Shown: piece by piece, positions 1-64,000 of the stretch
How positions within the stretch are numbered: position 1 is the stretch's first letter
How the letters are laid out: every line of letters starts with the position of its first letter
Assembly (NCBI GenBank): GCA_017994935.1
Contig: JAGOJU010000004.1
Coordinates: forward strand, 1 to 64,000
Direction: 5' to 3'
DNA from: Opitutaceae bacterium
GTDB lineage: Bacteria > Verrucomicrobiota > Verrucomicrobiia > Opitutales > Opitutaceae
DNA: 64,000 bases
Notes under the pieces: model-generated
Databases searched by the model: none
The model's input: only the letters and a program-made list of their open reading frames with translations
Told to the model about the DNA's origin: nothing
Made by a program: the position numbers and the translations under genes

Positions 1-79
1 CCAGCCAGCCCTGGCGGACAACGATCGCGATGCTCGCGAGGATCAGACCGAGACCGGCCAGGACAATGACATTGCGCAT
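1..79 (-). CDS. N-terminus of an unidentified membrane or exported protein (partial)
   Basis: An ATG at 79-77 opens a frame that runs off the left edge of the window. It encodes 26 visible residues beginning MRNVIVLAGLGLILAS, which form one hydrophobic helix ending before an Arg-Gln pair. This looks like a signal anchor or the first membrane segment of a larger protein. No Shine-Dalgarno sequence is obvious. Too little is visible to name a family. It is divergent from the oxidoreductase operon that starts at 353. Confidence 0.4.
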   Translation of the reverse strand, partial: MRNVIVLAGLGLILASIAIVVRQGWL

Positions 80-352
80 GGAGAAATGAGTTGAAAGGAA
101 CCAGTCTGAGCCGGCGACAGGGAAAGTGCAAATCCGGGATTCCGTACCCGGAACTCCATTGATTTCGCCCCAGTCCCTTCACTGGAAAAGGTATTTCACC
201 ACTTGAATTGAGTTTCCACCAAGGAATTCATCGTCCTTTTGGAGAAGCAGCAGTCCCCACGTTTGACTTCACCTGTCACCTGACGCACCTCGAATGGCAT
301 GAGGCAACGGCGCGTCATGCGGGCAGCTTGCCAGACAGGGGATTGAAGCCCT
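80..352. other. Divergent intergenic region upstream of the oxidoreductase operon
   Basis: About 270 bases separate the partial minus-strand gene from the plus-strand operon. The region should hold the operon promoter, but I see no convincing -35/-10 pair. The TGACCAGT motif found upstream of other units in this locus is absent here. The short open frame inside it has no coding character. Confidence 0.4.
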
Positions 353-1348
353 ATGCCCGATCTTCCTCATTTCCTCGTCATTGGATGCGGTTCAATTGGT
401 GAACGGCATGTTCGCACATTCCTCGCGACTGGGCGATGTGTGATCACGGCGTGCGACAACTCCGCTGTCATTGCTGAAGGCATGGCCACGCGCTACGGAG
501 TTGAAACCGCTTCTGATTGGGAGAGCTGCCTCACGAGACCGGGATTGATGGGCGTCATCATCGCCACTCCCGCCCCCTTGCACATCAGCATGGCAATGCG
601 CGCCCTCGCCGCGGGACTCCATGTGCTGATTGAAAAACCGCTGTCCATCGGGTTGACCGATTGCGATGCGCTTCTCAGGCAACGCGACAGGAGCGGAAAA
701 TTTGTCGGCGTCGCCTACATCCATCATTTTCAGCCTGCCTTGGTGCAGGCGCGCGATTTTCTGCACGCAGGAAGCTTTGGCCCATTGAGACACGTTGTGG
801 TGAATGCCGGCCACCACTTTCCTACGGCCCGGCCCGCGTATCGCACCATCTACTACCGTGAGCATGCGCAGGGAGGCGGAGCCATCCAGGATGCACTCAC
901 GCACATGGCCAATGCCGTTGAGTGGGTGGCCGGACCTGCAACGCGCGTCAGTTGCGATGCAAGCCATCAGGTGCTGGAAGGGGTCAGCGTTGAAGACACT
1001 GTGAATGTCGCTGCGCGGCACGGAGACGTGCTTGTGGGTTATTCCCTCAATCAATTTCAGAGCATCAACGAGACCCGTCTTGATTTTCATGCTCTCCGCG
1101 GATCGGTGCGTGTCGAGTTGCATGCCCAACGCTGGGGTTCCTGTGCCGCGGGAGCCACCCAGTGGACGTGGTTTCCCTGTCCAGTGGCCGATCGAGACCA
1201 ACTTTTCGTCTCGCAGGCGCATGCGTTTCTCGATGCGTGTGAGGGCAGGCGCAATGCCGTTTGCACGCTGGAGGAGGGAATCCAGACACTGCGTTTCAAC
1301 CTTGCCGCACTGAAGTCGTGGCGCGATCAGCGGCCAGTCACTCCATGA
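353..1348 (+). CDS. Gfo/Idh/MocA-family NAD(P)-dependent oxidoreductase
   Basis: This 331-residue protein starts with a Rossmann nucleotide-binding motif (GCGSIGERH, about residues 10-18). It carries the family EKP motif in VLIEKPLS near residue 97, where the Lys is usually catalytic. The remainder matches the alpha/beta C-terminal domain of Gfo/Idh/MocA dehydrogenases, which oxidise hydroxyls of sugars, inositols or their derivatives. There is no signal peptide, so it should be cytoplasmic. Its stop overlaps the ATG of the next gene (ATGA at 1345), so it is the first gene of a tightly coupled operon. The substrate cannot be read from the sequence. Confidence 0.85.
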   Translation: MPDLPHFLVIGCGSIGERHVRTFLATGRCVITACDNSAVIAEGMATRYGVETASDWESCLTRPGLMGVIIATPAPLHISMAMRALAAGLHVLIEKPLSIGLTDCDALLRQRDRSGKFVGVAYIHHFQPALVQARDFLHAGSFGPLRHVVVNAGHHFPTARPAYRTIYYREHAQGGGAIQDALTHMANAVEWVAGPATRVSCDASHQVLEGVSVEDTVNVAARHGDVLVGYSLNQFQSINETRLDFHALRGSVRVELHAQRWGSCAAGATQWTWFPCPVADRDQLFVSQAHAFLDACEGRRNAVCTLEEGIQTLRFNLAALKSWRDQRPVTP

Positions 1349-2124
1349 GCAATTCAGAAAACATTTTCAGCCTCAAGGATCGGATCGTTGTCCTTACCGG
1401 CGGCGCAGGCCTGTACGGAAGAGGGCTGGCACGGCAGATTGCCTCGGCCGGCGCAACACTTATACTGGCTTCCCGGAATACGGCGGCCCTTCAGGCGGTT
1501 GCCGATGAGGAGAACGCCGCCGGACATCACGTGCAAGCCTTCCAACTCGACCAGGGGGACGAGCATTCCGTGCTGGCGCTTCGAGACAATGTCCTTTCGA
1601 AGTTCGGGCGCATCGACGGTCTGGTCAACAATGCGGTTTCGCGGCCCATGAAGACTCCGGATGCCCCTCTCTCCGACTGGGAGGAATCGATGAAGACGAA
1701 TGCCACGGGCCTGTTTGCGATCACGCGCGCCTTCGGCGACGTGATGGCAGCGCGTGGTGTTGGCAGCATTGTCAATATCGGCTCAATCCAGGGCATGGTC
1801 GGCCCGGATTACACCCTGTACGAAGGCCTCGGCATGAACGCCATCCCGGACTACTTTTTTCATAAGGCTGGCATGGTCAATCTCACCCGTTTTTTTGCCG
1901 CTCGCTATGGTCCCCGCGGCGTTCGCGTGAATTGCCTCTCGCCTGGTGGATTTCTCAGCGGTCAGCCGGCCGAATTCATCAAGCGCTATGCGCGTGAGAC
2001 CTTCCTGCAACGCATGGCCGACGATCGGGATCTCGGAGGCCCCGTCGTGTTTTTCCTAAGTGATGCCTCACTCTACGTAACGGGAACGAATCTGCCCGTC
2101 GATGGTGGTTACACGGCGCACTAG
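1345..2124 (+). CDS. Short-chain dehydrogenase/reductase (SDR), first of two
   Basis: This 259-residue protein belongs to the classical SDR family. It has a glycine-rich cofactor motif (TGGAGLYG), an NNA motif (LVNNAVSR), a catalytic Ser region (NIGSIQG), and a Tyr-x3-Lys pair in DYFFHKAG. The insertion between the catalytic Ser and Tyr, containing YEGLGM, is reminiscent of gluconate 5-dehydrogenase-like SDRs. I chose the ATG at 1345, which overlaps the preceding stop, over an upstream in-frame start at 1261 inside the preceding gene. It probably oxidises or reduces a sugar or sugar acid together with its operon neighbours. Confidence 0.85.
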   Translation: MSNSENIFSLKDRIVVLTGGAGLYGRGLARQIASAGATLILASRNTAALQAVADEENAAGHHVQAFQLDQGDEHSVLALRDNVLSKFGRIDGLVNNAVSRPMKTPDAPLSDWEESMKTNATGLFAITRAFGDVMAARGVGSIVNIGSIQGMVGPDYTLYEGLGMNAIPDYFFHKAGMVNLTRFFAARYGPRGVRVNCLSPGGFLSGQPAEFIKRYARETFLQRMADDRDLGGPVVFFLSDASLYVTGTNLPVDGGYTAH

Positions 2125-2166
2125 GCAGTGGTTGATTATTCTAGGAGAAAGCACGTTCCACACATC

Positions 2167-2934
2167 ATGAAAACAGGTCGACTCGAAAATCTGGTCAGTA
2201 TTGTCACCGGCGGATCCTCCGGCTTCGGTGAAAGCATTTGCCGCACCTTCGCTCAGGAGGGTGCGCGTGTCATAATCGCCGACATCAATGAAACAGCAGG
2301 CCGAAAGCTGGCAGATACCTTGAATTCCGGGCAGATCCGCGCTGAATTCATTCGTACCGATGTCAGCTGTTCAGGGGACATGAAGGCTGCGGTTGAAAGG
2401 GCCGTCGCGTTGTTCGGTCGCCTCGATATCATGGTCAACAATGCAGGCATGAGCCATCCGAATCAGCCAATGCTGGAGATATCAGAGGAACTCTTTGATC
2501 GTCTCTACGATGTCAATGTGAAGAGCCTCTATCACTCCGCGATCCATTGTGTTCCGATCTTCCGACGTCTCGGCGGCGGCTGCTTCATCAATATCGGTTC
2601 GACAGCAGCCGTGCGCCCGCGACCAGGTCTGTGTTGGTACAGTGGCAGCAAAGGGGCGGTGAACCTGCTTACCAAAGCCATGGCGGTGGAGTTGGCACCC
2701 GACCAGATCCGGGTCAACGCAATCAATCCCGCCCTCGGTGAAACACCGCTGCTTGCAACATTCCTGGGAGGATCGGATTCGCCGGAGGTGCGCAATCGAT
2801 TCCTCCCATCAATACCGCTTGGCCGGTTCTGCCAGCCCGCAGATGTCGCGAACGCAGCGCTGTATCTCGCTGATCCCCGATCCAATTTCTTGACCGGCGT
2901 CTGCATGGAGGTCGACGGCGGACGTTGCATATAG
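2167..2934 (+). CDS. Short-chain dehydrogenase/reductase (SDR), second of two
   Basis: This 255-residue classical SDR carries the cofactor motif TGGSSGFG near the N-terminus. It also has the NNAG motif (MVNNAGMS), a catalytic Ser in NIGSTAA and the active-site YSGSK (Tyr-x3-Lys). It ends in the usual LTGVCMEVDGG segment. The start is the ATG at 2167, because SDRs normally begin about 10 residues before the glycine motif. An AGGAG at 2143-2147 is rather far upstream, and a GTG at 2128 is the alternative. It follows the first SDR by 42 bases in the same operon. The two SDRs are clearly different proteins rather than a recent duplication. Confidence 0.85.
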   Translation: MKTGRLENLVSIVTGGSSGFGESICRTFAQEGARVIIADINETAGRKLADTLNSGQIRAEFIRTDVSCSGDMKAAVERAVALFGRLDIMVNNAGMSHPNQPMLEISEELFDRLYDVNVKSLYHSAIHCVPIFRRLGGGCFINIGSTAAVRPRPGLCWYSGSKGAVNLLTKAMAVELAPDQIRVNAINPALGETPLLATFLGGSDSPEVRNRFLPSIPLGRFCQPADVANAALYLADPRSNFLTGVCMEVDGGRCI

Positions 2935-2985
2935 GCGCAGACCGACGAAATTCTCCCCAGCAAGGTGCCTGGCTCTCCGTTTACC

Positions 2986-4413
2986 ATGAAATCCTCCTAT
3001 CCGCTCTACCTGGCAAATCGTCCGCAGCAGCCAAATGATTCGCTTGAGGTTACCGACAAGTATTCGGATCGCGTCGTCGCCCGTGTTCCCCTTGCGGATG
3101 CTTCCATGATCGATCGTGCCATTCAGGCGGCAGTGTGTGCGGAGTCGCCGATGCGAATGATGCGCCCCTACGAACGCCGCGCGGTGCTCGAGCATTGCGC
3201 GGCGCGGTTCACCGAGCGCAGGGAGGAGCTGGCTGAAGTCCTCTGCGTCGAGGCGGGCAAGCCGATTCGAGACAGCCGGGGCGAGGTCAATCGTCTGATT
3301 GAAACTTTCCGGCTGGCTGCGGATGAGGCCACCCGCATGGGAGGTGAGGTCATCAACCTCGAGCTTTCCCCGAGGTCCCGCGGCTATCGCGGCATGTTTC
3401 GCAGGGTTCCCGTCGGAGCCTGTTCCTTCATCTCGCCATTCAATTTTCCGCTCAACCTGGCTGCACACAAGATAGCGCCCGCCATCGCAGTCGGATGCCC
3501 GTTTGTCCTGAAGCCCGCGAGCCGCACTCCGATTGGCGCGCTGCTGATCGGTGAAGTGCTGGCTGAGACCGATCTGCCACCCGGAGCGTTTTCAATTCTT
3601 CCCTGTCTCCGCGACGGAGCGGACCTTTTCACCACTGATGATCGCCTGAAACTCCTGAGTTTCACCGGGTCTCCGGAAGTCGGCTGGAATTTGAAGGCCC
3701 GTGCCGGCAAGAAAAAGGTGGTTCTGGAACTCGGCGGCAATGCGGCGTGCATCGTTGAGCCGGACTGGCATGATCTCGATGATGCGGTGAGGCGGTTAGC
3801 GTACGGCGCATTTTATCAAAGCGGACAAAGTTGCATCAGTGTGCAGCGTATCCTTGTCCACACTTCCATCTACGAAGGTTTGCGCGATGCCCTCGTGAAA
3901 CACACGCGTGGGTTGATTGCAGGCGATCCCAGGGAGGAGGGCACCTTCGTGGGCCCGCTCATTTCGGAGGGCGATGCGGTGCGCTTGGAAGGCTGGCTTC
4001 ACGACGCGCTTTCCAAGGGCGCAAACCTCCTGTGTGGAGGCCGGCGCGAGAAAGCGATCATGGATGCTACGCTGCTCGAGAACGTCGCCGATGGATCGCC
4101 CCTCTGGGAGCAGGAAGTTTTCGGACCGGTCGCGGCGCTGCGTCCGTACAAGGATTTCAATGAGGCTCTGCAAATCGTCAATAACAGCAAGTTTGGGCTG
4201 CAGGCGGGGATTTTTACCCGCGACCTGTACAAGATGCATCAGGCGTGGGATGAACTTGAGGTTGGTGGCGTGATCATCGGCGATGTTCCCTCGTGGCGGG
4301 TGGACAACATGCCCTATGGCGGCGTCAAGGACAGCGGGTTCGGCAGGGAAGGTGTGCGTTTCGCCATGGAGGACATGACAGAAATCCGGCAACTGGTCAT
4401 CCGCACTCCCTAG
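2986..4413 (+). CDS. NAD(P)-dependent aldehyde dehydrogenase
   Basis: This 475-residue protein has typical aldehyde dehydrogenase length and motifs. They are the cofactor and oxyanion segment SPFNFPLN, the KPAS motif, SFTGSPEVG, the general-base Glu in LELGGN, and the catalytic Cys at about residue 283 in GQSCIS. It oxidises an aldehyde to a carboxylate in the cytoplasm. The ATG at 2986 is preferred over a GTG at 2965. It lies 51 bases after the second SDR. In an operon with sugar-type dehydrogenases a role on a short aldehyde such as lactaldehyde or glycolaldehyde is plausible, but the substrate is inferred, not seen. Confidence 0.9.
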   Translation: MKSSYPLYLANRPQQPNDSLEVTDKYSDRVVARVPLADASMIDRAIQAAVCAESPMRMMRPYERRAVLEHCAARFTERREELAEVLCVEAGKPIRDSRGEVNRLIETFRLAADEATRMGGEVINLELSPRSRGYRGMFRRVPVGACSFISPFNFPLNLAAHKIAPAIAVGCPFVLKPASRTPIGALLIGEVLAETDLPPGAFSILPCLRDGADLFTTDDRLKLLSFTGSPEVGWNLKARAGKKKVVLELGGNAACIVEPDWHDLDDAVRRLAYGAFYQSGQSCISVQRILVHTSIYEGLRDALVKHTRGLIAGDPREEGTFVGPLISEGDAVRLEGWLHDALSKGANLLCGGRREKAIMDATLLENVADGSPLWEQEVFGPVAALRPYKDFNEALQIVNNSKFGLQAGIFTRDLYKMHQAWDELEVGGVIIGDVPSWRVDNMPYGGVKDSGFGREGVRFAMEDMTEIRQLVIRTP

Positions 4414-4489
4414 GATTGTGTTTCTGGATCAGGCCATTCCACGGACCCTGCTGTGTTGTGGCTCCCCGGATACCCTGACTTTCCAGACG

Positions 4490-5434
4490 ATGGGGGACGT
4501 CACAGCAGCATCCTCCCACATCCCCATGTTTCAGAAATCTCCAGCCGATCAACCGCTCCACTTTCCGCTCTCCCGAATCTCCTTGGGAAGCGCCACCTTT
4601 GGCCGGGAGATCGATTCGAACGCCGCCTTCGCGATGATGGATCATGCCGTCGCGCGAGGCATCACGTTGTTCGACACGGCGGCCAACTATTCAGGCGGCG
4701 CTTCGGAGCGTATCATCGGACAGTGGCTTGCTGCCCGTGGTGCGTTCTCGGCCAGGCCGGCGCTGGCGACCAAGCTTTTCCCTCCTTACACGGCGGCGAC
4801 GATTGAGTCGGGCACGGCGGCAAGCATGCAACGACTGGGGGTTGAAACCCTCGATCTGCTGTATCTGCACAAATGGGAAGTTGCAGTCGGGAATCCCGCT
4901 GTTCTCAGCGCGCTCGACAAGCTGGTCCGCACTGGCCGTGTGCGCAGCATTGGGGTGAGCAATTTTACGAGCAGGCAGGTGCGGGACCTGATCCTCCTCC
5001 AGAAGCGCCTGGGCGTTGTTCCCATCAAGGCGCTTCAAAACAACCACAATCTCGCCGTGCGCGAGTGCGAGGGTCCGATTCGTGAATTCTGCTCTTCGGA
5101 AGGCATCACGATCATCAGCTACAGCCCTCTCGGAGCCGGCTACCTGACCGGCAAACACATGGGAGGTGTGCAACCCGGGTCCCGTTTTGACGTCATGCCG
5201 GGCCATCAGGCGATCTACCTGCAGCCCGCTGCGGAGGCGTGCCTGAGACGCCTGGCCGATCTCTCGGCAAGATGCGGTCGGTCCATGAGTCATCTCGCCC
5301 TGGTCTGGGCGCTACGGCAGCCTGGCATTGGTTCGACGCTGGTGGGAGGGCGGACTCCCAGCCACATCGATCAGGCCTTCGTTGCGCTGGCAGAAGATGA
5401 CCCTTCCATCCTCCAGTCGCTGGCGCAGATCTGA
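4490..5434 (+). CDS. Aldo/keto reductase
   Basis: This roughly 314-residue (beta/alpha)8 oxidoreductase carries the AKR signature GITLFDTAANYSGG, where the Asp and Tyr are catalytic. It also has the Lys-containing strand LLYLHKW, IGVSNFTSRQ and a C-terminal cofactor loop (STLVGGRTPSH). The start is uncertain: GTG at 4418, ATG at 4490 and ATG at 4526 are all in frame, and the conserved part begins near LSRISLGSATFG. It is the last gene of the 353-5434 operon and probably interconverts a sugar or short-chain aldehyde with its alcohol, using NADPH. Confidence 0.85.
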   Translation: MGDVTAASSHIPMFQKSPADQPLHFPLSRISLGSATFGREIDSNAAFAMMDHAVARGITLFDTAANYSGGASERIIGQWLAARGAFSARPALATKLFPPYTAATIESGTAASMQRLGVETLDLLYLHKWEVAVGNPAVLSALDKLVRTGRVRSIGVSNFTSRQVRDLILLQKRLGVVPIKALQNNHNLAVRECEGPIREFCSSEGITIISYSPLGAGYLTGKHMGGVQPGSRFDVMPGHQAIYLQPAAEACLRRLADLSARCGRSMSHLALVWALRQPGIGSTLVGGRTPSHIDQAFVALAEDDPSILQSLAQI

Positions 5435-5781
5435 TCGAGAACTCGGATGGAGATTTTCCGATGGGCCGGCGAATCCGCCCAACAGGTTCTCCGGAATCCA
5501 GTCACCGCCTCCACTGGCAATCTCATCCGTCCAGCCGGAACGGCTCCTCGTAGGTTGGCGTGCAGGCGTGCTGAAAGGATCCGTTGCTGATGAAACGTTT
5601 GGCGCGGGCGGTACGGTATCGAGCGCACGCACGCGCAAAGCCGGTACATGATCGCCGCCTGGAGCCGGGTGCGCATGGCCAGGCTGATCGGCCGGGGACT
5701 GCCGCAATGGAGTTCGTCTATCAATACCGGGAGTTTTTCAGCAGCCGGTAAGCAAGCTTCCTTCGATTTCGTATCCTGGCT
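5435..5781. other. Intergenic region between convergent operons
   Basis: About 347 bases separate two convergent transcription units. No open frame here has recognisable protein character. I do not find a clear U-tailed hairpin, although both operons should terminate here. Confidence 0.4.
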
Positions 5782-6972
5782 TCAGGGAGAGGTGGGATTC
5801 TTCCAGAACACGGACGCGTCGAGTGACGCCACGCTTGGGCGGCCAAGCAGCGCAAGGCTCTGGCGCAATTCCTCCAACAGAATATTCTGTACGCGGGCGA
5901 CGCCTTCGGCACCTGCGATTGCGAGACCATAGACATACGGTCGACCGATCAGGACCGCGGCTGCGCCGAGAGCCATGGCCTTGACCACGTCGGTGCCGCG
6001 ACGGATGCCGCCGTCCACCAGTACAGGTGCGCGGCCCGCGATGGCCGCGACGATGCCAGGCAGCACTTCGATGGTCGCGGGCAGGGTGTCGAGGCTGCGT
6101 CCACCGTGGTTGGAGACGATGATGCCGGCAGCGCCCGCCTCGAGGGCCATCAAGGCGTCCTCGGGTCGCATGATTCCCTTGAGAAACAGCGGCACGCGGG
6201 CGTGCCTGGCAAATCGCGCGACATCGGCCCAGACGAGCCGCCGGGGCGCGCCGGGTTTGGGTTCCACTGCCGGGCTGCGCGATTTTGCCCAATCGAGATG
6301 TGGATAAGTGAGCCCGCCGGCCCACGGGTCGAAGCGGGCTTTGGCCTGCCGGTCGCGCAGACCGGGCACCGGGGTATCCACGGTGAGACAGATGGCCTCG
6401 CAACCCGCATCCTCTGCCCGACGGATCAGGTCCATCGCGGCAGGAACGTCAGGGGTCACATAGAGCTGGAACCAAAGTGGGAAGGTGGTGGCCCGAGCGA
6501 CATCCTCGACCGGGGTGTTGGAGGAGGTGCTGAGCACGTAGGTGGTTCCTGTGCGGGAAGCAGCTTGAGCGACAGCGAGTTCGCCGTCAGGGTGCACGGC
6601 CCGGTTGCTGGCGGTCGGAGCAAAGAGAATGGGGGACGGCCGGCGGCGGCCGAGCAGCGTAATACCCAGGTCGAGATCGCCGAGGTCCGTGAGAACGCGA
6701 GGTTCGAGCAGCAGCTGGCGGTAGCTCTCCATGTTGCGGCGGAGTGTGATCTCGTCGGCGGCCCCGCCAGACACGTAGGCGTGGGCGGGTGTGGTCATAT
6801 GTGCCGGGGCGGCGGCCTCAAAGTCTGCGAGGGTGATGAAGTCATCGAGCGCGGGCGCAGCCTTGACCGGATCCGCTGCAACTCGGGGAACAAGCGCGAG
6901 CCCAGCGGCGCCCCCGGCCAGTTGGAGAAAATCGCGCCGGCGGGGTAGGAAAGCATGCGGGGTGGAGGACAT
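5782..6972 (-). CDS. Tat-exported FMN-dependent alpha-hydroxyacid oxidase/dehydrogenase (lactate oxidase type)
   Basis: This 396-residue TIM-barrel flavoprotein is of the L-lactate dehydrogenase/glycolate oxidase family. Conserved pieces are LLEPRVLTDL, LFAPTASNRAVHPDGE, WFQLYV, LTVDTPVPGLRDRQ, the catalytic His289 in SNHGGR, and the FMN-phosphate segment VDGGIRRGTDV. The N-terminus has RRRDFLQ (residues 11-17) before a hydrophobic stretch, a Tat signal, so the folded FMN enzyme is probably exported. I chose the ATG at 6972; a longer frame upstream lies inside the sulfatase gene. It is the last gene of a minus-strand operon, 20 bases after the sulfatase. Confidence 0.88.
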   Translation of the reverse strand: MSSTPHAFLPRRRDFLQLAGGAAGLALVPRVAADPVKAAPALDDFITLADFEAAAPAHMTTPAHAYVSGGAADEITLRRNMESYRQLLLEPRVLTDLGDLDLGITLLGRRRPSPILFAPTASNRAVHPDGELAVAQAASRTGTTYVLSTSSNTPVEDVARATTFPLWFQLYVTPDVPAAMDLIRRAEDAGCEAICLTVDTPVPGLRDRQAKARFDPWAGGLTYPHLDWAKSRSPAVEPKPGAPRRLVWADVARFARHARVPLFLKGIMRPEDALMALEAGAAGIIVSNHGGRSLDTLPATIEVLPGIVAAIAGRAPVLVDGGIRRGTDVVKAMALGAAAVLIGRPYVYGLAIAGAEGVARVQNILLEELRQSLALLGRPSVASLDASVFWKNPTSP

Positions 6973-6992
6973 GGCGGAGTCGGGCAAGAGTC

Positions 6993-8525
6993 TTAGCCGC
7001 GCATCTGCGGGATAATGCCGCCGGTGGCTTCCGGTGGGATGTAGAGCCAGCGAGCGTCGTAGAGCCCCGTTTCGGCGTCGCAGACGCGGCCGTCGCGCAG
7101 CGTGTATTGGTTGGGCATGCCGGGTCGGAGACCGGAGAGGAACTCCGTCGCACGTGTCCGATCGGCCTCCAACTGCCGGTGTGCCTCGGACCAATTGAAT
7201 CCCTGTTCCAGCATTGTCCGCATCTCCAGCAATCTCTCAATATGGACGGGATCGGTCGCGAGGTTGGTGCGCTCGTCCGGATCCTCCCGTAGATTGAAGA
7301 GCAGTTCGTCACCGCGCTCGACCTGCACATATTTCCAGTCGCGGGTGCGGACGAGACGCATCGCCTTTTGCGGGGCGGCGTCGGCGACCCGGCGGTGGTT
7401 GATGCGGACGCCGTAGCTGTAGAAGGAGGACGGAGCGAACCGGCGGGGCGGTGCGGCCTCCCCTGGCGCTCGCAATGCCGCGCTTTGGTCCACGCCATCG
7501 AGCCCGGTGGGAACAGGCAGGCCTGCGAGCGTGCAGGTGGTGGGGAAAAGGTCCATCAGGGATACTGGCTCTGCCCAGTCGTGCGCTCCGAGTTTGACGC
7601 CCGGGCCGCTGATCAGGAGAGGGACGTTGACCGATTGGTCGAAATATACCCGTTTGCCCCAGAGGCCGTGGCGCGCGGCCATGTCTCCGTGGTCGGAGGT
7701 ATAGATGATGATGGTGTTGTCGAGGATACCGGAGGCGCGGAGGCCCTCGAGCAGTTCACCGATGCAGTCGTCGAGGAAGTCCACGCTGGCATAGAATGCC
7801 TCGAGGGCCCGTTTCTGTTCTTCAGGGGAAGGATGGTCGCCTTCGACCGCGATGCGGGCGAAGGGCTCAAGACAGTCCGGCTCGCCGGGCGCCAGTGGCG
7901 GTAGCGGCACGCGGTCGCGATACCGGCGGATGTAGCGGCCGGGCGCGGTGAACGGACTGTGCGGGCGGGAGAAGGACGCGCACGCGAACCACGGCTGAGT
8001 GGGCGTCTGGTCCTGGTGCTCGCGCAGGAATGCGAGGGTCTCACGGACCACGACAACGTCCTGCATCATGCTTTCCGGGACTTCGCTAATCCCCGCGCTG
8101 CGGACGTGCGCGTAGCCGGGAAAGAGGTCGATGGGCTCGGGCTGATGGCCGAGACCGTGCCGCAGATCGCCATAGGGGCGGTGCTGGAAACCCTGATACT
8201 GGTCGCGCCCGCCGAAGTGCATCTTGCCGACCAGCGCGGTGGCATAGCCGTGCGCGGCGAAGTGCGCCGGCCAGGTGACGTGCTCGGGGAAGATCATCCA
8301 GTGATTGTTCCAAGCGGCGCATCGATGAGGCTCCTTGCCGGTGAGCATGCTCATCCGGGAGGGAGAACAGACTGGCGAGGCGCACAGAGCCGTAGTGCAG
8401 CGAACACTCTGCGCAGCGAGCGCGTCGAGATGCTGCGTTCGGACGACGGAATCACCGGCGAAGCCGGCTAGGAAGGCTGGATGCTGATCCGACATCAGCA
8501 GCAGGATGTTGGGACGGGAAGTCAT
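6993..8525 (-). CDS. Sulfatase (formylglycine-dependent, arylsulfatase superfamily)
   Basis: This 510-residue protein begins with the sulfatase start RPNILLLMSDQH. It contains the C-x-P-S-R motif at residues 53-57 (CSPSR), whose Cys is converted to formylglycine in this family. It is followed by MLTGKEPHR and a later metal-site segment TSDHGDM. No signal peptide is visible, so the mature location is unclear. It hydrolyses sulfate esters, possibly on a sugar or small organic sulfate. It lies 19 bases after the symporter gene and 20 before the hydroxyacid oxidase, which suggests one uptake-and-catabolism operon. A maturase (FGE or anSME) is not present in this window. Confidence 0.92.
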   Translation of the reverse strand: MTSRPNILLLMSDQHPAFLAGFAGDSVVRTQHLDALAAQSVRCTTALCASPVCSPSRMSMLTGKEPHRCAAWNNHWMIFPEHVTWPAHFAAHGYATALVGKMHFGGRDQYQGFQHRPYGDLRHGLGHQPEPIDLFPGYAHVRSAGISEVPESMMQDVVVVRETLAFLREHQDQTPTQPWFACASFSRPHSPFTAPGRYIRRYRDRVPLPPLAPGEPDCLEPFARIAVEGDHPSPEEQKRALEAFYASVDFLDDCIGELLEGLRASGILDNTIIIYTSDHGDMAARHGLWGKRVYFDQSVNVPLLISGPGVKLGAHDWAEPVSLMDLFPTTCTLAGLPVPTGLDGVDQSAALRAPGEAAPPRRFAPSSFYSYGVRINHRRVADAAPQKAMRLVRTRDWKYVQVERGDELLFNLREDPDERTNLATDPVHIERLLEMRTMLEQGFNWSEAHRQLEADRTRATEFLSGLRPGMPNQYTLRDGRVCDAETGLYDARWLYIPPEATGGIIPQMRG

Positions 8526-8544
8526 GTGGCGGTCGGGTTGCGAT

Positions 8545-10266
8545 TCAGAAAGAATTTCGGGCCAATATCACGACCGTCAATTGGAGAAGAATGATCAGCA
8601 CACCGGCCGTAAGCCCGACATAAAGAGAAGTCCGGAATCTTTCCCGTCGCGGACCGAAGTAGCTGATGCCGATGGCGACGACGACGTCTGCGACCAGCGC
8701 TGCCGGTCCGATCCAATGATAGGAGATTTCAGGCTGGCCGGTCAGCTTGTTCCAAAAGCCGACGATAATCGCAGTACCGATGCCCGCAATGAAGCCGAGC
8801 CAGGCGCCCAGTGGGGTGGCGAAAGGAACCCACAATGCGAGCAGGAACAGGCAGAAGATGGGCTGCACGAAAAGGTTGCCTGTGCGGTTGACAATCTCGA
8901 GGAAATTGCCGGGCACAAACTTCACGAAATAGCTCAAACCTATGATCGTGATGCCAATGCCAAATGACATGATGCGCGCGATGCGAACCTCTGGCCATTG
9001 CGATTGTTGGCTGATGCCGAGCCGTGGAAGGAGATCCTTTGTAACGACTGCAGCGATGGCGTTTACACCGGAGTCTGCGCTGGAGGTGGCCGCTGCCAGC
9101 AGACCGCAGACAACGAGTCCCGTAATGCCGACTGGCAGATAGTTGCCAACGAAGTAAGGAAAGAGCACATCGGCGTCCTTCTTGATGGTCATCCCATTCG
9201 GCAGCGCGTCCGGAACGCTGTTGAAGAACCCGAGCAGTGCAAAGCCGAGCAAGCACAGCAGGACGGAAATGATCAACGCTGAGGATTCTGTGACCAGATA
9301 GGAGCGGCGCGCGGCGGCTGCGTCCTTAACGGCCATGTAGCGCTGGACTGCTGTCTGATCGCTGGACGCTGTGGCCACTCGCCAGACGACGCTTGCCACG
9401 ACGGCATTGAAAACGGTGACGCGGATTGTAGGATCCCAACTGAACCATGGTTGCTGATCCCAGTGAGGGGACCATTCGCTTGGAAACCATTCCAAGCCAC
9501 CCATCTTCAAGGTGATGACGCCAATGGTTGTGGCTGCGCCCAGGAAAAGCAGGGAAAACTGGATCACGTCTGTGAGGATCACTGTGCGGATGCCGCCCAT
9601 GGAGGCATAAGTGATGGAAACCAAGGCCGCGCCAGCCGTGACGAGGAAGGTATACTCTGAGGGGATCCCGAAAGTAACCACCAGTGCGATTGACGAAAGA
9701 TGGATGACAGTGGCCATCCAGATAAGCCGCAAGGCGATGAACATGAGCGCGCCAATGAGGCGGATGCTGGAGCCAAGCCGAGATTCAAGGAGTTCAAAGG
9801 CGCTGGTGACTCGTACGCGCATCAACCTCGGCACCACCAGCCATCCGACAACGACAAACGCGAGGGGCGCGGCGATGAATTGAGCCACTATGAGAAACGG
9901 ACCCTTGTTGATCACTTCCCCGGGCTTGCCGAGATAGGTAATGATGCTCAACAGCGTGGCATACAAAGAAATGCCCGTCAGGATGGGGCTGACATGCCGA
10001 TTGCTGGCCGTAAAAAATTCCTTCCGATTCGTCTGCTCTCGTGAGTAGTACCAGCCCACCGCTAGAACGATCGCCAGGTAAACTGTCACTACGCCCCAGT
10101 CCACCAGTTTCAAGCCGCCAGAGCCATATCCCCCTCCCCCGGGTGACAGCCCGTCATGGGCGGGCAGGGCGGATGCCGCTTTGAGAGCACCGGGGAATGC
10201 AAGGCAGACCAGTGCAAACAAGGGAGATGTGACCTTGAAATAACTCGGGGTGAATCGAAGAAACAT
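8545..10266 (-). CDS. Sodium:solute symporter (SSS family) with signal-peptide-like N-terminus
   Basis: This 573-residue membrane protein has 13 or more hydrophobic segments and the SSS-family pattern. Examples are VDWGVVTVYLAIVLAVGWYYSR, followed by the EFFTASNRHVS loop and SIITYLGKPGEV. Members import sugars, carboxylates or amino acids with Na+. Before the first family helix there is an extra 40-50 residue segment containing a cleavable-looking signal (ALKAASA) and a Gly-rich linker. It heads the minus-strand operon with the sulfatase and hydroxyacid oxidase. It is divergent from the secreted GHL10-like gene at 10436, with about 170 bases between them. Confidence 0.9.
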   Translation of the reverse strand: MFLRFTPSYFKVTSPLFALVCLAFPGALKAASALPAHDGLSPGGGGYGSGGLKLVDWGVVTVYLAIVLAVGWYYSREQTNRKEFFTASNRHVSPILTGISLYATLLSIITYLGKPGEVINKGPFLIVAQFIAAPLAFVVVGWLVVPRLMRVRVTSAFELLESRLGSSIRLIGALMFIALRLIWMATVIHLSSIALVVTFGIPSEYTFLVTAGAALVSITYASMGGIRTVILTDVIQFSLLFLGAATTIGVITLKMGGLEWFPSEWSPHWDQQPWFSWDPTIRVTVFNAVVASVVWRVATASSDQTAVQRYMAVKDAAAARRSYLVTESSALIISVLLCLLGFALLGFFNSVPDALPNGMTIKKDADVLFPYFVGNYLPVGITGLVVCGLLAAATSSADSGVNAIAAVVTKDLLPRLGISQQSQWPEVRIARIMSFGIGITIIGLSYFVKFVPGNFLEIVNRTGNLFVQPIFCLFLLALWVPFATPLGAWLGFIAGIGTAIIVGFWNKLTGQPEISYHWIGPAALVADVVVAIGISYFGPRRERFRTSLYVGLTAGVLIILLQLTVVILARNSF

Positions 10267-10315
10267 GGCCTAGACTTGCTGCGCGACCGGGTATGACAAT
10301 TAGTCTTATCTGGCT

Positions 10316-10334
10316 ACAATACATGACCAGTGGG
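10316..10334 (+). promoter_or_regulatory. Putative operator motif upstream of the GHL10-like gene
   Basis: The sequence ACAATAcaTGACCAGTgGG lies in the divergent region between the symporter and the 10436 gene. The same pattern, with 16 of 19 identical positions, occurs at 12376-12394 before the first TonB-dependent receptor. The core TGACCAGT recurs before the second receptor. The TACAAT overlapping its left end could also act as a -10 element. The regulator is not identified in the window. Confidence 0.4.
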
Positions 10335-10435
10335 CCTCGATGCTCAACTGGTCTGGCGTGTTGACCATAGATTGCCCGTTGAAGGTATGCGTGGCCATCT
10401 GCTTGATGAAGTTTGATTCACCGGCAACCTCTCCA

Positions 10436-12337
10436 ATGAAGTTTTTCATCGCCCTCCGTTGTCATTTGCCGCTGCTGCTCATGATCTGTGCGGTTCCGTT
10501 GCGGGCCGATGTTCCTGCGGGCACTCGCGTAGGTCCTCTCGGGTTTTATCGCAAGATCGATCCGAAATGGCTGCCCGATGATTCGCGGCAATGGCAGCGC
10601 ACGGCCGAATCGGTGTTTCTCACTGACCTGTCCAAGGCGGAGCCGGCCGCAGCGCTCACGACCGGGCGGCGGCAACTCGGAAAGTGGAAGCTGCTGCCCT
10701 TCGAGACTGATGCTCTGAAGGGCATCGCACTCTCCACCTACATGAGCACCGGTGCCCCGGAGGTGCGAATCCCACTGGATCGGGCAGGATGGTACGCGGT
10801 CTACATTGGCCTATCCACGACGTCTGGAGGAATTTCCAAGGCGACCCGCAACGGCGTGCGCGTAAAGCTTTCGCGGGACAGGACTTTTCGTCGCATGGCC
10901 AACAATCTCGAACTGATCAGCCCGCGACGCGATGTCGTGCAGGAGCAGTTCCTAGACGTGAGCCATCTTGAGGCCAGTGATGCAGTTGTGATAATGCCGA
11001 TGCACAACCAGCCGTCGACGATTGTGTATGTCCGGCTGGTGCCGCTGACCAACGATGAACAAATCGCCTGGCACCGGGAGTTGGCTGAGACCCAATACAA
11101 CACCTCCATATTCACGGCAGACGGAGGTAGCTGGATCTGGCCTTACGAACCCCGTTCGGTCGCCGATCTCCAGGAGCATTTCAGGGGAATGCCTGCTACG
11201 GATGTGGGCAAGTGGTGGTTCCAGATCGGAGCGGACCAGGTGTATTATCCGTCAAAGGTCGGCACACTCCGGTTCGAGGGGGTTGAGGATTATCACAAGC
11301 CGCTACGCAAGGACCACGCCGAGTCACTTCGATGGTTGCTTGCAAAGGGGATCAACCCGCTGCAAGTGGCACGTGAGGCTGCCCGTGAACAGGGGAGTGA
11401 ATTTCACGTCATCATGCGGCCGGCGGCGTGGGCGGCCAGTTATCCGTTCGAGGAACTCTTCGCCAGCCGGTTTTACAACGAACATCCCGAGTGGCGGTGC
11501 GTCGATTACGAGGGAAAGCAGGTAATGTACATGAGTTATGCGGTGCCCGAGGTGAGGCGGCACGTTGTGGCCATGTTCAAGGAAGCCGTCGAAATGGTGG
11601 ACCCGGATGGAGTGGGTTTCATCTTCACCCGGGGCATGCCGATGATGCTTTGGGAACCGGCCTTCTGCGAGGTATTCAAGGCGGTTTACGGCCTCGACCC
11701 ACGCCGCCTTCCCGAGAACGATGCGCGGATCTACGATGTGCGCGCACGGACAATGAATCAGCTGCTGCGCGAGGTTCGCGCCATGCTTGATGAGGCCGGG
11801 GCGCAACGCGGAGGCAAGCGCTACAAGCTCTCGCTTTCTCCCTATTCGAATGAGGCGGGAAATCGGCGTTTCGGCTTCGACGTCGCAACCTGGATCCGTG
11901 AGGGACTCGTGGATGATATCGTGATCGCGGTCAACTCGGGTGTGGTGCGGGGGCCCGACGGCGGCATCGCGCCTCCAGACCTTGAGTACTACAAACGGCT
12001 CGTGCAGGGTACATCCGTGAAGATCTACCCGATGGTGGTGGCCGTCACCTGTACCGACAGTAAGAGGCATGCTGCCACGGTGTTGGACTATCTCCGGCGT
12101 GGCGCCGACGGCATCTCGGTCTGGGATCCCGTGATGGAGGCCGGTTCCGCGGGTTCATCAATCGACACGGGTTCGACGTCCTACCGCGGCAATACGATGG
12201 ATCTGCTATCCTATATGGGACACCGCAAGCTTTTCGAATACTGGAACAAACACGGTTTCCCGAAGATCCAGAGCTTCCCGATGCAGCGCCTGGGCGACAA
12301 TACCTACAGCAAGTGGTATCCGAACAGCGGCTATTGA
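10436..12337 (+). CDS. Secreted GHL10-like (TIM-barrel) putative glycoside hydrolase, copy 1
   Basis: This protein of about 633 residues starts at the ATG at 10436. The first 20 or so residues are a signal peptide (MKFFIALRC...VPLRADV). An N-terminal beta-rich part of about 220 residues is followed by a barrel-like region containing HPEWRCVDYEGK, a pair of MxMLWE-type segments and VRAMLDE. This layout resembles proteins with the GHL10 or DUF187 hydrolase-like domain, but I cannot assign catalytic residues, so the activity is inferred. It ends in the motif KWYPNSGY. A full-length paralogue lies at 16630-18513, and a TonB-dependent receptor follows in the same direction. Confidence 0.7.
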   Translation: MKFFIALRCHLPLLLMICAVPLRADVPAGTRVGPLGFYRKIDPKWLPDDSRQWQRTAESVFLTDLSKAEPAAALTTGRRQLGKWKLLPFETDALKGIALSTYMSTGAPEVRIPLDRAGWYAVYIGLSTTSGGISKATRNGVRVKLSRDRTFRRMANNLELISPRRDVVQEQFLDVSHLEASDAVVIMPMHNQPSTIVYVRLVPLTNDEQIAWHRELAETQYNTSIFTADGGSWIWPYEPRSVADLQEHFRGMPATDVGKWWFQIGADQVYYPSKVGTLRFEGVEDYHKPLRKDHAESLRWLLAKGINPLQVAREAAREQGSEFHVIMRPAAWAASYPFEELFASRFYNEHPEWRCVDYEGKQVMYMSYAVPEVRRHVVAMFKEAVEMVDPDGVGFIFTRGMPMMLWEPAFCEVFKAVYGLDPRRLPENDARIYDVRARTMNQLLREVRAMLDEAGAQRGGKRYKLSLSPYSNEAGNRRFGFDVATWIREGLVDDIVIAVNSGVVRGPDGGIAPPDLEYYKRLVQGTSVKIYPMVVAVTCTDSKRHAATVLDYLRRGADGISVWDPVMEAGSAGSSIDTGSTSYRGNTMDLLSYMGHRKLFEYWNKHGFPKIQSFPMQRLGDNTYSKWYPNSGY

Positions 12338-12375
12338 GGCCGGGCCTGCGGAATGCGGGACGCGTTTGGGTTGTC

Positions 12376-12394
12376 ACAATAAGTGACCAGTTGG
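12376..12394 (+). promoter_or_regulatory. Putative operator motif upstream of TonB-dependent receptor 1
   Basis: ACAATAagTGACCAGTtGG lies 40 bases after the stop of the GHL10-like gene and upstream of the receptor. It matches the element at 10316-10334 at 16 of 19 positions. Its position in an intergenic region between two genes of the same module supports a regulatory role. This has not been tested. Confidence 0.4.
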
Positions 12395-12450
12395 CGGCGG
12401 TTGCACCAATTCTGACTCACTGCAACCTCGGTTCCTGAAGCATGCATCAT

Positions 12451-12469
12451 GCATCCGGTCTCCGGATGC
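12451..12469 (+). promoter_or_regulatory. Perfect 8-bp inverted repeat in the leader of TonB-dependent receptor 1
   Basis: GCATCCGG and CCGGATGC form a perfect hairpin with a 3-base loop (TCT). No T-tract follows, so it is not a standard terminator. It could be a leader structure, an mRNA-stabilising element or an operator, in the 215-base gap before the receptor. Confidence 0.3.
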
Positions 12470-12606
12470 CAGTTCCGGTGCACGACGTATTCCCCTAACG
12501 TTACCAAGCAGTACAGGCGGCAACCCGCAATGCCCTCAACCCACCCAAAGCCATGCCAGACTCGAACAGGTCGTCCCTTGCCTTGCCCCGATATCCGGGA
12601 TCTCTC

Positions 12607-15600
12607 ATGACCAATAGCATACAGAAAATCCAAGACGTTCCTACCGTTGCGCCTCCCCTGCGATTGGTCGGAAAATCGTACCTGACCGCGGTGCTGACTG
12701 GATGGATGTTATTCGCCTTGTGCCTGGCGGCAGTGCCCGTTGGTGCCCAGACAACTGGCACCGGATTCATTGACGGCACGATAGTCAATGCATCGACCCA
12801 GGTTTTGATCGACAATGTTCGTGTCACTGTGGATGGGACGGAGATCGAGGCGGTGACTGATCGCAGTGGACAATTTAGGCTCCGCAACGTCCCGGCGGGA
12901 TTGGTCCGTGTGCGCACTTCCTATTTCGGCTTGGACGAACAAATCCAGGTGGTTGAGGTGGTGGCGGGGCGGACCGTACAGGCTGACTTCGCCCTGGTAC
13001 GTGCTGGACGCACGCCAGCGTCCGGCACGGAACGCCCGGAAAAAGTTGTCATGATGGACCCGCTCGCGGTCGTGGAAGAGCGGGAGATGAGCGCCCAGTT
13101 TCTGGCACTCAACGAGCAACGCAACGCCCCGAATCTTAAGAACGTAGTTGCGTTTGACGAATACGGCTACACCACAGATGGAAACTTGGGCGAGTTTCTG
13201 AAGCACATTCCCGGTGTTTCCGTGGACTACTCGGCTTCGATTCCGGTGGGTGTTTCCATACGAGGCTTTCCAAATCTCGCGACTGCCATCTCAGTTGACG
13301 GTACGCTGCTCGCCGGAGGCGAGACTACAACGGCTTCCAGGGGAACTTCCCTTTCGCAAATTGGGACCGACAACATCTCGCGCATTGAGGTGACCAAAGT
13401 TCCAACCCCCGACATGCCGGCTGCTGGTTTGGGCGGATCGATCAACATCATAAGCGATTCCGCATTTGCACGCAAGAAGCCGCTGCTCAAGTATACCGCA
13501 TACAGCACCTTTCGGGGCGACTTTCCATTCAAACTGAAAGGTCTGAGCGTTGGTATTCCGATCGAGGGCATGGGCAGGGCCTATACAGCCTCGCACATTC
13601 TGCCTTCGTTCGACTTCAGCTACCTCAAGCCTGTCAGCGATTCCTTGGCCATCTCAGTCGCGGGCACGCAGATTCTGCGCTATATCCACAACGACACGTT
13701 CTTCCCTGAGTGGAATGTCAATACCGGGATCCAAACCGCCTCGCGCTACCGTGTGGTTCCTCAAGTGGCGACAATTCGCTCCGGTCAGGTCAGGGTCGAC
13801 TACAAGCTCAGCGATCGTAGTCGGATCAGCGCCAGCTTCCAGGCCCGCAAGCGACAGGCGACTCAGGCGCTTGGCGACTTCCGCCCCGTCTACGGCACGG
13901 GAGCTACAGGTGACGCCACCGCGGTGCAAGGTGCGGTGTCTGGAGTGGGGCAGGTTCAGCTCCTGACTGGGTTTATCCAGCGCAACAACGCCAATCAGAC
14001 CTCTTCGATCAAATGGAACCACGATGGCGATGATTACAAGATTGAAGCCGCACTATCCTTTTCCAGCGGGCAGACGGACAACTACGATGAACCGAACGGC
14101 TACCTGGGCACGGTAAACGCCAACATTACCAACCTCGTTCTCAGTGGTACGGGCATCACAAGCGATCCCGATGAGCCGAGCACGCATCTGCCGGCCAAAC
14201 TGACTGCCGTGGACCGAACGGGCAAACCCGTGAACCTTGGGGACGGCAGTATCTATTCCTTGAACTCCGCCACCACTTCGGACCAGCGATTTGAGAACAC
14301 GCGGCAGGGTGCGAGTTTTAACATTCAGCGGCAATTCAGCAATTCCGGTCTGACCGCGCTGAAGACGGGGTTTGCCGTGACACAGGAGAAACAGACGACC
14401 CAAAACCACGCAGTCACCTTCAATTTCCGCACGGGGCAATCAGCCGCGGTCCGACAAGCAGGGAACTACGGTGTCGTCGATCCGACTTTATTTTATCAAC
14501 TCCCTTCGCTTCTCGGAGTAAAGGTGGAGCGCATCAGTCCGATTCTCGTGTATCGGCTGAGGGAGTCCAATCCTGAATATTTTATCGCGGACGAGGCACT
14601 CGCCCATCGTACCAGAGTGAGCAACGCCTTCAGGCTTAGGGAGACTATCTCCGCGGGCTATATCCGGGCGGATTTCCGATTCATCGGGGGAAGGCTGAAT
14701 ATTGTGACGGGCGCACGCTACGAACGAACAGCGGACTCAGGGAGTGGCCCGCTGGTGGATCCGTCTGCACAATTCCGGAAGGATGCGGCAGGCAATCTTG
14801 TGCTCAGCGGGAGCGGCGCCCCAATCCCCCTGACTACCAACCCTCTCGAACGCGACCGCTTGATCTACAAGGAACTAGGCACCTCGCAGAAATCCAGCTA
14901 TGACGGCCTCTACCCCAGCCTCAATGCGAGCTACCAACTCACGAAGAGCCTCATCGTGAGAACCGGGTACGCGCGGACTATTGGGAGACCGGATCTACCG
15001 GATATCATGCCCGGGGCTACGATATCGGCGAACGCCGATGCGGATGGCGTGAAAACCATCACAGTTATCAATACCGGACTGAAGCCGTGGACCGCGGATA
15101 GTTACGATCTTTCGCTGGAGAGCTACCTTTTCAAGGACGGCTACGGCTCAGCCGGTGTCTTCATGAAAGATATCGCCGATTTTTTCGGATCAATACGTCG
15201 TCCTGCCACACCTGAGGAGATTGCCCAGTATGGTGGCGCGCCCAACGAGAGCTATGACATCATCTCGACTTTGAATTCAGGGGATGCGCGTATCAAGGGC
15301 TTCGAACTGGGCTATAAACAGGCTCTGACATTTTTGCCAGAGTGGGCGCGTGGCGTGCAGGCCTTCGTGAACTATACGAGGCTCAATCTCGAAGGATCAG
15401 CCACTGCAGATTTCACCGGCTACAATCCGGAGACCATGAGTTGGGGAGTGAGCTTGGTGCGCCCACGTTTCTCGTTTAAGTTCAACATGGCGCATCAGGG
15501 GGAAACTCGCCGTGCGCCGACCACTCCCGTGGGCTCATATTTCTGGGCGGGTGCAAAGCGGCGAGATACGTGGAACATGGAATTCCAGGCGACGAAAAAC

Positions 15601-15759
15601 CTGTCCATCTTTGCACAGGCAGTGGATCTGCTCAAGGGAGGTTACATCGACGTGCAAAAGCGCTACGATCCGATGCAGAACACCGCCGAGTACCTGCGCT
15701 ACCAGCGCCTCATCAGCACTGGCGTTGAACTGACAATCGGCGTCAAGGGTAGGTTCTGA
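12607..15759 (+). CDS. TonB-dependent outer-membrane receptor 1
   Basis: This protein of about 1,050 residues starts at the ATG at 12607; an ATG at 12553 in the same frame is possible. It has a long signal peptide ending near VPVGAQ, then a carboxypeptidase-regulatory-like beta sandwich (about residues 52-130). A TonB-box-like stretch (MDPLAVVEE) precedes a plug domain containing FLKHIPGVSVDY and VSIRGFPN, and then a large beta barrel. It ends in Phe, as outer-membrane barrels do. Such receptors import oligosaccharides or other large ligands with energy from TonB. Its neighbours, a secreted GHL10-like protein and a sulfatase remnant, suggest a glycan ligand. Confidence 0.9.
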   Translation: MTNSIQKIQDVPTVAPPLRLVGKSYLTAVLTGWMLFALCLAAVPVGAQTTGTGFIDGTIVNASTQVLIDNVRVTVDGTEIEAVTDRSGQFRLRNVPAGLVRVRTSYFGLDEQIQVVEVVAGRTVQADFALVRAGRTPASGTERPEKVVMMDPLAVVEEREMSAQFLALNEQRNAPNLKNVVAFDEYGYTTDGNLGEFLKHIPGVSVDYSASIPVGVSIRGFPNLATAISVDGTLLAGGETTTASRGTSLSQIGTDNISRIEVTKVPTPDMPAAGLGGSINIISDSAFARKKPLLKYTAYSTFRGDFPFKLKGLSVGIPIEGMGRAYTASHILPSFDFSYLKPVSDSLAISVAGTQILRYIHNDTFFPEWNVNTGIQTASRYRVVPQVATIRSGQVRVDYKLSDRSRISASFQARKRQATQALGDFRPVYGTGATGDATAVQGAVSGVGQVQLLTGFIQRNNANQTSSIKWNHDGDDYKIEAALSFSSGQTDNYDEPNGYLGTVNANITNLVLSGTGITSDPDEPSTHLPAKLTAVDRTGKPVNLGDGSIYSLNSATTSDQRFENTRQGASFNIQRQFSNSGLTALKTGFAVTQEKQTTQNHAVTFNFRTGQSAAVRQAGNYGVVDPTLFYQLPSLLGVKVERISPILVYRLRESNPEYFIADEALAHRTRVSNAFRLRETISAGYIRADFRFIGGRLNIVTGARYERTADSGSGPLVDPSAQFRKDAAGNLVLSGSGAPIPLTTNPLERDRLIYKELGTSQKSSYDGLYPSLNASYQLTKSLIVRTGYARTIGRPDLPDIMPGATISANADADGVKTITVINTGLKPWTADSYDLSLESYLFKDGYGSAGVFMKDIADFFGSIRRPATPEEIAQYGGAPNESYDIISTLNSGDARIKGFELGYKQALTFLPEWARGVQAFVNYTRLNLEGSATADFTGYNPETMSWGVSLVRPRFSFKFNMAHQGETRRAPTTPVGSYFWAGAKRRDTWNMEFQATKNLSIFAQAVDLLKGGYIDVQKRYDPMQNTAEYLRYQRLISTGVELTIGVKGRF

Positions 15760-15813
15760 GCGCTGCAGGAATCCATCGTTTTCGTCTTTGCTTCAGCCGG
15801 AGGATTCAGGCCG

Positions 15814-16533
15814 ATGACGCGTTCTCTCTTTGTATTCTCCGGATGCGGGCTTCTGCTGGCCGGCCTTCTTGAGCTCGCAGTCACCGCGTCCGCGGCGGAA
15901 CGGCCCAACGTCCTGCTGATCGTCGCTGACGACCTGGGTTAGTCTGATCTGGGTTGCTATGGTAGTGAGATTCGCACGCCGCATCTTGAACAGCTCGCGG
16001 CCGAGGGGATGCGGTTTTCGCAGTTCTACAACAACGCGGTCTGTGCTCCGACCCGGGCTTCCCTCTATACCGGGGCCTCGCCCCGGCAGGGGCCCGATGG
16101 TCTGTTCCGGTCGAACATGGTAACCCTAGGCGAGGTGATGCGTGCGGCGGGGTATACGACGAGCTTGATCGGCAAGTGGCACTTGGGCATCCTTCCGACC
16201 ATGCTGGATTTCACTGGTATCGACTATCGTTCCCTATCTGGGGCAGAGCCTTAGTGCCGCTGGAAGGCCGGAGCTTGCTGCCTTTGATGCGCAACCAGGG
16301 GGCGGTGCCCCGCGCGGGCAACCTTTTCTGGGCCTATGGGGGAAGTCGTGCGTTCCGCGACGGCCGATGGAAACTCGTGTGGGGCGCCGGCCGATCGCCG
16401 CTGGGAACTCTACGACATCGAAAGTGACCGGACGGAATCGACCGATCTCTCCGCCAAGATGCCCGAGCGGGTCGGGCATCTTGCCAGAGCTTGGGAGCAC
16501 TGGGCAAAGATGACCGAAGTGGCGGGGTTCTGA
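15814..16533 (+). pseudogene. Decayed secreted sulfatase
   Basis: A signal-peptide-like start (MTRSLFVFSGCGLLLAG) leads into RPNVLLIVADDLG, and then a TAG at 15940-15942 replaces the Tyr usual in sulfatases. The same frame continues with SDLGCYGS, the CAPTR active-site motif and LIGKWHLG. It then jumps straight to C-terminal-type sequence, so several hundred bases of the middle are missing. Near 16245 the reading shifts to another frame (PLEGRSLLPL, AFRDGRWKLVWG). Near 16390 it returns to the first frame (RWELYDIESD) and ends at 16533. One nonsense codon, a large internal deletion and two frameshifts make it non-functional. It follows the receptor by 54 bases, as an intact sulfatase gene would. 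Confidence 0.88.
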
Positions 16534-16629
16534 TTCGGATCAAGCAGTTCGTTCCTCACTTCCTATCGTCCGGTCAAATCCAGCCAAAAGGCCGGGGCGA
16601 GCCATCGAGCGGTCAAATCTGGGCGATCT

Positions 16630-18513
16630 TCAGTATCCAGTGTTTGGATACCATGGGCTGTATTCATTTTCGCCCAAGCGTGTGACCAGGCGGTTGATGG
16701 GCAGGGGCACACCATGCTCGGCCCAGTAGGCAATCAGTTCGCGATGGTCGAGGTATGCCAGCAGGTCAAAGGGTTGTCCTTGGTAGGCATTGTCGCCGTA
16801 GCCTTTTTCCGGATGAGGGTCCCAGACACAGATGCCGTCGGCGCCTTCCTTATACCACTGAAGTACGAGTCGGCAAAGACCCTTGGGGTTGGGCTCACTC
16901 CATAGTTTAGTGCTCCATGCCACAACATAGGGAAAGACCTTGACGCTGGACCCTGTAACCACGCGCCTGTAGTAGGCCATGTCGGGGGGCGCATACGCCT
17001 GCCCTGGTACGGCAGTGTGGTAGGCGGCCATTACACTGAGCTGATCAATGCAGCCCTTTTCTACCCAGGATCTAAGATCCAGGCCGAAGCGCGTGTTGAA
17101 ACGCTCCGCTGCAAGGGTCGATGCGGAAATCTTGTATCGTCGCACCCCCTTGGAAGCACTGATCTGATCCAGCATGGCACGCAGCTCAGCCATGAAGCCG
17201 GTCATGATCTTGCATCGCAACGCGTGAATTCGCTTATCCTCGGCATCGACCTTCATGATATCCAGGCCATACTCCTCCCGAAACTGATCGGCGAACGCCT
17301 TCTCCCATAGCATTAGCGGCATCCCTCTGTTGAAGAAAACACCCACTCCCTCGGGGTCGGAAATCTCCACCGCCTCTCGGAACACCGCGAGCACATGCTG
17401 GCGCACTTGCGGCACCGCCCAGCTCATATGCAGAGTGCGTCGACCTTCGCGATCCACGCACCGCCACTCGGGATGGTCATGGAAGAATCTGCTGTCGAAA
17501 GTCTCCTCAAACGGAATGGACGCTCCCCATGCCTGAGGTCGGATGAATACGTGGAATTCGCGTCCCTGCTCCCGTGCTGCTTCGCGTGCGACCAGCAATG
17601 GGTTCACTCCGACCTTGATCAGGTGTAGGAGCGATTGGGTATATTGCTCATGCGCCTGCGTGGGAAAATCCAGGGTGGTGGCGCCTGCGATGGTACCTAC
17701 CTTGGAAGGATAGACAACCAGGTCTGCCCCCGTGATACCGAACCACCACTGACTGTAATCGGTTCTCTCGAAACCCCGAAAAACGCCTTTCAGGTCTGCT
17801 GCGGTTTTGGGCCGATAGGGCCAGATCCATGAGTGCCCGTCAAAGGTCGCTACGGCAGATCGACGCGCGACCTCATTGCCGTCCGCTTCCCAGGCACGGC
17901 GTTCATTGTCCTCCAGGGGGACCATTCGAACGTACATGACCGTGGCAGGAAGATTCGGATAGGGTTTGATTTCGAGCGAATCCGACGGATTGAGATTGGC
18001 GACCGAAAGGAAGACCTCCTGAACCACGTCCCCACGGATTGAAGTCAGCCGCATGTTGTTCTCCATTCGTCGGAATACGGGTTCGCGATCTAGCCTGGCC
18101 ATGATTCCGCTGGTTTGAGCCTGGGCAATCCCACCCGATACTGTCGAAAGGCCAACATAGACGGCATGCCACCCTCGCTGACCCAATTGAAGTTTCACCG
18201 GAGGGGGATTCGTGGAGTAATATGCGGAAAGAGCTCTTCCCTTTACGTTTCCAATTTCAAAGGGCAATACCTTCCATTTGCCCTTTTCACGCCTTCCTGT
18301 GGTCAGACCATCCTGCGGCTGAACCTGGGCCAGGTCGGTGATCACGAGTGACTGTAAAAAATGGCTCCACTGACGAGGATCGTCGGGAAACCACGCCGGA
18401 TTTATTTTCCGTTTGAAGCCGAAATCACCCTTTTCCGCTGCGGCGGCCATGCTCGCCAAGGCGAGTGAAAACAAAGCAAGTCCAAGGACAAGGCGTCGGG
18501 AAGAATGCATCAT
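16630..18513 (-). CDS. Secreted GHL10-like (TIM-barrel) putative glycoside hydrolase, copy 2
   Basis: This 627-residue protein is collinear with the protein at 10436-12337 over its whole length. Shared blocks include KINPxWxPDD, LTTGRR, GKWKxLPFE, YVGLSTxSGGI, VAREAAREQG and HPEWRCVD. The C-terminal pattern is RLGENEYSPWYPNTGY. It has its own signal peptide (SSRRLVLGLALFSLALASMAAAAE). Either of two adjacent ATG codons (18513 or 18510) could be the start. It lies 88 bases after TonB-dependent receptor 2 on the same strand, so the two are probably co-transcribed. The hydrolase role is inferred from its barrel-like features; the catalytic residues are unknown. Confidence 0.7.
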   Translation of the reverse strand: MMHSSRRLVLGLALFSLALASMAAAAEKGDFGFKRKINPAWFPDDPRQWSHFLQSLVITDLAQVQPQDGLTTGRREKGKWKVLPFEIGNVKGRALSAYYSTNPPPVKLQLGQRGWHAVYVGLSTVSGGIAQAQTSGIMARLDREPVFRRMENNMRLTSIRGDVVQEVFLSVANLNPSDSLEIKPYPNLPATVMYVRMVPLEDNERRAWEADGNEVARRSAVATFDGHSWIWPYRPKTAADLKGVFRGFERTDYSQWWFGITGADLVVYPSKVGTIAGATTLDFPTQAHEQYTQSLLHLIKVGVNPLLVAREAAREQGREFHVFIRPQAWGASIPFEETFDSRFFHDHPEWRCVDREGRRTLHMSWAVPQVRQHVLAVFREAVEISDPEGVGVFFNRGMPLMLWEKAFADQFREEYGLDIMKVDAEDKRIHALRCKIMTGFMAELRAMLDQISASKGVRRYKISASTLAAERFNTRFGLDLRSWVEKGCIDQLSVMAAYHTAVPGQAYAPPDMAYYRRVVTGSSVKVFPYVVAWSTKLWSEPNPKGLCRLVLQWYKEGADGICVWDPHPEKGYGDNAYQGQPFDLLAYLDHRELIAYWAEHGVPLPINRLVTRLGENEYSPWYPNTGY

Positions 18514-18601
18514 TATGGATTCGCGGAATCGTCCGGCATGAGGTTTGTCCATGGAGATTGCAGAAGATCTGTTACACCCGCTCCTACAGGCTGTCTTCGT
18601 C

Positions 18602-21600
18602 TCAGAAATCCTTTCCAACGGTGATCCAGTATTCCCGCATGCGTGCACTGCCGTAATTGCTGTAGTAATATGGTCCTCTAAAGGCATCGAAAGGAGGGGC
18701 TGTGTTGAACACGTCACGGATGCCTGCTTTCAGACTCAATCCCTTCAGCAGGGAGCGTACGACTTTGCTCTGACCGGGCTTTTGAGCTCCGCGTCCGAAG
18801 AAGTAGCTTCCAAAGATATCATGATATAACTGACCAGGTACATGGTCACTTCCCTGCATGGTCGTGTAGGTGGATGATTCCACCGGCGCGCCGGGTGCGC
18901 CGTAGACGCCGTACGGACTGACGTAGCGCGAGGTCCAGCCAAGGGTCAGGCCCTGGCGTCCCCATGCAAACGTACCGCTGCCCCGCCAGTCCGGAACGCC
19001 TCCATGGTGGGGCCAGCCGACGTATTCTAGAAAAGGTGAGGTCGAATTGATCTGCTTGATCAGCGAGTCATACAGCGTGGCCTGGGCTGAAACGCTGATA
19101 CGGCCAATCGGAGTCGATTTTCGGAAAGCGGCGGATAAATCCCAGCCAGCCATCTTGTAATAACCCAGGTTGAGCAGGCTTGTATCCACCAACGTGATCA
19201 GGTTCGTAACCGGATCGCGGGTGACGCGATCCTGCAGGCTGGGACTGTTGATGATCTGCTGGACCGACAGGCTTCCGATGAGGTCCTTTTCCTTTATGTT
19301 GAAATAGTTCGCTTCCAAACGCAGGCCCTTCAGCTTTCCCTTCTTGGGTTCGTAGATCAGGCCCGCGTTCCAATTGACGGTGTTCTGCGGTGTGAGGTCC
19401 CGATTGCCTCCGCCCTGCGTTTGTACGCCATAGGTTTGACCAGTCACCGGGTCGTCAATCGTGGTTGTGTTCGTGCTTGGCAGGGGAGCAGGCTGCAGTT
19501 GTCCGGCCGTGGGAGGGATGAAGGCGGTTGCGAACGACCACCGTAGGATAAAATCATCCTGTGGCACGTATTTGAAACCCGCCGTATAATTCATTGAATC
19601 GTATTTGGTCGTTTGAAAGAGAGGCGTGGAAGTGTTTATATTCGGAGCGGCGTATGAGAGTACTGGCGGATTGCGCAAGTAATAGTGTAGATAGCTCGGC
19701 GTGCCCGTACCGACTTCGAACAGCTCCAGCCTTCCTGCCATCTGCATGTCCAGACTCCTAATCAATGGGATCTTGTTGATCGGGCGCACCAAGGGAATCT
19801 GGGCCTCGGCGTAGGCATGGCTTGTTTTTGCCTCTTGGGGCATATAGACGAGATCCACGGTGTTGTTCGTTGTAAAGGGCATGCGCTGCATGATTTTGGT
19901 ATCACCGTATCCCTGAATCTGGTGTCCCGCACCAATCGTAATCATAGGCCGACCTGCCCACAGATCAAACACCGTACCTGAGACTCGGGTCGTGATGGAC
20001 TTGTTCTCCGCCGTGCCATCATAGGAATACGAGGCAACATAGGGTTTCAGGTCGACCGGATAGAGCGTTGTATCGACAAACGGATTCACCGCACCGCTGG
20101 CAAGCGCGGCATTGCCCGCCGGTGTGTCATCAACAAAGGAATAAAATCGGTGGTGATTCTCAGACCAGCTGATGTCCAGGACCCCTCGCCAGTCGCCCGG
20201 TAGTTGCGCCACGGCGCCAAGATTGGCTATCTTCGTTGTGGTGTGTGTCCGCAACTTCGTGCCGAGGTGGGAGGGAAAGTGGATTGAGACTGTCTCCCGG
20301 AACGGGTTGTTTGGGGCATTGCCGGGCACGGTATAAACAACCGCTCTCGAAATGCGGTTGTAAACCTGTTCACCTTGATTGTCGCCGTAGCGGAAATCGG
20401 CATTCAGCTGAAGCCATGCACTCATCTGGCGGACGATGCTGGCTGAGAATGCCTTGGCTGTCGGCGCCGTGCCGATCTGATTGTTCAGGCTGTAAACTCC
20501 ATCTCCGGAGTCAATTTCGAGATTGTATTTCCCTGCATTGGCGAGCAGACCCGCGTAAAGGGTCGCCGTGGGCGTGGTTGGTGATGTACCGACCGGGATG
20601 TGGGTGAATCGGGCGTTTAGCGGCGTACCATTGTCCAGCGTAAGCGTTGCGCTTGATGTCGCGATATTGGTCGTGGTGCCTAGTGAGGGTGGGCTCGTCT
20701 GACTGTAATAGGTGGCGGGACGGTTGGCCAGGACGTTTGCGATGCCACGCAGGGGAATCTCGGGCCTGTCCTTATAGAAGATTGGCGCTTGATCCCGATA
20801 GGTTGCCGTCACCTGAATCTGCGTACGCCCCCCTTCCAATCCCAAGCCGTAGAGAACGTTCGCCACGCGTACCGGCGAATCGGTGTCGAAGGTGTTCTGA
20901 TATGTGACCGACGCCCGACCTCCCGTGTATCCCTGTTTCAGGACCACATTGATCACCCCGCCAATCGCGCTGGCGCCGTAGATGGCGGAAGCACCCGAGG
21001 GTAGAATCTCGATGCGATCAATGGCGGATTGCGGGATGGAATTCAGGTCGGGCTGGATGCCATAGACGTTGCTGACTTGCTGGTCTGTACCCTGCACACG
21101 CCGACCATTGATCAGTACGAGGGTGCGATCGGGTCCGAGCCCCCGCAGGCTGATAGAACTGGTTGTACCAATGCCACCGGTATAGATTTGGCTGTTTGAC
21201 CGTTCTGTACCGTCCATCGATAGTTTTTCCTTCAGGAAATCCTCAACTGTCAGGGAACCTGAGAACTCCATTTCCTCACCCGTAATGATGCGATAGGGCT
21301 GCACGTCATTTTCGCCGCGAGGAATGTCCACGTTTGCATCGGTGAACGCGGGCGGCTTGGCGCTCTGCACCACAAAGCGGTCGAGTTTGAGAACATCGGT
21401 CTCGCGCTGGCTCTGGACGGATTCCTCATCGGGCAATAGCTTGCCGTCCCGGAGAAGGATCGGCATCTCGCGACGACCGACATCTGTCACGGAACCGGCC
21501 TCGACGGACACCTCCGTGATGCGAAGGCGGGAAAATCCTTCGCCGACCGCAAGCAATGTGTAGGTGCCCGGAGGCACGTTGATGAATTGGTACCTGCCCG

Positions 21601-21850
21601 CATTGTCGACGGCAGCCGTCTGGCCGGTCTCTGCGATTCTCACTGTAACCTTGGTCAAGTCTTTCGCGCTGACCGTCGGTACCGTTAGTATGCCCCGAAT
21701 GGTGGCGCCAGGATCCTGCGCCTGGGCCGACACTGAAGCCGCGCTGACCAGCAGCCAGATGGCAAATCCGGCAGAGGTGAAGATCACTCGTGGATCGAAG
21801 GATCGAAGTACGGTGCGGGATATCTGAAGGGAGAGGAAGCTTGGGTTCAT
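18602..21850 (-). CDS. TonB-dependent outer-membrane receptor 2
   Basis: This 1,082-residue protein starts at the ATG at 21850, giving a signal peptide that ends near ASVSAQA. A carboxypeptidase-regulatory-like domain follows (residues about 45-120, with GRYQFINVPPGTYTL). Then come a TonB-box-like LDRFVVQSA and a plug domain with ISLRGLGPDRTLVLINGRR and IEILPSGASAIYGASAIGGV. A large beta barrel ends in VGKDF. The plug is much closer to the siderophore/vitamin-type consensus than that of receptor 1. So the two receptors are not recent duplicates, even though their GHL10-like partners are clear paralogues. Confidence 0.92.
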   Translation of the reverse strand: MNPSFLSLQISRTVLRSFDPRVIFTSAGFAIWLLVSAASVSAQAQDPGATIRGILTVPTVSAKDLTKVTVRIAETGQTAAVDNAGRYQFINVPPGTYTLLAVGEGFSRLRITEVSVEAGSVTDVGRREMPILLRDGKLLPDEESVQSQRETDVLKLDRFVVQSAKPPAFTDANVDIPRGENDVQPYRIITGEEMEFSGSLTVEDFLKEKLSMDGTERSNSQIYTGGIGTTSSISLRGLGPDRTLVLINGRRVQGTDQQVSNVYGIQPDLNSIPQSAIDRIEILPSGASAIYGASAIGGVINVVLKQGYTGGRASVTYQNTFDTDSPVRVANVLYGLGLEGGRTQIQVTATYRDQAPIFYKDRPEIPLRGIANVLANRPATYYSQTSPPSLGTTTNIATSSATLTLDNGTPLNARFTHIPVGTSPTTPTATLYAGLLANAGKYNLEIDSGDGVYSLNNQIGTAPTAKAFSASIVRQMSAWLQLNADFRYGDNQGEQVYNRISRAVVYTVPGNAPNNPFRETVSIHFPSHLGTKLRTHTTTKIANLGAVAQLPGDWRGVLDISWSENHHRFYSFVDDTPAGNAALASGAVNPFVDTTLYPVDLKPYVASYSYDGTAENKSITTRVSGTVFDLWAGRPMITIGAGHQIQGYGDTKIMQRMPFTTNNTVDLVYMPQEAKTSHAYAEAQIPLVRPINKIPLIRSLDMQMAGRLELFEVGTGTPSYLHYYLRNPPVLSYAAPNINTSTPLFQTTKYDSMNYTAGFKYVPQDDFILRWSFATAFIPPTAGQLQPAPLPSTNTTTIDDPVTGQTYGVQTQGGGNRDLTPQNTVNWNAGLIYEPKKGKLKGLRLEANYFNIKEKDLIGSLSVQQIINSPSLQDRVTRDPVTNLITLVDTSLLNLGYYKMAGWDLSAAFRKSTPIGRISVSAQATLYDSLIKQINSTSPFLEYVGWPHHGGVPDWRGSGTFAWGRQGLTLGWTSRYVSPYGVYGAPGAPVESSTYTTMQGSDHVPGQLYHDIFGSYFFGRGAQKPGQSKVVRSLLKGLSLKAGIRDVFNTAPPFDAFRGPYYYSNYGSARMREYWITVGKDF

Positions 21851-22187
21851 AGTTTGTAATTGCGGAGGTGCGGGGTTGATGGTGACTGACCCTGCAGTCA
21901 TCAGGCATGGAGGATTGTTCGGGCAGCTTGATCCACACAATGTGACCGAACTGGTCATATGCCTTTCCCTCTGTTGCGGTCTGTCCTCCTGCTCTCAGCG
22001 AATCGCAAAGACGGATCCACTGCCGTCACCGCCGTCCTCGCGGTTCCCCAGCCATGGCGGTGATTCAATCTTGGCTTCAATAGGGTGGCGTGGATCTCAT
22101 CGCCAGAACCTCACCCGTTCATCCGCGGTTCCATTTGAGCCCATGGAGGCCTGTGCGACGCGCCACCGGCCGCAGCCGGACTCAGCA
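21851..22187. other. Intergenic region upstream of TonB-dependent receptor 2
   Basis: About 337 bases lie between the second Cys-rich protein and receptor 2. It contains the TGACCAGT motif (21957-21950) and should hold the receptor promoter. Short open frames in it have no coding character. Confidence 0.4.
21943..21957 (-). promoter_or_regulatory. TGACC-N5-GGTCA inverted repeat upstream of TonB-dependent receptor 2
   Basis: Read on the minus strand, TGACCagttcGGTCA forms a perfect 5-bp inverted repeat with a 5-base spacer. It includes the same TGACCAGT core found at 10324-10331 and 12384-12391. It lies about 95 bases before the receptor start. The symmetry suggests a dimeric regulator, but none is encoded nearby. 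Confidence 0.4.
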
Positions 22188-22766
22188 TCACGGAGCAGGC
22201 GCCACCCTGCGCTTGTCGTCCACGGATGTTGCCTTGTCAAAGCGGTCGAATGTGCGATTTAGGGGAATCCAGTTGGGCTGAAGGCGCACGTCCTTCTTTC
22301 CAGAAACTGCACCTGGCTCCAGCGGTGGAGCGGAGGCCTCGGAGGCCGGATGCATCTCCCACCAGCATTGACCCTGGTGATTGTGCTCATGATCGATGAC
22401 GAATCCCGCGTCACGCATCATGGGACCGACCCACCCCATGCAGTGGTCACAATAGTCGGAATATTGCTCGAGCTTGTTGCGCAGGAGGAATCCCTTCGAC
22501 GGGCAGTCGTGCATGTCTATGCGAAAGACCTGCTGCGTCTTGGAGATGGTGAAACCGCGATCCGGGGATTCCTCCAGCAAGGTGTGCCCCCAGTATTCCG
22601 CCATTCCGTCGAAGCCCTTCCTTCCAATCAGTTCGCGCGCGTGCCTCTGGCTGTCGCGACTGATGGCGTCCTCCCAATAGGCCTTGAGCAGTTCCCTGCC
22701 TCCCACCTGTTCGAGCCAGTCGAAGGTCCACTCGTAGTGACCACAGAAATCGTAGCAGCCGATCAT
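22188..22766 (-). CDS. Cys-rich protein of unknown function, member 2 of a tandem pair (ATC-hydrolase-like?)
   Basis: This 192-residue protein contains a DCPSKGF segment, then EQYSDYCDHC, then a late Cys in HQGQCWWEM. The same spaced pattern (CP, YCxHC, G-x-C) is present in the protein encoded just upstream, so the two are distant paralogues. The pattern recalls the L-2-amino-thiazoline-4-carboxylate hydrolase (PF14196-type) proteins, but I am not certain. The Cys and His residues could bind a metal. The start overlaps the preceding stop (ATGA at 22766), so translation is coupled. The last 40 residues are basic and look unstructured. Confidence 0.6.
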   Translation of the reverse strand: MIGCYDFCGHYEWTFDWLEQVGGRELLKAYWEDAISRDSQRHARELIGRKGFDGMAEYWGHTLLEESPDRGFTISKTQQVFRIDMHDCPSKGFLLRNKLEQYSDYCDHCMGWVGPMMRDAGFVIDHEHNHQGQCWWEMHPASEASAPPLEPGAVSGKKDVRLQPNWIPLNRTFDRFDKATSVDDKRRVAPAP

Positions 22767-23263
22767 ACGCCTGCCTCCCGGATATCCGCCATGTTCTGGG
22801 GTGGCAGCGCCGCACCAGGCAGCGCATAGGTGTGACGACAGCTTCCGTTGCCTCCCTTGAGCCGCATCGTGAGGCCGCAAGCCCCGGCACGTGCAGAACC
22901 CAGGAAGTAGCAATGCTGACAGTATTCGCGGACAATTTCACGCCCGCCCTCGCGGAGATGCTTGATTGCCGGGCACTGCCTGACTTCCACTTCGACCCGA
23001 TCGCCAGCCTCTCGCACCTCCACCTCAGCTCCCGGCTCCGCAGCAAAAAAGGCTCGCCAGTAGCGCGCCACTTCCGCGAGTCCCCCCTGACGCCAACGAG
23101 CATTGACAGCCTCGCAGTAGCCGCGCCCCATGGCTTCCAGGTAAGACTGCCAGCCTTTGTGGCCCAGTCGCGCAATCAGGAATCTAAAGGTGGCGTTTAT
23201 CCCGTAGAAGAAGTCCGCTGAGCCCTGTGGCTTGGTATCCTGATAGGGTAGTGCGGTGTTCAT
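22763..23263 (-). CDS. Cys-rich protein of unknown function, member 1 of a tandem pair (ATC-hydrolase-like?)
   Basis: This 166-residue protein has an alpha-helical N-terminal half with RFLIARLGHKGWQSYLEAMG. The conserved half contains RQCPAIKHL, REYCQHCYF and GNGSCRH. These Cys/His positions match those of the following gene, with which it overlaps by 4 bases. No signal peptide or membrane segment is visible, so it is probably cytoplasmic. It may form a heteromer with its partner. No function is recognised with confidence. The pair sits upstream of TonB-dependent receptor 2 on the same strand, but a 337-base gap suggests separate transcription. Confidence 0.6.
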   Translation of the reverse strand: MNTALPYQDTKPQGSADFFYGINATFRFLIARLGHKGWQSYLEAMGRGYCEAVNARWRQGGLAEVARYWRAFFAAEPGAEVEVREAGDRVEVEVRQCPAIKHLREGGREIVREYCQHCYFLGSARAGACGLTMRLKGGNGSCRHTYALPGAALPPQNMADIREAGV

Positions 23264-23741
23264 GGTGGGACAACTTGAGCCTGGACCAGCCTAGGTCTAC
23301 TCTCAGCAGCCTTTCAAAGCGAAAGAACTGGTCCAGATCCTTGCCCAGTTGGGGGCTTTGAACCTGGAACCTCCGAGTTCCGGCCACAGATGGACGAGAA
23401 CTGTTGCCTATCCGCCGCACCGAACCCGTTTCGGATGTCACGCTGGTTCTCCAACAAGACCGCCTCGAGTTGCCCATGCAGCCTCCCCCAAGGATCCGAA
23501 CACCTGCTCCGTCCAAACCAGCCTTGTAGGCCCGACTTTTCGGATGCTTCAACGATGAATCAATGACTTGCGCATTTTATCCCCTCCAGTTGGCGAAGTC
23601 GGGCTAAGCATTCAGCCGGGAATACACCGGCAAACGTGGGCAGATTTCGGTGGGGCTTACTACCGTTTACTGCAGCTTCGGCCTCGCCGGCGAAAGCGCT
23701 CAATTTCTCAATTCCCTATGTCGCTCAGCATTGGGTGAGAA
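23264..23741. other. Non-coding region between the Cys-rich pair and tRNA-Gly
   Basis: About 480 bases without a convincing gene. Open frames of up to 122 codons on the minus strand and 69 on the plus strand have no recognisable motifs and look random. The region borders a tRNA, a common site of integration, but I see no integrase remnant or tRNA-end repeat. Confidence 0.4.
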
Positions 23742-23815
23742 TGGAGCGGGTGGACGGAATCGAACCGACGATACCTCTTTGGAAGAGAGGAGTTTTACCA
23801 CTAAACTACACCCGC
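23742..23815 (-). tRNA. tRNA-Gly (anticodon TCC)
   Basis: Read on the minus strand, the 7-bp acceptor stem GCGGGTG pairs with CACCCGC. The D-arm is TAGTTTAGTGGTAAAAC. The anticodon arm has stem CCTCT/AGAGG with loop CTTCCAA (anticodon TCC). The T-arm contains GGTTCGATTCC. The CCA end is encoded (23744-23742). The cloverleaf is complete, 74 bases including CCA. It reads GGA codons, and others by wobble. Confidence 0.95.
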
Positions 23816-23972
23816 AAAGGCGGCCTCACGCTTTTCGAGGTGGCGGCGGACGTCAAGCCTGCACGGAGGGTTCCCCATAATCACCAAAGTCCTCAGGATG
23901 GATTCAGCCCGTTCTTGTCGATGCACGCCGCCTGGGGCAACCTTGCTGCATGAATTTGGAAACTGATTTGCT

Positions 23973-24719
23973 GTGAATCTTGTTCTCTTTGAATCCTCGG
24001 AACTGGAGTCGCCGCTGCCGCGCGCGGATGCGCGTGCGGCGCATGTGCTCGACGTTCTGCGGCGCAGGGAGGGCGATTCACTCGATGTCGGCCGGGTGAA
24101 CGGCCCGCGAGGCAAGGCAGTGGTGCGCCGCATCACCGATCGGCATCTCGAACTGGTGTTTCATTGGGGCACCCCGTTGCCGCCCCGTGTGCCGCTGTCG
24201 CTGATTGTCGGACTTCCAAGGCCGCAGACAGCGCGGAAAATCCTGATGGAGGCCGCAACGCTGGGGGCGAGCAGCCTTCATTTTGTCTCGACCGAGCGAA
24301 GCGATCCCAACTATGCAGCCAGCACGCTGTGGGTATCGGGGGAATGGCGCCGTCACCTTCTCGCTGGTGCCGCCCAGGCGTTTGATACGAGGATTCCGGT
24401 CGTTACGTGGACGATGTCCCTGCAGGAGCTGGCCGGTCAGCAGGCGGAGGTGGCATCCGGGCAGGGGAACGGGCTGGGTCCCCGGTTGCTGGCGCTCGAC
24501 AATTATGAAGCAGGCATGCGTCTCGGGCAGGTTGAGATTGAACCCCAATGTCCTGTGTGTCTGGCATTGGGACCCGAGCGCGGCTGGGGAGCAGGCGATC
24601 GCGAAATCCTGCGCACGCACGGATTCTCCCTGGTGCATCTCGGCGACCCGGTGCTTCGAACCGAGACCGCGATGGTGGTGGCGCTCGGAATTGTGGCGGC
24701 GCGACAGGGGCGGATGTAG
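23973..24719 (+). CDS. rsmE: 16S rRNA (uracil-1498-N3)-methyltransferase
   Basis: This 248-residue protein matches RsmE. It has an N-terminal PUA-like part (RADARAAHVLDVLRRREGD) and a C-terminal SPOUT (trefoil-knot) methyltransferase domain. The domain contains GLPRPQTARKILMEAATLG, the SAM-binding LALGPERGW, and a final VHLGDPVLRTETA. The last segment is the family LG-x-x-xLRxETA knot motif. It methylates U1498 of 16S rRNA in the decoding centre. A GTG at 23973 is the only suitable start. It lies about 160 bases from the divergent tRNA-Gly. Confidence 0.93.
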   Translation: MNLVLFESSELESPLPRADARAAHVLDVLRRREGDSLDVGRVNGPRGKAVVRRITDRHLELVFHWGTPLPPRVPLSLIVGLPRPQTARKILMEAATLGASSLHFVSTERSDPNYAASTLWVSGEWRRHLLAGAAQAFDTRIPVVTWTMSLQELAGQQAEVASGQGNGLGPRLLALDNYEAGMRLGQVEIEPQCPVCLALGPERGWGAGDREILRTHGFSLVHLGDPVLRTETAMVVALGIVAARQGRM

Positions 24720-24884
24720 CGGGGAGAGCCGATCCGACCGGCGCCGGCAAATCTTCAATCCCGACCTCAGCAATCAAGGTTTGAATCGCAACTTCGCGCC
24801 TGCGTCAGCGGTCGTTGTCTGCGTGCGACAGCGTTGCGTTCCAAACAGGGCACGACGAAGCGCGCCCCTCCTTGGGGATTCGGG

Positions 24885-25472
24885 TCAACCGGGGGGCGGT
24901 GGGCGAAGGCGGAAGGCCGAAATGCCGGGCTGGCGCGGCCTGGTGCTGCCAAGCCGCTTAAACGGTATCCATACATCGGATACGATTGAAATCTCCCCCG
25001 GTGTTTCAAAAAACACCAACGGGTCGTCGGCGGGGTTGACCCACTGGGCGAGGCGTCCAAGCAGCGCGGGTGCCAGTCCGGCGATGAGGTCGTAGGGCGG
25101 GTCGACAAATATCAGATCGGGTGTCGGATCTCCGGTGCGAGGTTTCCAGACGCCGACATCCGCCGAAGAAATGTGTGCGGGCGGGTTCGCGGATTTGCCC
25201 AGGGACTTGGCGACCGCGAGAAGATTGCGACGCAGGCAGGCCAGACTGCGGGAGTTGTGTTCGACGAAGATACCGCTGGCTGCGCCGCGACTCAGCGCCT
25301 CCAAGCCATACGCGCCACTGCCGGCAAACAGGTCGAGGAATCGGGCACCGTCCACGCGCGCACCGAGGCTTGAAAAAAGGGCCTGACGCAAACCATCGGT
25401 TGCCGGGCGCACGGCATCGCCAGCCGGCACCACAAGCGGAATGCCTTTTGCAATGCCACCACTAATACGCAT
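24885..25472 (-). CDS. rsmD: 16S rRNA (guanine-966-N2)-methyltransferase
   Basis: This 195-residue protein has the RsmD signature: MRISGGIAKGIPL at the start, then VRPATDGLRQALFSSLG and the SAM-binding FLDLFAGSGAYGLEALSRGA. The catalytic motif is FVDPPYD (DPPY). It methylates G966 of 16S rRNA. I chose the ATG at 25472 because RsmD proteins begin with MRI; a longer frame upstream has no family similarity. It converges with rsmE, with about 165 featureless bases between them. Confidence 0.93.
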   Translation of the reverse strand: MRISGGIAKGIPLVVPAGDAVRPATDGLRQALFSSLGARVDGARFLDLFAGSGAYGLEALSRGAASGIFVEHNSRSLACLRRNLLAVAKSLGKSANPPAHISSADVGVWKPRTGDPTPDLIFVDPPYDLIAGLAPALLGRLAQWVNPADDPLVFFETPGEISIVSDVWIPFKRLGSTRPRQPGISAFRLRPPPPG

Positions 25473-25972
25473 GGATTGTTTTGTCCCCCGATTGGAAAAT
25501 GAGCGCTGGGTGACCTTCGGGACAGGCGCTGTTCGTTGGTGGAGAGATGAGCCTCGGCAAAGGCATTTATGGAATCCCCCACATAGGTTTGGCGCACTTG
25601 GAAACATGGACGACGGAATTCCGCCGAGCCCGTGGGTTGATTTCACAAAAGATACCGGCAAATAGCGACTTGCGGATGTCAGTTTCCATGAAGAAGCCGG
25701 AAGGGATGCTGTAAGAATAGTGGCTGGTTGAAACGCGGGAAGAAGCGGCGATGCAATTCACAGTCAATTAGTTTTGCAAAGAGCGAGTTCGGATCGAATT
25801 TCGCGTATTCTTGGAACCTCGTCGACTAAGTTGGGTTGTGTGGAGTGACAAAGCGATTGCCTTCTGCTTCCGATATATTTTTGATTAGGCGCCTAACTAT
25901 TCATGGCAACTCGCGCTCGCTGGAGCGCGGATGCCATGGATGCCGTGACGACTGATTGCCACCGTGACCACC
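25473..25972. promoter_or_regulatory. AT-richer intergenic region upstream of the WPF-repeat/Mla operon
   Basis: About 500 bases divergent between rsmD and the WPF-repeat gene. The part from 25740 to 25900 is noticeably AT-richer than its surroundings. It contains a perfect 12-bp palindrome TTAGGCGCCTAA (25885-25896) that could be an operator. The promoter of the operon is expected here, but I cannot define a clean -35/-10 pair. Confidence 0.35.
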
Positions 25973-27523
25973 ATGAACCGTCCGCCCTTCCCTGCCGTCT
26001 GCCGGCACGCTGCAGCGTGGGCTCTTGCCGCGTTGTTCGGTGGGGTACTCTTTCAGGAACTGCGGGGCGGAGAAGTGAATGTCTGGCCGTTTTATGTGGG
26101 ACAGTATTCCGACAACAACACGACGAACGCGGAATCGTGGATGGCCGCGGGACCGCTCTTCTTTCTTTTCCCGCAGCCGTCGGAGGATGTGCCCGGTGGC
26201 AGGGACCTTGTGGGCGGGATTCGACCCTTTTACATGAGCAGGAGGGCACCCAACGGGGACCTGAAGGAGGCGCACGGATTGTATCCGTTTTTTACGTACA
26301 GGAGCGGCCTGGCCGGCTCGCGCCGCTGGAGTTTCCTCAGCCTGATCAATCTCAGCACATCACCGGCTGTCGGCGGCAACGGAGCCGGCTCGCCATCGGC
26401 GGTGCCTTACCGGGCATTGGATGTCTGGCCGTTTTATTTCTCGCGGCGCACGGGCAACGAGTCCCTTGACTACCAGGCCTTTTTCCCGATCGCCGGGGAA
26501 GTGAAGGAGCGCTTCGGCCAGGACCGCATGGCGTGGGTCCTGTTTCCGCTCTACGGACGCTTCGAGAAGAGGGGTGTCACCACGATGACAACGCCCTGGC
26601 CCTTCATCAAGTCGGTGAGTGGCGATGGAAATTCGGGATTCGAGGTCTGGCCGCTCTTTGGCGGGCGGCAGAAACCGGGAGTCTACCGGGAGCGGTTTGT
26701 GCTGTGGCCGTTTTATTATCACAACCAGTCCGGACTGGAGAAGCCGCAGCCCGATGAAAAGCTTGGCATCCTGCCGTTCTACGCGCGAGACAGCAGCGAA
26801 GGATATCGAAGCGAAACCTGGCTGTGGCCATTTTTTGGATACGTCGATCGGACCGCGCCCTATCGTTATCACGCGCGCAACTATTTCTGGCCGCTCTTCG
26901 TGCAGGGTCGGGGAGAGGGACGCACGGTGAACCGCTGGGCGCCCTTTTACACGAGATCGGTGATCAAGGGCGTCGACAAGGAATGGGTTCTCTGGCCGCT
27001 CTGGAGACGGCTCTCCGTCCGCGAAGGCGAGGTGGACCAGACGAAGACCCAGTTCTTCTATTTCCTCTACAATGCGACCGAACAAAGGAGCGTGAAGAAT
27101 CCCTCCGCCGCTTCCGCGTTCAAGGCGCACCTCTGGCCGCTGGCTTCGGTGTGGGACAACGGGGCCGGCAGGCGCCAGGTCCAGGTGCTGAGCCCGCTGG
27201 AGGTGTTCCTGCCCCAAAACCGGCAAACGCGCATCGTCTGGTCACCGCTGTTTGCGCTGTACCGCTACGATCATCAGCCTGACGGGGAAGTGCGGCATTC
27301 GTTCTTGTGGGATGGGATCACGTATCACGGCGAACCTGCAAAACAGGCGAGTGAATTCAACATCGGACCCTTGTATTCCGACACCCGGACAGCCGGGAGC
27401 CGGCGTGTCTCGCTGCTGTTCGGTCTATTCGGTTTCAAGCGCGATTCCGATCGCGGCTGGCGGCCGTTTGTTGGTGAATTCAACTCCGCAAGAACGCGGC
27501 GGGCACCCGCCACCGAACCATGA
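25973..27523 (+). CDS. WPF-repeat secreted protein, probable outer-membrane component linked to the Mla operon
   Basis: This 516-residue protein starts at the ATG at 25973 with a signal-like N-terminus (HAAAWALAALFGGVLFQEL). The rest is built from about 18 short repeats, each centred on a W/x-P-F/L-aromatic core. Examples are VWPFYVG, IRPFYMS, LYPFFTY, VWPFYFS, LFPLYGR, VWPLFGG, LWPFYYH, LWPFFGY, FWPLFVQ and LWPLWRR. Repeats are spaced some 20-45 residues apart with basic and acidic turns between. The alternating aromatic pattern suggests a beta-rich, possibly barrel or sheet structure. Its stop overlaps the ATG of mlaE (ATGA at 27520), so it is translated together with the lipid-transport genes. 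I know of no established function. Confidence 0.75.
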   Translation: MNRPPFPAVCRHAAAWALAALFGGVLFQELRGGEVNVWPFYVGQYSDNNTTNAESWMAAGPLFFLFPQPSEDVPGGRDLVGGIRPFYMSRRAPNGDLKEAHGLYPFFTYRSGLAGSRRWSFLSLINLSTSPAVGGNGAGSPSAVPYRALDVWPFYFSRRTGNESLDYQAFFPIAGEVKERFGQDRMAWVLFPLYGRFEKRGVTTMTTPWPFIKSVSGDGNSGFEVWPLFGGRQKPGVYRERFVLWPFYYHNQSGLEKPQPDEKLGILPFYARDSSEGYRSETWLWPFFGYVDRTAPYRYHARNYFWPLFVQGRGEGRTVNRWAPFYTRSVIKGVDKEWVLWPLWRRLSVREGEVDQTKTQFFYFLYNATEQRSVKNPSAASAFKAHLWPLASVWDNGAGRRQVQVLSPLEVFLPQNRQTRIVWSPLFALYRYDHQPDGEVRHSFLWDGITYHGEPAKQASEFNIGPLYSDTRTAGSRRVSLLFGLFGFKRDSDRGWRPFVGEFNSARTRRAPATEP

Positions 27524-28272
27524 AACGCATCACCGACCTCCTCGAATCCCTGGGCAGCGCCCTCCTGCTCGCAGGGAAGGCCTTTGTCTCACTGCCGGCC
27601 GCCCCTCGCATCCTCAAGCGCGTCGCGGAGCAGGGATACCTTGTCGGGTACACGACGCTGCCGATCGTTGCGATCCTCTGCTTTTTCATCGGTGCGGTCC
27701 TTGCCCTTCAGGCCGGCATCACGCTGCGTGATTTCGGGGCGAAGCAGCTGATCGGGACGCTGGTTGGCGAGTCGATGGCCCGCGAACTGGGACCCGTGAT
27801 GGTGGCGATTCTTCTCGCCGGCAGGGTGGGATCGGCGGTGACCGCTGAACTGGCTTCGATGAAGGTCTCGGGTGAGATTGATGCGCTTGTCACGATGAAC
27901 ATCCCTCCGGCCCGGTTGCTCGTCCTGCCCCGCCTGCTCGCCGTGCTTCTCGTCATGCCCCTGCTCACGATGATGGGCAACATCATCGGCTGGTTTGGAG
28001 GCGCGATTGTCAGTGCGCAGGTGAAGATGATCGGGGTGCCTACGGAAATGTATTTCCAGAATCTGAAGCAGTATCTGTCCGTGGGGGATGTGATGGATGG
28101 CCTGATCAAGGCAGAGATCTTCGGTTTTACGATCATGCTCATTGCCTGCACCACGGGGCTGCGAACGCGGGGAGGTCCGCGTGAGATCGGATTCGCGGTG
28201 ACCAAGTCGGTCGTGTTTTCACTCATCGCCATCCTCACGCTGGACTACTTCATCACCAAGGCCCTGTCATGA
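27520..28272 (+). CDS. mlaE: MlaE-family ABC transporter permease
   Basis: This 250-residue inner-membrane permease carries the MlaE (DUF140) features. They are GAVLALQAGITLRDFGAKQLIGTLVGESMARELGPVM, then AGRVGSAVTAELASMKVSGEIDAL, and several hydrophobic helices. In the family the permease works with MlaF (ATPase) and MlaD (periplasmic MCE protein) to move phospholipids between the inner and outer membranes. It overlaps the genes on both sides by 4 bases (ATGA). No MlaB-type STAS gene follows. Confidence 0.93.
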   Translation: MKRITDLLESLGSALLLAGKAFVSLPAAPRILKRVAEQGYLVGYTTLPIVAILCFFIGAVLALQAGITLRDFGAKQLIGTLVGESMARELGPVMVAILLAGRVGSAVTAELASMKVSGEIDALVTMNIPPARLLVLPRLLAVLLVMPLLTMMGNIIGWFGGAIVSAQVKMIGVPTEMYFQNLKQYLSVGDVMDGLIKAEIFGFTIMLIACTTGLRTRGGPREIGFAVTKSVVFSLIAILTLDYFITKALS

Positions 28273-29129
28273 GCACGCCATCTCCTTCACCATCGTCTGC
28301 GCACCGGGGCGGCAGGATTCAAAAACCGCGGCGGCCCGTGCTCGTGCGTGACGACCGCAATGCCGTTCGCGTCGATGTGGAAAAACTGTCGAAGTCGTAT
28401 GGAAGCCAGCAGGTCCTTGTCGACGTCAGTGTCGATGTGAAGCCCGGCGAGATCTTCACGATCATGGGACCGAGCGGATCTGGAAAGAGCGTGCTCCTCC
28501 GGCACATCGCGGGACTGGAGGCTCCGACCTCGGGCACGGTGAAGATCAACGGGCATGACCCCATTCTGCCGGAGACACGGGATCGATTTGCGGTCGCCCT
28601 GGTCTTCCAGAGCGGCGCGCTTTTCAATTCGCAGAGCGTGTATGACAATCTTGCGCTCTATCCGCTCGAGCATCGGCTCTGCCCCAAGCCCGAGATCCGC
28701 GACCGGGTGATGCGTGCGCTGAAAATCCTCTCGATCGAAAATGCAGCCCACAAGTTCCCGTCGGAATTGTCCGGCGGCATGAAGAAGCGGGTTGCCATTG
28801 CCCGCGCGCTGGTGATGGAGCCGCAGCTGATACTTTATGACGAACCGACCAGCGAACTCGATCCGCTGATGAGCGCGACGATTGCGGAGATCATTGCCAC
28901 GCTGAAGGAGGAGATCTCCGTCACCACGGTGGTGGTTTCGCATGACCGCGCCCTGGCGCTGACGATTTCCGACCGTGTCGCGCTGGTGCATCAGGGCCGC
29001 CTGCGGGCCGTGGAGAAACCGGAAGGCCTGAGGAACAGCGCCGATCCGGTGGTAAAAGCCTTTCTCAATCCTGAAATCGACATCAGGAATCCCCGTTTCA
29101 AGCAACTGGAGACCGTAAACCATGACTAA
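28269..29129 (+). CDS. mlaF: MlaF-family ABC transporter ATP-binding protein
   Basis: This 286-residue ATPase has Walker A GPSGSGKS, signature LSGGMKKRVAIARAL, Walker B LILYDEPTSELDP and an H-loop in VVVSHDRAL. LSGGM in place of LSGGQ is typical for MlaF. The N-terminal 30 residues are basic and extra to the ATPase fold. It powers the MlaE permease. It overlaps mlaE by 4 bases and mlaD by 8 bases. Confidence 0.95.
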   Translation: MSTPSPSPSSAHRGGRIQKPRRPVLVRDDRNAVRVDVEKLSKSYGSQQVLVDVSVDVKPGEIFTIMGPSGSGKSVLLRHIAGLEAPTSGTVKINGHDPILPETRDRFAVALVFQSGALFNSQSVYDNLALYPLEHRLCPKPEIRDRVMRALKILSIENAAHKFPSELSGGMKKRVAIARALVMEPQLILYDEPTSELDPLMSATIAEIIATLKEEISVTTVVVSHDRALALTISDRVALVHQGRLRAVEKPEGLRNSADPVVKAFLNPEIDIRNPRFKQLETVNHD

Positions 29130-30117
29130 CGCACAAATGTCGGCCCGTGTGGGCCTGTTTTTCATCCTCGGGGTCGCCCTGATCTGGGTGACCTTTGAAG
29201 CGCTCACAACCGGGCAGGTGCGGCGCGACCGTGGGTATCGCCTGATCGCCCATTTTACCAATCTCAAGGAGCTCAAGGCCGGCGACGAAGTGCGCATGGC
29301 CGGAGTGAAGGTCGGCGCCGTTGCCGAGACGCGGCTTGCGAGCAGGCAGGCCGAGGCGGTGCTCCTGATCAATCCCAAGGTCCAGATTGCGCAGGACTCC
29401 GTCGCGACCATTGCGATGGCCGGCCTGCTCGGGGCGAATTACGTGTCGCTGGACATCGGCACCGCGGGCAGCGGCTATCTGCAGGCCGAGAATCAGATCC
29501 GCACCGTGGACACGCCCGATTTGAACGCGATCGTTTCGCAGATTGGAGATATCGGTAAGAAGCTCGACGGGGCACTCAGCCAGATCACGGGTGCGTTGAA
29601 CGGTGGAGGGAAGGAGGGACCCGGTTTGATCGGCAAACTCGACAAGCTCGTCGACGAGAACAGCGCGAAGATCGGGCAGATCACCAATGACCTCAGGGAC
29701 ATCACGAACAAGGTGAACACCGGCCAGGGCACGCTCGGCAAGCTGGTGAACGACACCGCGGCATATGATTCGCTCGTGGCGGCGCTGGGCGACATCCGCG
29801 GTGCCGCGACGGATGCAAAGACGTTCATCACGAACACGCAGGGCATCATCGATCAGGTGAAGAGCGGCAAGGGAACCCTTGGCACGCTCATCTATGACGA
29901 GGAAGCGGCCAGGAACATCAAGGTGGTGAGCAACAATCTGCGCATCCTTTCGGAAAAACTCACCACCGGCGAAGGCACCTTGGGGAAACTCATCAACGAC
30001 GACAGCCTGTTCAAGGAGGCGCAGGGGGTCATGCGCAAGGTCGACCGTGCGGTCGACGGCCTTTCAGACCAAGGGCCGATTACGGCGGTGGGTGTGGTGG
30101 CCAACGCCCTGTTCTGA
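29122..30117 (+). CDS. mlaD: MCE-domain (MlaD-type) periplasmic lipid-binding protein
   Basis: This 331-residue protein has one N-terminal membrane helix (VGLFFILGVALIWVTFEAL), an MCE domain (residues about 38-115, with GDEVRMAGVKVGAV) and a long helical C-terminal region. The C-terminus holds three GxGTLGxLxxD repeats (GQGTLGKLVND, GKGTLGTLIYD, GEGTLGKLIND). These are seen in longer MlaD-like proteins of several phyla. It should form a periplasmic ring that hands lipid to or from the MlaE/MlaF complex. It is the last gene of the WPF-mla operon; a small hairpin (GCCCC/GGGGC, 30137-30152) follows. Confidence 0.92.
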   Translation: MTNAQMSARVGLFFILGVALIWVTFEALTTGQVRRDRGYRLIAHFTNLKELKAGDEVRMAGVKVGAVAETRLASRQAEAVLLINPKVQIAQDSVATIAMAGLLGANYVSLDIGTAGSGYLQAENQIRTVDTPDLNAIVSQIGDIGKKLDGALSQITGALNGGGKEGPGLIGKLDKLVDENSAKIGQITNDLRDITNKVNTGQGTLGKLVNDTAAYDSLVAALGDIRGAATDAKTFITNTQGIIDQVKSGKGTLGTLIYDEEAARNIKVVSNNLRILSEKLTTGEGTLGKLINDDSLFKEAQGVMRKVDRAVDGLSDQGPITAVGVVANALF

Positions 30118-30184
30118 CGTTTCGGGATTCATGCGCGCCCCTGAATTGGGGCTTGAGGACGGGCCGGAATGCGCGAAAACAACT

Positions 30185-30213
30185 GGATTAATGACATTAT
30201 ACTGCATTAATCC
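30185..30213 (+). promoter_or_regulatory. Inverted repeat (possible autoregulatory operator) before the LuxR-type gene
   Basis: GGATTAAT and ATTAATCC form a perfect 8-bp inverted repeat with a 13-base spacer, ending 6 bases before the ATG at 30220. The spacer includes TATACT, a possible -10 element. Such a site so close to the start suggests control of this gene by a dimeric regulator, perhaps its own product. Confidence 0.45.
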
Positions 30214-30219
30214 CGTGTC

Positions 30220-30996
30220 ATGGATCGCGTGTTGATTGTCAAATGGGACTGCCTTTACGCCCGCTTCCTTTCGGAGGCGGTGCACGAATTTTATCCGGGC
30301 GCATTCACGGAGACTGTCTTTACCTCCGAGGCGGCGCGTCAATGCCTTGCGCGGCATAGCTATGATCTCGTGATTGCCGGGCTCAGTTTCTCCGATGGCG
30401 ATGGGCTGCCGTTGCTCAATTCGATGGCTCAGGCGAGCGGTGTTCATGGATTGCTGCTGGTCACGTTGCGCAAGGATGCGGAGATGCTGGCGCTGCTTCG
30501 GCAATTCCGGCGCATATCCGTCTTCGATCCCGTGCGGGATGCGCCGGAACGGTTTGCATTGGCGCTTGCCCATGTGGCCCAGGATCGCCGGTACCTGAGC
30601 CCGGCGTTTCACGAGTTGCTGATGAGCAGTGACGGCGCTCATCATCTGCTCTATGCGCAGATGACGGATACGGAGCGCATGGTGCTTTCCGTTATCGGTG
30701 ACGGATCGGACGACAAGAGTGCGGGCGAGCGGCTCGGCCTGGAGCCAGCCAGTGTTCATGCGCATCGCAAGCGGCTGATGAGAAAGCTCGGCGTGCAGAC
30801 AAGGGACATGCTTTTTCGTCGAGCGCTGGAGTTGGGCATTGTGCGCATTCTGCCCGACGGACGCACCGCGCGCCCGAGTTTCGATGTCCTGAAGCCACAG
30901 ATCGAGTCGCGAAAACGCCAGTTGGCTACGCGTCGTTCGATGTCCTGCAAACTGCGCAAGGACGCGGTCATGCTTGCGGCGGAGGCCGGTGCGTAG
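30220..30996 (+). CDS. LuxR/NarL-type regulator with a degenerate receiver domain
   Basis: This 258-residue protein has a receiver-like N-terminus (about residues 1-120) and a GerE-type helix-turn-helix (about 145-210). The latter is MTDTERMVLSVIGDGSDDKS, followed by ASVHAHRKRLMRKLG. In the receiver, the position of the phosphorylated Asp (pattern DLVxxDL) reads DLVIAGL, with Gly at residue 54. The acidic pair after VLIV is replaced by Lys-Trp. So it cannot be controlled by ordinary phosphotransfer. The C-terminal 45 residues are basic and extra. No kinase gene is adjacent. Target genes are unknown. Confidence 0.85.
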   Translation: MDRVLIVKWDCLYARFLSEAVHEFYPGAFTETVFTSEAARQCLARHSYDLVIAGLSFSDGDGLPLLNSMAQASGVHGLLLVTLRKDAEMLALLRQFRRISVFDPVRDAPERFALALAHVAQDRRYLSPAFHELLMSSDGAHHLLYAQMTDTERMVLSVIGDGSDDKSAGERLGLEPASVHAHRKRLMRKLGVQTRDMLFRRALELGIVRILPDGRTARPSFDVLKPQIESRKRQLATRRSMSCKLRKDAVMLAAEAGA

Positions 30997-31170
30997 GTGG
31001 CGCGGTCCCATCCGCGCAATTTTCCGGAAAGTCGCAGCTTTCGAAGATTCGCGTTGCCGGAGACAGGAGTGGCGGGCTGGCGGCCGGGGTCGCCTGCAAA
31101 TATTCAATTGCGCCGAGTAGTCGGACTCGATCTTTGCCCGGAGAACCCGCTCAATGGGAAACTCTCCCGA

Positions 31171-31695
31171 ATGAAGATTCTTATCCTCGTTGTCATTGTT
31201 GCCGGCGCAGCGGCGCTCTTTCTTGCAATCATGAAGGTGCGCTGGAGCGGGGAGGGAGGGAAAGGTGGTTCGTCGGCGGACTATGAAAAGCTGGGATCGG
31301 TATTGTCACCCGCCGAGCGGAAATTCCTTGGGATCATGGCTCCGATCCTTCCCCAGGGTGTGGGCGTCCTGGTGAAGGTTCGGCTCGCGGAGGTCTTCAT
31401 TCCCAGACGCGGACTTGAGGCGTCGCGTCGCCGCTCCGCGGGCGAGCGCATGCGCGGCGAGACCGTCGATTTCCTGCTTGTGCGCGCCGAGGACTTTTCG
31501 CCGCTTGCCGGGATGGCGTTTCACGAGGAGTCCCGGCGCCAGGAAACCCGGGAGTCCCGGAGCTATTTTGTTGAAAACACGTTTGTGAGAAACGGACTGC
31601 CGTATTTCACGGTGGCGGCGCAGGAGGACTACGACAGGGATGAACTCCGCGACCGGCTTGCATCCCTGCTCGGACGGCAACATCCGCGGGGGTGA
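31171..31695 (+). CDS. DUF2726-domain membrane-anchored protein
   Basis: This 174-residue protein begins with one hydrophobic helix (MKILILVVIVAGAAALFLAI). It contains the DUF2726 pattern LSPAERKFLGIM, VLVKVRLAEVF and VDFLLV. The domain is thought to be nuclease-fold related, but the function is not established. I chose the ATG at 31171, giving the membrane anchor at the N-terminus. The gene stands alone between the LuxR-type regulator and the next oxidoreductase. Confidence 0.8.
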   Translation: MKILILVVIVAGAAALFLAIMKVRWSGEGGKGGSSADYEKLGSVLSPAERKFLGIMAPILPQGVGVLVKVRLAEVFIPRRGLEASRRRSAGERMRGETVDFLLVRAEDFSPLAGMAFHEESRRQETRESRSYFVENTFVRNGLPYFTVAAQEDYDRDELRDRLASLLGRQHPRG

Positions 31696-31751
31696 CGCGA
31701 ACATTTACCTTTCCGGCCAGCGTGTGGCGGGGCAATGTGCGGAGCAAACCC

Positions 31752-33095
31752 ATGAACACGCCGACCCGACGCCAGTTCCTCCAATCTACCCTGCTGGCCT
31801 CAGCTCCTTTTGTCCTGCCCAGGGGCCTGTGGGCGCAAGCCAGTGCGCCGAACAACCGGATCGTGCTTGGCATGATTGGCATGGGGCGCGTGATGCAGGG
31901 GCATCTGAAAAATTTCCTCGCTCACGAGGAGGTCCAGGTGGTTGCCGTTTGCGACGTCGACACGACGCGTCGCGAGGATGCCCGGGGTCAGGTGGACGCT
32001 GCCTATGCGGCGAAAACGGCTTCCGGCTACAAAGGGTGCGCGGCCTACAATGACTTCAGGGAACTGCTGGCGAGAAAGGACATTGATGCCGTTGTGATTG
32101 CGACGCCGGATCACTGGCATGCCTTCATAGCCATTGCGGCGGTCCGTGCGGGCAAGGACGTGTATTGCGAGAAACCTCTCACGCACAACATCCACGAGGC
32201 AGACCGCCTGGTGAAGGAGGTGCGCAAGGCCGAGCGTGTTTTTCAAACGGGTTCGCAGCAGCGTTCTTCGAAGGAGTTCCGGGTTGCGGCGGAACTGGTC
32301 CGCAACGGCATCATCGGACGTGTGGTGGCGGTCAACGTCTCTTTTGGCGACCCCGCGGTGCCCTATGCGCTCCCGGAGGAGCCCATGGAGCCCGGCTTGG
32401 ATTGGAAAATGTGGTGCGGCCCGGGCCCATTGGTCGCCTACAATCCGGTTCTCAGTCCGCGGGGTGTGCACCATCATTTCCCCATGTGGCGGATGACCTG
32501 GGAGTTTGGCGGCGGCATGATCACGGACTGGGGTGCGCATCACATCGATATCGCACAATGGGCGTTGGATGCGGATGGCAGCGGTCCGGTCGAGATCCGG
32601 GCTCCGCTCCATTGGGAAACCGCCAAGCGCGGCGCGCAGCTTGTCTATGGCGACGGGGTTGTACTGACCCATGTCAACGGCCGTGGAGTTTCGTTCTATG
32701 GCTCGGAAGGGGAAATCCACGTCAACCGCGGCAAGTTCGAGTTGATCATGGGAGGAAAGACGGTGCACAGGTTCTGGGACAAGGCCGTCGACAAGACGAC
32801 CTCACTCGACCGCGAAGTGGTGCTCACCGAACGTGAATTTCTGGCTGATGCCAAGGTGAAGCTTCCTGTGAGCAATAACCACGCGCAGAATTTCCTCGAT
32901 TGCGTGCGTTCCCGTCACCGCCCGATTGCGGATGTCGCGATTGGCGCCAGCAGCGTGATCGCATGCCATCTGATGAACTTTGGTTATCACTATGGCGCGA
33001 AGGCGAAATGGAATCCCGCGAAAACCCGATTTGTTTCCGGCGGCGATTCCCGGTGGCTTACGCGCGCCCGGTACACTCGGGGATGGGAGGTTTGA
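31752..33095 (+). CDS. Tat-exported Gfo/Idh/MocA-family oxidoreductase
   Basis: This 447-residue protein has a Tat signal (TRRQFLQSTLL, residues 5-15). It continues with a Rossmann motif (GMIGMGRVMQGHL), the EKP motif in YCEKPLTHNIHEADRLV, and the family TGSQQRS and WGAHHIDIAQW segments. It resembles the large Bacteroidetes/Verrucomicrobia group of exported Gfo/Idh/MocA enzymes with tightly bound NAD, some of which act as glycosidases or sugar oxidoreductases. The ATG at 31752 gives the Tat signal at the N-terminus. It appears to be monocistronic. Confidence 0.9.
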   Translation: MNTPTRRQFLQSTLLASAPFVLPRGLWAQASAPNNRIVLGMIGMGRVMQGHLKNFLAHEEVQVVAVCDVDTTRREDARGQVDAAYAAKTASGYKGCAAYNDFRELLARKDIDAVVIATPDHWHAFIAIAAVRAGKDVYCEKPLTHNIHEADRLVKEVRKAERVFQTGSQQRSSKEFRVAAELVRNGIIGRVVAVNVSFGDPAVPYALPEEPMEPGLDWKMWCGPGPLVAYNPVLSPRGVHHHFPMWRMTWEFGGGMITDWGAHHIDIAQWALDADGSGPVEIRAPLHWETAKRGAQLVYGDGVVLTHVNGRGVSFYGSEGEIHVNRGKFELIMGGKTVHRFWDKAVDKTTSLDREVVLTEREFLADAKVKLPVSNNHAQNFLDCVRSRHRPIADVAIGASSVIACHLMNFGYHYGAKAKWNPAKTRFVSGGDSRWLTRARYTRGWEV

Positions 33096-33117
33096 CGGCC
33101 TGGCAACCTCCGCGGGT

Positions 33118-34281
33118 TCAGCGCGGTGGCAAACCCGGCGCCGAAGCGGCGGGTAGCGTCGCAGGTTGGAGTTCGTCCAGCAAACCCTGAATGATTTCGT
33201 CGACGAAGAGTTTGATCTTTTGTGATTCGTCGGCGGGTGTTGCACTCCCAGAGGAGCCTGCGGCAAATGCCGCTTCGCTGCGAAGGCGGGCGGGTGCGAT
33301 GACCGCCTGTTTCGCGTCGTGGAGCGTGAGCCCCCTTGAATTGAATTGGGGAAGCAGCTTGTCCGCGATCCAGAGCGCCCATTCGCGTCGATCCGCGTAG
33401 TAGACAGCCACGACGCCGGAATCCTTCACGCCGAACCTTTCGGCGAAGCGCCTCGCGAGGGTCCCTGGCTTCGCGTTTGCATCGGCAGGTTCCCGCGCGG
33501 TGAAAAGGCGCACATAGAGCGGCAGTCCCGTGAATCGATGAAGGTTCGCCAGCTTGGTTTGAAAGGCACGTGCCGAGGAAGGATTCTGGGGGAGCAGCCG
33601 GTCGCGATCGTCAAAAAAGGGATACGGGAAACGCGGCGCTCTTGCGGCGAGATTTTCGAACGCAGGCTTTTCGGTCTGAAATGCCTCCGCCTCAGGCCCG
33701 ATACGCAGAATTCTCACGCTCATTGCATCGCCCTGCCTTATGTGCGGCAGGAGATCGAGTCCCTGCACGACGCGTCCGAACACGGAGTGCAGGAAATCAA
33801 GGCGCCGCACGGGTTTCAACGTGAAGAAGAACTGCGAGCCGTTCGTATCGGGTCCTGCGTTGGCCATGGAGAGAATGCCCGCCGCGTCATGCCGGAGATC
33901 ACTCCGGAATTCATCCGCAAATTCGTACCCCGGTCCGCCGAAGCCAGTGCCGAGGGGATCGCCTCCTTGCACGACATAATTCGGCACGACACGATGGAAA
34001 ATCAGCCCATCAAAAAAAGGGTTCCCTGGGGTTGGGCCTAGTTTTCCTTCCGCGAGGCCCACGAAGCTCGCAACGGTCAAGGGCGTCCTCCTGAAGAAGA
34101 GTTCCGCGACGATTTCGCCGCGGGCAAGGGAGAATTCCGCGTACAGTCCGGGTGCCAGACCGGAAGGGGCTGCCGTGTTCCCGGCCTGGGAAGCGACGGA
34201 TCCGGGGACCTGTGCACGGAGAGACATCGACCCTCCCAGCAGGGCCAGGAAGATCGGGAGAAGCGGGAATCGTTTCCACAT
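33118..34281 (-). CDS. Exported cyclophilin-type peptidyl-prolyl isomerase with a TPM-like C-terminal domain
   Basis: This 387-residue protein has a signal peptide (MWKRFPLLPIFLALLGGSMSLRAQ) and a cyclophilin domain (about 45-200). The domain contains FHRVVPNYVVQGGDP, YEFADEF and ILSMANAGPDTNGSQFFFTL, including the catalytic Arg and the QFF motif. A further 190 residues follow. The part GVKDSGVVAVYYADRREWALWI resembles a TPM (TPM_phosphatase) domain. Cyclophilins catalyse proline isomerisation and help folding in the periplasm. The fusion is unusual. The gene is 28 bases downstream of ppnP, probably in one transcript. Confidence 0.85.
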   Translation of the reverse strand: MWKRFPLLPIFLALLGGSMSLRAQVPGSVASQAGNTAAPSGLAPGLYAEFSLARGEIVAELFFRRTPLTVASFVGLAEGKLGPTPGNPFFDGLIFHRVVPNYVVQGGDPLGTGFGGPGYEFADEFRSDLRHDAAGILSMANAGPDTNGSQFFFTLKPVRRLDFLHSVFGRVVQGLDLLPHIRQGDAMSVRILRIGPEAEAFQTEKPAFENLAARAPRFPYPFFDDRDRLLPQNPSSARAFQTKLANLHRFTGLPLYVRLFTAREPADANAKPGTLARRFAERFGVKDSGVVAVYYADRREWALWIADKLLPQFNSRGLTLHDAKQAVIAPARLRSEAAFAAGSSGSATPADESQKIKLFVDEIIQGLLDELQPATLPAASAPGLPPR

Positions 34282-34309
34282 GGGGTTCCCTGGATAAGGG
34301 TGAAGAGAT

Positions 34310-34639
34310 TCAGAGGAACGAGCAGATGTATTCGCAGATTCCGGCTGTGACACTGATGTTGAATCCGCTCTTGCCCGGGACGTCGAATGTCGAGCCGGCG
34401 GCGTATTCCATTTCCGCCTTCTGGCCATCAAGCGTCACGCGGCACTTGCCCGCGACGATTTCCATGCGTTCGGGTGCGCCGGTGCCAAAGTGGTAGCTTC
34501 CCGGATAGATTAGCCCAAGGGTCTTCTTTGCTCCGTCGGCCATGATGAGGCTGTGGCTGACGACCTTTCCGTCGAAGTAGATATTGGCCTTGGTGTGGGC
34601 CGTGACATTGGCGAATTGTGTGGGAAGGATGCTTGCCAT
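34310..34639 (-). CDS. ppnP: Pyrimidine/purine nucleoside phosphorylase (PpnP family, cupin)
   Basis: This 109-residue small cupin matches PpnP (formerly DUF1255/YaiE). Features are NIYFDGKVVSHSL, KKTLGLIYPGSYHFGTGAPERMEIVAGKC and a C-terminal DVPGKSGFNISV. The family phosphorolyses a range of nucleosides to base plus ribose-1-phosphate in salvage. It is about 15 residues longer than the E. coli protein at the N-terminus. The ATG at 34639 is the only start. It precedes the cyclophilin gene. Confidence 0.88.
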   Translation of the reverse strand: MASILPTQFANVTAHTKANIYFDGKVVSHSLIMADGAKKTLGLIYPGSYHFGTGAPERMEIVAGKCRVTLDGQKAEMEYAAGSTFDVPGKSGFNISVTAGICEYICSFL

Positions 34640-34790
34640 TGAGACGGCATGGCCAGCCTGCGTGGGAGAGGCAAGCCGTGATCAATCGAATCTCTGGCAA
34701 ATCTCCGTGATGAGTGCCGCCGGGAATCTGCGCGCGCGGTGTGACTCAGGGCTTGATCGCGACCTTCCGGCGGGAGACAATCGGGATCCT

Positions 34791-35666
34791 ATGTCACTTC
34801 GTATTATGGCTTCCACACTCGCTTTCGGTGTTGCAGCAGCATCCGTTTCCCTTGCCGCCAACACGGCGAAGGTTGTCAGAGACAATGTCGGTATTCAGCT
34901 TTACAGTTTGCGGGCGATGACCGCAAAGGAGGGTGCGATTCCGCCCCTCGATCTGGTGAAATCCTGGGGGCTGAAGGAAGTGGAGCTGGCCGGCACCGCC
35001 GGTCTTCCGGCCGCCGAGTACAAGAAACTTCTGGATGACCGCGGGCTGAAGCCCGTGGCGGCCCATGTGGGATTTTCTGACCTGGAGAAGGATATCGATG
35101 CGGTGATCCGCGATCTCAAGACATTGGGCGTGACCTACGGCATTGTCCCGTCGATCCCGCACAAGGACGATTTCGATGATGCCGCTGCGCTGCGCGCCGC
35201 GGAGAAATTCAATGCCTGGGCCAAGGCCTTTCAGAAGGCGGGACTGAAGTTCGGATACCATCCGCATGGATTCGAGTTCCGGAAATCCGAGACCCCTGGT
35301 GCCGATACCGTGTTCGATGTGCTCATTGGCGCCACGGACGCGAAGCTTGTGCTCTTTGAAATGGATGTTTTCTGGGTCTATCACGCGGGCATCGATCCTG
35401 TCAGCCTGCTCAAGAAATATCCGAAGCGCTGGGTTGCGCTGCACGTGAAGGATATGCGCAAGGGTGCGCAGCGTGGCAAAATCCTCGGTAAGGCGCCGCC
35501 GACGGACAAGGTGGCAGTGGGGCTCGGGGAGATCGATTGGCCGAAACTCTTCGGTGTGGCGGTCAATCTCGGCATCAAGCACTTCTTCATCGAGGATGAA
35601 ACCCTGTCGCCCCTCGACAACATCCCAAAGAGCATCGCCTACATGAGAAACCTTCCCCTGAAATGA
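34791..35666 (+). CDS. Exported sugar phosphate isomerase/epimerase-like TIM-barrel protein
   Basis: This 291-residue protein has a short signal peptide (MASTLAFGVAAASVSLAANT) followed by an AP-endonuclease-2/xylose-isomerase-like barrel. Blocks are GIQLYSLRAM, KEVELAG, AAHVGFSDLEKD, YHPHGFEF and ALHVKDMR. The His, Glu and Asp residues of these blocks are the usual metal ligands. In related bacteria exported members act on sugars in the periplasm; the substrate here is not known. The ATG at 34791 puts the signal peptide first. A strong terminator follows at 35700-35734. Confidence 0.85.
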   Translation: MSLRIMASTLAFGVAAASVSLAANTAKVVRDNVGIQLYSLRAMTAKEGAIPPLDLVKSWGLKEVELAGTAGLPAAEYKKLLDDRGLKPVAAHVGFSDLEKDIDAVIRDLKTLGVTYGIVPSIPHKDDFDDAAALRAAEKFNAWAKAFQKAGLKFGYHPHGFEFRKSETPGADTVFDVLIGATDAKLVLFEMDVFWVYHAGIDPVSLLKKYPKRWVALHVKDMRKGAQRGKILGKAPPTDKVAVGLGEIDWPKLFGVAVNLGIKHFFIEDETLSPLDNIPKSIAYMRNLPLK

Positions 35667-35699
35667 CGAGGCGTGCGAGGGAAGGCTGAGATCGACCGG

Positions 35700-35734
35700 A
35701 CGCGTCGGGCGCATTTTCGCTCGGCGCGTTTTTT
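35700..35734 (+). terminator. Rho-independent terminator after the sugar isomerase-like gene
   Basis: A 12-bp stem (ACGCGTCGGGCG paired with CGCTCGGCGCGT, including two G-U pairs) closes a 6-base loop. It is followed at once by a run of six T. It lies 33 bases after the stop at 35666. Confidence 0.85.
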
Positions 35735-35758
35735 GTTTCGGATAGACGTTCATTCATC

Positions 35759-37240
35759 ATGAGCGCGGACGCACCCTTGACCCGAAGATGGATACCCTGG
35801 GTGCTGATGGTGCTGGTGGCGATGGCTGCAGCCGTGGTGCGCCTTACCGATCTCGATGCACGTCCCATGCATGCGGACGAGGCCAATCAGGCGGTGAAAC
35901 TGGGGGCCTTGCTGGAGAAGGGCGAGTATCGCTTCGACCCTCAGGATCACCACGGACCGACCCTTTACTATTTCGCGCTTGTTCCGGCCTGGTTGAGCGG
36001 GGAGAGGAGCCTTGCCGCGCTCACTGAAACAACGGTGCGCCTCACTCCCGTGCTCTTCGGAATAGCCGGAGTGATGCTGCTCGCCGCCGTGGGGGCCCCC
36101 TTGGGCTGGCCTGCCGCGATCATGGCCGCTGCCCTTGCGGCCTTCGCGCCGGCAGCCGTCTACTACAGTCGCTATTTCATCCAGGAAACACTGCTGGTCA
36201 CCTTTGGCCTGGCCGCCTGGTTTTGCGCGGCGAGAGCCTGTCAGACACGACGGGCGACATGGGCGCTGGCCGCAGGGGCTTTTGTGGGATTGATGCAGGC
36301 GAGCAAGGCGAGTGCGCCTGTTTTCATATTGGCCGCTTTTGCGGCCTGGCTGATCGTACGACCGCGCGCCGCCAGCCGAAAGGTCGCCGATGGGGAGAAT
36401 ACCGGCCGATCCATGAGGCTGCTGGCATGGGGGCTCTCGGGATTTGCGGTGATGTTCGTGGGTTTCTATTCTTCGTTCTTCACGCACTTCGAAGGGCTGA
36501 AGGACGCTCTTGGCACCTATGCGGTCATGACGACGCGGGTTGCTGGGCAGGGTGAGGCACATGACAAGGCCTGGTGGTACTATGCGGACCTGTTCTGGTG
36601 GCACCGCCGTGGAGGAGTGCTCTGGGATCAGACCCTTTTCCTTGGTCTCGCAGCTGCCGGGGTTGTTGCGTCACTCTTTCTCACGGACCGCTTTGCGCGA
36701 GGGGTTTCCCTTTATCTTGGCATTGTCGCTGTCGTTCTCTCTGCCACGCCCTACAAGACCCCGTGGATTGTCATTCATCTCATCCCGCCGATGGCCATTC
36801 TCGCCGCGTGGCTGCTCTCGCGGGTTGCCGTCCACCGTATTGCCAAGGTGCCGGCGGGGCTCGTGTTTCTTCTTTGTCTCGGCCTGCTGGCCCGGCAGAC
36901 GCTTTTAGGTGTATTTCGGTATTCATCGTCGGAGCGCAACCCGCTCGCCTATGTTCACAGCTCACCGGACGTGAAGAAAGTCCCTGCACTGGCTGAACGG
37001 GCGCGTCCGGGGCCGGTCAAAGTGATCAGCGAGGAGTACTGGCCGCTGCCCTGGTATCTGCGCGACCGCAAGGAAGTGGGCTATTGGTCGACGATTCCGG
37101 ACGACTGTGATGCGTCGCTGCTGTTTGTCTCGGCGGATTATGCCGAGGCGGTGAAGGACCGGTTGAAGGGCAGGTACCGTCAGGGCTATCTGGGCCTGCG
37201 GCCGGGGTTCGTCATGGTGACGCTGATGGCGGAGCCCTGA
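35759..37240 (+). CDS. Agl23/TIGR03663-family multi-pass membrane protein (GT39/GT-C-like)
   Basis: This 493-residue protein has at least ten hydrophobic segments and a glycosyltransferase-C-like start. After the first helix comes RLTDLDARPMHADEANQA, with the acidic motif used by lipid-linked sugar transferases. DHHGPTLYYF follows. This matches the TIGR03663 (flippase activity-associated Agl23) family. It probably transfers a sugar from a polyprenyl carrier on the periplasmic face of the inner membrane. It is isolated, so no pathway is implied. Confidence 0.85.
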   Translation: MSADAPLTRRWIPWVLMVLVAMAAAVVRLTDLDARPMHADEANQAVKLGALLEKGEYRFDPQDHHGPTLYYFALVPAWLSGERSLAALTETTVRLTPVLFGIAGVMLLAAVGAPLGWPAAIMAAALAAFAPAAVYYSRYFIQETLLVTFGLAAWFCAARACQTRRATWALAAGAFVGLMQASKASAPVFILAAFAAWLIVRPRAASRKVADGENTGRSMRLLAWGLSGFAVMFVGFYSSFFTHFEGLKDALGTYAVMTTRVAGQGEAHDKAWWYYADLFWWHRRGGVLWDQTLFLGLAAAGVVASLFLTDRFARGVSLYLGIVAVVLSATPYKTPWIVIHLIPPMAILAAWLLSRVAVHRIAKVPAGLVFLLCLGLLARQTLLGVFRYSSSERNPLAYVHSSPDVKKVPALAERARPGPVKVISEEYWPLPWYLRDRKEVGYWSTIPDDCDASLLFVSADYAEAVKDRLKGRYRQGYLGLRPGFVMVTLMAEP

Positions 37241-37258
37241 TCGCAGGGAATAGGGAGA

Positions 37259-38065
37259 TCAGGCGAGCTGGCGACTCAGTCGATGCAGGTAGGGTTTGCC
37301 CACGGCGCGGTTGTATTCGATGGCGCCGGGAAGATTCTGGCTGCGCAGCAACGGCGGCGTGTGACCGTTCGCCTGCAGCCATTCGATGACGCCCAGCATG
37401 AGGAGATTGAGGAGCATTGCACCAATCACGGTGGAGGTGGGACCTGACAGGAGGGGAGTGGAGCCGGCGGCTGTTTTCGATGGCTGACCGGAAAGCTGTT
37501 CGGGACGCACGTCGATGAGGGTGTCCCCGGGCACACCACCGTTGTCCAGAATGAAGTCGGCGATCTCGTGAAGGCGCCGGCCTCCCGGATGCGCGGTTGC
37601 CGTGCCTTGCGACATCGGAAGTGAAAGCAGACCGACGACGTGGAGTCCCTTTTCCTTTGCATAGAGTGCGACCTCGATGGGCGACACGTTCTTGCCGGAG
37701 TTGGAGATGACGATGATCGTCTCGCCGGGGAGCATCTGGTACTGCCGGTCGTGGCGCGCGACCAGTGCTGCACCGTAGCCGACCAGGTTTTCGATGAAGC
37801 CGTTGGTGGGATCGAGTATGCCGCTGACGCACGCCAGACCCCCTGCGCGGCCGATGATTTCGCGGGCGATGACCTCGCTATGGCCGCTTCCGAAAACATG
37901 AAGCACGCCGCCGCGGGCCACCGACTGTCCGATCAAGGGAGCGACATCTGCAATGACCCTGGAATTCGTTTTGCGGGCGTCCTCGAGACGTCGCATGACT
38001 TCGTTGAAATAGCGCTCGGAAAAGGACATGGGATCAGGAACAGCGGCGTGAGGGAGACTAGGCAT
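37259..38065 (-). CDS. SIS-domain phosphosugar-binding protein
   Basis: This protein of about 268 residues contains a single SIS domain: VLHVFGSGHSEVIAREIIGRAGG, then IIVISNSGKNVSPIEVALYAKEKGL. It belongs to the UPF0309/YlbF-like uncharacterised sugar isomerase group, which binds phosphosugars. The ATG at 38065 is preceded by GGGAGG and overlaps the end of the upstream methyltransferase gene by 8 bases. An ATG at 38029 is an alternative without a ribosome-binding site. The C-terminal part GAIEYNRAVGKPYLHRL is outside the SIS fold. The reaction is unknown. Confidence 0.85.
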   Translation of the reverse strand: MPSLPHAAVPDPMSFSERYFNEVMRRLEDARKTNSRVIADVAPLIGQSVARGGVLHVFGSGHSEVIAREIIGRAGGLACVSGILDPTNGFIENLVGYGAALVARHDRQYQMLPGETIIVISNSGKNVSPIEVALYAKEKGLHVVGLLSLPMSQGTATAHPGGRRLHEIADFILDNGGVPGDTLIDVRPEQLSGQPSKTAAGSTPLLSGPTSTVIGAMLLNLLMLGVIEWLQANGHTPPLLRSQNLPGAIEYNRAVGKPYLHRLSRQLA

Positions 38066-38972
38066 CGGCCTCCCAGCGTCCATAAATTCCGCAGGGGAGC
38101 ACCTTGCCGTCGTGCTGAATGGGGAGTCCCACCTCGCCGCCCGTAAGCGAACCGGGGCGGCCGTGCATGAGTTCGGCGAGAAGATTCAGGACGACGGTGG
38201 GGGACAGGCGTGCGGTGTAGGCATTGATGAGCACGAACAGCGGTTTTGGCTGCAGGACCGAACGGCACTCGCAGAGCAATTCCCACAAACTGTCCTCGAG
38301 GCGCCACATCTCACCGCCGGATCCCCTCCCGTAGGTGGGCGGGTCCATGATGATGGCGTCGTACAGTCTGCCGCGCTTCTGTTCGCGGCGGACAAATTTG
38401 AGGCAATCATCGACGATATACCGGATGGGGGCGGCTGATAGACCGCTGAGGGCGGCATTCTCCCGCGCCCATTTCACCATCCCGTCGGCCGCATCCACAT
38501 GGCAGACGCTGGCTCCGGCGGCAGCAGCGGCGACGGTGGCGGCGCCCGTGTAGCCGAAAAGATTGAGGACTGACACCTCACGGCCGGCTGCCCTGGCCGT
38601 CTTGATCCTTGACGAGAACCAGTCCCAGTTCACGGCCTGTTCTGGGAAGAGACCGGTGTGTTTGAAGGAAGTTGGGTGGATCTTGAATTTCAAACCCAGG
38701 GGACCGTATTGGATGGTCCAGTACTCGGGGATCTCTCGACGAAACTCCCACCGCCCGCCGCCTTGGTCGCTTCGATGGTAAAAGCCATCCCACTTCTCCC
38801 ATTTTGCACCTTTGGTTTGCCCGTGCTGAGGCCATATCACCTGCGGATCTGGACGCACGAGCGTATAGTCGCCCCACCTTTCCTGCTTCATGCCGGAGCC
38901 GGCATTCAGGAGGGCGTAGTCTTTCCAGCGGTTGGCGATCAGCAGCGGAGAATAGGTGGAGGAATTTTGCAT
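38058..38972 (-). CDS. Class I SAM-dependent rRNA methyltransferase (RlmI-like)
   Basis: This 304-residue protein has the SAM-binding motif VLNLFGYTGAATVAAAAAGA, the acidic VDAADGMVKWARENAAL, and the catalytic IMDPPTYGRG. The order fits the RlmI/RlmL Rossmann-type methyltransferases that modify 23S rRNA. It lacks the N-terminal PUA domain of E. coli RlmI, so the exact rRNA site cannot be inferred. It overlaps the SIS gene. Confidence 0.85.
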   Translation of the reverse strand: MQNSSTYSPLLIANRWKDYALLNAGSGMKQERWGDYTLVRPDPQVIWPQHGQTKGAKWEKWDGFYHRSDQGGGRWEFRREIPEYWTIQYGPLGLKFKIHPTSFKHTGLFPEQAVNWDWFSSRIKTARAAGREVSVLNLFGYTGAATVAAAAAGASVCHVDAADGMVKWARENAALSGLSAAPIRYIVDDCLKFVRREQKRGRLYDAIIMDPPTYGRGSGGEMWRLEDSLWELLCECRSVLQPKPLFVLINAYTARLSPTVVLNLLAELMHGRPGSLTGGEVGLPIQHDGKVLPCGIYGRWEADA

Positions 38973-39002
38973 GAATCCGATATGCGCTAATGGGGAAAAT
39001 CA

Positions 39003-39027
39003 GATGAACTTCAACATATTGTTCATC
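39003..39027 (+). promoter_or_regulatory. Inverted repeat in an AT-rich stretch upstream of the DUF481 gene
   Basis: GATGAAC and GTTCATC form a perfect 7-bp inverted repeat with an 11-base spacer. It lies in an AT-rich stretch that also contains ATATTATAAG, a possible -10 element. It lies between the divergent methyltransferase start (38972) and the DUF481 gene at 39250. It could serve as an operator for either gene. Confidence 0.3.
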
Positions 39028-39249
39028 AATATATTATAAGTTTCATTGGGTTCGGTTTGACCCCCGATACAGGTTCGACGGCCAATGACGGAGCCAATTT
39101 TTACAGGAATGACGCAACGAAGGCGCGGCCCTGCTGTCGAGCTCGCAGGACAGATTCGGTGGTTGCGCCGCGCAACCTCCGCGATCGTCTGCGGTCGTCC
39201 AATTGGGCTTTGACTGCAATAACGCCATCCTTCAACGTCTACTTTCTCC

Positions 39250-40305
39250 ATGAATAGAACTAAGCTAACTTGTTTGTCATACGTACTCAGCGCGGGTTTC
39301 GGCCTCGCTGCGTTGCTCTCGACGGTGGTGCATGCCGATGTCGTGGAAACGAAGAGTGGCGCGCGGCTGCTGGGCAAGGTTGTCAAGATTGACGGAACGG
39401 AAGTCACCCTCGATACGCCCTACGCCGGCACGCTCAAGATCAAGCAGGCAGAAGTGGCATCGGTTTCGACCGAGGAGCCGCTGAATGTCCGACTCGCGGC
39501 GGGAACGGTCCTTGAAGGCAAATTGTCGCCGACGGCTGCTGGCGGGGTGCAGATTTCCGGCAAGGACGGAACGATCACGACCACTGTCGACAAGGTGGCG
39601 GCAACCTGGGCCCCGGGCGCAACGGATCCGGCCATCGTCGCCCTGCAGCGGGTCTGGACCTATGAGGCAGCTGCCGACATCACCGGCAAGACCGGCAACA
39701 AGGAGCAGACCGGAACGGCCTTCAGCTTCCGTGCCATTCTCGCTGGGCCGCAGGACACGCTTCAGTTCTATTCGGCCTATGACCGCCAGATCAGCGACGG
39801 CTCGAAGTCGGCTGACCAGTTCAAGGCCGGGGTCGACTACCAGAACAATTACTCGGGCCGCAAATCGTGGTATGTTCGCGATGAAGGCGGCTTCGACCGG
39901 ATCAAGGATATCGATCTCTACAATGTCGCTGCCGCGGGTGTTGGCTATGATTTCATCAAGGAGGCAAAGCAGACCCTCACGGGCCGCGCGGGTGTGTCGT
40001 TCCGCTACGAAGGTTATGGCGATCCGCTGACGGAGGACGTCAGGGATGCCGGTCTGGACTTCGGCCTCAACCATCGCCTCCAGATGGACAATTCCCTGCT
40101 GGTCAACCGGGTTTCCTACGTGCCGAGTTTCAAGGATTTTGGAAATTACCGGCTCATCCATGAAAGCTATCTCGAACTTCCGCTTGCCAATCCGGCTTGG
40201 AAGCTGCGTCTGGGTATCATGAACGACTACACCAGCCAGCCTCCCCGGGGACTCGAGAAGCTGGACACCAGCTACTTCACGCGACTGGTGCTGAACTGGA
40301 AGTAA
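39250..40305 (+). CDS. DUF481-family outer-membrane protein
   Basis: This 351-residue protein has a signal peptide (MNRTKLTCLS...VVHADV). A short N-terminal part resembles an SH3-like fold (KSGARLLGKVVKIDGTEVTL). It continues as a DUF481 beta barrel with many amphipathic strands. It ends in VLNWK instead of a terminal Phe. The family (E. coli YdiY type) is an outer-membrane protein of unknown function. A leader of up to 240 bases precedes it, and a strong terminator follows at 40357. Confidence 0.85.
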   Translation: MNRTKLTCLSYVLSAGFGLAALLSTVVHADVVETKSGARLLGKVVKIDGTEVTLDTPYAGTLKIKQAEVASVSTEEPLNVRLAAGTVLEGKLSPTAAGGVQISGKDGTITTTVDKVAATWAPGATDPAIVALQRVWTYEAAADITGKTGNKEQTGTAFSFRAILAGPQDTLQFYSAYDRQISDGSKSADQFKAGVDYQNNYSGRKSWYVRDEGGFDRIKDIDLYNVAAAGVGYDFIKEAKQTLTGRAGVSFRYEGYGDPLTEDVRDAGLDFGLNHRLQMDNSLLVNRVSYVPSFKDFGNYRLIHESYLELPLANPAWKLRLGIMNDYTSQPPRGLEKLDTSYFTRLVLNWK

Positions 40306-40356
40306 ACTTCCGCGCGAGATCAGCCGGCATTCCGGCGGACCTGTTGCGAATCTCAG

Positions 40357-40390
40357 GCAGCGGGCACGTTGTACCCGCTGCTTTTTTTTT
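40357..40390 (+). terminator. Rho-independent terminator after the DUF481 gene
   Basis: GCAGCGGG and CCCGCTGC form a perfect 8-bp stem with a 9-base loop, followed by nine T. It lies 51 bases past the DUF481 stop and before the convergent glycosylase gene. Confidence 0.95.
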
Positions 40391-40433
40391 GCCCGCAGGC
40401 TTTCGTGCCGGGACACGATTTGCTCCGATATCG

Positions 40434-41345
40434 TCACCCTGGCTTGAGGATCCGTTTCTGGCGCCGCTCCCAGGCGAAGAGGAATTGCTGGGCTGCGCCG
40501 GCATATTCCCCAAAATGGATGCGGCCAAATTGCGCCAGTTGCGACGGCTTCCAGCCGTTGAGTCCGTAGCGCAGTTCGAGGGTACGCAGGATCCAGACAT
40601 CCACGGGAAAGGCTTCGAGTTTTCCCGCCCCGTAGAGGAGCACGCAGTCGGCCACCTTCTCACCGACTCCGGGAAGCTGACACAGTCTTTCCTTCGCAAC
40701 GGAATAGCCGGCCTTTCCGGTTTCCTCGAGCCATCCCGGATTCGCGTTCAGGAAGATTGCCGTTTCATGGATATACCGCGCGCGGAAACCCAGGAGGCAT
40801 GCGCGCAATTCCTTTTCCGAGGCCGCGGCGATTTCCGGCCACGTTGGCAGTCGATGGATTCCTGGGAGGACCTGCGCGCCGTGACGCTGTGCAAGTAGCG
40901 CCATCATCTGCTTGATCTGAACGATCTGTTTGGTGGCACTGCAAAGAAATCCGAGGAGCGTTTCAGCCAGGGGCTGCCTGAGGATCCGGAGACCGGGAAA
41001 CTCAGGCAGACAACGCGTGAGATGCGGATCGCTGCGCCAGGGGAGCGCATTCACGATGGCATCCCAATCGCGATCAAATCCAAGATAGGTTTCCACTTGT
41101 CCGCGGGTGCAGAGCGGCTGGCCTTCCACCAGCGGCGAGCGCCACTGGGGGCGACCGTCACGGTTGAGGCGAATCATCACGAGGCACCGATCCCACTGTC
41201 CCGTCCAATGGTTTTCGACGTTTCCGGCTCGCCAGCGGAAGGCCTGTCCCCCGTCGAGGATTTCCCCGAGCGTACTCGGGTCGATGCGGAAGGAATCAGG
41301 AAAGTCGGCCCAGGCTGACCACGGACCTGAGTAGGACGATGACAT
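40434..41345 (-). CDS. 8-oxoguanine DNA glycosylase/AP lyase (OGG1 type)
   Basis: This 303-residue enzyme has the OGG1-type N-terminal domain (GGQAFRWRA). A helix-hairpin-helix region reads LCQLPGVGEKVADCVLLYGAG and ends in AFPVDVWI. The HhH lysine at 230 and the Asp at 249 correspond to the catalytic Lys249 and Asp268 of human OGG1. It excises oxidised guanine and can cut the abasic site. It is the last gene of a minus-strand group beginning at 44440, 81 bases after the alpha-E gene. Confidence 0.9.
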   Translation of the reverse strand: MSSSYSGPWSAWADFPDSFRIDPSTLGEILDGGQAFRWRAGNVENHWTGQWDRCLVMIRLNRDGRPQWRSPLVEGQPLCTRGQVETYLGFDRDWDAIVNALPWRSDPHLTRCLPEFPGLRILRQPLAETLLGFLCSATKQIVQIKQMMALLAQRHGAQVLPGIHRLPTWPEIAAASEKELRACLLGFRARYIHETAIFLNANPGWLEETGKAGYSVAKERLCQLPGVGEKVADCVLLYGAGKLEAFPVDVWILRTLELRYGLNGWKPSQLAQFGRIHFGEYAGAAQQFLFAWERRQKRILKPG

Positions 41346-41426
41346 GCGCGAAGGTGGGATGCCCGGGCAAGTGGGAACGTCAGAGGTGCGTTCTGCAACG
41401 CAATCCGGCTTTCCGTAAACGGACTC

Positions 41427-42413
41427 TCAGGCGACAATCCTCGCCTGATTCGTCGGATAATCGATGAACGTTTTCTGCACGGCGCTGTGAACCTCGTTCA
41501 GCCGGACCTGGATGGTGTCGAGGAACTCATGCAGGCCATCGGTTATGGTCCGTTCCGTGTCGGTCCGCTCTAGATCGCGGATCAATGCCTCTGTCAGGAC
41601 GCTGGCGCGGTTGTTTTCGAGATGGGCTGCGCCATCCACGATTTGCGCGAGGGCGTGGGCCGCCGCCTTTGCGGAGTACAGGACGCTGCGGGGAAACTGA
41701 TCGTCGCGGAGCAGATAATCGACCACGCGTTCAAGCGAGAGCTGGCCCCGCCTGCTGCGGCGGAAAGCCTCAAACCCCGAGCAGGAACGCAGCACGGATG
41801 CCCACTGCACCATGTCGAGTGCGGTGCCCACGGCGGAGACCTCCGGCAGGAGCATGAAGTATTTCACATCGAGGATGCGCGACGTATTGTCTGCGCGCTC
41901 CAGGTGCCTGCCGAGTTGGAAAAACCACCAGGCGCTGCCTCGCGGCAGCATCGAATCGGCGACACCGTTGAAAAGGTGGATGCGAGCCTTTACGCGATTG
42001 AGATATTCGACCGAGCCCAGCTGCGCATAACGCGCAAAATCATCGTCCTTCAGTTTCAGATGGAACGTATTGAGCGTTTCCCAAACCTCGGCGGCCAGCA
42101 GGTCCCGCAGGCAGCGCGCATTCTCGCGGGCCTGGCTGATGCAGGAAATGACCGACGACGGATTGCGCCGGTCGAAAAGCATGAACTCGACGACGCTGCG
42201 TTCGGTTGCCTGCCTGCCGTAGAGCTCGAAGAACGCTTCTTCACCGCCCGACACGTAGACGAGTGGTTCCCAGGACTTCGGATCATCCGCCGCCTGTCGT
42301 GACTGCAGGTCGAGCACGAGCTGGGAATTGACATCCACGATACGTGCGGTGTTCTCGGCCCGTTCAAGCTGGCGGGCCATCCAGTAGATCAGATTGGCGA
42401 CACGTGAGAGCAT
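41427..42413 (-). CDS. Alpha-E domain protein (DUF403)
   Basis: This 328-residue all-helical protein matches the DUF403 alpha-E domain. The start is MLSRVANLIYWMARQLERAENTARIVDVN, with ERxENTAR, and later RHLERADNTSRILDV. It is encoded 25 bases downstream of the circularly permuted ATP-grasp protein, its usual partner. In such clusters the pair is thought to synthesise or attach small peptides; the reaction is not established. Here the transglutaminase often found with them is absent. Confidence 0.9.
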   Translation of the reverse strand: MLSRVANLIYWMARQLERAENTARIVDVNSQLVLDLQSRQAADDPKSWEPLVYVSGGEEAFFELYGRQATERSVVEFMLFDRRNPSSVISCISQARENARCLRDLLAAEVWETLNTFHLKLKDDDFARYAQLGSVEYLNRVKARIHLFNGVADSMLPRGSAWWFFQLGRHLERADNTSRILDVKYFMLLPEVSAVGTALDMVQWASVLRSCSGFEAFRRSRRGQLSLERVVDYLLRDDQFPRSVLYSAKAAAHALAQIVDGAAHLENNRASVLTEALIRDLERTDTERTITDGLHEFLDTIQVRLNEVHSAVQKTFIDYPTNQARIVA

Positions 42414-42438
42414 GGTGGCAAAATAGGGGTGCCCGGGA

Positions 42439-43932
42439 TCACACGATCAGTTTTTCAGGACTGTGCGGAGTCGGAGTCGTCGATTCATCGTCGTCGGCCA
42501 GCACCCAGGTGTCCTTGGATCCGCCGCCCTGGGAAGAGTTGACGACGAGCGAACCCTTTCGCAGGGCGACACGGGTGAGGCCGCCGGGCATGATCTTGAT
42601 CGATTCGCCGTTGAGGATGTAGGGACGAAGGTCGATGTGGCGTCCTTCGATACTGCTTTCGCAGACACTCGGACATCGCGAGAGTCCGATGGTGGGCTGA
42701 GCGATGAAGTTGCGCGGATTCTCCAGGATCTTTTCCCGGAATTCGCCGATCTGGGCCTGCGTGCTGTGCGGACCCACGAGCATGCCGTAGCCGCCGGCTT
42801 CATTCACGCTCTTCACCACGAGTTTCGGCAGGTTCTCGAGGATATAGGCGAGGTCGGTCCGGTCGGACGAGAGGTATGTCTGCACATTGTGCAGGATGGG
42901 ATCCTGGCCGAGGTAGAATTTGATCATCCTGGGCACGTAGTAGTACATGGCCTTGTCGTCTGCGACGCCGGTGCCGATCGGGTTGCAGAGGGCGACGTTG
43001 CCCCTGCGGTGTGCGTTCACGAGGCCGGGCACGCCGAGCAGTGAGTCCTTGCGAAAGACCGTGGGATCCAGGAAATCGTCATCGACGCGGCGATAGATCA
43101 CGTGCACCGGCGCAAGGCCGTCGCTGCGTCGCATGTAGACACGTTCGTTCTCAACAACCAAATCGCTGCCTTCGACGATCTCGATTCCCATCTGGCGCGC
43201 GAGGAAGGCATGCTCGAAATAGGCCGAGTTGAAGACGCCTGGAGTGAGCAGGACCACGGTGGGTTCCGGAACATGCGCCGGAGCCAGGCTCACGAGAAGG
43301 GCGAGCAGGTCGCTGGTGTAGGTCTCCACCGGTCGGACGCGGTAGTCGCGTATGAGGTTCGGAAACACCCGTTTCATCACCTGGCGATTCTCCAGGACGT
43401 AGCTCACGCCCGAGGGTGTGCGCAGGTTGTCCTCGAGCACGCGGTAGCTGCCGTTTTCGTCGCGTATGAGGTCCGTGCCGTTGATGTGGACATGGAGTCC
43501 CCGAGGGAGCGGAAGCCCGACCATTTCACGGCGGAAATGTTTTGAGGTTTCGACCATCGCGGAGGGGATCACGCCCTCCCGGAGGATTTGCTGAGGGCCG
43601 TAGATATCCGCAAGGAAGAGGTTCAGGGCCTGCATGCGCTGGGTGAGCCCTGCCTCGAGCGTCGCCCACTCGTGAGCGGGCACGATGCGCGGAATCAGGT
43701 CGAAGGGAAATATCTTCTCCGTGCCCTCCGTGTTGGAGTAGACCGTGAAGGTGACTCCGCGATTGATGAACGTCTGCGTGGCGGTGCGCTGGCGTTCGAG
43801 CAGGCTGCTCATGCCATCGAGGCGGCCGAACCGATTGAACAACCGCCTGTAATGGGCCCGCGGCTGGCCGGCTTCCGAGAACATCTCGTCGTAGAAACGA
43901 CCGAGCTCATAAGTTTCGAAAAGGTTCGGCAT
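42439..43932 (-). CDS. Circularly permuted type-2 ATP-grasp protein (DUF404/DUF407)
   Basis: This 497-residue protein contains the circularly permuted ATP-grasp type 2 arrangement. Blocks include [71 protein letters not shown] and [15 protein letters not shown]. The ATG at 43932 gives the usual start [21 protein letters not shown]-grasp ligases form amide-type bonds. It lies 40 bases downstream of a small secreted protein gene and 25 upstream of the alpha-E gene. Confidence 0.92.
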
Positions 43933-43972
43933 GGGGCAGGGAAGGGGTAATGGGGCGGGGTGGTAACTCCAA

Positions 43973-44440
43973 TCAGGGCTGTGCCCAGAGAAAACTTTTC
44001 TCGGACGCAATTTCGATGCCGTCCGATCGCTGCAGGGCCACGCGCCACGCCACAGGCCTGATGGCTGGCCCGGGCCAGTCGCTGCCCGTTATGCCGACAC
44101 TGAGAACCGGGTGCCCTTGGGGAATATCGACCGGAAGCGTGAATGCCTTGGCGACAGGGCTGTCTGAAAAGATTATCTGGACGCGCACGAGGGCGCCGGG
44201 GATCGCGTCCGTCTTCCGGATCCGAATGAGAAAATAGTAACCGCTGCGATCGTCCGGTTGCGTTCGCAGGAGGATGCGTCCCCCGGTATGCTCCTTGCGT
44301 CCGAAGAACTCGCCAATCGTCTGGAAGGATTCCTCTGACCGGTAGCCGGGCCATACGCGGACGAACTCGACGCTTTCTGCAGCAGGCGAACTTGCGAGAA
44401 CGCACAGAAGCAGGCCAATTGAAAGCGTGAGTCGAGGCAT
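43973..44440 (-). CDS. Small secreted hypothetical protein
   Basis: This 155-residue protein has a signal peptide ([22 protein letters not shown]) followed by a beta-rich sequence ([22 protein letters not shown]). I do not recognise the family. It lies on the minus strand just upstream of the ATP-grasp gene, so it may share that operon. It is codon-wise similar to its neighbours and looks like a real gene. Confidence 0.65.
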
Positions 44441-44636
44441 GGGACGAGACTACCCGGGAGAGGAAGATATCGGCAAGACCCGTGTCGCACGTGAAGTTGA
44501 AAGGTCTTCGATCAGGCTGATGCAGTCGCGCGTTGGTGGTGAATGAAATCGCAGGCAGGGGATTCCGCTTGATGGGGTTGCGCAGGAAGACGCGCGTTTT
44601 CCAACGGAACCTCTTGGAGGATGACCCGGGAAAACA

Positions 44637-46277
44637 TCAGGGCTGGAGCGAGACGCGCTGGTAGCGATGGAAACCGAGGAGCGCGGGCTCCCAGCCTTTT
44701 ACGGCCGGGTGGATGAGGTAGGGACGCGTCCCGTGATAGAGAGGCGCGATCGGAGCCTCGCGCAGCAGGATGGACTCGGCTTCCTGAAACAGGGCGTACC
44801 GGCGGGAGCCATTGGTCTCCGAGGCCGCGCCGCGCACAAGACGGTCGTAGTCAGGATTGCTCCAGCCCGTCGCGTTGTTGCCGCTGTTGGAAAGGAACAT
44901 GTCCAGGAAGGTGCCGGGATCGACGTAGTCCCCGATCCATCGGGCGCAGGAGATCGCATAATTCCTCTCGCGCTCGTCGTCGAGCCATACGCGCTGTTCT
45001 TTCATGGTTAGCGTGACGTTCACTCCCAGTTCCCGCTTCCACATCTGCTGGATCGCCTCCATGAGGCGTTGGTTGAGCTCATTGGTGAACGACATGATTT
45101 CGAGTGTCGGAAAGTTTCTCCCACCGGGATATCCCGCCTCGGCGAGCAATCGGCGTGCAGCATCAAAGTCGTCTGGTATGCCCGCCTCGGCGGTGTACCC
45201 TGCTGTGTTGGGAGGTGTGAGGCTGTGCGCGGGCTGCTGCCCGGCCAGGGCCACGCGGTCGACGAGTGTCCTGCGGTCGAGCGCGCGGGCCAGTGCGGAT
45301 CGGACGCGGGAGTCCCTGAGCGGGCCGCGATCGACATTGAAGCGGAAGAATCCGGTTTCGAGAAAGGGATCGAGCCTGAGTGAGGATGCCTCGGGGCCCG
45401 CCTTATAGGAGGCGATTTTCGAGAGAGGGATTTCGCTTGTCAGGTGGATCTGTCCCGCCCGAAACGCGGTCTCCTGGGCGGTTGCGCTTTCGTACGGATA
45501 GAAGATCACCGAGGAAAGTTGTGTGGACGCGTTGTCGCGGAAATTCGGGTTGCGCACCGTGACGATACGTTTGTTGGGCGTCCATTCCTTCACCCGGAAC
45601 GGTCCGTTGGAGGCGATGTTGTCGGGACGCGTCCACCGGTTCGCGCGGTCGTCGATGCCTCCGAGTTTCTCGATGACGTGACGGGGAACAGGGAAACTCA
45701 CCGGCAGGGCGAGAATGGCGAGCAGAGTCGGCGTGGGCGCGGCGAGCCTGATCTCAAGCGTGTCGCTGTCGAGGGCGCGAACACCGAGGCTTGAGGCATC
45801 TGGATTCCTGCCGGAGTTGTACGCTTCGGCCCCCTGGATCGGGAAAAGCACGTAGGCGTATTCGGAGGCGAGTCGCGGGGACAGCGCGCGGCGAAAGGAG
45901 TGGACAAAATCCTCTGCGGTCAGTGGATGACCGTCGGACCAGGTCATGCCCTTGTGCAGGAAAAACGTCCAGGTCATCCCGTCTTTTGAAGCCTGCCACC
46001 GCTCGGCACAGGCGGGTTCTGGGCGGGAGGTCGTTTCGTCGACTGCGACGAGTCCCTCGAACAGGGCGAGGCAGACTGTCATGTCATTGTAGGCGACAAG
46101 AATGTGCGGGTCCAGGTCACGAGGCTCCGCGCTGATCGCCATGTGCAGGGTGTGGGTGCGCAACCCTGTTTCGACGGGAGTTTCCCGTTTCGAACACCCG
46201 CTGGAAGCGAGGGCAATGCCCAGGAGCAGGAATGCCGAAAGGCCGCTTGGTGAAGCAAGACGGAGGAGAGTGCTCAT
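44637..46277 (-). CDS. Periplasmic oligopeptide-type substrate-binding lipoprotein (OppA/SBP_bac_5)
   Basis: This 546-residue protein carries a lipobox LASSGC at about residues 23-28, followed by the SBP_bac_5 start MAISAEPRDLDPHI. Other family blocks are MTWTFFLHKGMTWSDGHPLTAEDFVHSFRRALSP, SNGPFRVKEW and RDSRVRSALARALDRRTLVD. It binds peptides, or other solutes, in the periplasm for an ABC importer. No permease or ATPase genes are next to it, so it is an orphan binding protein. Confidence 0.9.
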   Translation of the reverse strand: MSTLLRLASPSGLSAFLLLGIALASSGCSKRETPVETGLRTHTLHMAISAEPRDLDPHILVAYNDMTVCLALFEGLVAVDETTSRPEPACAERWQASKDGMTWTFFLHKGMTWSDGHPLTAEDFVHSFRRALSPRLASEYAYVLFPIQGAEAYNSGRNPDASSLGVRALDSDTLEIRLAAPTPTLLAILALPVSFPVPRHVIEKLGGIDDRANRWTRPDNIASNGPFRVKEWTPNKRIVTVRNPNFRDNASTQLSSVIFYPYESATAQETAFRAGQIHLTSEIPLSKIASYKAGPEASSLRLDPFLETGFFRFNVDRGPLRDSRVRSALARALDRRTLVDRVALAGQQPAHSLTPPNTAGYTAEAGIPDDFDAARRLLAEAGYPGGRNFPTLEIMSFTNELNQRLMEAIQQMWKRELGVNVTLTMKEQRVWLDDERERNYAISCARWIGDYVDPGTFLDMFLSNSGNNATGWSNPDYDRLVRGAASETNGSRRYALFQEAESILLREAPIAPLYHGTRPYLIHPAVKGWEPALLGFHRYQRVSLQP

Positions 46278-46660
46278 TCGAGGAGACAGGTTGGTGAACG
46301 ATGCGGAACGGGACGAACTGATCCAAGCCGGATGACGCTCCGTCGCGAGACTTCAAAATGGACAATGTGAAGGAAGGCCAGAGTGATGCATGGAAACCGC
46401 GGATTTTGAGATTCACGCGGTTCGAGTGTGGCGAAGTGATTCCGGAATCCGCGGATCAACAGGATTGGGAATCAGTGCGTCCGCCGGCAATCCGATCGAC
46501 AGGGTTCCTGAACTGGGGGGGCACGCGCCGTCGTGCCAGGTTTGAAAGCACTGGACTGAAGGAAACGCCAGGTGGGAGCACGTGGTGACGGCCGATGGGC
46601 ATCCTCCGTGCGGCTTCAATTCGGATTTGCGCCTGTTCAGGGATGCGTCTTGTTGAAGTC
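46278..46660. other. Divergent intergenic region between the binding protein and the RDD gene
   Basis: About 380 bases. No convincing gene, repeat or hairpin is visible; promoters for both divergent genes should be here. Confidence 0.4.
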
Positions 46661-47395
46661 ATGCCGTGGTACTACGCCAACTCCGGGGACAGGCAGGGAC
46701 CTGTCAGCGATGAAGAGTTTATCCAACTGACAGCCAGCGGGCGTGTGCGCGACGACACGCTGGTCTGGAAGCAGGGGATGCCGGAGTGGCGGCACTATGG
46801 CGAGATCGCGTCGTCCGTGGGGCTTCCTCCTGCGCTGCCGGCCTCCGCGGGGGCGCCTGCGGCATCGGTTTCTCCAACAGGTGTCATCAATCCTGCGGGG
46901 GCTTCCGCTGCCGGGCTGACCGGACGGCAGTATGCCGGATTCTGGCTGCGGCTCGCGGCCTTTGTGATCGATACGATCATCCTGGCGGTGGCAGGTCAGG
47001 TTGTCGGCAGCCTTGTGCAGGCGATGGTCTTTCCGAACGGCCTTCGTAAACTGGCCGAACTCCGCGAACATCCGGAGGCGGCTGATCCCGCGGCTCTCGT
47101 GTTCATTTTTCAGATGACGGGGGTCATGCTGGTTGTGGGGCTTGTCATTGGAATTGCCTACGATGTCTTTTTTCTTCGGCGGTATGCCGCGACACCGGGA
47201 AAGCTCGCGGTGGGTGTACGGATTGAACGGGCCGATGGCTCACCGCTTTCGACGGGAAGGATCATCGGGCGATACTTCGGACGCACCTTGAGCGGGCTCG
47301 TGATGTGCGTGGGCTATCTCATCGCGGCATTCGACGAGCAGAAGCGCGCGCTTCATGATTTCCTCTGCGACACGCGAGTCGTGAAGCGTGGCTGA
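46661..47395 (+). CDS. GYF_2 and RDD domain membrane protein
   Basis: This 244-residue protein has an N-terminal GYF_2 domain (MPWYYANSGDRQGPVSDEEFIQL, about residues 1-55) with VWKQGMPEW. An Ala/Pro-rich linker is followed by an RDD membrane domain with at least three hydrophobic segments. The RDD domain holds RLAAFVIDTIIL, ATPGKLAVGVRI and a final FLCDTRVV. The ATG at 46661 fits the GYF_2 start. GYF_2-RDD fusions are common in PVC bacteria; the function is unknown. Confidence 0.85.
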   Translation: MPWYYANSGDRQGPVSDEEFIQLTASGRVRDDTLVWKQGMPEWRHYGEIASSVGLPPALPASAGAPAASVSPTGVINPAGASAAGLTGRQYAGFWLRLAAFVIDTIILAVAGQVVGSLVQAMVFPNGLRKLAELREHPEAADPAALVFIFQMTGVMLVVGLVIGIAYDVFFLRRYAATPGKLAVGVRIERADGSPLSTGRIIGRYFGRTLSGLVMCVGYLIAAFDEQKRALHDFLCDTRVVKRG

Positions 47396-47595
47396 AGGAG
47401 GACGCCGGCTCGAATCCCGCCGGGAGCGATGACAGGTCAAGGATCACGGCGCACATGAGCGTGCAGGCGTTCCGTTCCTATTTGAAGTATGCCCATGCCG
47501 CTCGCGTCATTTGGCTGCTGACCGGCAGATGTCTGCTCTTCGTATCCCGAGCGAGCGCACAGCCTGAAGGCGATTGCCATTTTCAAGACGAATCC

Positions 47596-47615
47596 CCTGC
47601 CTTGTTTCAGGCAGG
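47596..47615. repeat. Perfect 7-bp inverted repeat between the RDD and ceramidase-like genes
   Basis: CCTGCCT and AGGCAGG flank a 6-base loop. No T-tract follows, so this is only a weak terminator candidate. It is otherwise the only structure in the roughly 320-base gap (47396-47717), which shows no convincing gene. Confidence 0.3.
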
Positions 47616-47717
47616 CGGTCTCCGACCTCGGCAATGACCTGTGCACTTCGGCTCATGTCACCCTATCCAATGGAATCATCACCCTTTTCAGATCGACCGT
47701 TGCATTGTGAGCTGTCC

Positions 47718-49139
47718 ATGTGCCGCACTCTGCGCGCCTCCCTGTGGCTTTGTGCGGTCCTCGCTGTCCAGTTCGCCGGCGCATGGGCGGCGACCCCGGG
47801 CGATGGCCGGGATCTTCCGTGGCGGGCGGGTGTGGCGGTGCGCAGGCTCACTCCTCCCGGGCCAATCTGGCTTGCGGGATACGCTGCGCGCAACGCCCCA
47901 TCGGCGGGGGTTGAACTGGATGTCCATGCCAAGGCACTTGCATTCGACGATGGGCATGGCGGGCGTGCCGTGATTGTCACGATGGACCTTATCCGGGTTC
48001 CGCATGCGCTCCGCGTATTTGTTGAGACCGAGGTGGGGAAACGTTTTGGGCTGAGACCCCATGAAATCCTGCTCAATGCCTCCCATACCCACAGCGGTCC
48101 CGAGGTGGAGCCCGAGAGGCTGATCCTCGAGCCGGTGTTTCGAAGGTCGGCGAAGCCCACCGACATCGCAGCGGTGAACGCCTACCAGAAATTTCTCCGC
48201 GAGACGATTGTGGAGCTTGTGGGCGAGAGCCTGGCGACGCCCTTTCCCGCACGCGTGGATTTTTTTCACGCCCGCGCAGGGTTTGCCATGAACCGGCGTC
48301 GCCTTGAGGGCAACGGGACCATTTCCAACAATCCCAATCCCGCCGGCCCCGTCGATCACGATGTGCCGGTTCTCAGGGTGAGCGGTGCGGATGGCAGGCC
48401 GCGCGCAATCGTCTTTGGCTATGCCTGTCACAACACCACACTCAGCGGTTCCATGTTGAGTTCTGATTATGCCGGATACGCTCAGCGCGACATCGAGGAG
48501 GCCTATCCCGGAGTGATCGCCCTGTTCGTTGCCGGTTGCGGTGGCGATCAGAATCCCTATCCCCGCCATGGCAGCGTGCCCGGCAAGAAACCCGCGGACA
48601 TCGCGGCTGCACACGGCAGCACGCTCGCAAATGCCGTGCATGCGGCACTCGGCACGCGGGCAAGAGCGGTCGCGGGGCCCTTGCACGCTGCCTATGGGCA
48701 GGCGCTGCTCACGTACGAGGCTCAGCAACCGGCAGACCTTGCGGCCTTCACACCGGAAAAATTTCCTCCCGAGGTGGTGGAGCGGGCTGACGTGTTGAAG
48801 CACATGATCGAGCGTAAGGAAAATCCTCCGCCATTCTCCTGTCCCGTTCAGGTACTGCGATTCGGGCATGACCTCACGCTTGTTGCCCTGGGTGGTGAGG
48901 CGGTGGTCGACTATTCCCTTCGCCTCAAGCGGGAACTTGCAGGGGAGGCGGCGGTTTGGGTGGCGGGCTACTCGAATGATGTATTTGGCTACCTGGGCAG
49001 CAGTCGAGTCATCAGGGAGGGAGGGTACGAGGGGGGGAGCGCCAACACCCGGATCCTCAATCACCCGGGCCGATTCACTCCCGCCGCGGAAGAGGCGGTC
49101 ATTGCGAAGGCGCATGAACTCGTCCGTCAGGCGAAATGA
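47718..49139 (+). CDS. Neutral/alkaline non-lysosomal ceramidase-like secreted protein
   Basis: This 473-residue protein has a signal peptide (LWLCAVLAVQFAGAWAA) and the ceramidase-type catalytic pieces. They are AVRRLTPPGPIWLAGYAAR, VTMDLIRVPH, the ASHTHSGP zinc motif, ACHNTTLSG and FVAGCGGDQNP. Ceramidases hydrolyse the amide of ceramide, but many bacterial relatives have unknown substrates. The ATG at 47718 gives a clean signal peptide. It is monocistronic. Confidence 0.85.
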   Translation: MCRTLRASLWLCAVLAVQFAGAWAATPGDGRDLPWRAGVAVRRLTPPGPIWLAGYAARNAPSAGVELDVHAKALAFDDGHGGRAVIVTMDLIRVPHALRVFVETEVGKRFGLRPHEILLNASHTHSGPEVEPERLILEPVFRRSAKPTDIAAVNAYQKFLRETIVELVGESLATPFPARVDFFHARAGFAMNRRRLEGNGTISNNPNPAGPVDHDVPVLRVSGADGRPRAIVFGYACHNTTLSGSMLSSDYAGYAQRDIEEAYPGVIALFVAGCGGDQNPYPRHGSVPGKKPADIAAAHGSTLANAVHAALGTRARAVAGPLHAAYGQALLTYEAQQPADLAAFTPEKFPPEVVERADVLKHMIERKENPPPFSCPVQVLRFGHDLTLVALGGEAVVDYSLRLKRELAGEAAVWVAGYSNDVFGYLGSSRVIREGGYEGGSANTRILNHPGRFTPAAEEAVIAKAHELVRQAK

Positions 49140-49303
49140 TCCGCATTGCCGCAACGCGGCGTGACGCGGGGAGTTTATGGCCTCTGTTGCAAGTGAAGGT
49201 GTTCAAGGGGCAAAGGATTGGGGGACGCTGCCGTTTTTCGTGATTTTCTTTTGAAGCGGCCTAAGAAGAATCGGGGTCGAACGTAGTCTCCCTGAAAGTC
49301 GGC

Positions 49304-49828
49304 ATGACTTCACCTCGACCCAATGAACTCTCAGGAGACTTCGTGGAAATGGCGGTTGCGCGTCACCAGGCGTCGCTCCTGCGTTATGCAAGCCGGCTGC
49401 TGGGGGATGACGACCGTGCGAGGGATGTTGTTCAGGACACGTTTATCCGGCTCATGGCGCAGGAGCCCGAGTCGGTGGCAGGTCACGAGGCGGAATGGCT
49501 GTTCACCGTCTGCCGGCATCGCGCATTGGACATCCTTCGCAAGGAGGGGCGCATGAAACACTTTGAAGAAGGTGAAACCGAACGCCTGCAGGCGCCGGAT
49601 CCGCGTCCGGGAGAGGGGATGGAAAGGGAGGAGACCCGTGCCATGTTGCTCACGCTGATGGACCGTCTTCCCGCGCGCCAGCAGGAGCTGTTGAGGCTCA
49701 AATTCCTGAATGGTTTCAGCTACAAACAGATCAGCCGGATCACGGCGCTGTCGATGGGCAATGTCGGTTTCCTGATCCACACCGCCGTCACCCGCCTGCG
49801 CCGGGAATTTGCCGCTGCACCAAAATGA
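49304..49828 (+). CDS. ECF-type RNA polymerase sigma factor
   Basis: This 174-residue protein has a sigma-70 region 2 (LLRYASRLLGDDDRARDVVQDTFIRL) and a region 4 helix-turn-helix (LPARQQELLRLKFLNGFSYKQISRI). This is the ECF layout. It is followed 24 bases later by a VWA membrane protein with an N-terminal anti-sigma-like segment, which probably controls it. The signal sensed is unknown. Confidence 0.92.
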   Translation: MTSPRPNELSGDFVEMAVARHQASLLRYASRLLGDDDRARDVVQDTFIRLMAQEPESVAGHEAEWLFTVCRHRALDILRKEGRMKHFEEGETERLQAPDPRPGEGMEREETRAMLLTLMDRLPARQQELLRLKFLNGFSYKQISRITALSMGNVGFLIHTAVTRLRREFAAAPK

Positions 49829-49852
49829 AGCCCGAGCATCAGAACCCACGCC

Positions 49853-51883
49853 ATGAGTGACCCCAACAAGATTCTTTCTGCGGATGACCCGCGCCTGACG
49901 GCCTATGCGCTGGGTGAATTGGAGGGTGCCGAGCGTGGCGTCGTGGAGGCGGCTGTGCGGAACGATCCGGTGCTGCGGGCTGTGGTCGCAGAGATACAGT
50001 CCTTTGGCGGCGAACTTGCCCAGACCCTGGAAGCGGAAGACGCCGCCTTCGCCAATCCTTCACCCGGCCTCGAGCCGGATGCGAAGATATCCCACGAAGC
50101 CGCTGGGGATGTCCCGCCACCCCGTGGGAAACTGCTGCGGTTTCCCGCGCTCTATTACGTCTTTGCCACCGCGGCCGCCGCCGGATTCGCGGTCATGGTG
50201 GCGCTGCATTCCCCCACGGAGGCACCGTTTCGCGCCAGGCAGTCACCGATGCAGGTGCACTTCACCGATCAGGGCGCAAACGAGACTGAGGAGGGGGCGG
50301 GAGCGACTGCCGCGCCTGCGCTAGTGATGGCTGAAGCCGCGGAGCGTAAGGCGGAAATGCCGCAACGGCCGGTCATGCCTGAGATGGAAAAACGCGTCAC
50401 CCTTGCGCAGATCCGGCCACCGGTAAACGTCGCGGCCGATCTGTCGATCGCATCCACTCGTCGCACGACGGCAGACGGCTTTGTCTCGGCGAAGGATCGG
50501 CCCATGTCGACGTTTCCCATCGAGGTCGACACAGCGGGCTACCTGAGCGTTCGACGGTTCCTGAAGGACGGAAAACTGCCGCCGGTGGAAGCGGTGCGGA
50601 TCGAGGAGCTCCTCAACTATTTCCCCTATTCCTACAAGCCTCCTGTGAGCGGAGCGACCCCGGAAGCCACGCCGCCTTTTGCAGCGAACCTGGAGGTGGC
50701 TGCGGCGCCTTGGGCTCCGGATCACCGTCTTGTGCGCGTGGCGCTGAAGGGTCGGGAGGTGGGCGCGGGGGAGCGCGGACCGGCCACCCTCGTCTTTCTG
50801 ATCGATGTTTCGGGTTCGATGAATGCACCCGGCAAGCTTCCGCTCGTAAAGCATTCCCTGCAGACGCTGCTGCCTCGCCTGCATGGCGATGATCGCATCG
50901 CCATCGTGACCTATGCCGGGGAGTCGGGTTTGGTGCTGCCCGCGACGCCCGTGCGGCGTCGCGAGGAAATCCTCGCATCCCTTGAGAAGCTCGAGCCCGC
51001 GCACTCCGTGCACGGGTCTGGGGGGATCCAGCTTGCCTATGATATCGCGAAAGCGAATCAGTCCGCGCCGGGCCTGACCCGGGTGATTCTGTGCACGGAT
51101 GGCGACTTCGATACAGGCATCGCAGGACAGGGGGAACTCGTCCGCCTGATCGAGGAAAAGGCGCGCGACGGTGTTTCTCTCACGGTGCTGGGTTTTGGAA
51201 TGGGCAGCTACATGGATGGCACCGTCGAACAACTGGCCAGGAAGGGCGGGGGCACTCATGGATATGCGGATTCGCGCCGGGAGGCGGAGCGACTCATGAT
51301 CGAGCAGGTTGATGGCGCGCTGGCGACGATCGCCCGGGATGTGAAAATCCAGGTCGAATTCAATCCGGCAAACGTGGCGCAGTACCGGTTGATCGGGTAC
51401 GAAAAGCACGGACCTGTGGCTCAGGACTTTGCCAGGGATTCCGCCGATGTGGAAACCGCCGGCTCCGGCCACAGCGTGACCGCGCTTTACGAAGTCATTC
51501 CTGCCGGTCCAGCAGGCGTCGGGGCGGCGCCTCCGACTCCGCCCGCGCATCCTGGTCAGGCAGAACGTATTCAGTTTCCAGATACCGACAGGAAGCTGCT
51601 GACGGTACGCGTGGGGTACAAGGATCCTGCGGGAGACACCCGCAGGATCCTTGAGTTTTCGCTGGCCGATGGCGGACAGGCATTTGAACACGCGTCTCCT
51701 GATTTCCAGTTTGCCGCGGCCGTAGCCGCTTTCGGAATGATGCTGCGGGAATCCCCGCTCCGCGGCAGCGCCACCTACGCAGCCGTGAGCGAATGGGGAG
51801 CCAGCGGGCCTGCCCACGATCCCGATGGCTATCGGGCGGAATTCATGGATCTCGTGCAGCGAGCCCGGCACCTGGTTCGCTGA
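49853..51883 (+). CDS. VWA-domain membrane protein with anti-sigma-like N-terminus (YfbK type)
   Basis: This 676-residue protein starts with an anti-sigma-like helical segment (DDPRLTAYALGELEGAERGVVEAAV). One membrane helix follows at about residues 98-118 (LYYVFATAAAAGFAVMVALH). Then come a VWF_YfbK N-terminal part (STFPIEVDTAGYLSVRRFLKDG), a VWA domain whose MIDAS motif is DVSGS (residues 318-322), and a DUF3520-like C-terminus. The VWA domain should bind a metal and a partner protein in the periplasm. Because it follows an ECF sigma gene, an anti-sigma role is likely. Confidence 0.85.
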   Translation: MSDPNKILSADDPRLTAYALGELEGAERGVVEAAVRNDPVLRAVVAEIQSFGGELAQTLEAEDAAFANPSPGLEPDAKISHEAAGDVPPPRGKLLRFPALYYVFATAAAAGFAVMVALHSPTEAPFRARQSPMQVHFTDQGANETEEGAGATAAPALVMAEAAERKAEMPQRPVMPEMEKRVTLAQIRPPVNVAADLSIASTRRTTADGFVSAKDRPMSTFPIEVDTAGYLSVRRFLKDGKLPPVEAVRIEELLNYFPYSYKPPVSGATPEATPPFAANLEVAAAPWAPDHRLVRVALKGREVGAGERGPATLVFLIDVSGSMNAPGKLPLVKHSLQTLLPRLHGDDRIAIVTYAGESGLVLPATPVRRREEILASLEKLEPAHSVHGSGGIQLAYDIAKANQSAPGLTRVILCTDGDFDTGIAGQGELVRLIEEKARDGVSLTVLGFGMGSYMDGTVEQLARKGGGTHGYADSRREAERLMIEQVDGALATIARDVKIQVEFNPANVAQYRLIGYEKHGPVAQDFARDSADVETAGSGHSVTALYEVIPAGPAGVGAAPPTPPAHPGQAERIQFPDTDRKLLTVRVGYKDPAGDTRRILEFSLADGGQAFEHASPDFQFAAAVAAFGMMLRESPLRGSATYAAVSEWGASGPAHDPDGYRAEFMDLVQRARHLVR

Positions 51884-52029
51884 TGGCGGGCAGCCGGACA
51901 GCAGGAGGACGGGGGGATGGCGGAGGGGATCGGGTCAAACCGGCAGTCCGGGAGTCCGGCGACGCCCCGAGTGACCAGTTTGCTTCACCGGAGTCTTGCA
52001 CGCTTGTCCCGTGACGTTTCCATCGGGGC

Positions 52030-52740
52030 ATGGGAAGCAGTGAGTGGGTATTGGGATTCGATGCGGACGACACGCTCTGGCACAATGAGACCGTCTTCGA
52101 GGACGTGCACGTGCGGTATCGGACGCTGCTGTCGCGTTTCCACGATGCTGCAACGGTGGACCGGATGCTCTTTGCGACAGAGATGCGGAACCTCGAAAGG
52201 TACGGGTACGGGATCAAGGGGTTCATGCTTTCAGCGATTGAGACTGCCATTGAGTTGAGCGATGGCAGGATCGGCGCGACCGAGATCCAGGAGCTCATCG
52301 TGCTAGGGCAGAACATGCTGGCGCATCCGGTGGATCTGCTGGACGGAATCCGTGAGATCATTCCCCGCCTGGCGAGCGAGCACCGCCTCCTGTTGATCAC
52401 CAAGGGAGACCTCAAGGACCAGGAGCGCAAGCTGGAGAAGAGCGGGTTGCTGGCGCATTTTTCCCACATCGAGATCGTGTCAGAAAAGGATGTTGTGACT
52501 TACGGGCGGATCCTGCGCCGCTATGATGTGAATCCCGGGCGTTTCGTAATGGTGGGAAATTCCGTGAAGTCGGACATATTGCCTGTGATCGAAATTGGAG
52601 GTGCGGGTGTGCACATCCCGTACGCACTGATGTGGGGAGGGGAGAAGGTCGATGCCATGCCCGTCGCCAACGGTCGGTTTCATCAATTGAAATCGGTGCG
52701 GGAACTGCCTTCCCTGCTTGGGGAGATCGTCGGGCATTGA
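52030..52740 (+). CDS. HAD-superfamily hydrolase
   Basis: This 236-residue protein has the HAD motif I (GFDADDTLWH, nucleophile Asp11 and acid-base Asp13). Motif II is LLITKGD, the Lys is in KDQERKLEKSG, and motif IV is MVGNSVKSDILPV. The helical cap between motif I and II suits small phosphorylated metabolites. The physiological substrate is unknown. It is monocistronic. Confidence 0.88.
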   Translation: MGSSEWVLGFDADDTLWHNETVFEDVHVRYRTLLSRFHDAATVDRMLFATEMRNLERYGYGIKGFMLSAIETAIELSDGRIGATEIQELIVLGQNMLAHPVDLLDGIREIIPRLASEHRLLLITKGDLKDQERKLEKSGLLAHFSHIEIVSEKDVVTYGRILRRYDVNPGRFVMVGNSVKSDILPVIEIGGAGVHIPYALMWGGEKVDAMPVANGRFHQLKSVRELPSLLGEIVGH

Positions 52741-52793
52741 GCTCGGGGCGCGGCATTGCTTCCGCATATCCCGCAGCATACGGTCCGCCGGTG

Positions 52794-53876
52794 TCAGGAC
52801 TGAATGGGAACGGCGAGCGTAACCCGCAGGCCGCGTCCGCTTGAATGATTTCGCGCGCGGATCGTGCCGCCGTGGAGTGTTGCGATGCGCTCGCAGAGAG
52901 TGAGTCCAAGGCCCGCGCCTGCCGGGGTGGTGGCGATGTCCGAGTGCACGTGTCGCACGAAGGGTTCAAAAACACGATAGTGCTGATCGACGGGCAGCCC
53001 CGGGCCCTCATCCGTCATGACGAGCTGCCAGCGACCGTTCCCCGTGAAACACTCGACCGTGATGGTGCTCTCACGGGGGCTTGCCGAAAGCGCGTTCGAC
53101 AGCAGGTTGAGGAAAAGCTGGCGGAGGAGTCCCTCGTCGACGACCTGCATTCCGCCGGCGGACTTCGTGGCGACAACGCGCACGCCGTGTTCCGTCGCAA
53201 GGTCTGCGGCATCGCGCACCAGTTCGTCGACGAGTGCTGAGAGATTGGTGGGCCTCAGATTGACCAGGAGAGTGCCGCTGTCCGCCTTTGCGAGGAAGAG
53301 CACGCCGTCGATCATGCGTTGCAATCGTGCGATCGCCGCGATGAGGTCGCCGATGGCGGCCGGGGCCTCACGATGGAGGGAAACGGCAGGGCGAATCCGC
53401 TCGGCGGTCTGCTGCATTTCCAGGAGGGATGACTTGATTTCGCGGGCGGAGGCTTCTGTCAGCGAGTGGGCCTGTGTGGACAAACTCTCCACCCTTTCGA
53501 ACAGCTCGTTCAACACGATGCCGATTGCAGCGATGTCATCCTGGGAATCACCGGACTCGATGCGTTTGTCATCGGGGCGCCGATCCGCCGCCTCGACGGC
53601 TTTGCGGAAATCCCTCAGCGGACGCAGCAGCAGGCGCGACCCCAGCCAACCCAGCGGGATGCTGCACAGCAGGCTGGCGAAAAGCACCATGCCGGAGGCA
53701 AGTGCGTAGTCCCTGAGGAATGCCTGTTGGAATGTTTGGAACTCCCCGCGCTGGAAGATCCACAAGCCGGCGAGAAGCATCCCGCAGCCGAGGAGGGTGA
53801 GTAACGTGGTGACGACCACGGCGATGGCGAGGCGCCTGGCGACCAGGCGATCGAGGGATCCAGCGGGAAGTGCCAT
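52794..53876 (-). CDS. Histidine kinase-like protein lacking the phosphoacceptor histidine
   Basis: This protein of about 360 residues has two membrane helices (about 14-36 and 55-78), a HAMP-like linker, an H-box region and an HATPase_c domain. The ATPase domain is intact: N-box LFLNLLSNALSAS, G1 DEGPGLP and G2 GAGLGLTL. But where the H-box should be (SHELRTPL-type), the protein reads AREIKSSL. The phosphoacceptor is an Arg codon, CGC on the minus strand at 53444-53442. So it may bind ATP without being a normal autokinase. No response regulator gene is adjacent. Confidence 0.8.
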   Translation of the reverse strand: MALPAGSLDRLVARRLAIAVVVTTLLTLLGCGMLLAGLWIFQRGEFQTFQQAFLRDYALASGMVLFASLLCSIPLGWLGSRLLLRPLRDFRKAVEAADRRPDDKRIESGDSQDDIAAIGIVLNELFERVESLSTQAHSLTEASAREIKSSLLEMQQTAERIRPAVSLHREAPAAIGDLIAAIARLQRMIDGVLFLAKADSGTLLVNLRPTNLSALVDELVRDAADLATEHGVRVVATKSAGGMQVVDEGLLRQLFLNLLSNALSASPRESTITVECFTGNGRWQLVMTDEGPGLPVDQHYRVFEPFVRHVHSDIATTPAGAGLGLTLCERIATLHGGTIRARNHSSGRGLRVTLAVPIQS

Positions 53877-54037
53877 GGGTGGACAGCGGCTTACCATCCG
53901 CGGGTGCCGGGGAGAGTGCAAGCCCTACAGGATTCGCGAGTGTGTGAGAAAGCGCATCTCCTGTGCGGGTTTGCGGCGCGATCGCGACTTGGTTTTCCCT
54001 CGCGTTTGGCCCGCATTTACGCGCACGCTTTTGACGT

Positions 54038-55171
54038 ATGGCGGACAAGCCTTTCCAATTCATCTGTGGTGCGGATGACTACCTGGTCAGTCGGGTGGGC
54101 AGGGAGCGATATGATGCGCTGGCGGCGGAAATCACCGATGAATTTTCCCGGGAAATCGTGAGCGGTTTTGCGAACAATGTGGGCGAGGTCGAGACGGCGG
54201 TGAATCGTTTCAGGGAAAGCGTCCAGACGATTTCGATGTTTGGCGACCGCCGGCTGGTCTGGCTGAAGGACGTGAATTTCCTCGCCGACACGGTCACGGG
54301 CAGGGCTGAGGGCACGCTGAAATGCGTGGAGGCGCTGCAGGAGATACTGGCCTCGGTGGATCCCCGGCATGTGGCGGTACTGGTCACGGCGGCGCCTGTC
54401 GACCGGCGCAGGGCGTTTCCAAAATGGTGCGAGAAGAATGGCGAGTTTGCGCTCATCGGCGGAGGGGACGGACAGGCTGCGTCGGAGGCGCTGGCTGGCA
54501 TCGTGCTGGCCGAGGCGAAATCCCTGGGGGCGTCGTTTGGGCCGGGTGCCCTTGACCTGCTTCTTGCGAAGGTGGGCGCCAATTCCCGATTCCTGATCGA
54601 GGAGACAAGGAAGCTTGCCACCTATGCGGCAACCGGCGGCGATGTGGGGTCTGAGGCGGAAGGCAGTGTTGCGCGGATCGAGGAGGCCCACGTGGCCGAA
54701 CTGACCCCGAATGTGGCTGAAGGGGATTTTTTCGAGGCGGCCGAGGCGTTTTTTGGAGGGAATCTCGTGCGCACGCTCAAGGCCTTGGAGCATCATTTTT
54801 TCAATGGTGGCGATGCCCGCCCCGTCCTTGCAGCGCTGCAGAATCGTAACCGGTTGCTGCTGCAGGTACGTGCACTTGTGGACTCCGGTGACGCGCGCCT
54901 CGGTTCACGCGGACTTGAAGGCTTGCCCCGTGCGGCGGGTGTCTATGGGAGGCATTTTGCCGGAGCCGGGGAGAAGACCTCCTTCAATCTCTTCAGCCAG
55001 AACCCCTGGTATGTCGGAAAGCTGGCGGGCGGCGGCAGGCTTCCAACCATGCGCAGGCTGATTGACAACCAGATTGAATTCGTGGCCGCGTTCGAGGAGA
55101 TCATCCGCCGACCCGGCGAGCAGCCCGAGGTCCTCCGTGACATGGCGGTGAGGTGCCTGGCACCGGGCTGA
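54038..55171 (+). CDS. holA: DNA polymerase III delta subunit
   Basis: This 377-residue protein matches HolA. It has an N-terminal domain I start (FICGADDYLVSRVGRERYDAL), the sensor region FGDRRLVWLKDVNFL, and domain II/III helices ending in RLIDNQIEFVAAFEEII. Delta opens the sliding clamp in the clamp-loader complex. The length fits the family, and it stands alone. Confidence 0.9.
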   Translation: MADKPFQFICGADDYLVSRVGRERYDALAAEITDEFSREIVSGFANNVGEVETAVNRFRESVQTISMFGDRRLVWLKDVNFLADTVTGRAEGTLKCVEALQEILASVDPRHVAVLVTAAPVDRRRAFPKWCEKNGEFALIGGGDGQAASEALAGIVLAEAKSLGASFGPGALDLLLAKVGANSRFLIEETRKLATYAATGGDVGSEAEGSVARIEEAHVAELTPNVAEGDFFEAAEAFFGGNLVRTLKALEHHFFNGGDARPVLAALQNRNRLLLQVRALVDSGDARLGSRGLEGLPRAAGVYGRHFAGAGEKTSFNLFSQNPWYVGKLAGGGRLPTMRRLIDNQIEFVAAFEEIIRRPGEQPEVLRDMAVRCLAPG

Positions 55172-55233
55172 AGCGTGACAGGAACAGAGGCCAGCCTGTT
55201 TCCCGTCCGCCCTCCGACCCCTGACCTCCGGCC

Positions 55234-56205
55234 TCAGAGCCACTTCCGCTTTCGCATGAAACGCAGCATGGCGAACGTGCTGACCAGCACGAGGGCTGCG
55301 GCACCTGCGTAACCGTGCTTCCATTCGAGTTCGTGCATGTTTGAAAAGTTCATGCCGAACCATCCGGCAAAAATCAGGACCGGGATGGTGAGCGCGGTGA
55401 TGCCCGTCAGGACGCGGATTCCTTCGTTCGCCTCGTGGCTCGACCGGTTGAGGTAGACGCGGAATGAAAGGATGAGCTGCTCCGCCCAGGCGTTTGCCTG
55501 GGCTTCGATGCGCGCAAGATCCTCGGTCAGGTCGCGCAGGTAGGGAACCATCACGCTGCGGATCAGCTTCAGCTTTCCATCGGAAAGCGTACCCACGATC
55601 TCCCGCTGGGGACGCACGATCTGGCGGAGGGCGGAGAACTTCTTGCGGAGCGAGATCACGAGAGGGAAAAGTTCGTCGGGAGACATTCCCTGGAGCACTC
55701 CCTTCTCGACGCAGTCCAGCTCCTCGTGAAGCGCATCCATCGCCGGCTTGTAGGCCTCGACCATGAGGTCGAGGATGACGTGGGTAAAACGGTCGGGGCC
55801 GCGGACCACTGTGGCCGGGTTCTTCTGATAGCGCTCCAGGGCCGCCTGGACGGACCGCAAGGGCTGCTTGTGGAAGGTCAGCAGAAAATTGCGGCCCAGG
55901 AAAAAATTCAGCTCGGTCGTCGTGAAATGCTCGGTCTGCTTGTAGTCGACCGCATGCATCACGAGGTACAGGTAGTCATCGAACTCCTCGAGTTTCGGAA
56001 ACGGCGTGTCGATCACGCAGTCCTCGATGGCGAGCGGATGGATGGCAAAGGCGGTTTCGAGCACGCGCTGGGTCTCTTCCGGAGTCGGTTCGGAGAGATC
56101 GACCCAGAGCAGGACGCCAGGTTCGGTCCGCAGGACGCCGAGCGACTCGACCGGCGGATTCTGCGCGACGATCTTGTTTTCCCGGTAGACGAGGGTCGTG
56201 ACCAT
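55234..56205 (-). CDS. corA: CorA-family magnesium/cobalt channel, copy 1
   Basis: This 323-residue protein has a long cytoplasmic N-terminal domain, and two C-terminal transmembrane helices with the signature GMN (WFGMNFSNM). The tail is basic (MRKRKWL). The helical part LTEDLARIEAQANAWAEQLILSFRVYLN is typical of CorA. It transports Mg2+ as a pentamer. A second corA gene ends 9 bases upstream, so the two are in tandem. Overall they are similar but clearly diverged. Confidence 0.92.
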   Translation of the reverse strand: MVTTLVYRENKIVAQNPPVESLGVLRTEPGVLLWVDLSEPTPEETQRVLETAFAIHPLAIEDCVIDTPFPKLEEFDDYLYLVMHAVDYKQTEHFTTTELNFFLGRNFLLTFHKQPLRSVQAALERYQKNPATVVRGPDRFTHVILDLMVEAYKPAMDALHEELDCVEKGVLQGMSPDELFPLVISLRKKFSALRQIVRPQREIVGTLSDGKLKLIRSVMVPYLRDLTEDLARIEAQANAWAEQLILSFRVYLNRSSHEANEGIRVLTGITALTIPVLIFAGWFGMNFSNMHELEWKHGYAGAAALVLVSTFAMLRFMRKRKWL

Positions 56206-56214
56206 GGCGGGCGG

Positions 56215-57183
56215 CTAGATCCAGCGTTTCCGTTTGCACCAGCGCCACATCAGGTAGGTGCTGATACCGGTGGCCAGGATCACCCCCGGATATCCGTAGG
56301 GCGACGCCAGTTCCGGCATGTGGGTGAAGTTCATGCCGTACCAGGTCCCGAATACGATGCCGGGAAGGCTGATTGCGGTGAGGGCGGTCAGAGCCTTGAT
56401 GCCCTCGTTTGCCTGGAAGGACGATTTGTTGAGATAGAGGTCGAACGAGATCAGCAGCTGGTCCGCGAATGACGCTGCGGTTTCGTCGATGCGGATCAGA
56501 TTGTCGCGCAGGTCGCGAAAATAGGGCAGCATCACCGAGCGGATCATCTTGGATTCACCCCTGGAGAGGCGGGAGATCATGTCGCGCTGCGGACGCACGA
56601 TCTGCCGGAGATGCGCGATTTCGCCGCGGACCTCCAGAAGCTGGGTGGTTAGCCCGGGGTCGGAACTGCCCAGGACCGACTCCTCGATCGATTCAAGCTC
56701 AGCCCTCAGTTCCTCGGTGGTCGGCTGGAAATTGTCGACGAGTGCGTCGATGATGAGGTGGGCCAGCCGGTCGGGTCCACGCGCAACCGAACCGGTGGCC
56801 CTGACGCATCGATCGATGACGCTTTCGATGGATTTCACCGTGGGTGCATGGTAGGTGACCAGAAAATCCTTGCCGAGAAACAGGTTGAGTTCGGTGGTAT
56901 TGAACTTCTCGGTTCGCGAGAAATCGACTGCATGCGTCACCACGAACAGGTAGTCGTCGTAGTCCTCGGCTTTTGGCAGCGAACTCGGTGTGCGGCAGTC
57001 TTCGATGGCGAGCGGGTGAAACTGGAACACTCCCTCGAGGATTTCATGCACCTCCTCGTCGGTCGGATTCACGAGGTCCACCCAGAGGAGGAGCCCCTTG
57101 TCCGCACGCACGAGCCGAAGGGCCTCGGGCTCGAGGTCGCGGCCCACCAGTTTTCCGTCGCTGAAAACGAAGGATCGAATCAT
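56215..57183 (-). CDS. corA: CorA-family magnesium/cobalt channel, copy 2
   Basis: This 322-residue protein has the same layout as the next gene, with the pore motif GMN (YGMNFTHM) and a basic tail (CKRKRWI). I chose the ATG at 57183, since CorA copy 1 begins with the same type of N-terminus. The longer frame upstream would overlap sequence that looks non-coding. The two CorA proteins may form different homopentamers or a mixed channel. Confidence 0.92.
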   Translation of the reverse strand: MIRSFVFSDGKLVGRDLEPEALRLVRADKGLLLWVDLVNPTDEEVHEILEGVFQFHPLAIEDCRTPSSLPKAEDYDDYLFVVTHAVDFSRTEKFNTTELNLFLGKDFLVTYHAPTVKSIESVIDRCVRATGSVARGPDRLAHLIIDALVDNFQPTTEELRAELESIEESVLGSSDPGLTTQLLEVRGEIAHLRQIVRPQRDMISRLSRGESKMIRSVMLPYFRDLRDNLIRIDETAASFADQLLISFDLYLNKSSFQANEGIKALTALTAISLPGIVFGTWYGMNFTHMPELASPYGYPGVILATGISTYLMWRWCKRKRWI

Positions 57184-57468
57184 GCTCGGCGGGCGATGCT
57201 GCCCGGCCCCTCCATGGTGGCAAGCCTTCTGCCAGCGGTGCGCGCCGGTCCGGCGGGGAAAAATCATGGCGGAACCCGGGATGATTTGCGAAAAAGACTG
57301 GGAAATCCGCCGCCGCTGTGCCTCAACTGTCGCGCGTCACAGTGTGCCTCGGAAGCCGGCGGTTGAAACGTCCCCACGGACCTTTCCTTCTGGTCTTCCG
57401 GCCATTGGGTCTGCCTGTTTCCGTTCCATTTCTCCAGCGTCCCTCCTGCGAATCCTCTCCACCGTCCC

Positions 57469-58554
57469 ATGCACAAGACCTTCATTGTTGGAAACAAATC
57501 CTTCGTTCTCGACCAGACCAAGGCCGAGGAGGCCTTTGCCGCCAAGCGGGTCATCAATGGCCGCGAAACCATGACCTTCAACCTGCTGCCGCTCAAGTAC
57601 CAGTGGGCCTACGAGCTTTATCGGAAGATGAAGGCAAATCATTGGGAGCCCGAGGACATCCCGATGGGCAAGGACATCGAGCAATGGAGGGACGCGAAGA
57701 CGGTCACCGACATCGAGCGTTGGATCATTCGCATGGGCATCGGCTACTTTTCGGCGGCGGAGGGCATTGTCGGTGACAACATCCAGCACGTGGTTCGCGA
57801 GCTGGTGACCGCGCCCGAACTCAAACTCGTGCTCGGCCGGCATGCGCACGAGGAAAACATCCACGCCGATTCGCTCCTCTACATGATCTCGTCGCTGGGA
57901 ATCAATCCGCACGAGTGCGAGGCGATGTTCGAGGATGTGCAGACCATCCTGAGGAAAAACGAGTTTGTTACCCGCATTTCCCGGGACCTCCGCCGCGATC
58001 TGGATCTCACGCAACCCGAGAACAAGCGGCTTCTTGCAAAGAACATCTTCGTCTTTGGCCAATGCATGGAAGGCACGCAGTTCTACGGGCTGTTCGGCAT
58101 GATTCTGTCGCTCTACCGCCAGAACAAGTTTCCGGGCATCGGCCAGATGTTCCGGTACACCCTGCGTGACGAAAGCAACCACATCGAGGTGTTCCGGAAT
58201 CTCTTCATGGATCTGGTTGAGGAGAATCGCGACATCTGGACCGCGGAATTCAAGGAGGAGCTGCGTTCGACCATGGCTGAGGCCGTGCAGCTCGAGAAGG
58301 ATTTCATCCGCGATTGTCTGCCGGTCAACGCGGTGGGGCTCGCCGTGGACGAGTACCTGCAATACATCGATTACATCGCTGATCGTCGCCTCGAGGGGGT
58401 CGGTCTGGCGCTGCTGGCGCCGGGTGTGAAGAATCCGCTTCCATGGCTGGCCGAGATGATGGACATCAAGAAGGAGCAGAATTTCTTCGAGGGTCGTGTG
58501 ACCGAATACCAGAAGGCGTCTTCCCTCGAAGGCGCGCACGACGACGACCTCTGA
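57469..58554 (+). CDS. nrdB: Class I ribonucleotide reductase beta subunit, class Ic-like
   Basis: This 361-residue ferritin-like protein has the metal ligands Glu98, Glu129, His132, Glu201, Glu235 and His238 at family spacing. The position of the radical-forming Tyr (His132 plus 4) is Leu136, and the first ligand is Glu, not Asp. Both changes occur in class Ic enzymes, which use a Mn/Fe centre instead of a Tyr radical, as in Chlamydia. With NrdA it makes deoxyribonucleotides. nrdA is not adjacent. The gene is monocistronic and convergent with modC. Confidence 0.9.
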   Translation: MHKTFIVGNKSFVLDQTKAEEAFAAKRVINGRETMTFNLLPLKYQWAYELYRKMKANHWEPEDIPMGKDIEQWRDAKTVTDIERWIIRMGIGYFSAAEGIVGDNIQHVVRELVTAPELKLVLGRHAHEENIHADSLLYMISSLGINPHECEAMFEDVQTILRKNEFVTRISRDLRRDLDLTQPENKRLLAKNIFVFGQCMEGTQFYGLFGMILSLYRQNKFPGIGQMFRYTLRDESNHIEVFRNLFMDLVEENRDIWTAEFKEELRSTMAEAVQLEKDFIRDCLPVNAVGLAVDEYLQYIDYIADRRLEGVGLALLAPGVKNPLPWLAEMMDIKKEQNFFEGRVTEYQKASSLEGAHDDDL

Positions 58555-58613
58555 GCGGCAGCGGACCCTGACCGATTTTTTGCAGCCAGTCCCCTGTTCT
58601 GGGTGGCGGTCGC

Positions 58614-59384
58614 TCACGCGGCATCATTCGATTTGTCTGCGGCGAGTTGGTATCCGATTGACGGGCGCGCTGAAAAAATCCTGTCCGGTGCGCCAATTGC
58701 ACGGCAGCGCCCTTCCGACAACACGATCACCTGGTCGCAGAGCGCAAAAAAATCCTCCGGTGAATGGCTCACGTACACGAGGGGAACGCCAAATTCATCC
58801 CGGATGCGCTGGAGCAGGGGAAAGACGGCGGCCTTGTGATCGGCGTCGAGGCTGCTGAGCGGCTCATCGAGAAGGAGCAGGCGCGGAGAGGCCAGCAGCG
58901 CGCGGGCGAGGGTCACGCGTTGGCGTTCGCCCCCCGAGAGGTGCGTCACGTGCCTCTGAAGGAGTGTGGCAATGTCGAGACGCTCAATGATGGAGTCGCG
59001 CGTGATGGGGATTTTCCCCGTGGGAGCGCCTTCCGCGTCCGTCCGGCGCGAGCGGCAGCGCACGCCGTAAACGAGGTTGGCATGAACATCAAGGTGCGGA
59101 AAGAGCGCGCCGTCCTGCGGCACATACCCCACGCCCCGCGATTCGGGCGGAATGAAGCGGTTTCCCGCGGTGTCGCAGAGCACGGTCCGGTCGAGCGCGA
59201 TTGCGCCAGCGTCGGGCCGGCGCAGCCCTGCGATCAGTTCCATCAGCGATGTTTTTCCCGCGCCTGAATTGCCGAACAGCCCAATTGCCCGGCCTTCGAC
59301 CTCGACCGAAAGATCGAGTGAAAATGCAGATGCGTTCCAACGAAGGGAGGAGAGATTCAGCTTCATGGCTTTGCGAACCTGCAT
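58614..59384 (-). CDS. modC: Molybdate-type ABC transporter ATP-binding protein
   Basis: This roughly 256-residue ATPase has Walker A GNSGAGKTS, an LSGGERQRVTLARALL signature, Walker B LLLLDEPLSSLDAD and the H-loop VYVSHSPEDF. RGVGYVPQDGALFPHLDV is a ModC-type Q-loop. It lacks the C-terminal MOP/TOBE domain of E. coli ModC, but short versions are common. It starts 8 bases after modB. Molybdate is the likely substrate; tungstate is possible. Confidence 0.88.
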   Translation of the reverse strand: MQVRKAMKLNLSSLRWNASAFSLDLSVEVEGRAIGLFGNSGAGKTSLMELIAGLRRPDAGAIALDRTVLCDTAGNRFIPPESRGVGYVPQDGALFPHLDVHANLVYGVRCRSRRTDAEGAPTGKIPITRDSIIERLDIATLLQRHVTHLSGGERQRVTLARALLASPRLLLLDEPLSSLDADHKAAVFPLLQRIRDEFGVPLVYVSHSPEDFFALCDQVIVLSEGRCRAIGAPDRIFSARPSIGYQLAADKSNDAA

Positions 59385-59391
59385 GAATGGA

Positions 59392-60066
59392 TCAGCCGTT
59401 GCGCGCGAGCCGGCGCCTGCGCAATAGAAGCTCGCTCAGGATGACCGCACCAAAGGCCAGCGATGCGGAGATGCCGAGTAGAAGGAAGGCTTCGGTGTCG
59501 CGCCCGAGTTGAACCTGATGATAGATCCCGAGCGACAGCGTCACGGTTTCGCCGGGAATGAAACCCGCGACCATCGCGGTGGCTCCGAATTCACCCAGCG
59601 CCCGCGCAAAGGCGAGGACGCCCCCCGCACAAAGGCCTCGCGAGGCGAGCGGAAGGGAGATGGTGAAAAAGACACGCCAGGGACCGGCGCCCAGCGTCCG
59701 CGCGACCTGTTCAAGGCGCTCGGGCACCTCTTCGAAGGCCACGCGTGCGTTCCTGACCAGCAGGGGGATGGCCATGACAGCGGCCGCGATCACAACGGCC
59801 TTCCAGGTGAACACGATGTCCACCCCGAGTGCTGCCAGAAAGCCCCCCAGCGGGCCCCGGCGTCCCAGCAGTTTGAGCAGAATCAGACCCGTGGCCACCG
59901 GGGGCATGACCAAGGGAAGCGCGACGAGCGTTTCCACCAACGCCTTGCCGTACCAACGCTTGCGCGCCAGGAGCCAGCCCAGCGCCACTCCCCCCGGCAG
60001 TATCAGCAGGGTACCCAGTGCGGCGACCCCAAGACTGAAAAGAGTGATGTAAAGTGTGGCACCCAT
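59392..60066 (-). CDS. modB: Molybdate-type ABC transporter permease
   Basis: This 224-residue inner-membrane permease has at least five hydrophobic segments. The binding-protein-dependent transport motif is RTLGAGPWRVFFTISLPLASRGLCAGGVLAFARALGEFGAT, which fits ModB. The ATG at 60066 is chosen; a longer frame upstream lacks family similarity. modA, the periplasmic binding protein gene, is absent from the window. The gene upstream is divergent and unrelated. Confidence 0.88.
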   Translation of the reverse strand: MGATLYITLFSLGVAALGTLLILPGGVALGWLLARKRWYGKALVETLVALPLVMPPVATGLILLKLLGRRGPLGGFLAALGVDIVFTWKAVVIAAAVMAIPLLVRNARVAFEEVPERLEQVARTLGAGPWRVFFTISLPLASRGLCAGGVLAFARALGEFGATAMVAGFIPGETVTLSLGIYHQVQLGRDTEAFLLLGISASLAFGAVILSELLLRRRRLARNG

Positions 60067-60209
60067 GATCACGCTAGCCGCCTGGATTCCAGTCACCCTT
60101 TCGGTGCCTCCTGGTGAAATGAACAGACGGCACAAATTGTCGGTTGGTTGATTTCACTCTCGCCGAAGAATGCCGCAGGTAGCATCGTGGCCAATCCATT
60201 TCATATCGA

Positions 60210-63143
60210 ATGAAGACTACATTTTCGGGATGCATTTGTCGGTGTGCGCGGTGGGCGGGTTTGTCCCTCCGGATTCTGGGCCTCGGACTGGGGCTCGGGC
60301 TGTGTGCGGGTGTGCATGTCAGGGCGGCGCTGCCCTTACCCACAGGGGCGACGGCTGCGCCAAACACGGCGGCGACGACTGCGGCTTTTCCGAAGCGCCT
60401 GACAGCACGCGATAGCAACTATGCCATTTGGAATAGCGGCATGGTTGCACCACAATACGGTCGTGCCGGTTACTACTCGACGCCGACCATCGACGGGCAG
60501 AATCACACCGGAATCGGAGGCATGCTCGAATTCGATTCGGCGGGGAATACCACGACCCGGATTTCGCCGGTGCAACTGGGCGTGACCCTTCTGCCCGCCG
60601 TGGATGCGTCACAGTTTTTTGCGGAGCAGGCCACAGCGACGGAAACCACGTTCGGCCTCTACCCGAAAGCAGGAGGGGCGCCAATTTTTCAGCGGAAACT
60701 GACGACCGACCCTGCGCGTACGACGGTGATTCCCGGTTCGACGCTGAACCGTGTGTTTGTTGTTCGGGATCTGGATGCGACAATCGAAGTTCTCGCCTTC
60801 AACAATGACGGCAGCCTTGCGTGGGGCCGGTCACTGACCGGTCCGGGCTTTGCACCCACGACTCCTAATACAACCCCCGTCATCTTCGGCCTGCCGATGG
60901 CGGATGGCTCCGTTCTCGTGCACGTACTGCGCATGCAATTGAACCTGTCCACGTTTTCGTTCGGATATGAGACCACCATCATCAAGCTGACCTCGGCGGG
61001 TGCCGTGGAGTGGTCCAAGCGCTCCAACGCCAATGCGATCTTCGTGGCGATCCCCTCCGCGACGACGACCAATCTCTATTTCACAGGAACCGAGATTTCG
61101 CTTACAGGCACGGCGGGCACGATTGTTGCGAAAGCGACCGCTGCGGGGGGTGTCCTCTGGAGCAAACGGATCACCGGCGGCAGCGGCGGACAGATCGCCA
61201 CGGTTGCGGCCGCCGGCGAACTGGCGAACGAGAAGGTGCTTCTTACCGGTGCCATGGCGGGAGTTCAGGGACCCACAAATCCCGCGACCAACGCCATTTT
61301 GGGTGTCATGAGTTCGAGCGGTGCGATCGAAGCACAGACACAGATTTCGTTCGGCACGGTCAATATCGCTGCTCCGCAATCCGAAGGAAATCGGATCTGG
61401 ATCGGCCTGGCATCCGGAGGGGCGACCGATGTTGTGCGACCGGTTTATGCCGGCCTGGCGGATCTTACCTTGAGCAACATCAAGTGGAAGAAGTACAAGA
61501 ACAACATGAGCGTGGTGATGGTGTCGCCCGATTATGACACCGACGACGTGGTCGCCTCATTTTTCAACTCCACCGATCACGCGATCGAGGCGGTCACCTT
61601 CAAGGACGACTTCGGCGCCAGCGTCAGTACGGAGCTTTTCACGGATGCCACACCAACCGTCAGCAGTCCGGGACTGGTCGCGACTGATTTTGCCTTCTCG
61701 CTGGCGGATGTCGCCGTGACCGCGACGTCGATCAATCCGGCCTTGGTCACGGGCACGACGCTGACGTTTGAAACCCTGCCCACCACCGAAACCAGCATCG
61801 GCTCCGGTGGCGGAAATCCTGTCACTCCGGTGACCATCGCGACCCAGCCGGTGGCGCAGGCGGTGAACCAGGGTGCGAGCGCATCCTTCTCAGTGGGCAT
61901 CAACAATCCCAGTGGCCTGGGTGTCACGTATCAGTGGAATTTCAATGGCACTCCGATCTCCGGGGCCACGGGCTCGTCGTACACGATCCCGTCGGCGCAG
62001 CCTTCGCACGTGGGAAGCTACACGGTTACCATCACGTCGAACGGGTCCACGCTGACAAGTTCCGCAGCGACACTTGCGGTGACTCCGGTTACGCCCGTGA
62101 GCATTGCGACTCAGCCGAATTCCCTTTCGGTGATCCAGGGGTCCGGCGCGTCCTTCAGCGCGACGATCAACAATCCCAGCAGCCTTTCCGTCGCCTACCA
62201 GTGGAGACTCAACGGCGTGGCCATTTCAGGCGCCACCTCGGCGAGCTATTCAATTCCCAGCGTACAGCCGGTGAATGTCGGCGTCTACACGCTCGCGGTG
62301 ACGTCGAACGGCAGCACGGTGGCCACCAACCCCGCAACCTTGTCGATGACGGCGACGCAGCGACCGGCGGGAACCGCGATCCTTCACACTCCGGACATTG
62401 TGCATCCCGCGACGGGCAATGTCTACGACCAGTTTCTTCTGACGGGACCCTCGGCCTCGATCACTGCCGATCCAGGCCAGATTGCGCGTATTTCGTACAT
62501 CGATCTTAGCGACGACATTGTACAGCTTGAGTTTTCGGGTGCGGGTACGCTGACCGTCACGCTGGCCAATCCCTCCGGACCCGCGATTGCGGTGAATTAC
62601 AATCAACCGTCGGTCAGCTACATGAAGGGCCACGCCACGGTGACGATCACCGGAGCGGATTCCACGACCAACTTCGGTGTCTACAGCGTCGGCGCGGCGA
62701 CCGGAAATGTTCTCGTGCTCAAGCAGGGTGTTACCTATGACGGGTTCGCCGACCTTGCGCTGGTGAACATCGTCAGCCCGACAGGTCAGTTCGCCGGAGT
62801 GCGTGTGGGCAATGTCAGCTTCTTCGGAACCTCCGGCAACGTCGGACTGTACGCTCCCGGGGTCAACTTCGCTGGGCCGCTCAATCTTTATGACATTGAT
62901 GCACGTGACAACGCCTTTCCCAAGCTGCTCACGGGCACGGTGGGAACCAACATCCTGATCACGGGAGGCAATCTCCTTCAGACGAATGGCAGGGCTATCG
63001 AGATCGGCGGAGCGACAGCGATCAAGATGAACCCCGGCCAGCGGTCCGATGGATTCCTCATGTCGGCACAGGCGAACCAAGGGCGACTGGAGCGCAACGG
63101 CGTGGACGTCACTTCGTCGGTTATCATTCCGCCATCCCCCTGA
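60210..63143 (+). CDS. Large secreted protein with two Ig-like domains
   Basis: This 977-residue protein has a signal peptide (ILGLGLGLGLCAGVHVRA). A long N-terminal region (about 60-530) of beta strands reads like a propeller-type repeat (GVLWSKRITGGSGGQ, GAVEWSKRSNANA). Two tandem Ig-like domains follow at about residues 540-627 and 628-715. Each has a SxSVxxQGxxxxF, YQWxxNGxxISGAT and VGxYTxxxTSNGS pattern. The last 260 residues are beta-rich and resemble no family I know. It is probably a cell-surface or secreted adhesion or binding protein. No enzymatic motif is seen. Confidence 0.75.
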   Translation: MKTTFSGCICRCARWAGLSLRILGLGLGLGLCAGVHVRAALPLPTGATAAPNTAATTAAFPKRLTARDSNYAIWNSGMVAPQYGRAGYYSTPTIDGQNHTGIGGMLEFDSAGNTTTRISPVQLGVTLLPAVDASQFFAEQATATETTFGLYPKAGGAPIFQRKLTTDPARTTVIPGSTLNRVFVVRDLDATIEVLAFNNDGSLAWGRSLTGPGFAPTTPNTTPVIFGLPMADGSVLVHVLRMQLNLSTFSFGYETTIIKLTSAGAVEWSKRSNANAIFVAIPSATTTNLYFTGTEISLTGTAGTIVAKATAAGGVLWSKRITGGSGGQIATVAAAGELANEKVLLTGAMAGVQGPTNPATNAILGVMSSSGAIEAQTQISFGTVNIAAPQSEGNRIWIGLASGGATDVVRPVYAGLADLTLSNIKWKKYKNNMSVVMVSPDYDTDDVVASFFNSTDHAIEAVTFKDDFGASVSTELFTDATPTVSSPGLVATDFAFSLADVAVTATSINPALVTGTTLTFETLPTTETSIGSGGGNPVTPVTIATQPVAQAVNQGASASFSVGINNPSGLGVTYQWNFNGTPISGATGSSYTIPSAQPSHVGSYTVTITSNGSTLTSSAATLAVTPVTPVSIATQPNSLSVIQGSGASFSATINNPSSLSVAYQWRLNGVAISGATSASYSIPSVQPVNVGVYTLAVTSNGSTVATNPATLSMTATQRPAGTAILHTPDIVHPATGNVYDQFLLTGPSASITADPGQIARISYIDLSDDIVQLEFSGAGTLTVTLANPSGPAIAVNYNQPSVSYMKGHATVTITGADSTTNFGVYSVGAATGNVLVLKQGVTYDGFADLALVNIVSPTGQFAGVRVGNVSFFGTSGNVGLYAPGVNFAGPLNLYDIDARDNAFPKLLTGTVGTNILITGGNLLQTNGRAIEIGGATAIKMNPGQRSDGFLMSAQANQGRLERNGVDVTSSVIIPPSP

Positions 63144-63334
63144 GCGGAGGCGGGCTTGAGCTGCGACCGGGGCACAGGGAGGTGATCCGGTCCAGCCAAG
63201 CAAGGAGGTTTTCCGGCCGGAGCTCTAGGTGGCGGCCATGAAGCGAGAAGTTTTTTCGCGGGAATCAGGTGGGGGTTTTGACCTGCCTGAAAAAGCGGAT
63301 TTCATTCACGAGTTACAGACAACTCCCAGTTCCC

Positions 63335-64000
63335 ATGATTTCCATACGCGTTTATGAGGCGGGCGGCCCGGATCGCCTCGCCGTGGAAGAAGTTCCCGTC
63401 CCCGCTCCGGGCCCCGGCGAGGTTCGTTTTGCAGTCGAAGCGGCCGGCGTAAACTTCATCGATACTTATCAACGTAGCGGGCTCTATCCGGTGAAGCTGC
63501 CGCATGTCCCGGGATCCGAGGCCGCGGGGGTGGTCACTGCCGTGGGATCGGACGTGACGGAGCTCTGTGTGGGCGACCGCGTGGCCTCGGCGAAGGTCAG
63601 CGGCGCCTATGCGGCGGAGGCGGTGTCGCCCGCGGCGCACACCGTGCGGGTACCTGAGGCGGTGCCCTTGCAGACCGCAGCGGCGTTGATGCTTCAGGGG
63701 ATGACGGCGCACTATCTTGCCTGCGATACCTTTCCGCTGAAACCGGGCGACTCCGCGCTGATCCATGCGGGTGCGGGTGGTGTCGGACTGCTCCTCACTC
63801 AGATTGCGAAGATGCGCGGGGCGCGCGTGATCGCGACGGTGGGCACGGATGAGAAGGCTGCGCTTGCCCGGGGCGCTGGAGCGGACGCCGTATGTGTCTA
63901 CACCCGGGAAGATTTCCCCGAGGCGGTCCGTGCGTTTACCGACGGACGCGGAGTGGATGTGGTCTATGATTCCGTGGGCCGCTCCACTTTCGAGGGCAGC
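63335..64000 (+). CDS. Zinc-independent quinone oxidoreductase (MDR superfamily), 3' end beyond the window
   Basis: The ATG at 63335 opens a frame of 222 codons that runs off the right edge. It encodes MISIRVYEAGGPDRLAVEEV, then GVNFIDTYQRSGLYPVKLPHVPGSEAAGVV and a nucleotide-binding HAGAGGVGLLLTQIAKMRGA. This is the NADPH:quinone oxidoreductase (QOR) pattern without structural zinc ligands. It reduces quinones or related carbonyls with NADPH. The C-terminal third is not visible. Confidence 0.9.
   Translation, partial: MISIRVYEAGGPDRLAVEEVPVPAPGPGEVRFAVEAAGVNFIDTYQRSGLYPVKLPHVPGSEAAGVVTAVGSDVTELCVGDRVASAKVSGAYAAEAVSPAAHTVRVPEAVPLQTAAALMLQGMTAHYLACDTFPLKPGDSALIHAGAGGVGLLLTQIAKMRGARVIATVGTDEKAALARGAGADAVCVYTREDFPEAVRAFTDGRGVDVVYDSVGRSTFEGS

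Follow-up and report, generated by a model that had tools for sequence, protein, structure and literature searches.

The mlaE, mlaF and mlaD genes of an Opitutaceae genome are preceded, in the 64,000-nucleotide stretch of DNA analysed here (the window), by a gene encoding a secreted protein with W-P-F/L turns, called here WPF. In a computational analysis, we found that the coupling of wpf to the mla genes is phylum-wide in Verrucomicrobiota and that WPF and MlaA largely exclude each other. From these results we consider it fairly likely that wpf-mlaEFD constitutes a second, MlaA- and MlaC-independent Mla-type system, in which WPF acts as the partner on the periplasm or outer-membrane side and does the job of both MlaA and MlaC. 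WPF is thus probably the missing link for lipid movement between the two membranes. MlaEF is an ABC pump that works with a ring of the MCE protein MlaD in the inner membrane. In the Mla system of E. coli, MlaA extracts lipid from the outer membrane and MlaC shuttles it, and the question addressed here is how Mla-type pumps without MlaA and MlaC reach the outer membrane. The proposal builds on the linkage, the exclusion, the operon types and the export signal, which are observed, and on a fold that is predicted.

The features of the operon, all on the forward (+) strand of the window, are the following:

25973..27523, +, wpf gene, 516-aa secreted WPF-turn protein (open reading frame, homologues and AlphaFold2 model)
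25973..26071, +, signal-peptide-like N terminus, WPF residues 1-33 (model helix 6-26)
26072..27472, +, predicted β-meander of about 44 short strands with x-P-F/L turns, WPF residues 34-500 (DSSP on models; fold matches)
27520..27523, +, ATGA stop/start overlap of wpf and mlaE (sequence)
27520..28272, +, mlaE permease, 250 aa (PF02405, E 9.5e-72; TIGR00056 over its cut-off)
28269..29129, +, mlaF ATPase, 286 aa (PF00005 (ABC_tran), E 2.2e-33; operon position)
29122..30117, +, mlaD, long form, 331 aa, transmembrane segment, MCE domain and C-terminal extension (PF02470, E 3.5e-16)
29230-29454, +, MCE domain of MlaD, residues 37-111 (PF02470, single domain)

Positions 25973-30117 thus hold four co-directional overlapping genes in the order wpf-mlaE-mlaF-mlaD. 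The ATGA overlap of wpf with mlaE and the further overlaps reported in the first-pass annotation were borne out, the mlaE/mlaF overlap being again ATGA (28269-28272) and the mlaF/mlaD overlap 8 bp long (29122-29129). The start codon of wpf is ATG, with an alternative in-frame GTG at 25964. Since rsmD lies upstream on the opposite strand, wpf is the first gene of the transcription unit. A scan for sigma-70 promoters found nothing, and terminator-like hits (9 against 4.4 expected) were all inside genes, none at the end of the operon. With MlaE, an MlaF-type ATPase and a single-MCE MlaD present, the operon falls within the MlaEFD class in the broad sense. MlaF is assigned by domain and position only, as it scores 169 bits against the cut-off of 441 of the equivalog NF008809. 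The 89.9 bits of MlaD are likewise below the cut-off of 135 of the short-MlaD equivalog TIGR04430, and its C-terminal extension comprises 220 residues with GxGTLGxL repeats. It should also be noted that an open reading frame recognised by eye as response-regulator/LuxR-like (window 30220-30996) lies 102 bp downstream of mlaD.

The first-pass annotation described the first gene product as secreted and made of about 18 W-P-F/L repeats. The repeats and the export signal, a signal-like hydrophobic segment at the N terminus, are confirmed, but the number of repeats is nearer 20: the protein contains 20 x-P-[FLI] sites, of which 9 are W-P-[hydrophobic], whereas 1000 composition-preserving shuffles average 0.8 of the latter and never exceed 5. 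Of 63 relatives, 48 have an AxA motif within their first 45 residues. No consistent lipobox and no conserved cysteine were seen in these 63 sequences, and the window protein has no lipobox. WPF has zero matches in Pfam, NCBIfam and the PDB sequences, the latter searched with a profile; in particular, it is unmatched by PF03886 (PqiC/ABC_trans_aux) and by the MORN models of Pfam, and neither WPF nor any of 22 aligned relatives is matched by PF04333 (MlaA). None of the libraries searched has a name for the WPF family, which is previously undescribed. The very long open frames of some homologues (1128-1152 aa) at first suggested fusions, but the excess is an unannotated stop-to-stop upstream extension without Pfam match. 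Three loci (L131, L133 and L134, in G284, G211 and G079) carry one in-frame stop inside the matched WPF stretch and are possible pseudogenes or frame errors.

The distribution of WPF was determined within Verrucomicrobiota, with viral contigs and plasmids searched in addition. WPF was detected in 55 of 95 related genomes, the protein and profile searches giving the same number, and by profile in 116 of 288 genomes of the phylum, sampled as one genome per species. The phylum search also recovered WPF in many families outside the class, with E values of about 1e-20 to 1e-44, and the sequence search of viral contigs and plasmids recovered no relatives. As most of the genomes are metagenome assemblies, single absences are weak and the pattern rests on many genomes. 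In all of 30 family and genus loci, mlaE lies directly 3' of wpf, and mlaEFD is directly downstream in 80/80 named Opitutales loci. The gap between wpf and mlaE in these 80 loci has a median of +1 bp, with a 4-bp overlap in 34 and an overlap or a distance within 10 bp in 72. In other classes, mlaE, mlaF and mlaD come next after 18 of 20 distant homologues, those in G269 and G195 being the two exceptions, and the same holds for all of 8 further loci. Counting how often homologues precede mlaE, as the first-pass annotation had advised, therefore gives the answer nearly always, and homologues situated mostly away from mla genes were not what we found. The rare WPF homologues without an adjoining mlaE were seen in G195 and G269 (L193:11500-14883, L194:7951-9612, L195:5526-6965).

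Among named genomes, the closest relatives of the source genome (G000; 4.1 Mb, 171 contigs, 89.9% complete) are Opitutales metagenome genomes. The source genome contains no MlaA (PF04333) and no MlaC (PF05494) in this assembly, so that the earlier remark that no MlaA is recognisable holds genome-wide at that completeness. Across the 288 genomes of the phylum, MlaE was found in 267, MlaA (PF04333) in 113 and MlaC in 30, 29 of the latter also having MlaA. WPF and MlaA occur together in only 12 genomes compared to 45.5 expected (Fisher p 8e-18, a value made too small by the kinship of the genomes). The same exclusion is seen in the family of the source genome (at the Opitutaceae level), where, of 61 genomes, 41 carry WPF without MlaA and 15 MlaA without WPF, while 4 carry the two together and 1 lacks them both (Fisher p 8e-10); thus 56/61 have exactly one of the two. 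Two genomes assigned to one genus, G012 and G060, are of opposite types. Four of the 12 double-positive genomes, from family f43, carry stand-alone MlaA-like proteins of ~700 aa, and the one scanned is a fusion of MlaA with an α/β-hydrolase; such fusions inflate the MlaA counts in some families and were treated separately. When the surroundings of MlaA were read in genomes that have both proteins (G001, G002, G009, G032, G183, G251 and G283), MlaA was found in its own mlaE-F-D-C-A operon, and WPF was never found inside any MlaA or MlaC operon. Two results qualify the exclusion. At least 10 genomes keep both systems, hence these are not fully interchangeable, and 71/288 genomes have neither WPF nor MlaA, most of them still with MlaE. 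MlaEFD with a long MlaD that has no barrel apparently can work without either protein. Both results count against our preferred explanation, and the second against any indispensable role of WPF.

In a genome of the same class, the MlaD encoded by mlaEFD has 264 aa and the surroundings contain no WPF or MlaA (L210:5469-7806); a third arrangement may exist. At L199:5660-7870, an MlaA domain and an α/β-hydrolase form one protein of ~737 aa, away from mla genes. Open frames of comparable size with an MlaA match recur in dozens of genomes from other classes of the phylum.

The two proteins belong to operons of different composition. MlaA operons have the order mlaE-mlaF-mlaD-mlaC-mlaA, and their MlaD is short, with a median of 162 aa (n=18). 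In WPF operons, wpf-mlaE-mlaF-mlaD, the MlaD is long, with a median of 343 aa (n=65), and mlaC and mlaA are absent. A maximum-likelihood tree built from 74 MlaE proteins separates the MlaA-linked from the WPF-linked sequences, with the former making up one side of a branch (97/92). WPF distances further track those of MlaD, MlaF and MlaE (partial r 0.50, 0.46 and 0.31, respectively), beyond the neighbours RsmD and RsmE, and 0 of 2000 permutations gave a WPF-Mla correlation as strong. The separate operon types and MlaE branches indicate two Mla-type systems, each with its own set of partners. The proposal of the first-pass annotation that WPF replaces MlaA is accordingly retained as regards the exclusion and dropped as regards a one-gene swap, since the whole operon is exchanged, WPF being accompanied by a long MlaD and by an MlaEF lineage of its own. 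Because the MlaA type brings a short MlaD together with MlaC, WPF would take the place of both MlaA and MlaC. These distinct MlaE lineages, and the genomes that retain both systems, are also compatible with a system that carries another lipid (a hopanoid, an LPS precursor or a glycolipid) or that exports, the exclusion of MlaA then reflecting lifestyle and not a shared function. We regard this as improbable, for exactly one system in 56/61 Opitutaceae genomes and opposite types in one genus are what one shared job would be expected to give. It should be noted that many Opitutales genomes encode a short MlaD of about 160 aa alongside MlaC and MlaA (L177:4741-6577, L216-L235), for which horizontal transfer is possible; short MlaD is described as restricted to Proteobacteria (PMC10665443), unlike these cases.

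The structure of WPF was predicted with AlphaFold2 from 63 sequences (pLDDT 90.7, pTM 0.79; 93.9 pLDDT for the N-terminal half modelled alone). In the model, a signal helix leads into about 44 strands, each 4-8 residues long; this is an extended β-fold behind a signal peptide and not a soluble cytoplasmic fold, in answer to the earlier suggestion to look for a barrel or an extended sheet. For both parts of the protein, the best solved fold matches are single-layer antiparallel sheets (CPAP G-box, MORN1, OspA, junctophilin) with Z of 8-11. The CPAP G-box matches the C-terminal part with Z 10.8 and rmsd 4.3 Å over 151 residues; for the N-terminal part Z reaches 11.1 with rmsd mostly of 9-12 Å, as for a flexible or differently curved sheet. 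WPF is thus predicted to be a single-layer antiparallel β-meander and not a barrel. That it is instead a divergent outer-membrane β-barrel or porin serving as docking site for MlaD appears highly improbable: the protein is all-β, aromatic-rich and secreted, and VDAC, OmpU and LptD do match the model, but weakly (Z 5-6, far below the single-layer sheets; rmsd about 8-29 Å, mostly near 20), and predicted strands of 4-8 residues are too short. In the model, tight G-containing turns alternate with W-P-F/L turns, which would place the aromatic motifs along one edge of a ribbon, as read from the predicted strand positions. In agreement with this edge assignment, only neighbouring strands covary in 123 aligned sequences (about 105 effective). 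A kinked topology of long strands pairing n with n+3 was rejected on the same covariation, which points to the meander, although nearness in sequence favours this result too. A hydrophobic groove on one strand face is not supported either, as two-sidedness is no stronger than in shuffled sequences; the hydrophobic residues concentrate at the turns.

The E. coli, or Proteobacterial, system (MlaFEDB-MlaC-MlaA) likewise has an MlaE permease, an MlaF ATPase and the MCE protein MlaD in one operon. By contrast, the source genome as assembled has neither MlaA nor MlaC, its MlaD is about twice as long and wpf is an extra first gene, without sequence kinship to any Mla protein. Of the six-component features, the wpf-mlaEFD operon thus lacks MlaA, MlaC and the short MlaD. 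The minimal MlaEFD of Veillonella parvula also combines a long MlaD with the absence of MlaA and MlaC (PMC10665443). Its MlaD ends in an outer-membrane β-barrel and has been proposed to form a bridge, whereas the operon in the window has a separate all-β secreted protein before mlaE. According to the same study (PMC10665443), MlaEFD systems more often have a long MlaD, and the C-terminal barrel is completely absent from PVC MlaD, long though it is; the study allows for 'as yet unidentified proteins'. This absence, together with the position, export signal and exclusion pattern of WPF, leads us to take WPF as the partner on the periplasm or outer-membrane side.

The main rival explanation is that the long MlaD bridges the periplasm alone, as proposed for Veillonella, with WPF in an accessory role that involves no lipid contact, as a brace, assembly factor or anchor to peptidoglycan or the outer membrane. 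A long MlaD without MlaA and MlaC is indeed the common bacterial type (PMC10665443), related genomes hold MlaEFD without WPF (e.g. L210), and single-layer β-sheets, MORN among them, mostly serve as scaffolds, the lipid binding of MORN being questioned in PMC7725318. We grant this explanation a real if minor chance. The near-invariant coupling and the exclusion of MlaA are more in keeping with a core component than with an optional brace, and a PVC MlaD devoid of the C-terminal barrel (PMC10665443) leaves contact with the outer membrane unaccounted for.

If WPF is the partner of the pump as we propose, it would be exported through its signal peptide, and its predicted fold would make it a single-layer antiparallel β-ribbon, long and narrow, with the W-P-F/L turns forming an aromatic edge on one side. 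The inner-membrane pump consists of MlaEF together with the MCE ring that the long MlaD provides, as established for these families. We infer that the ribbon may dock on the MlaD extension and reach towards the outer membrane, where its aromatic edge could contact the bilayer and pass phospholipids to or from MlaD; by analogy, the direction would be retrograde. Against this explanation, the predicted strands are too short for a membrane-spanning barrel, no lipid anchor was seen and the strand faces give no support to a hydrophobic groove. A sheet of ~44 strands would measure about 200 Å if fully extended, by simple arithmetic. That WPF is a transenvelope β-ribbon bridging MlaD to the outer membrane and conducting phospholipids along its aromatic W-P-F edge is a more specific idea that we regard as rather doubtful. 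If true, the ribbon would be a bridge-type conduit unlike the MlaA/MlaC shuttle, the MlaD barrel, the MCE needles or the AsmA/TamB grooves. As a conserved protein open to genetic tests, WPF is a candidate for the missing part across a large section of the phylum, and the WPF and MlaA types offer a natural contrast, sometimes inside one genus.

The CPAP G-box/TCP10, MORN1, OspA and junctophilin share with WPF the predicted one-layer meander of short antiparallel strands; the likeness to MORN1 is one of predicted fold only, no sequence relation to any of them was found, and the x-P-F/L turns are peculiar to WPF. To our knowledge, none of these single-layer β-sheet proteins serves an MCE transporter. 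PqiABC/LetAB-type MCE systems likewise encode an MCE protein and its own outer-membrane-side partner in one operon, but this partner is a PF03886 lipoprotein, a domain and an anchor that WPF does not display. A second MCE operon was observed in the source genome (G000:C162, L191:10066-13742), comprising MlaE, an ATPase, an MCE protein and a PqiC-like ABC_trans_aux lipoprotein (PF03886); its MlaE has 377 aa with a long N-terminal extension that looks STAS-like by eye.
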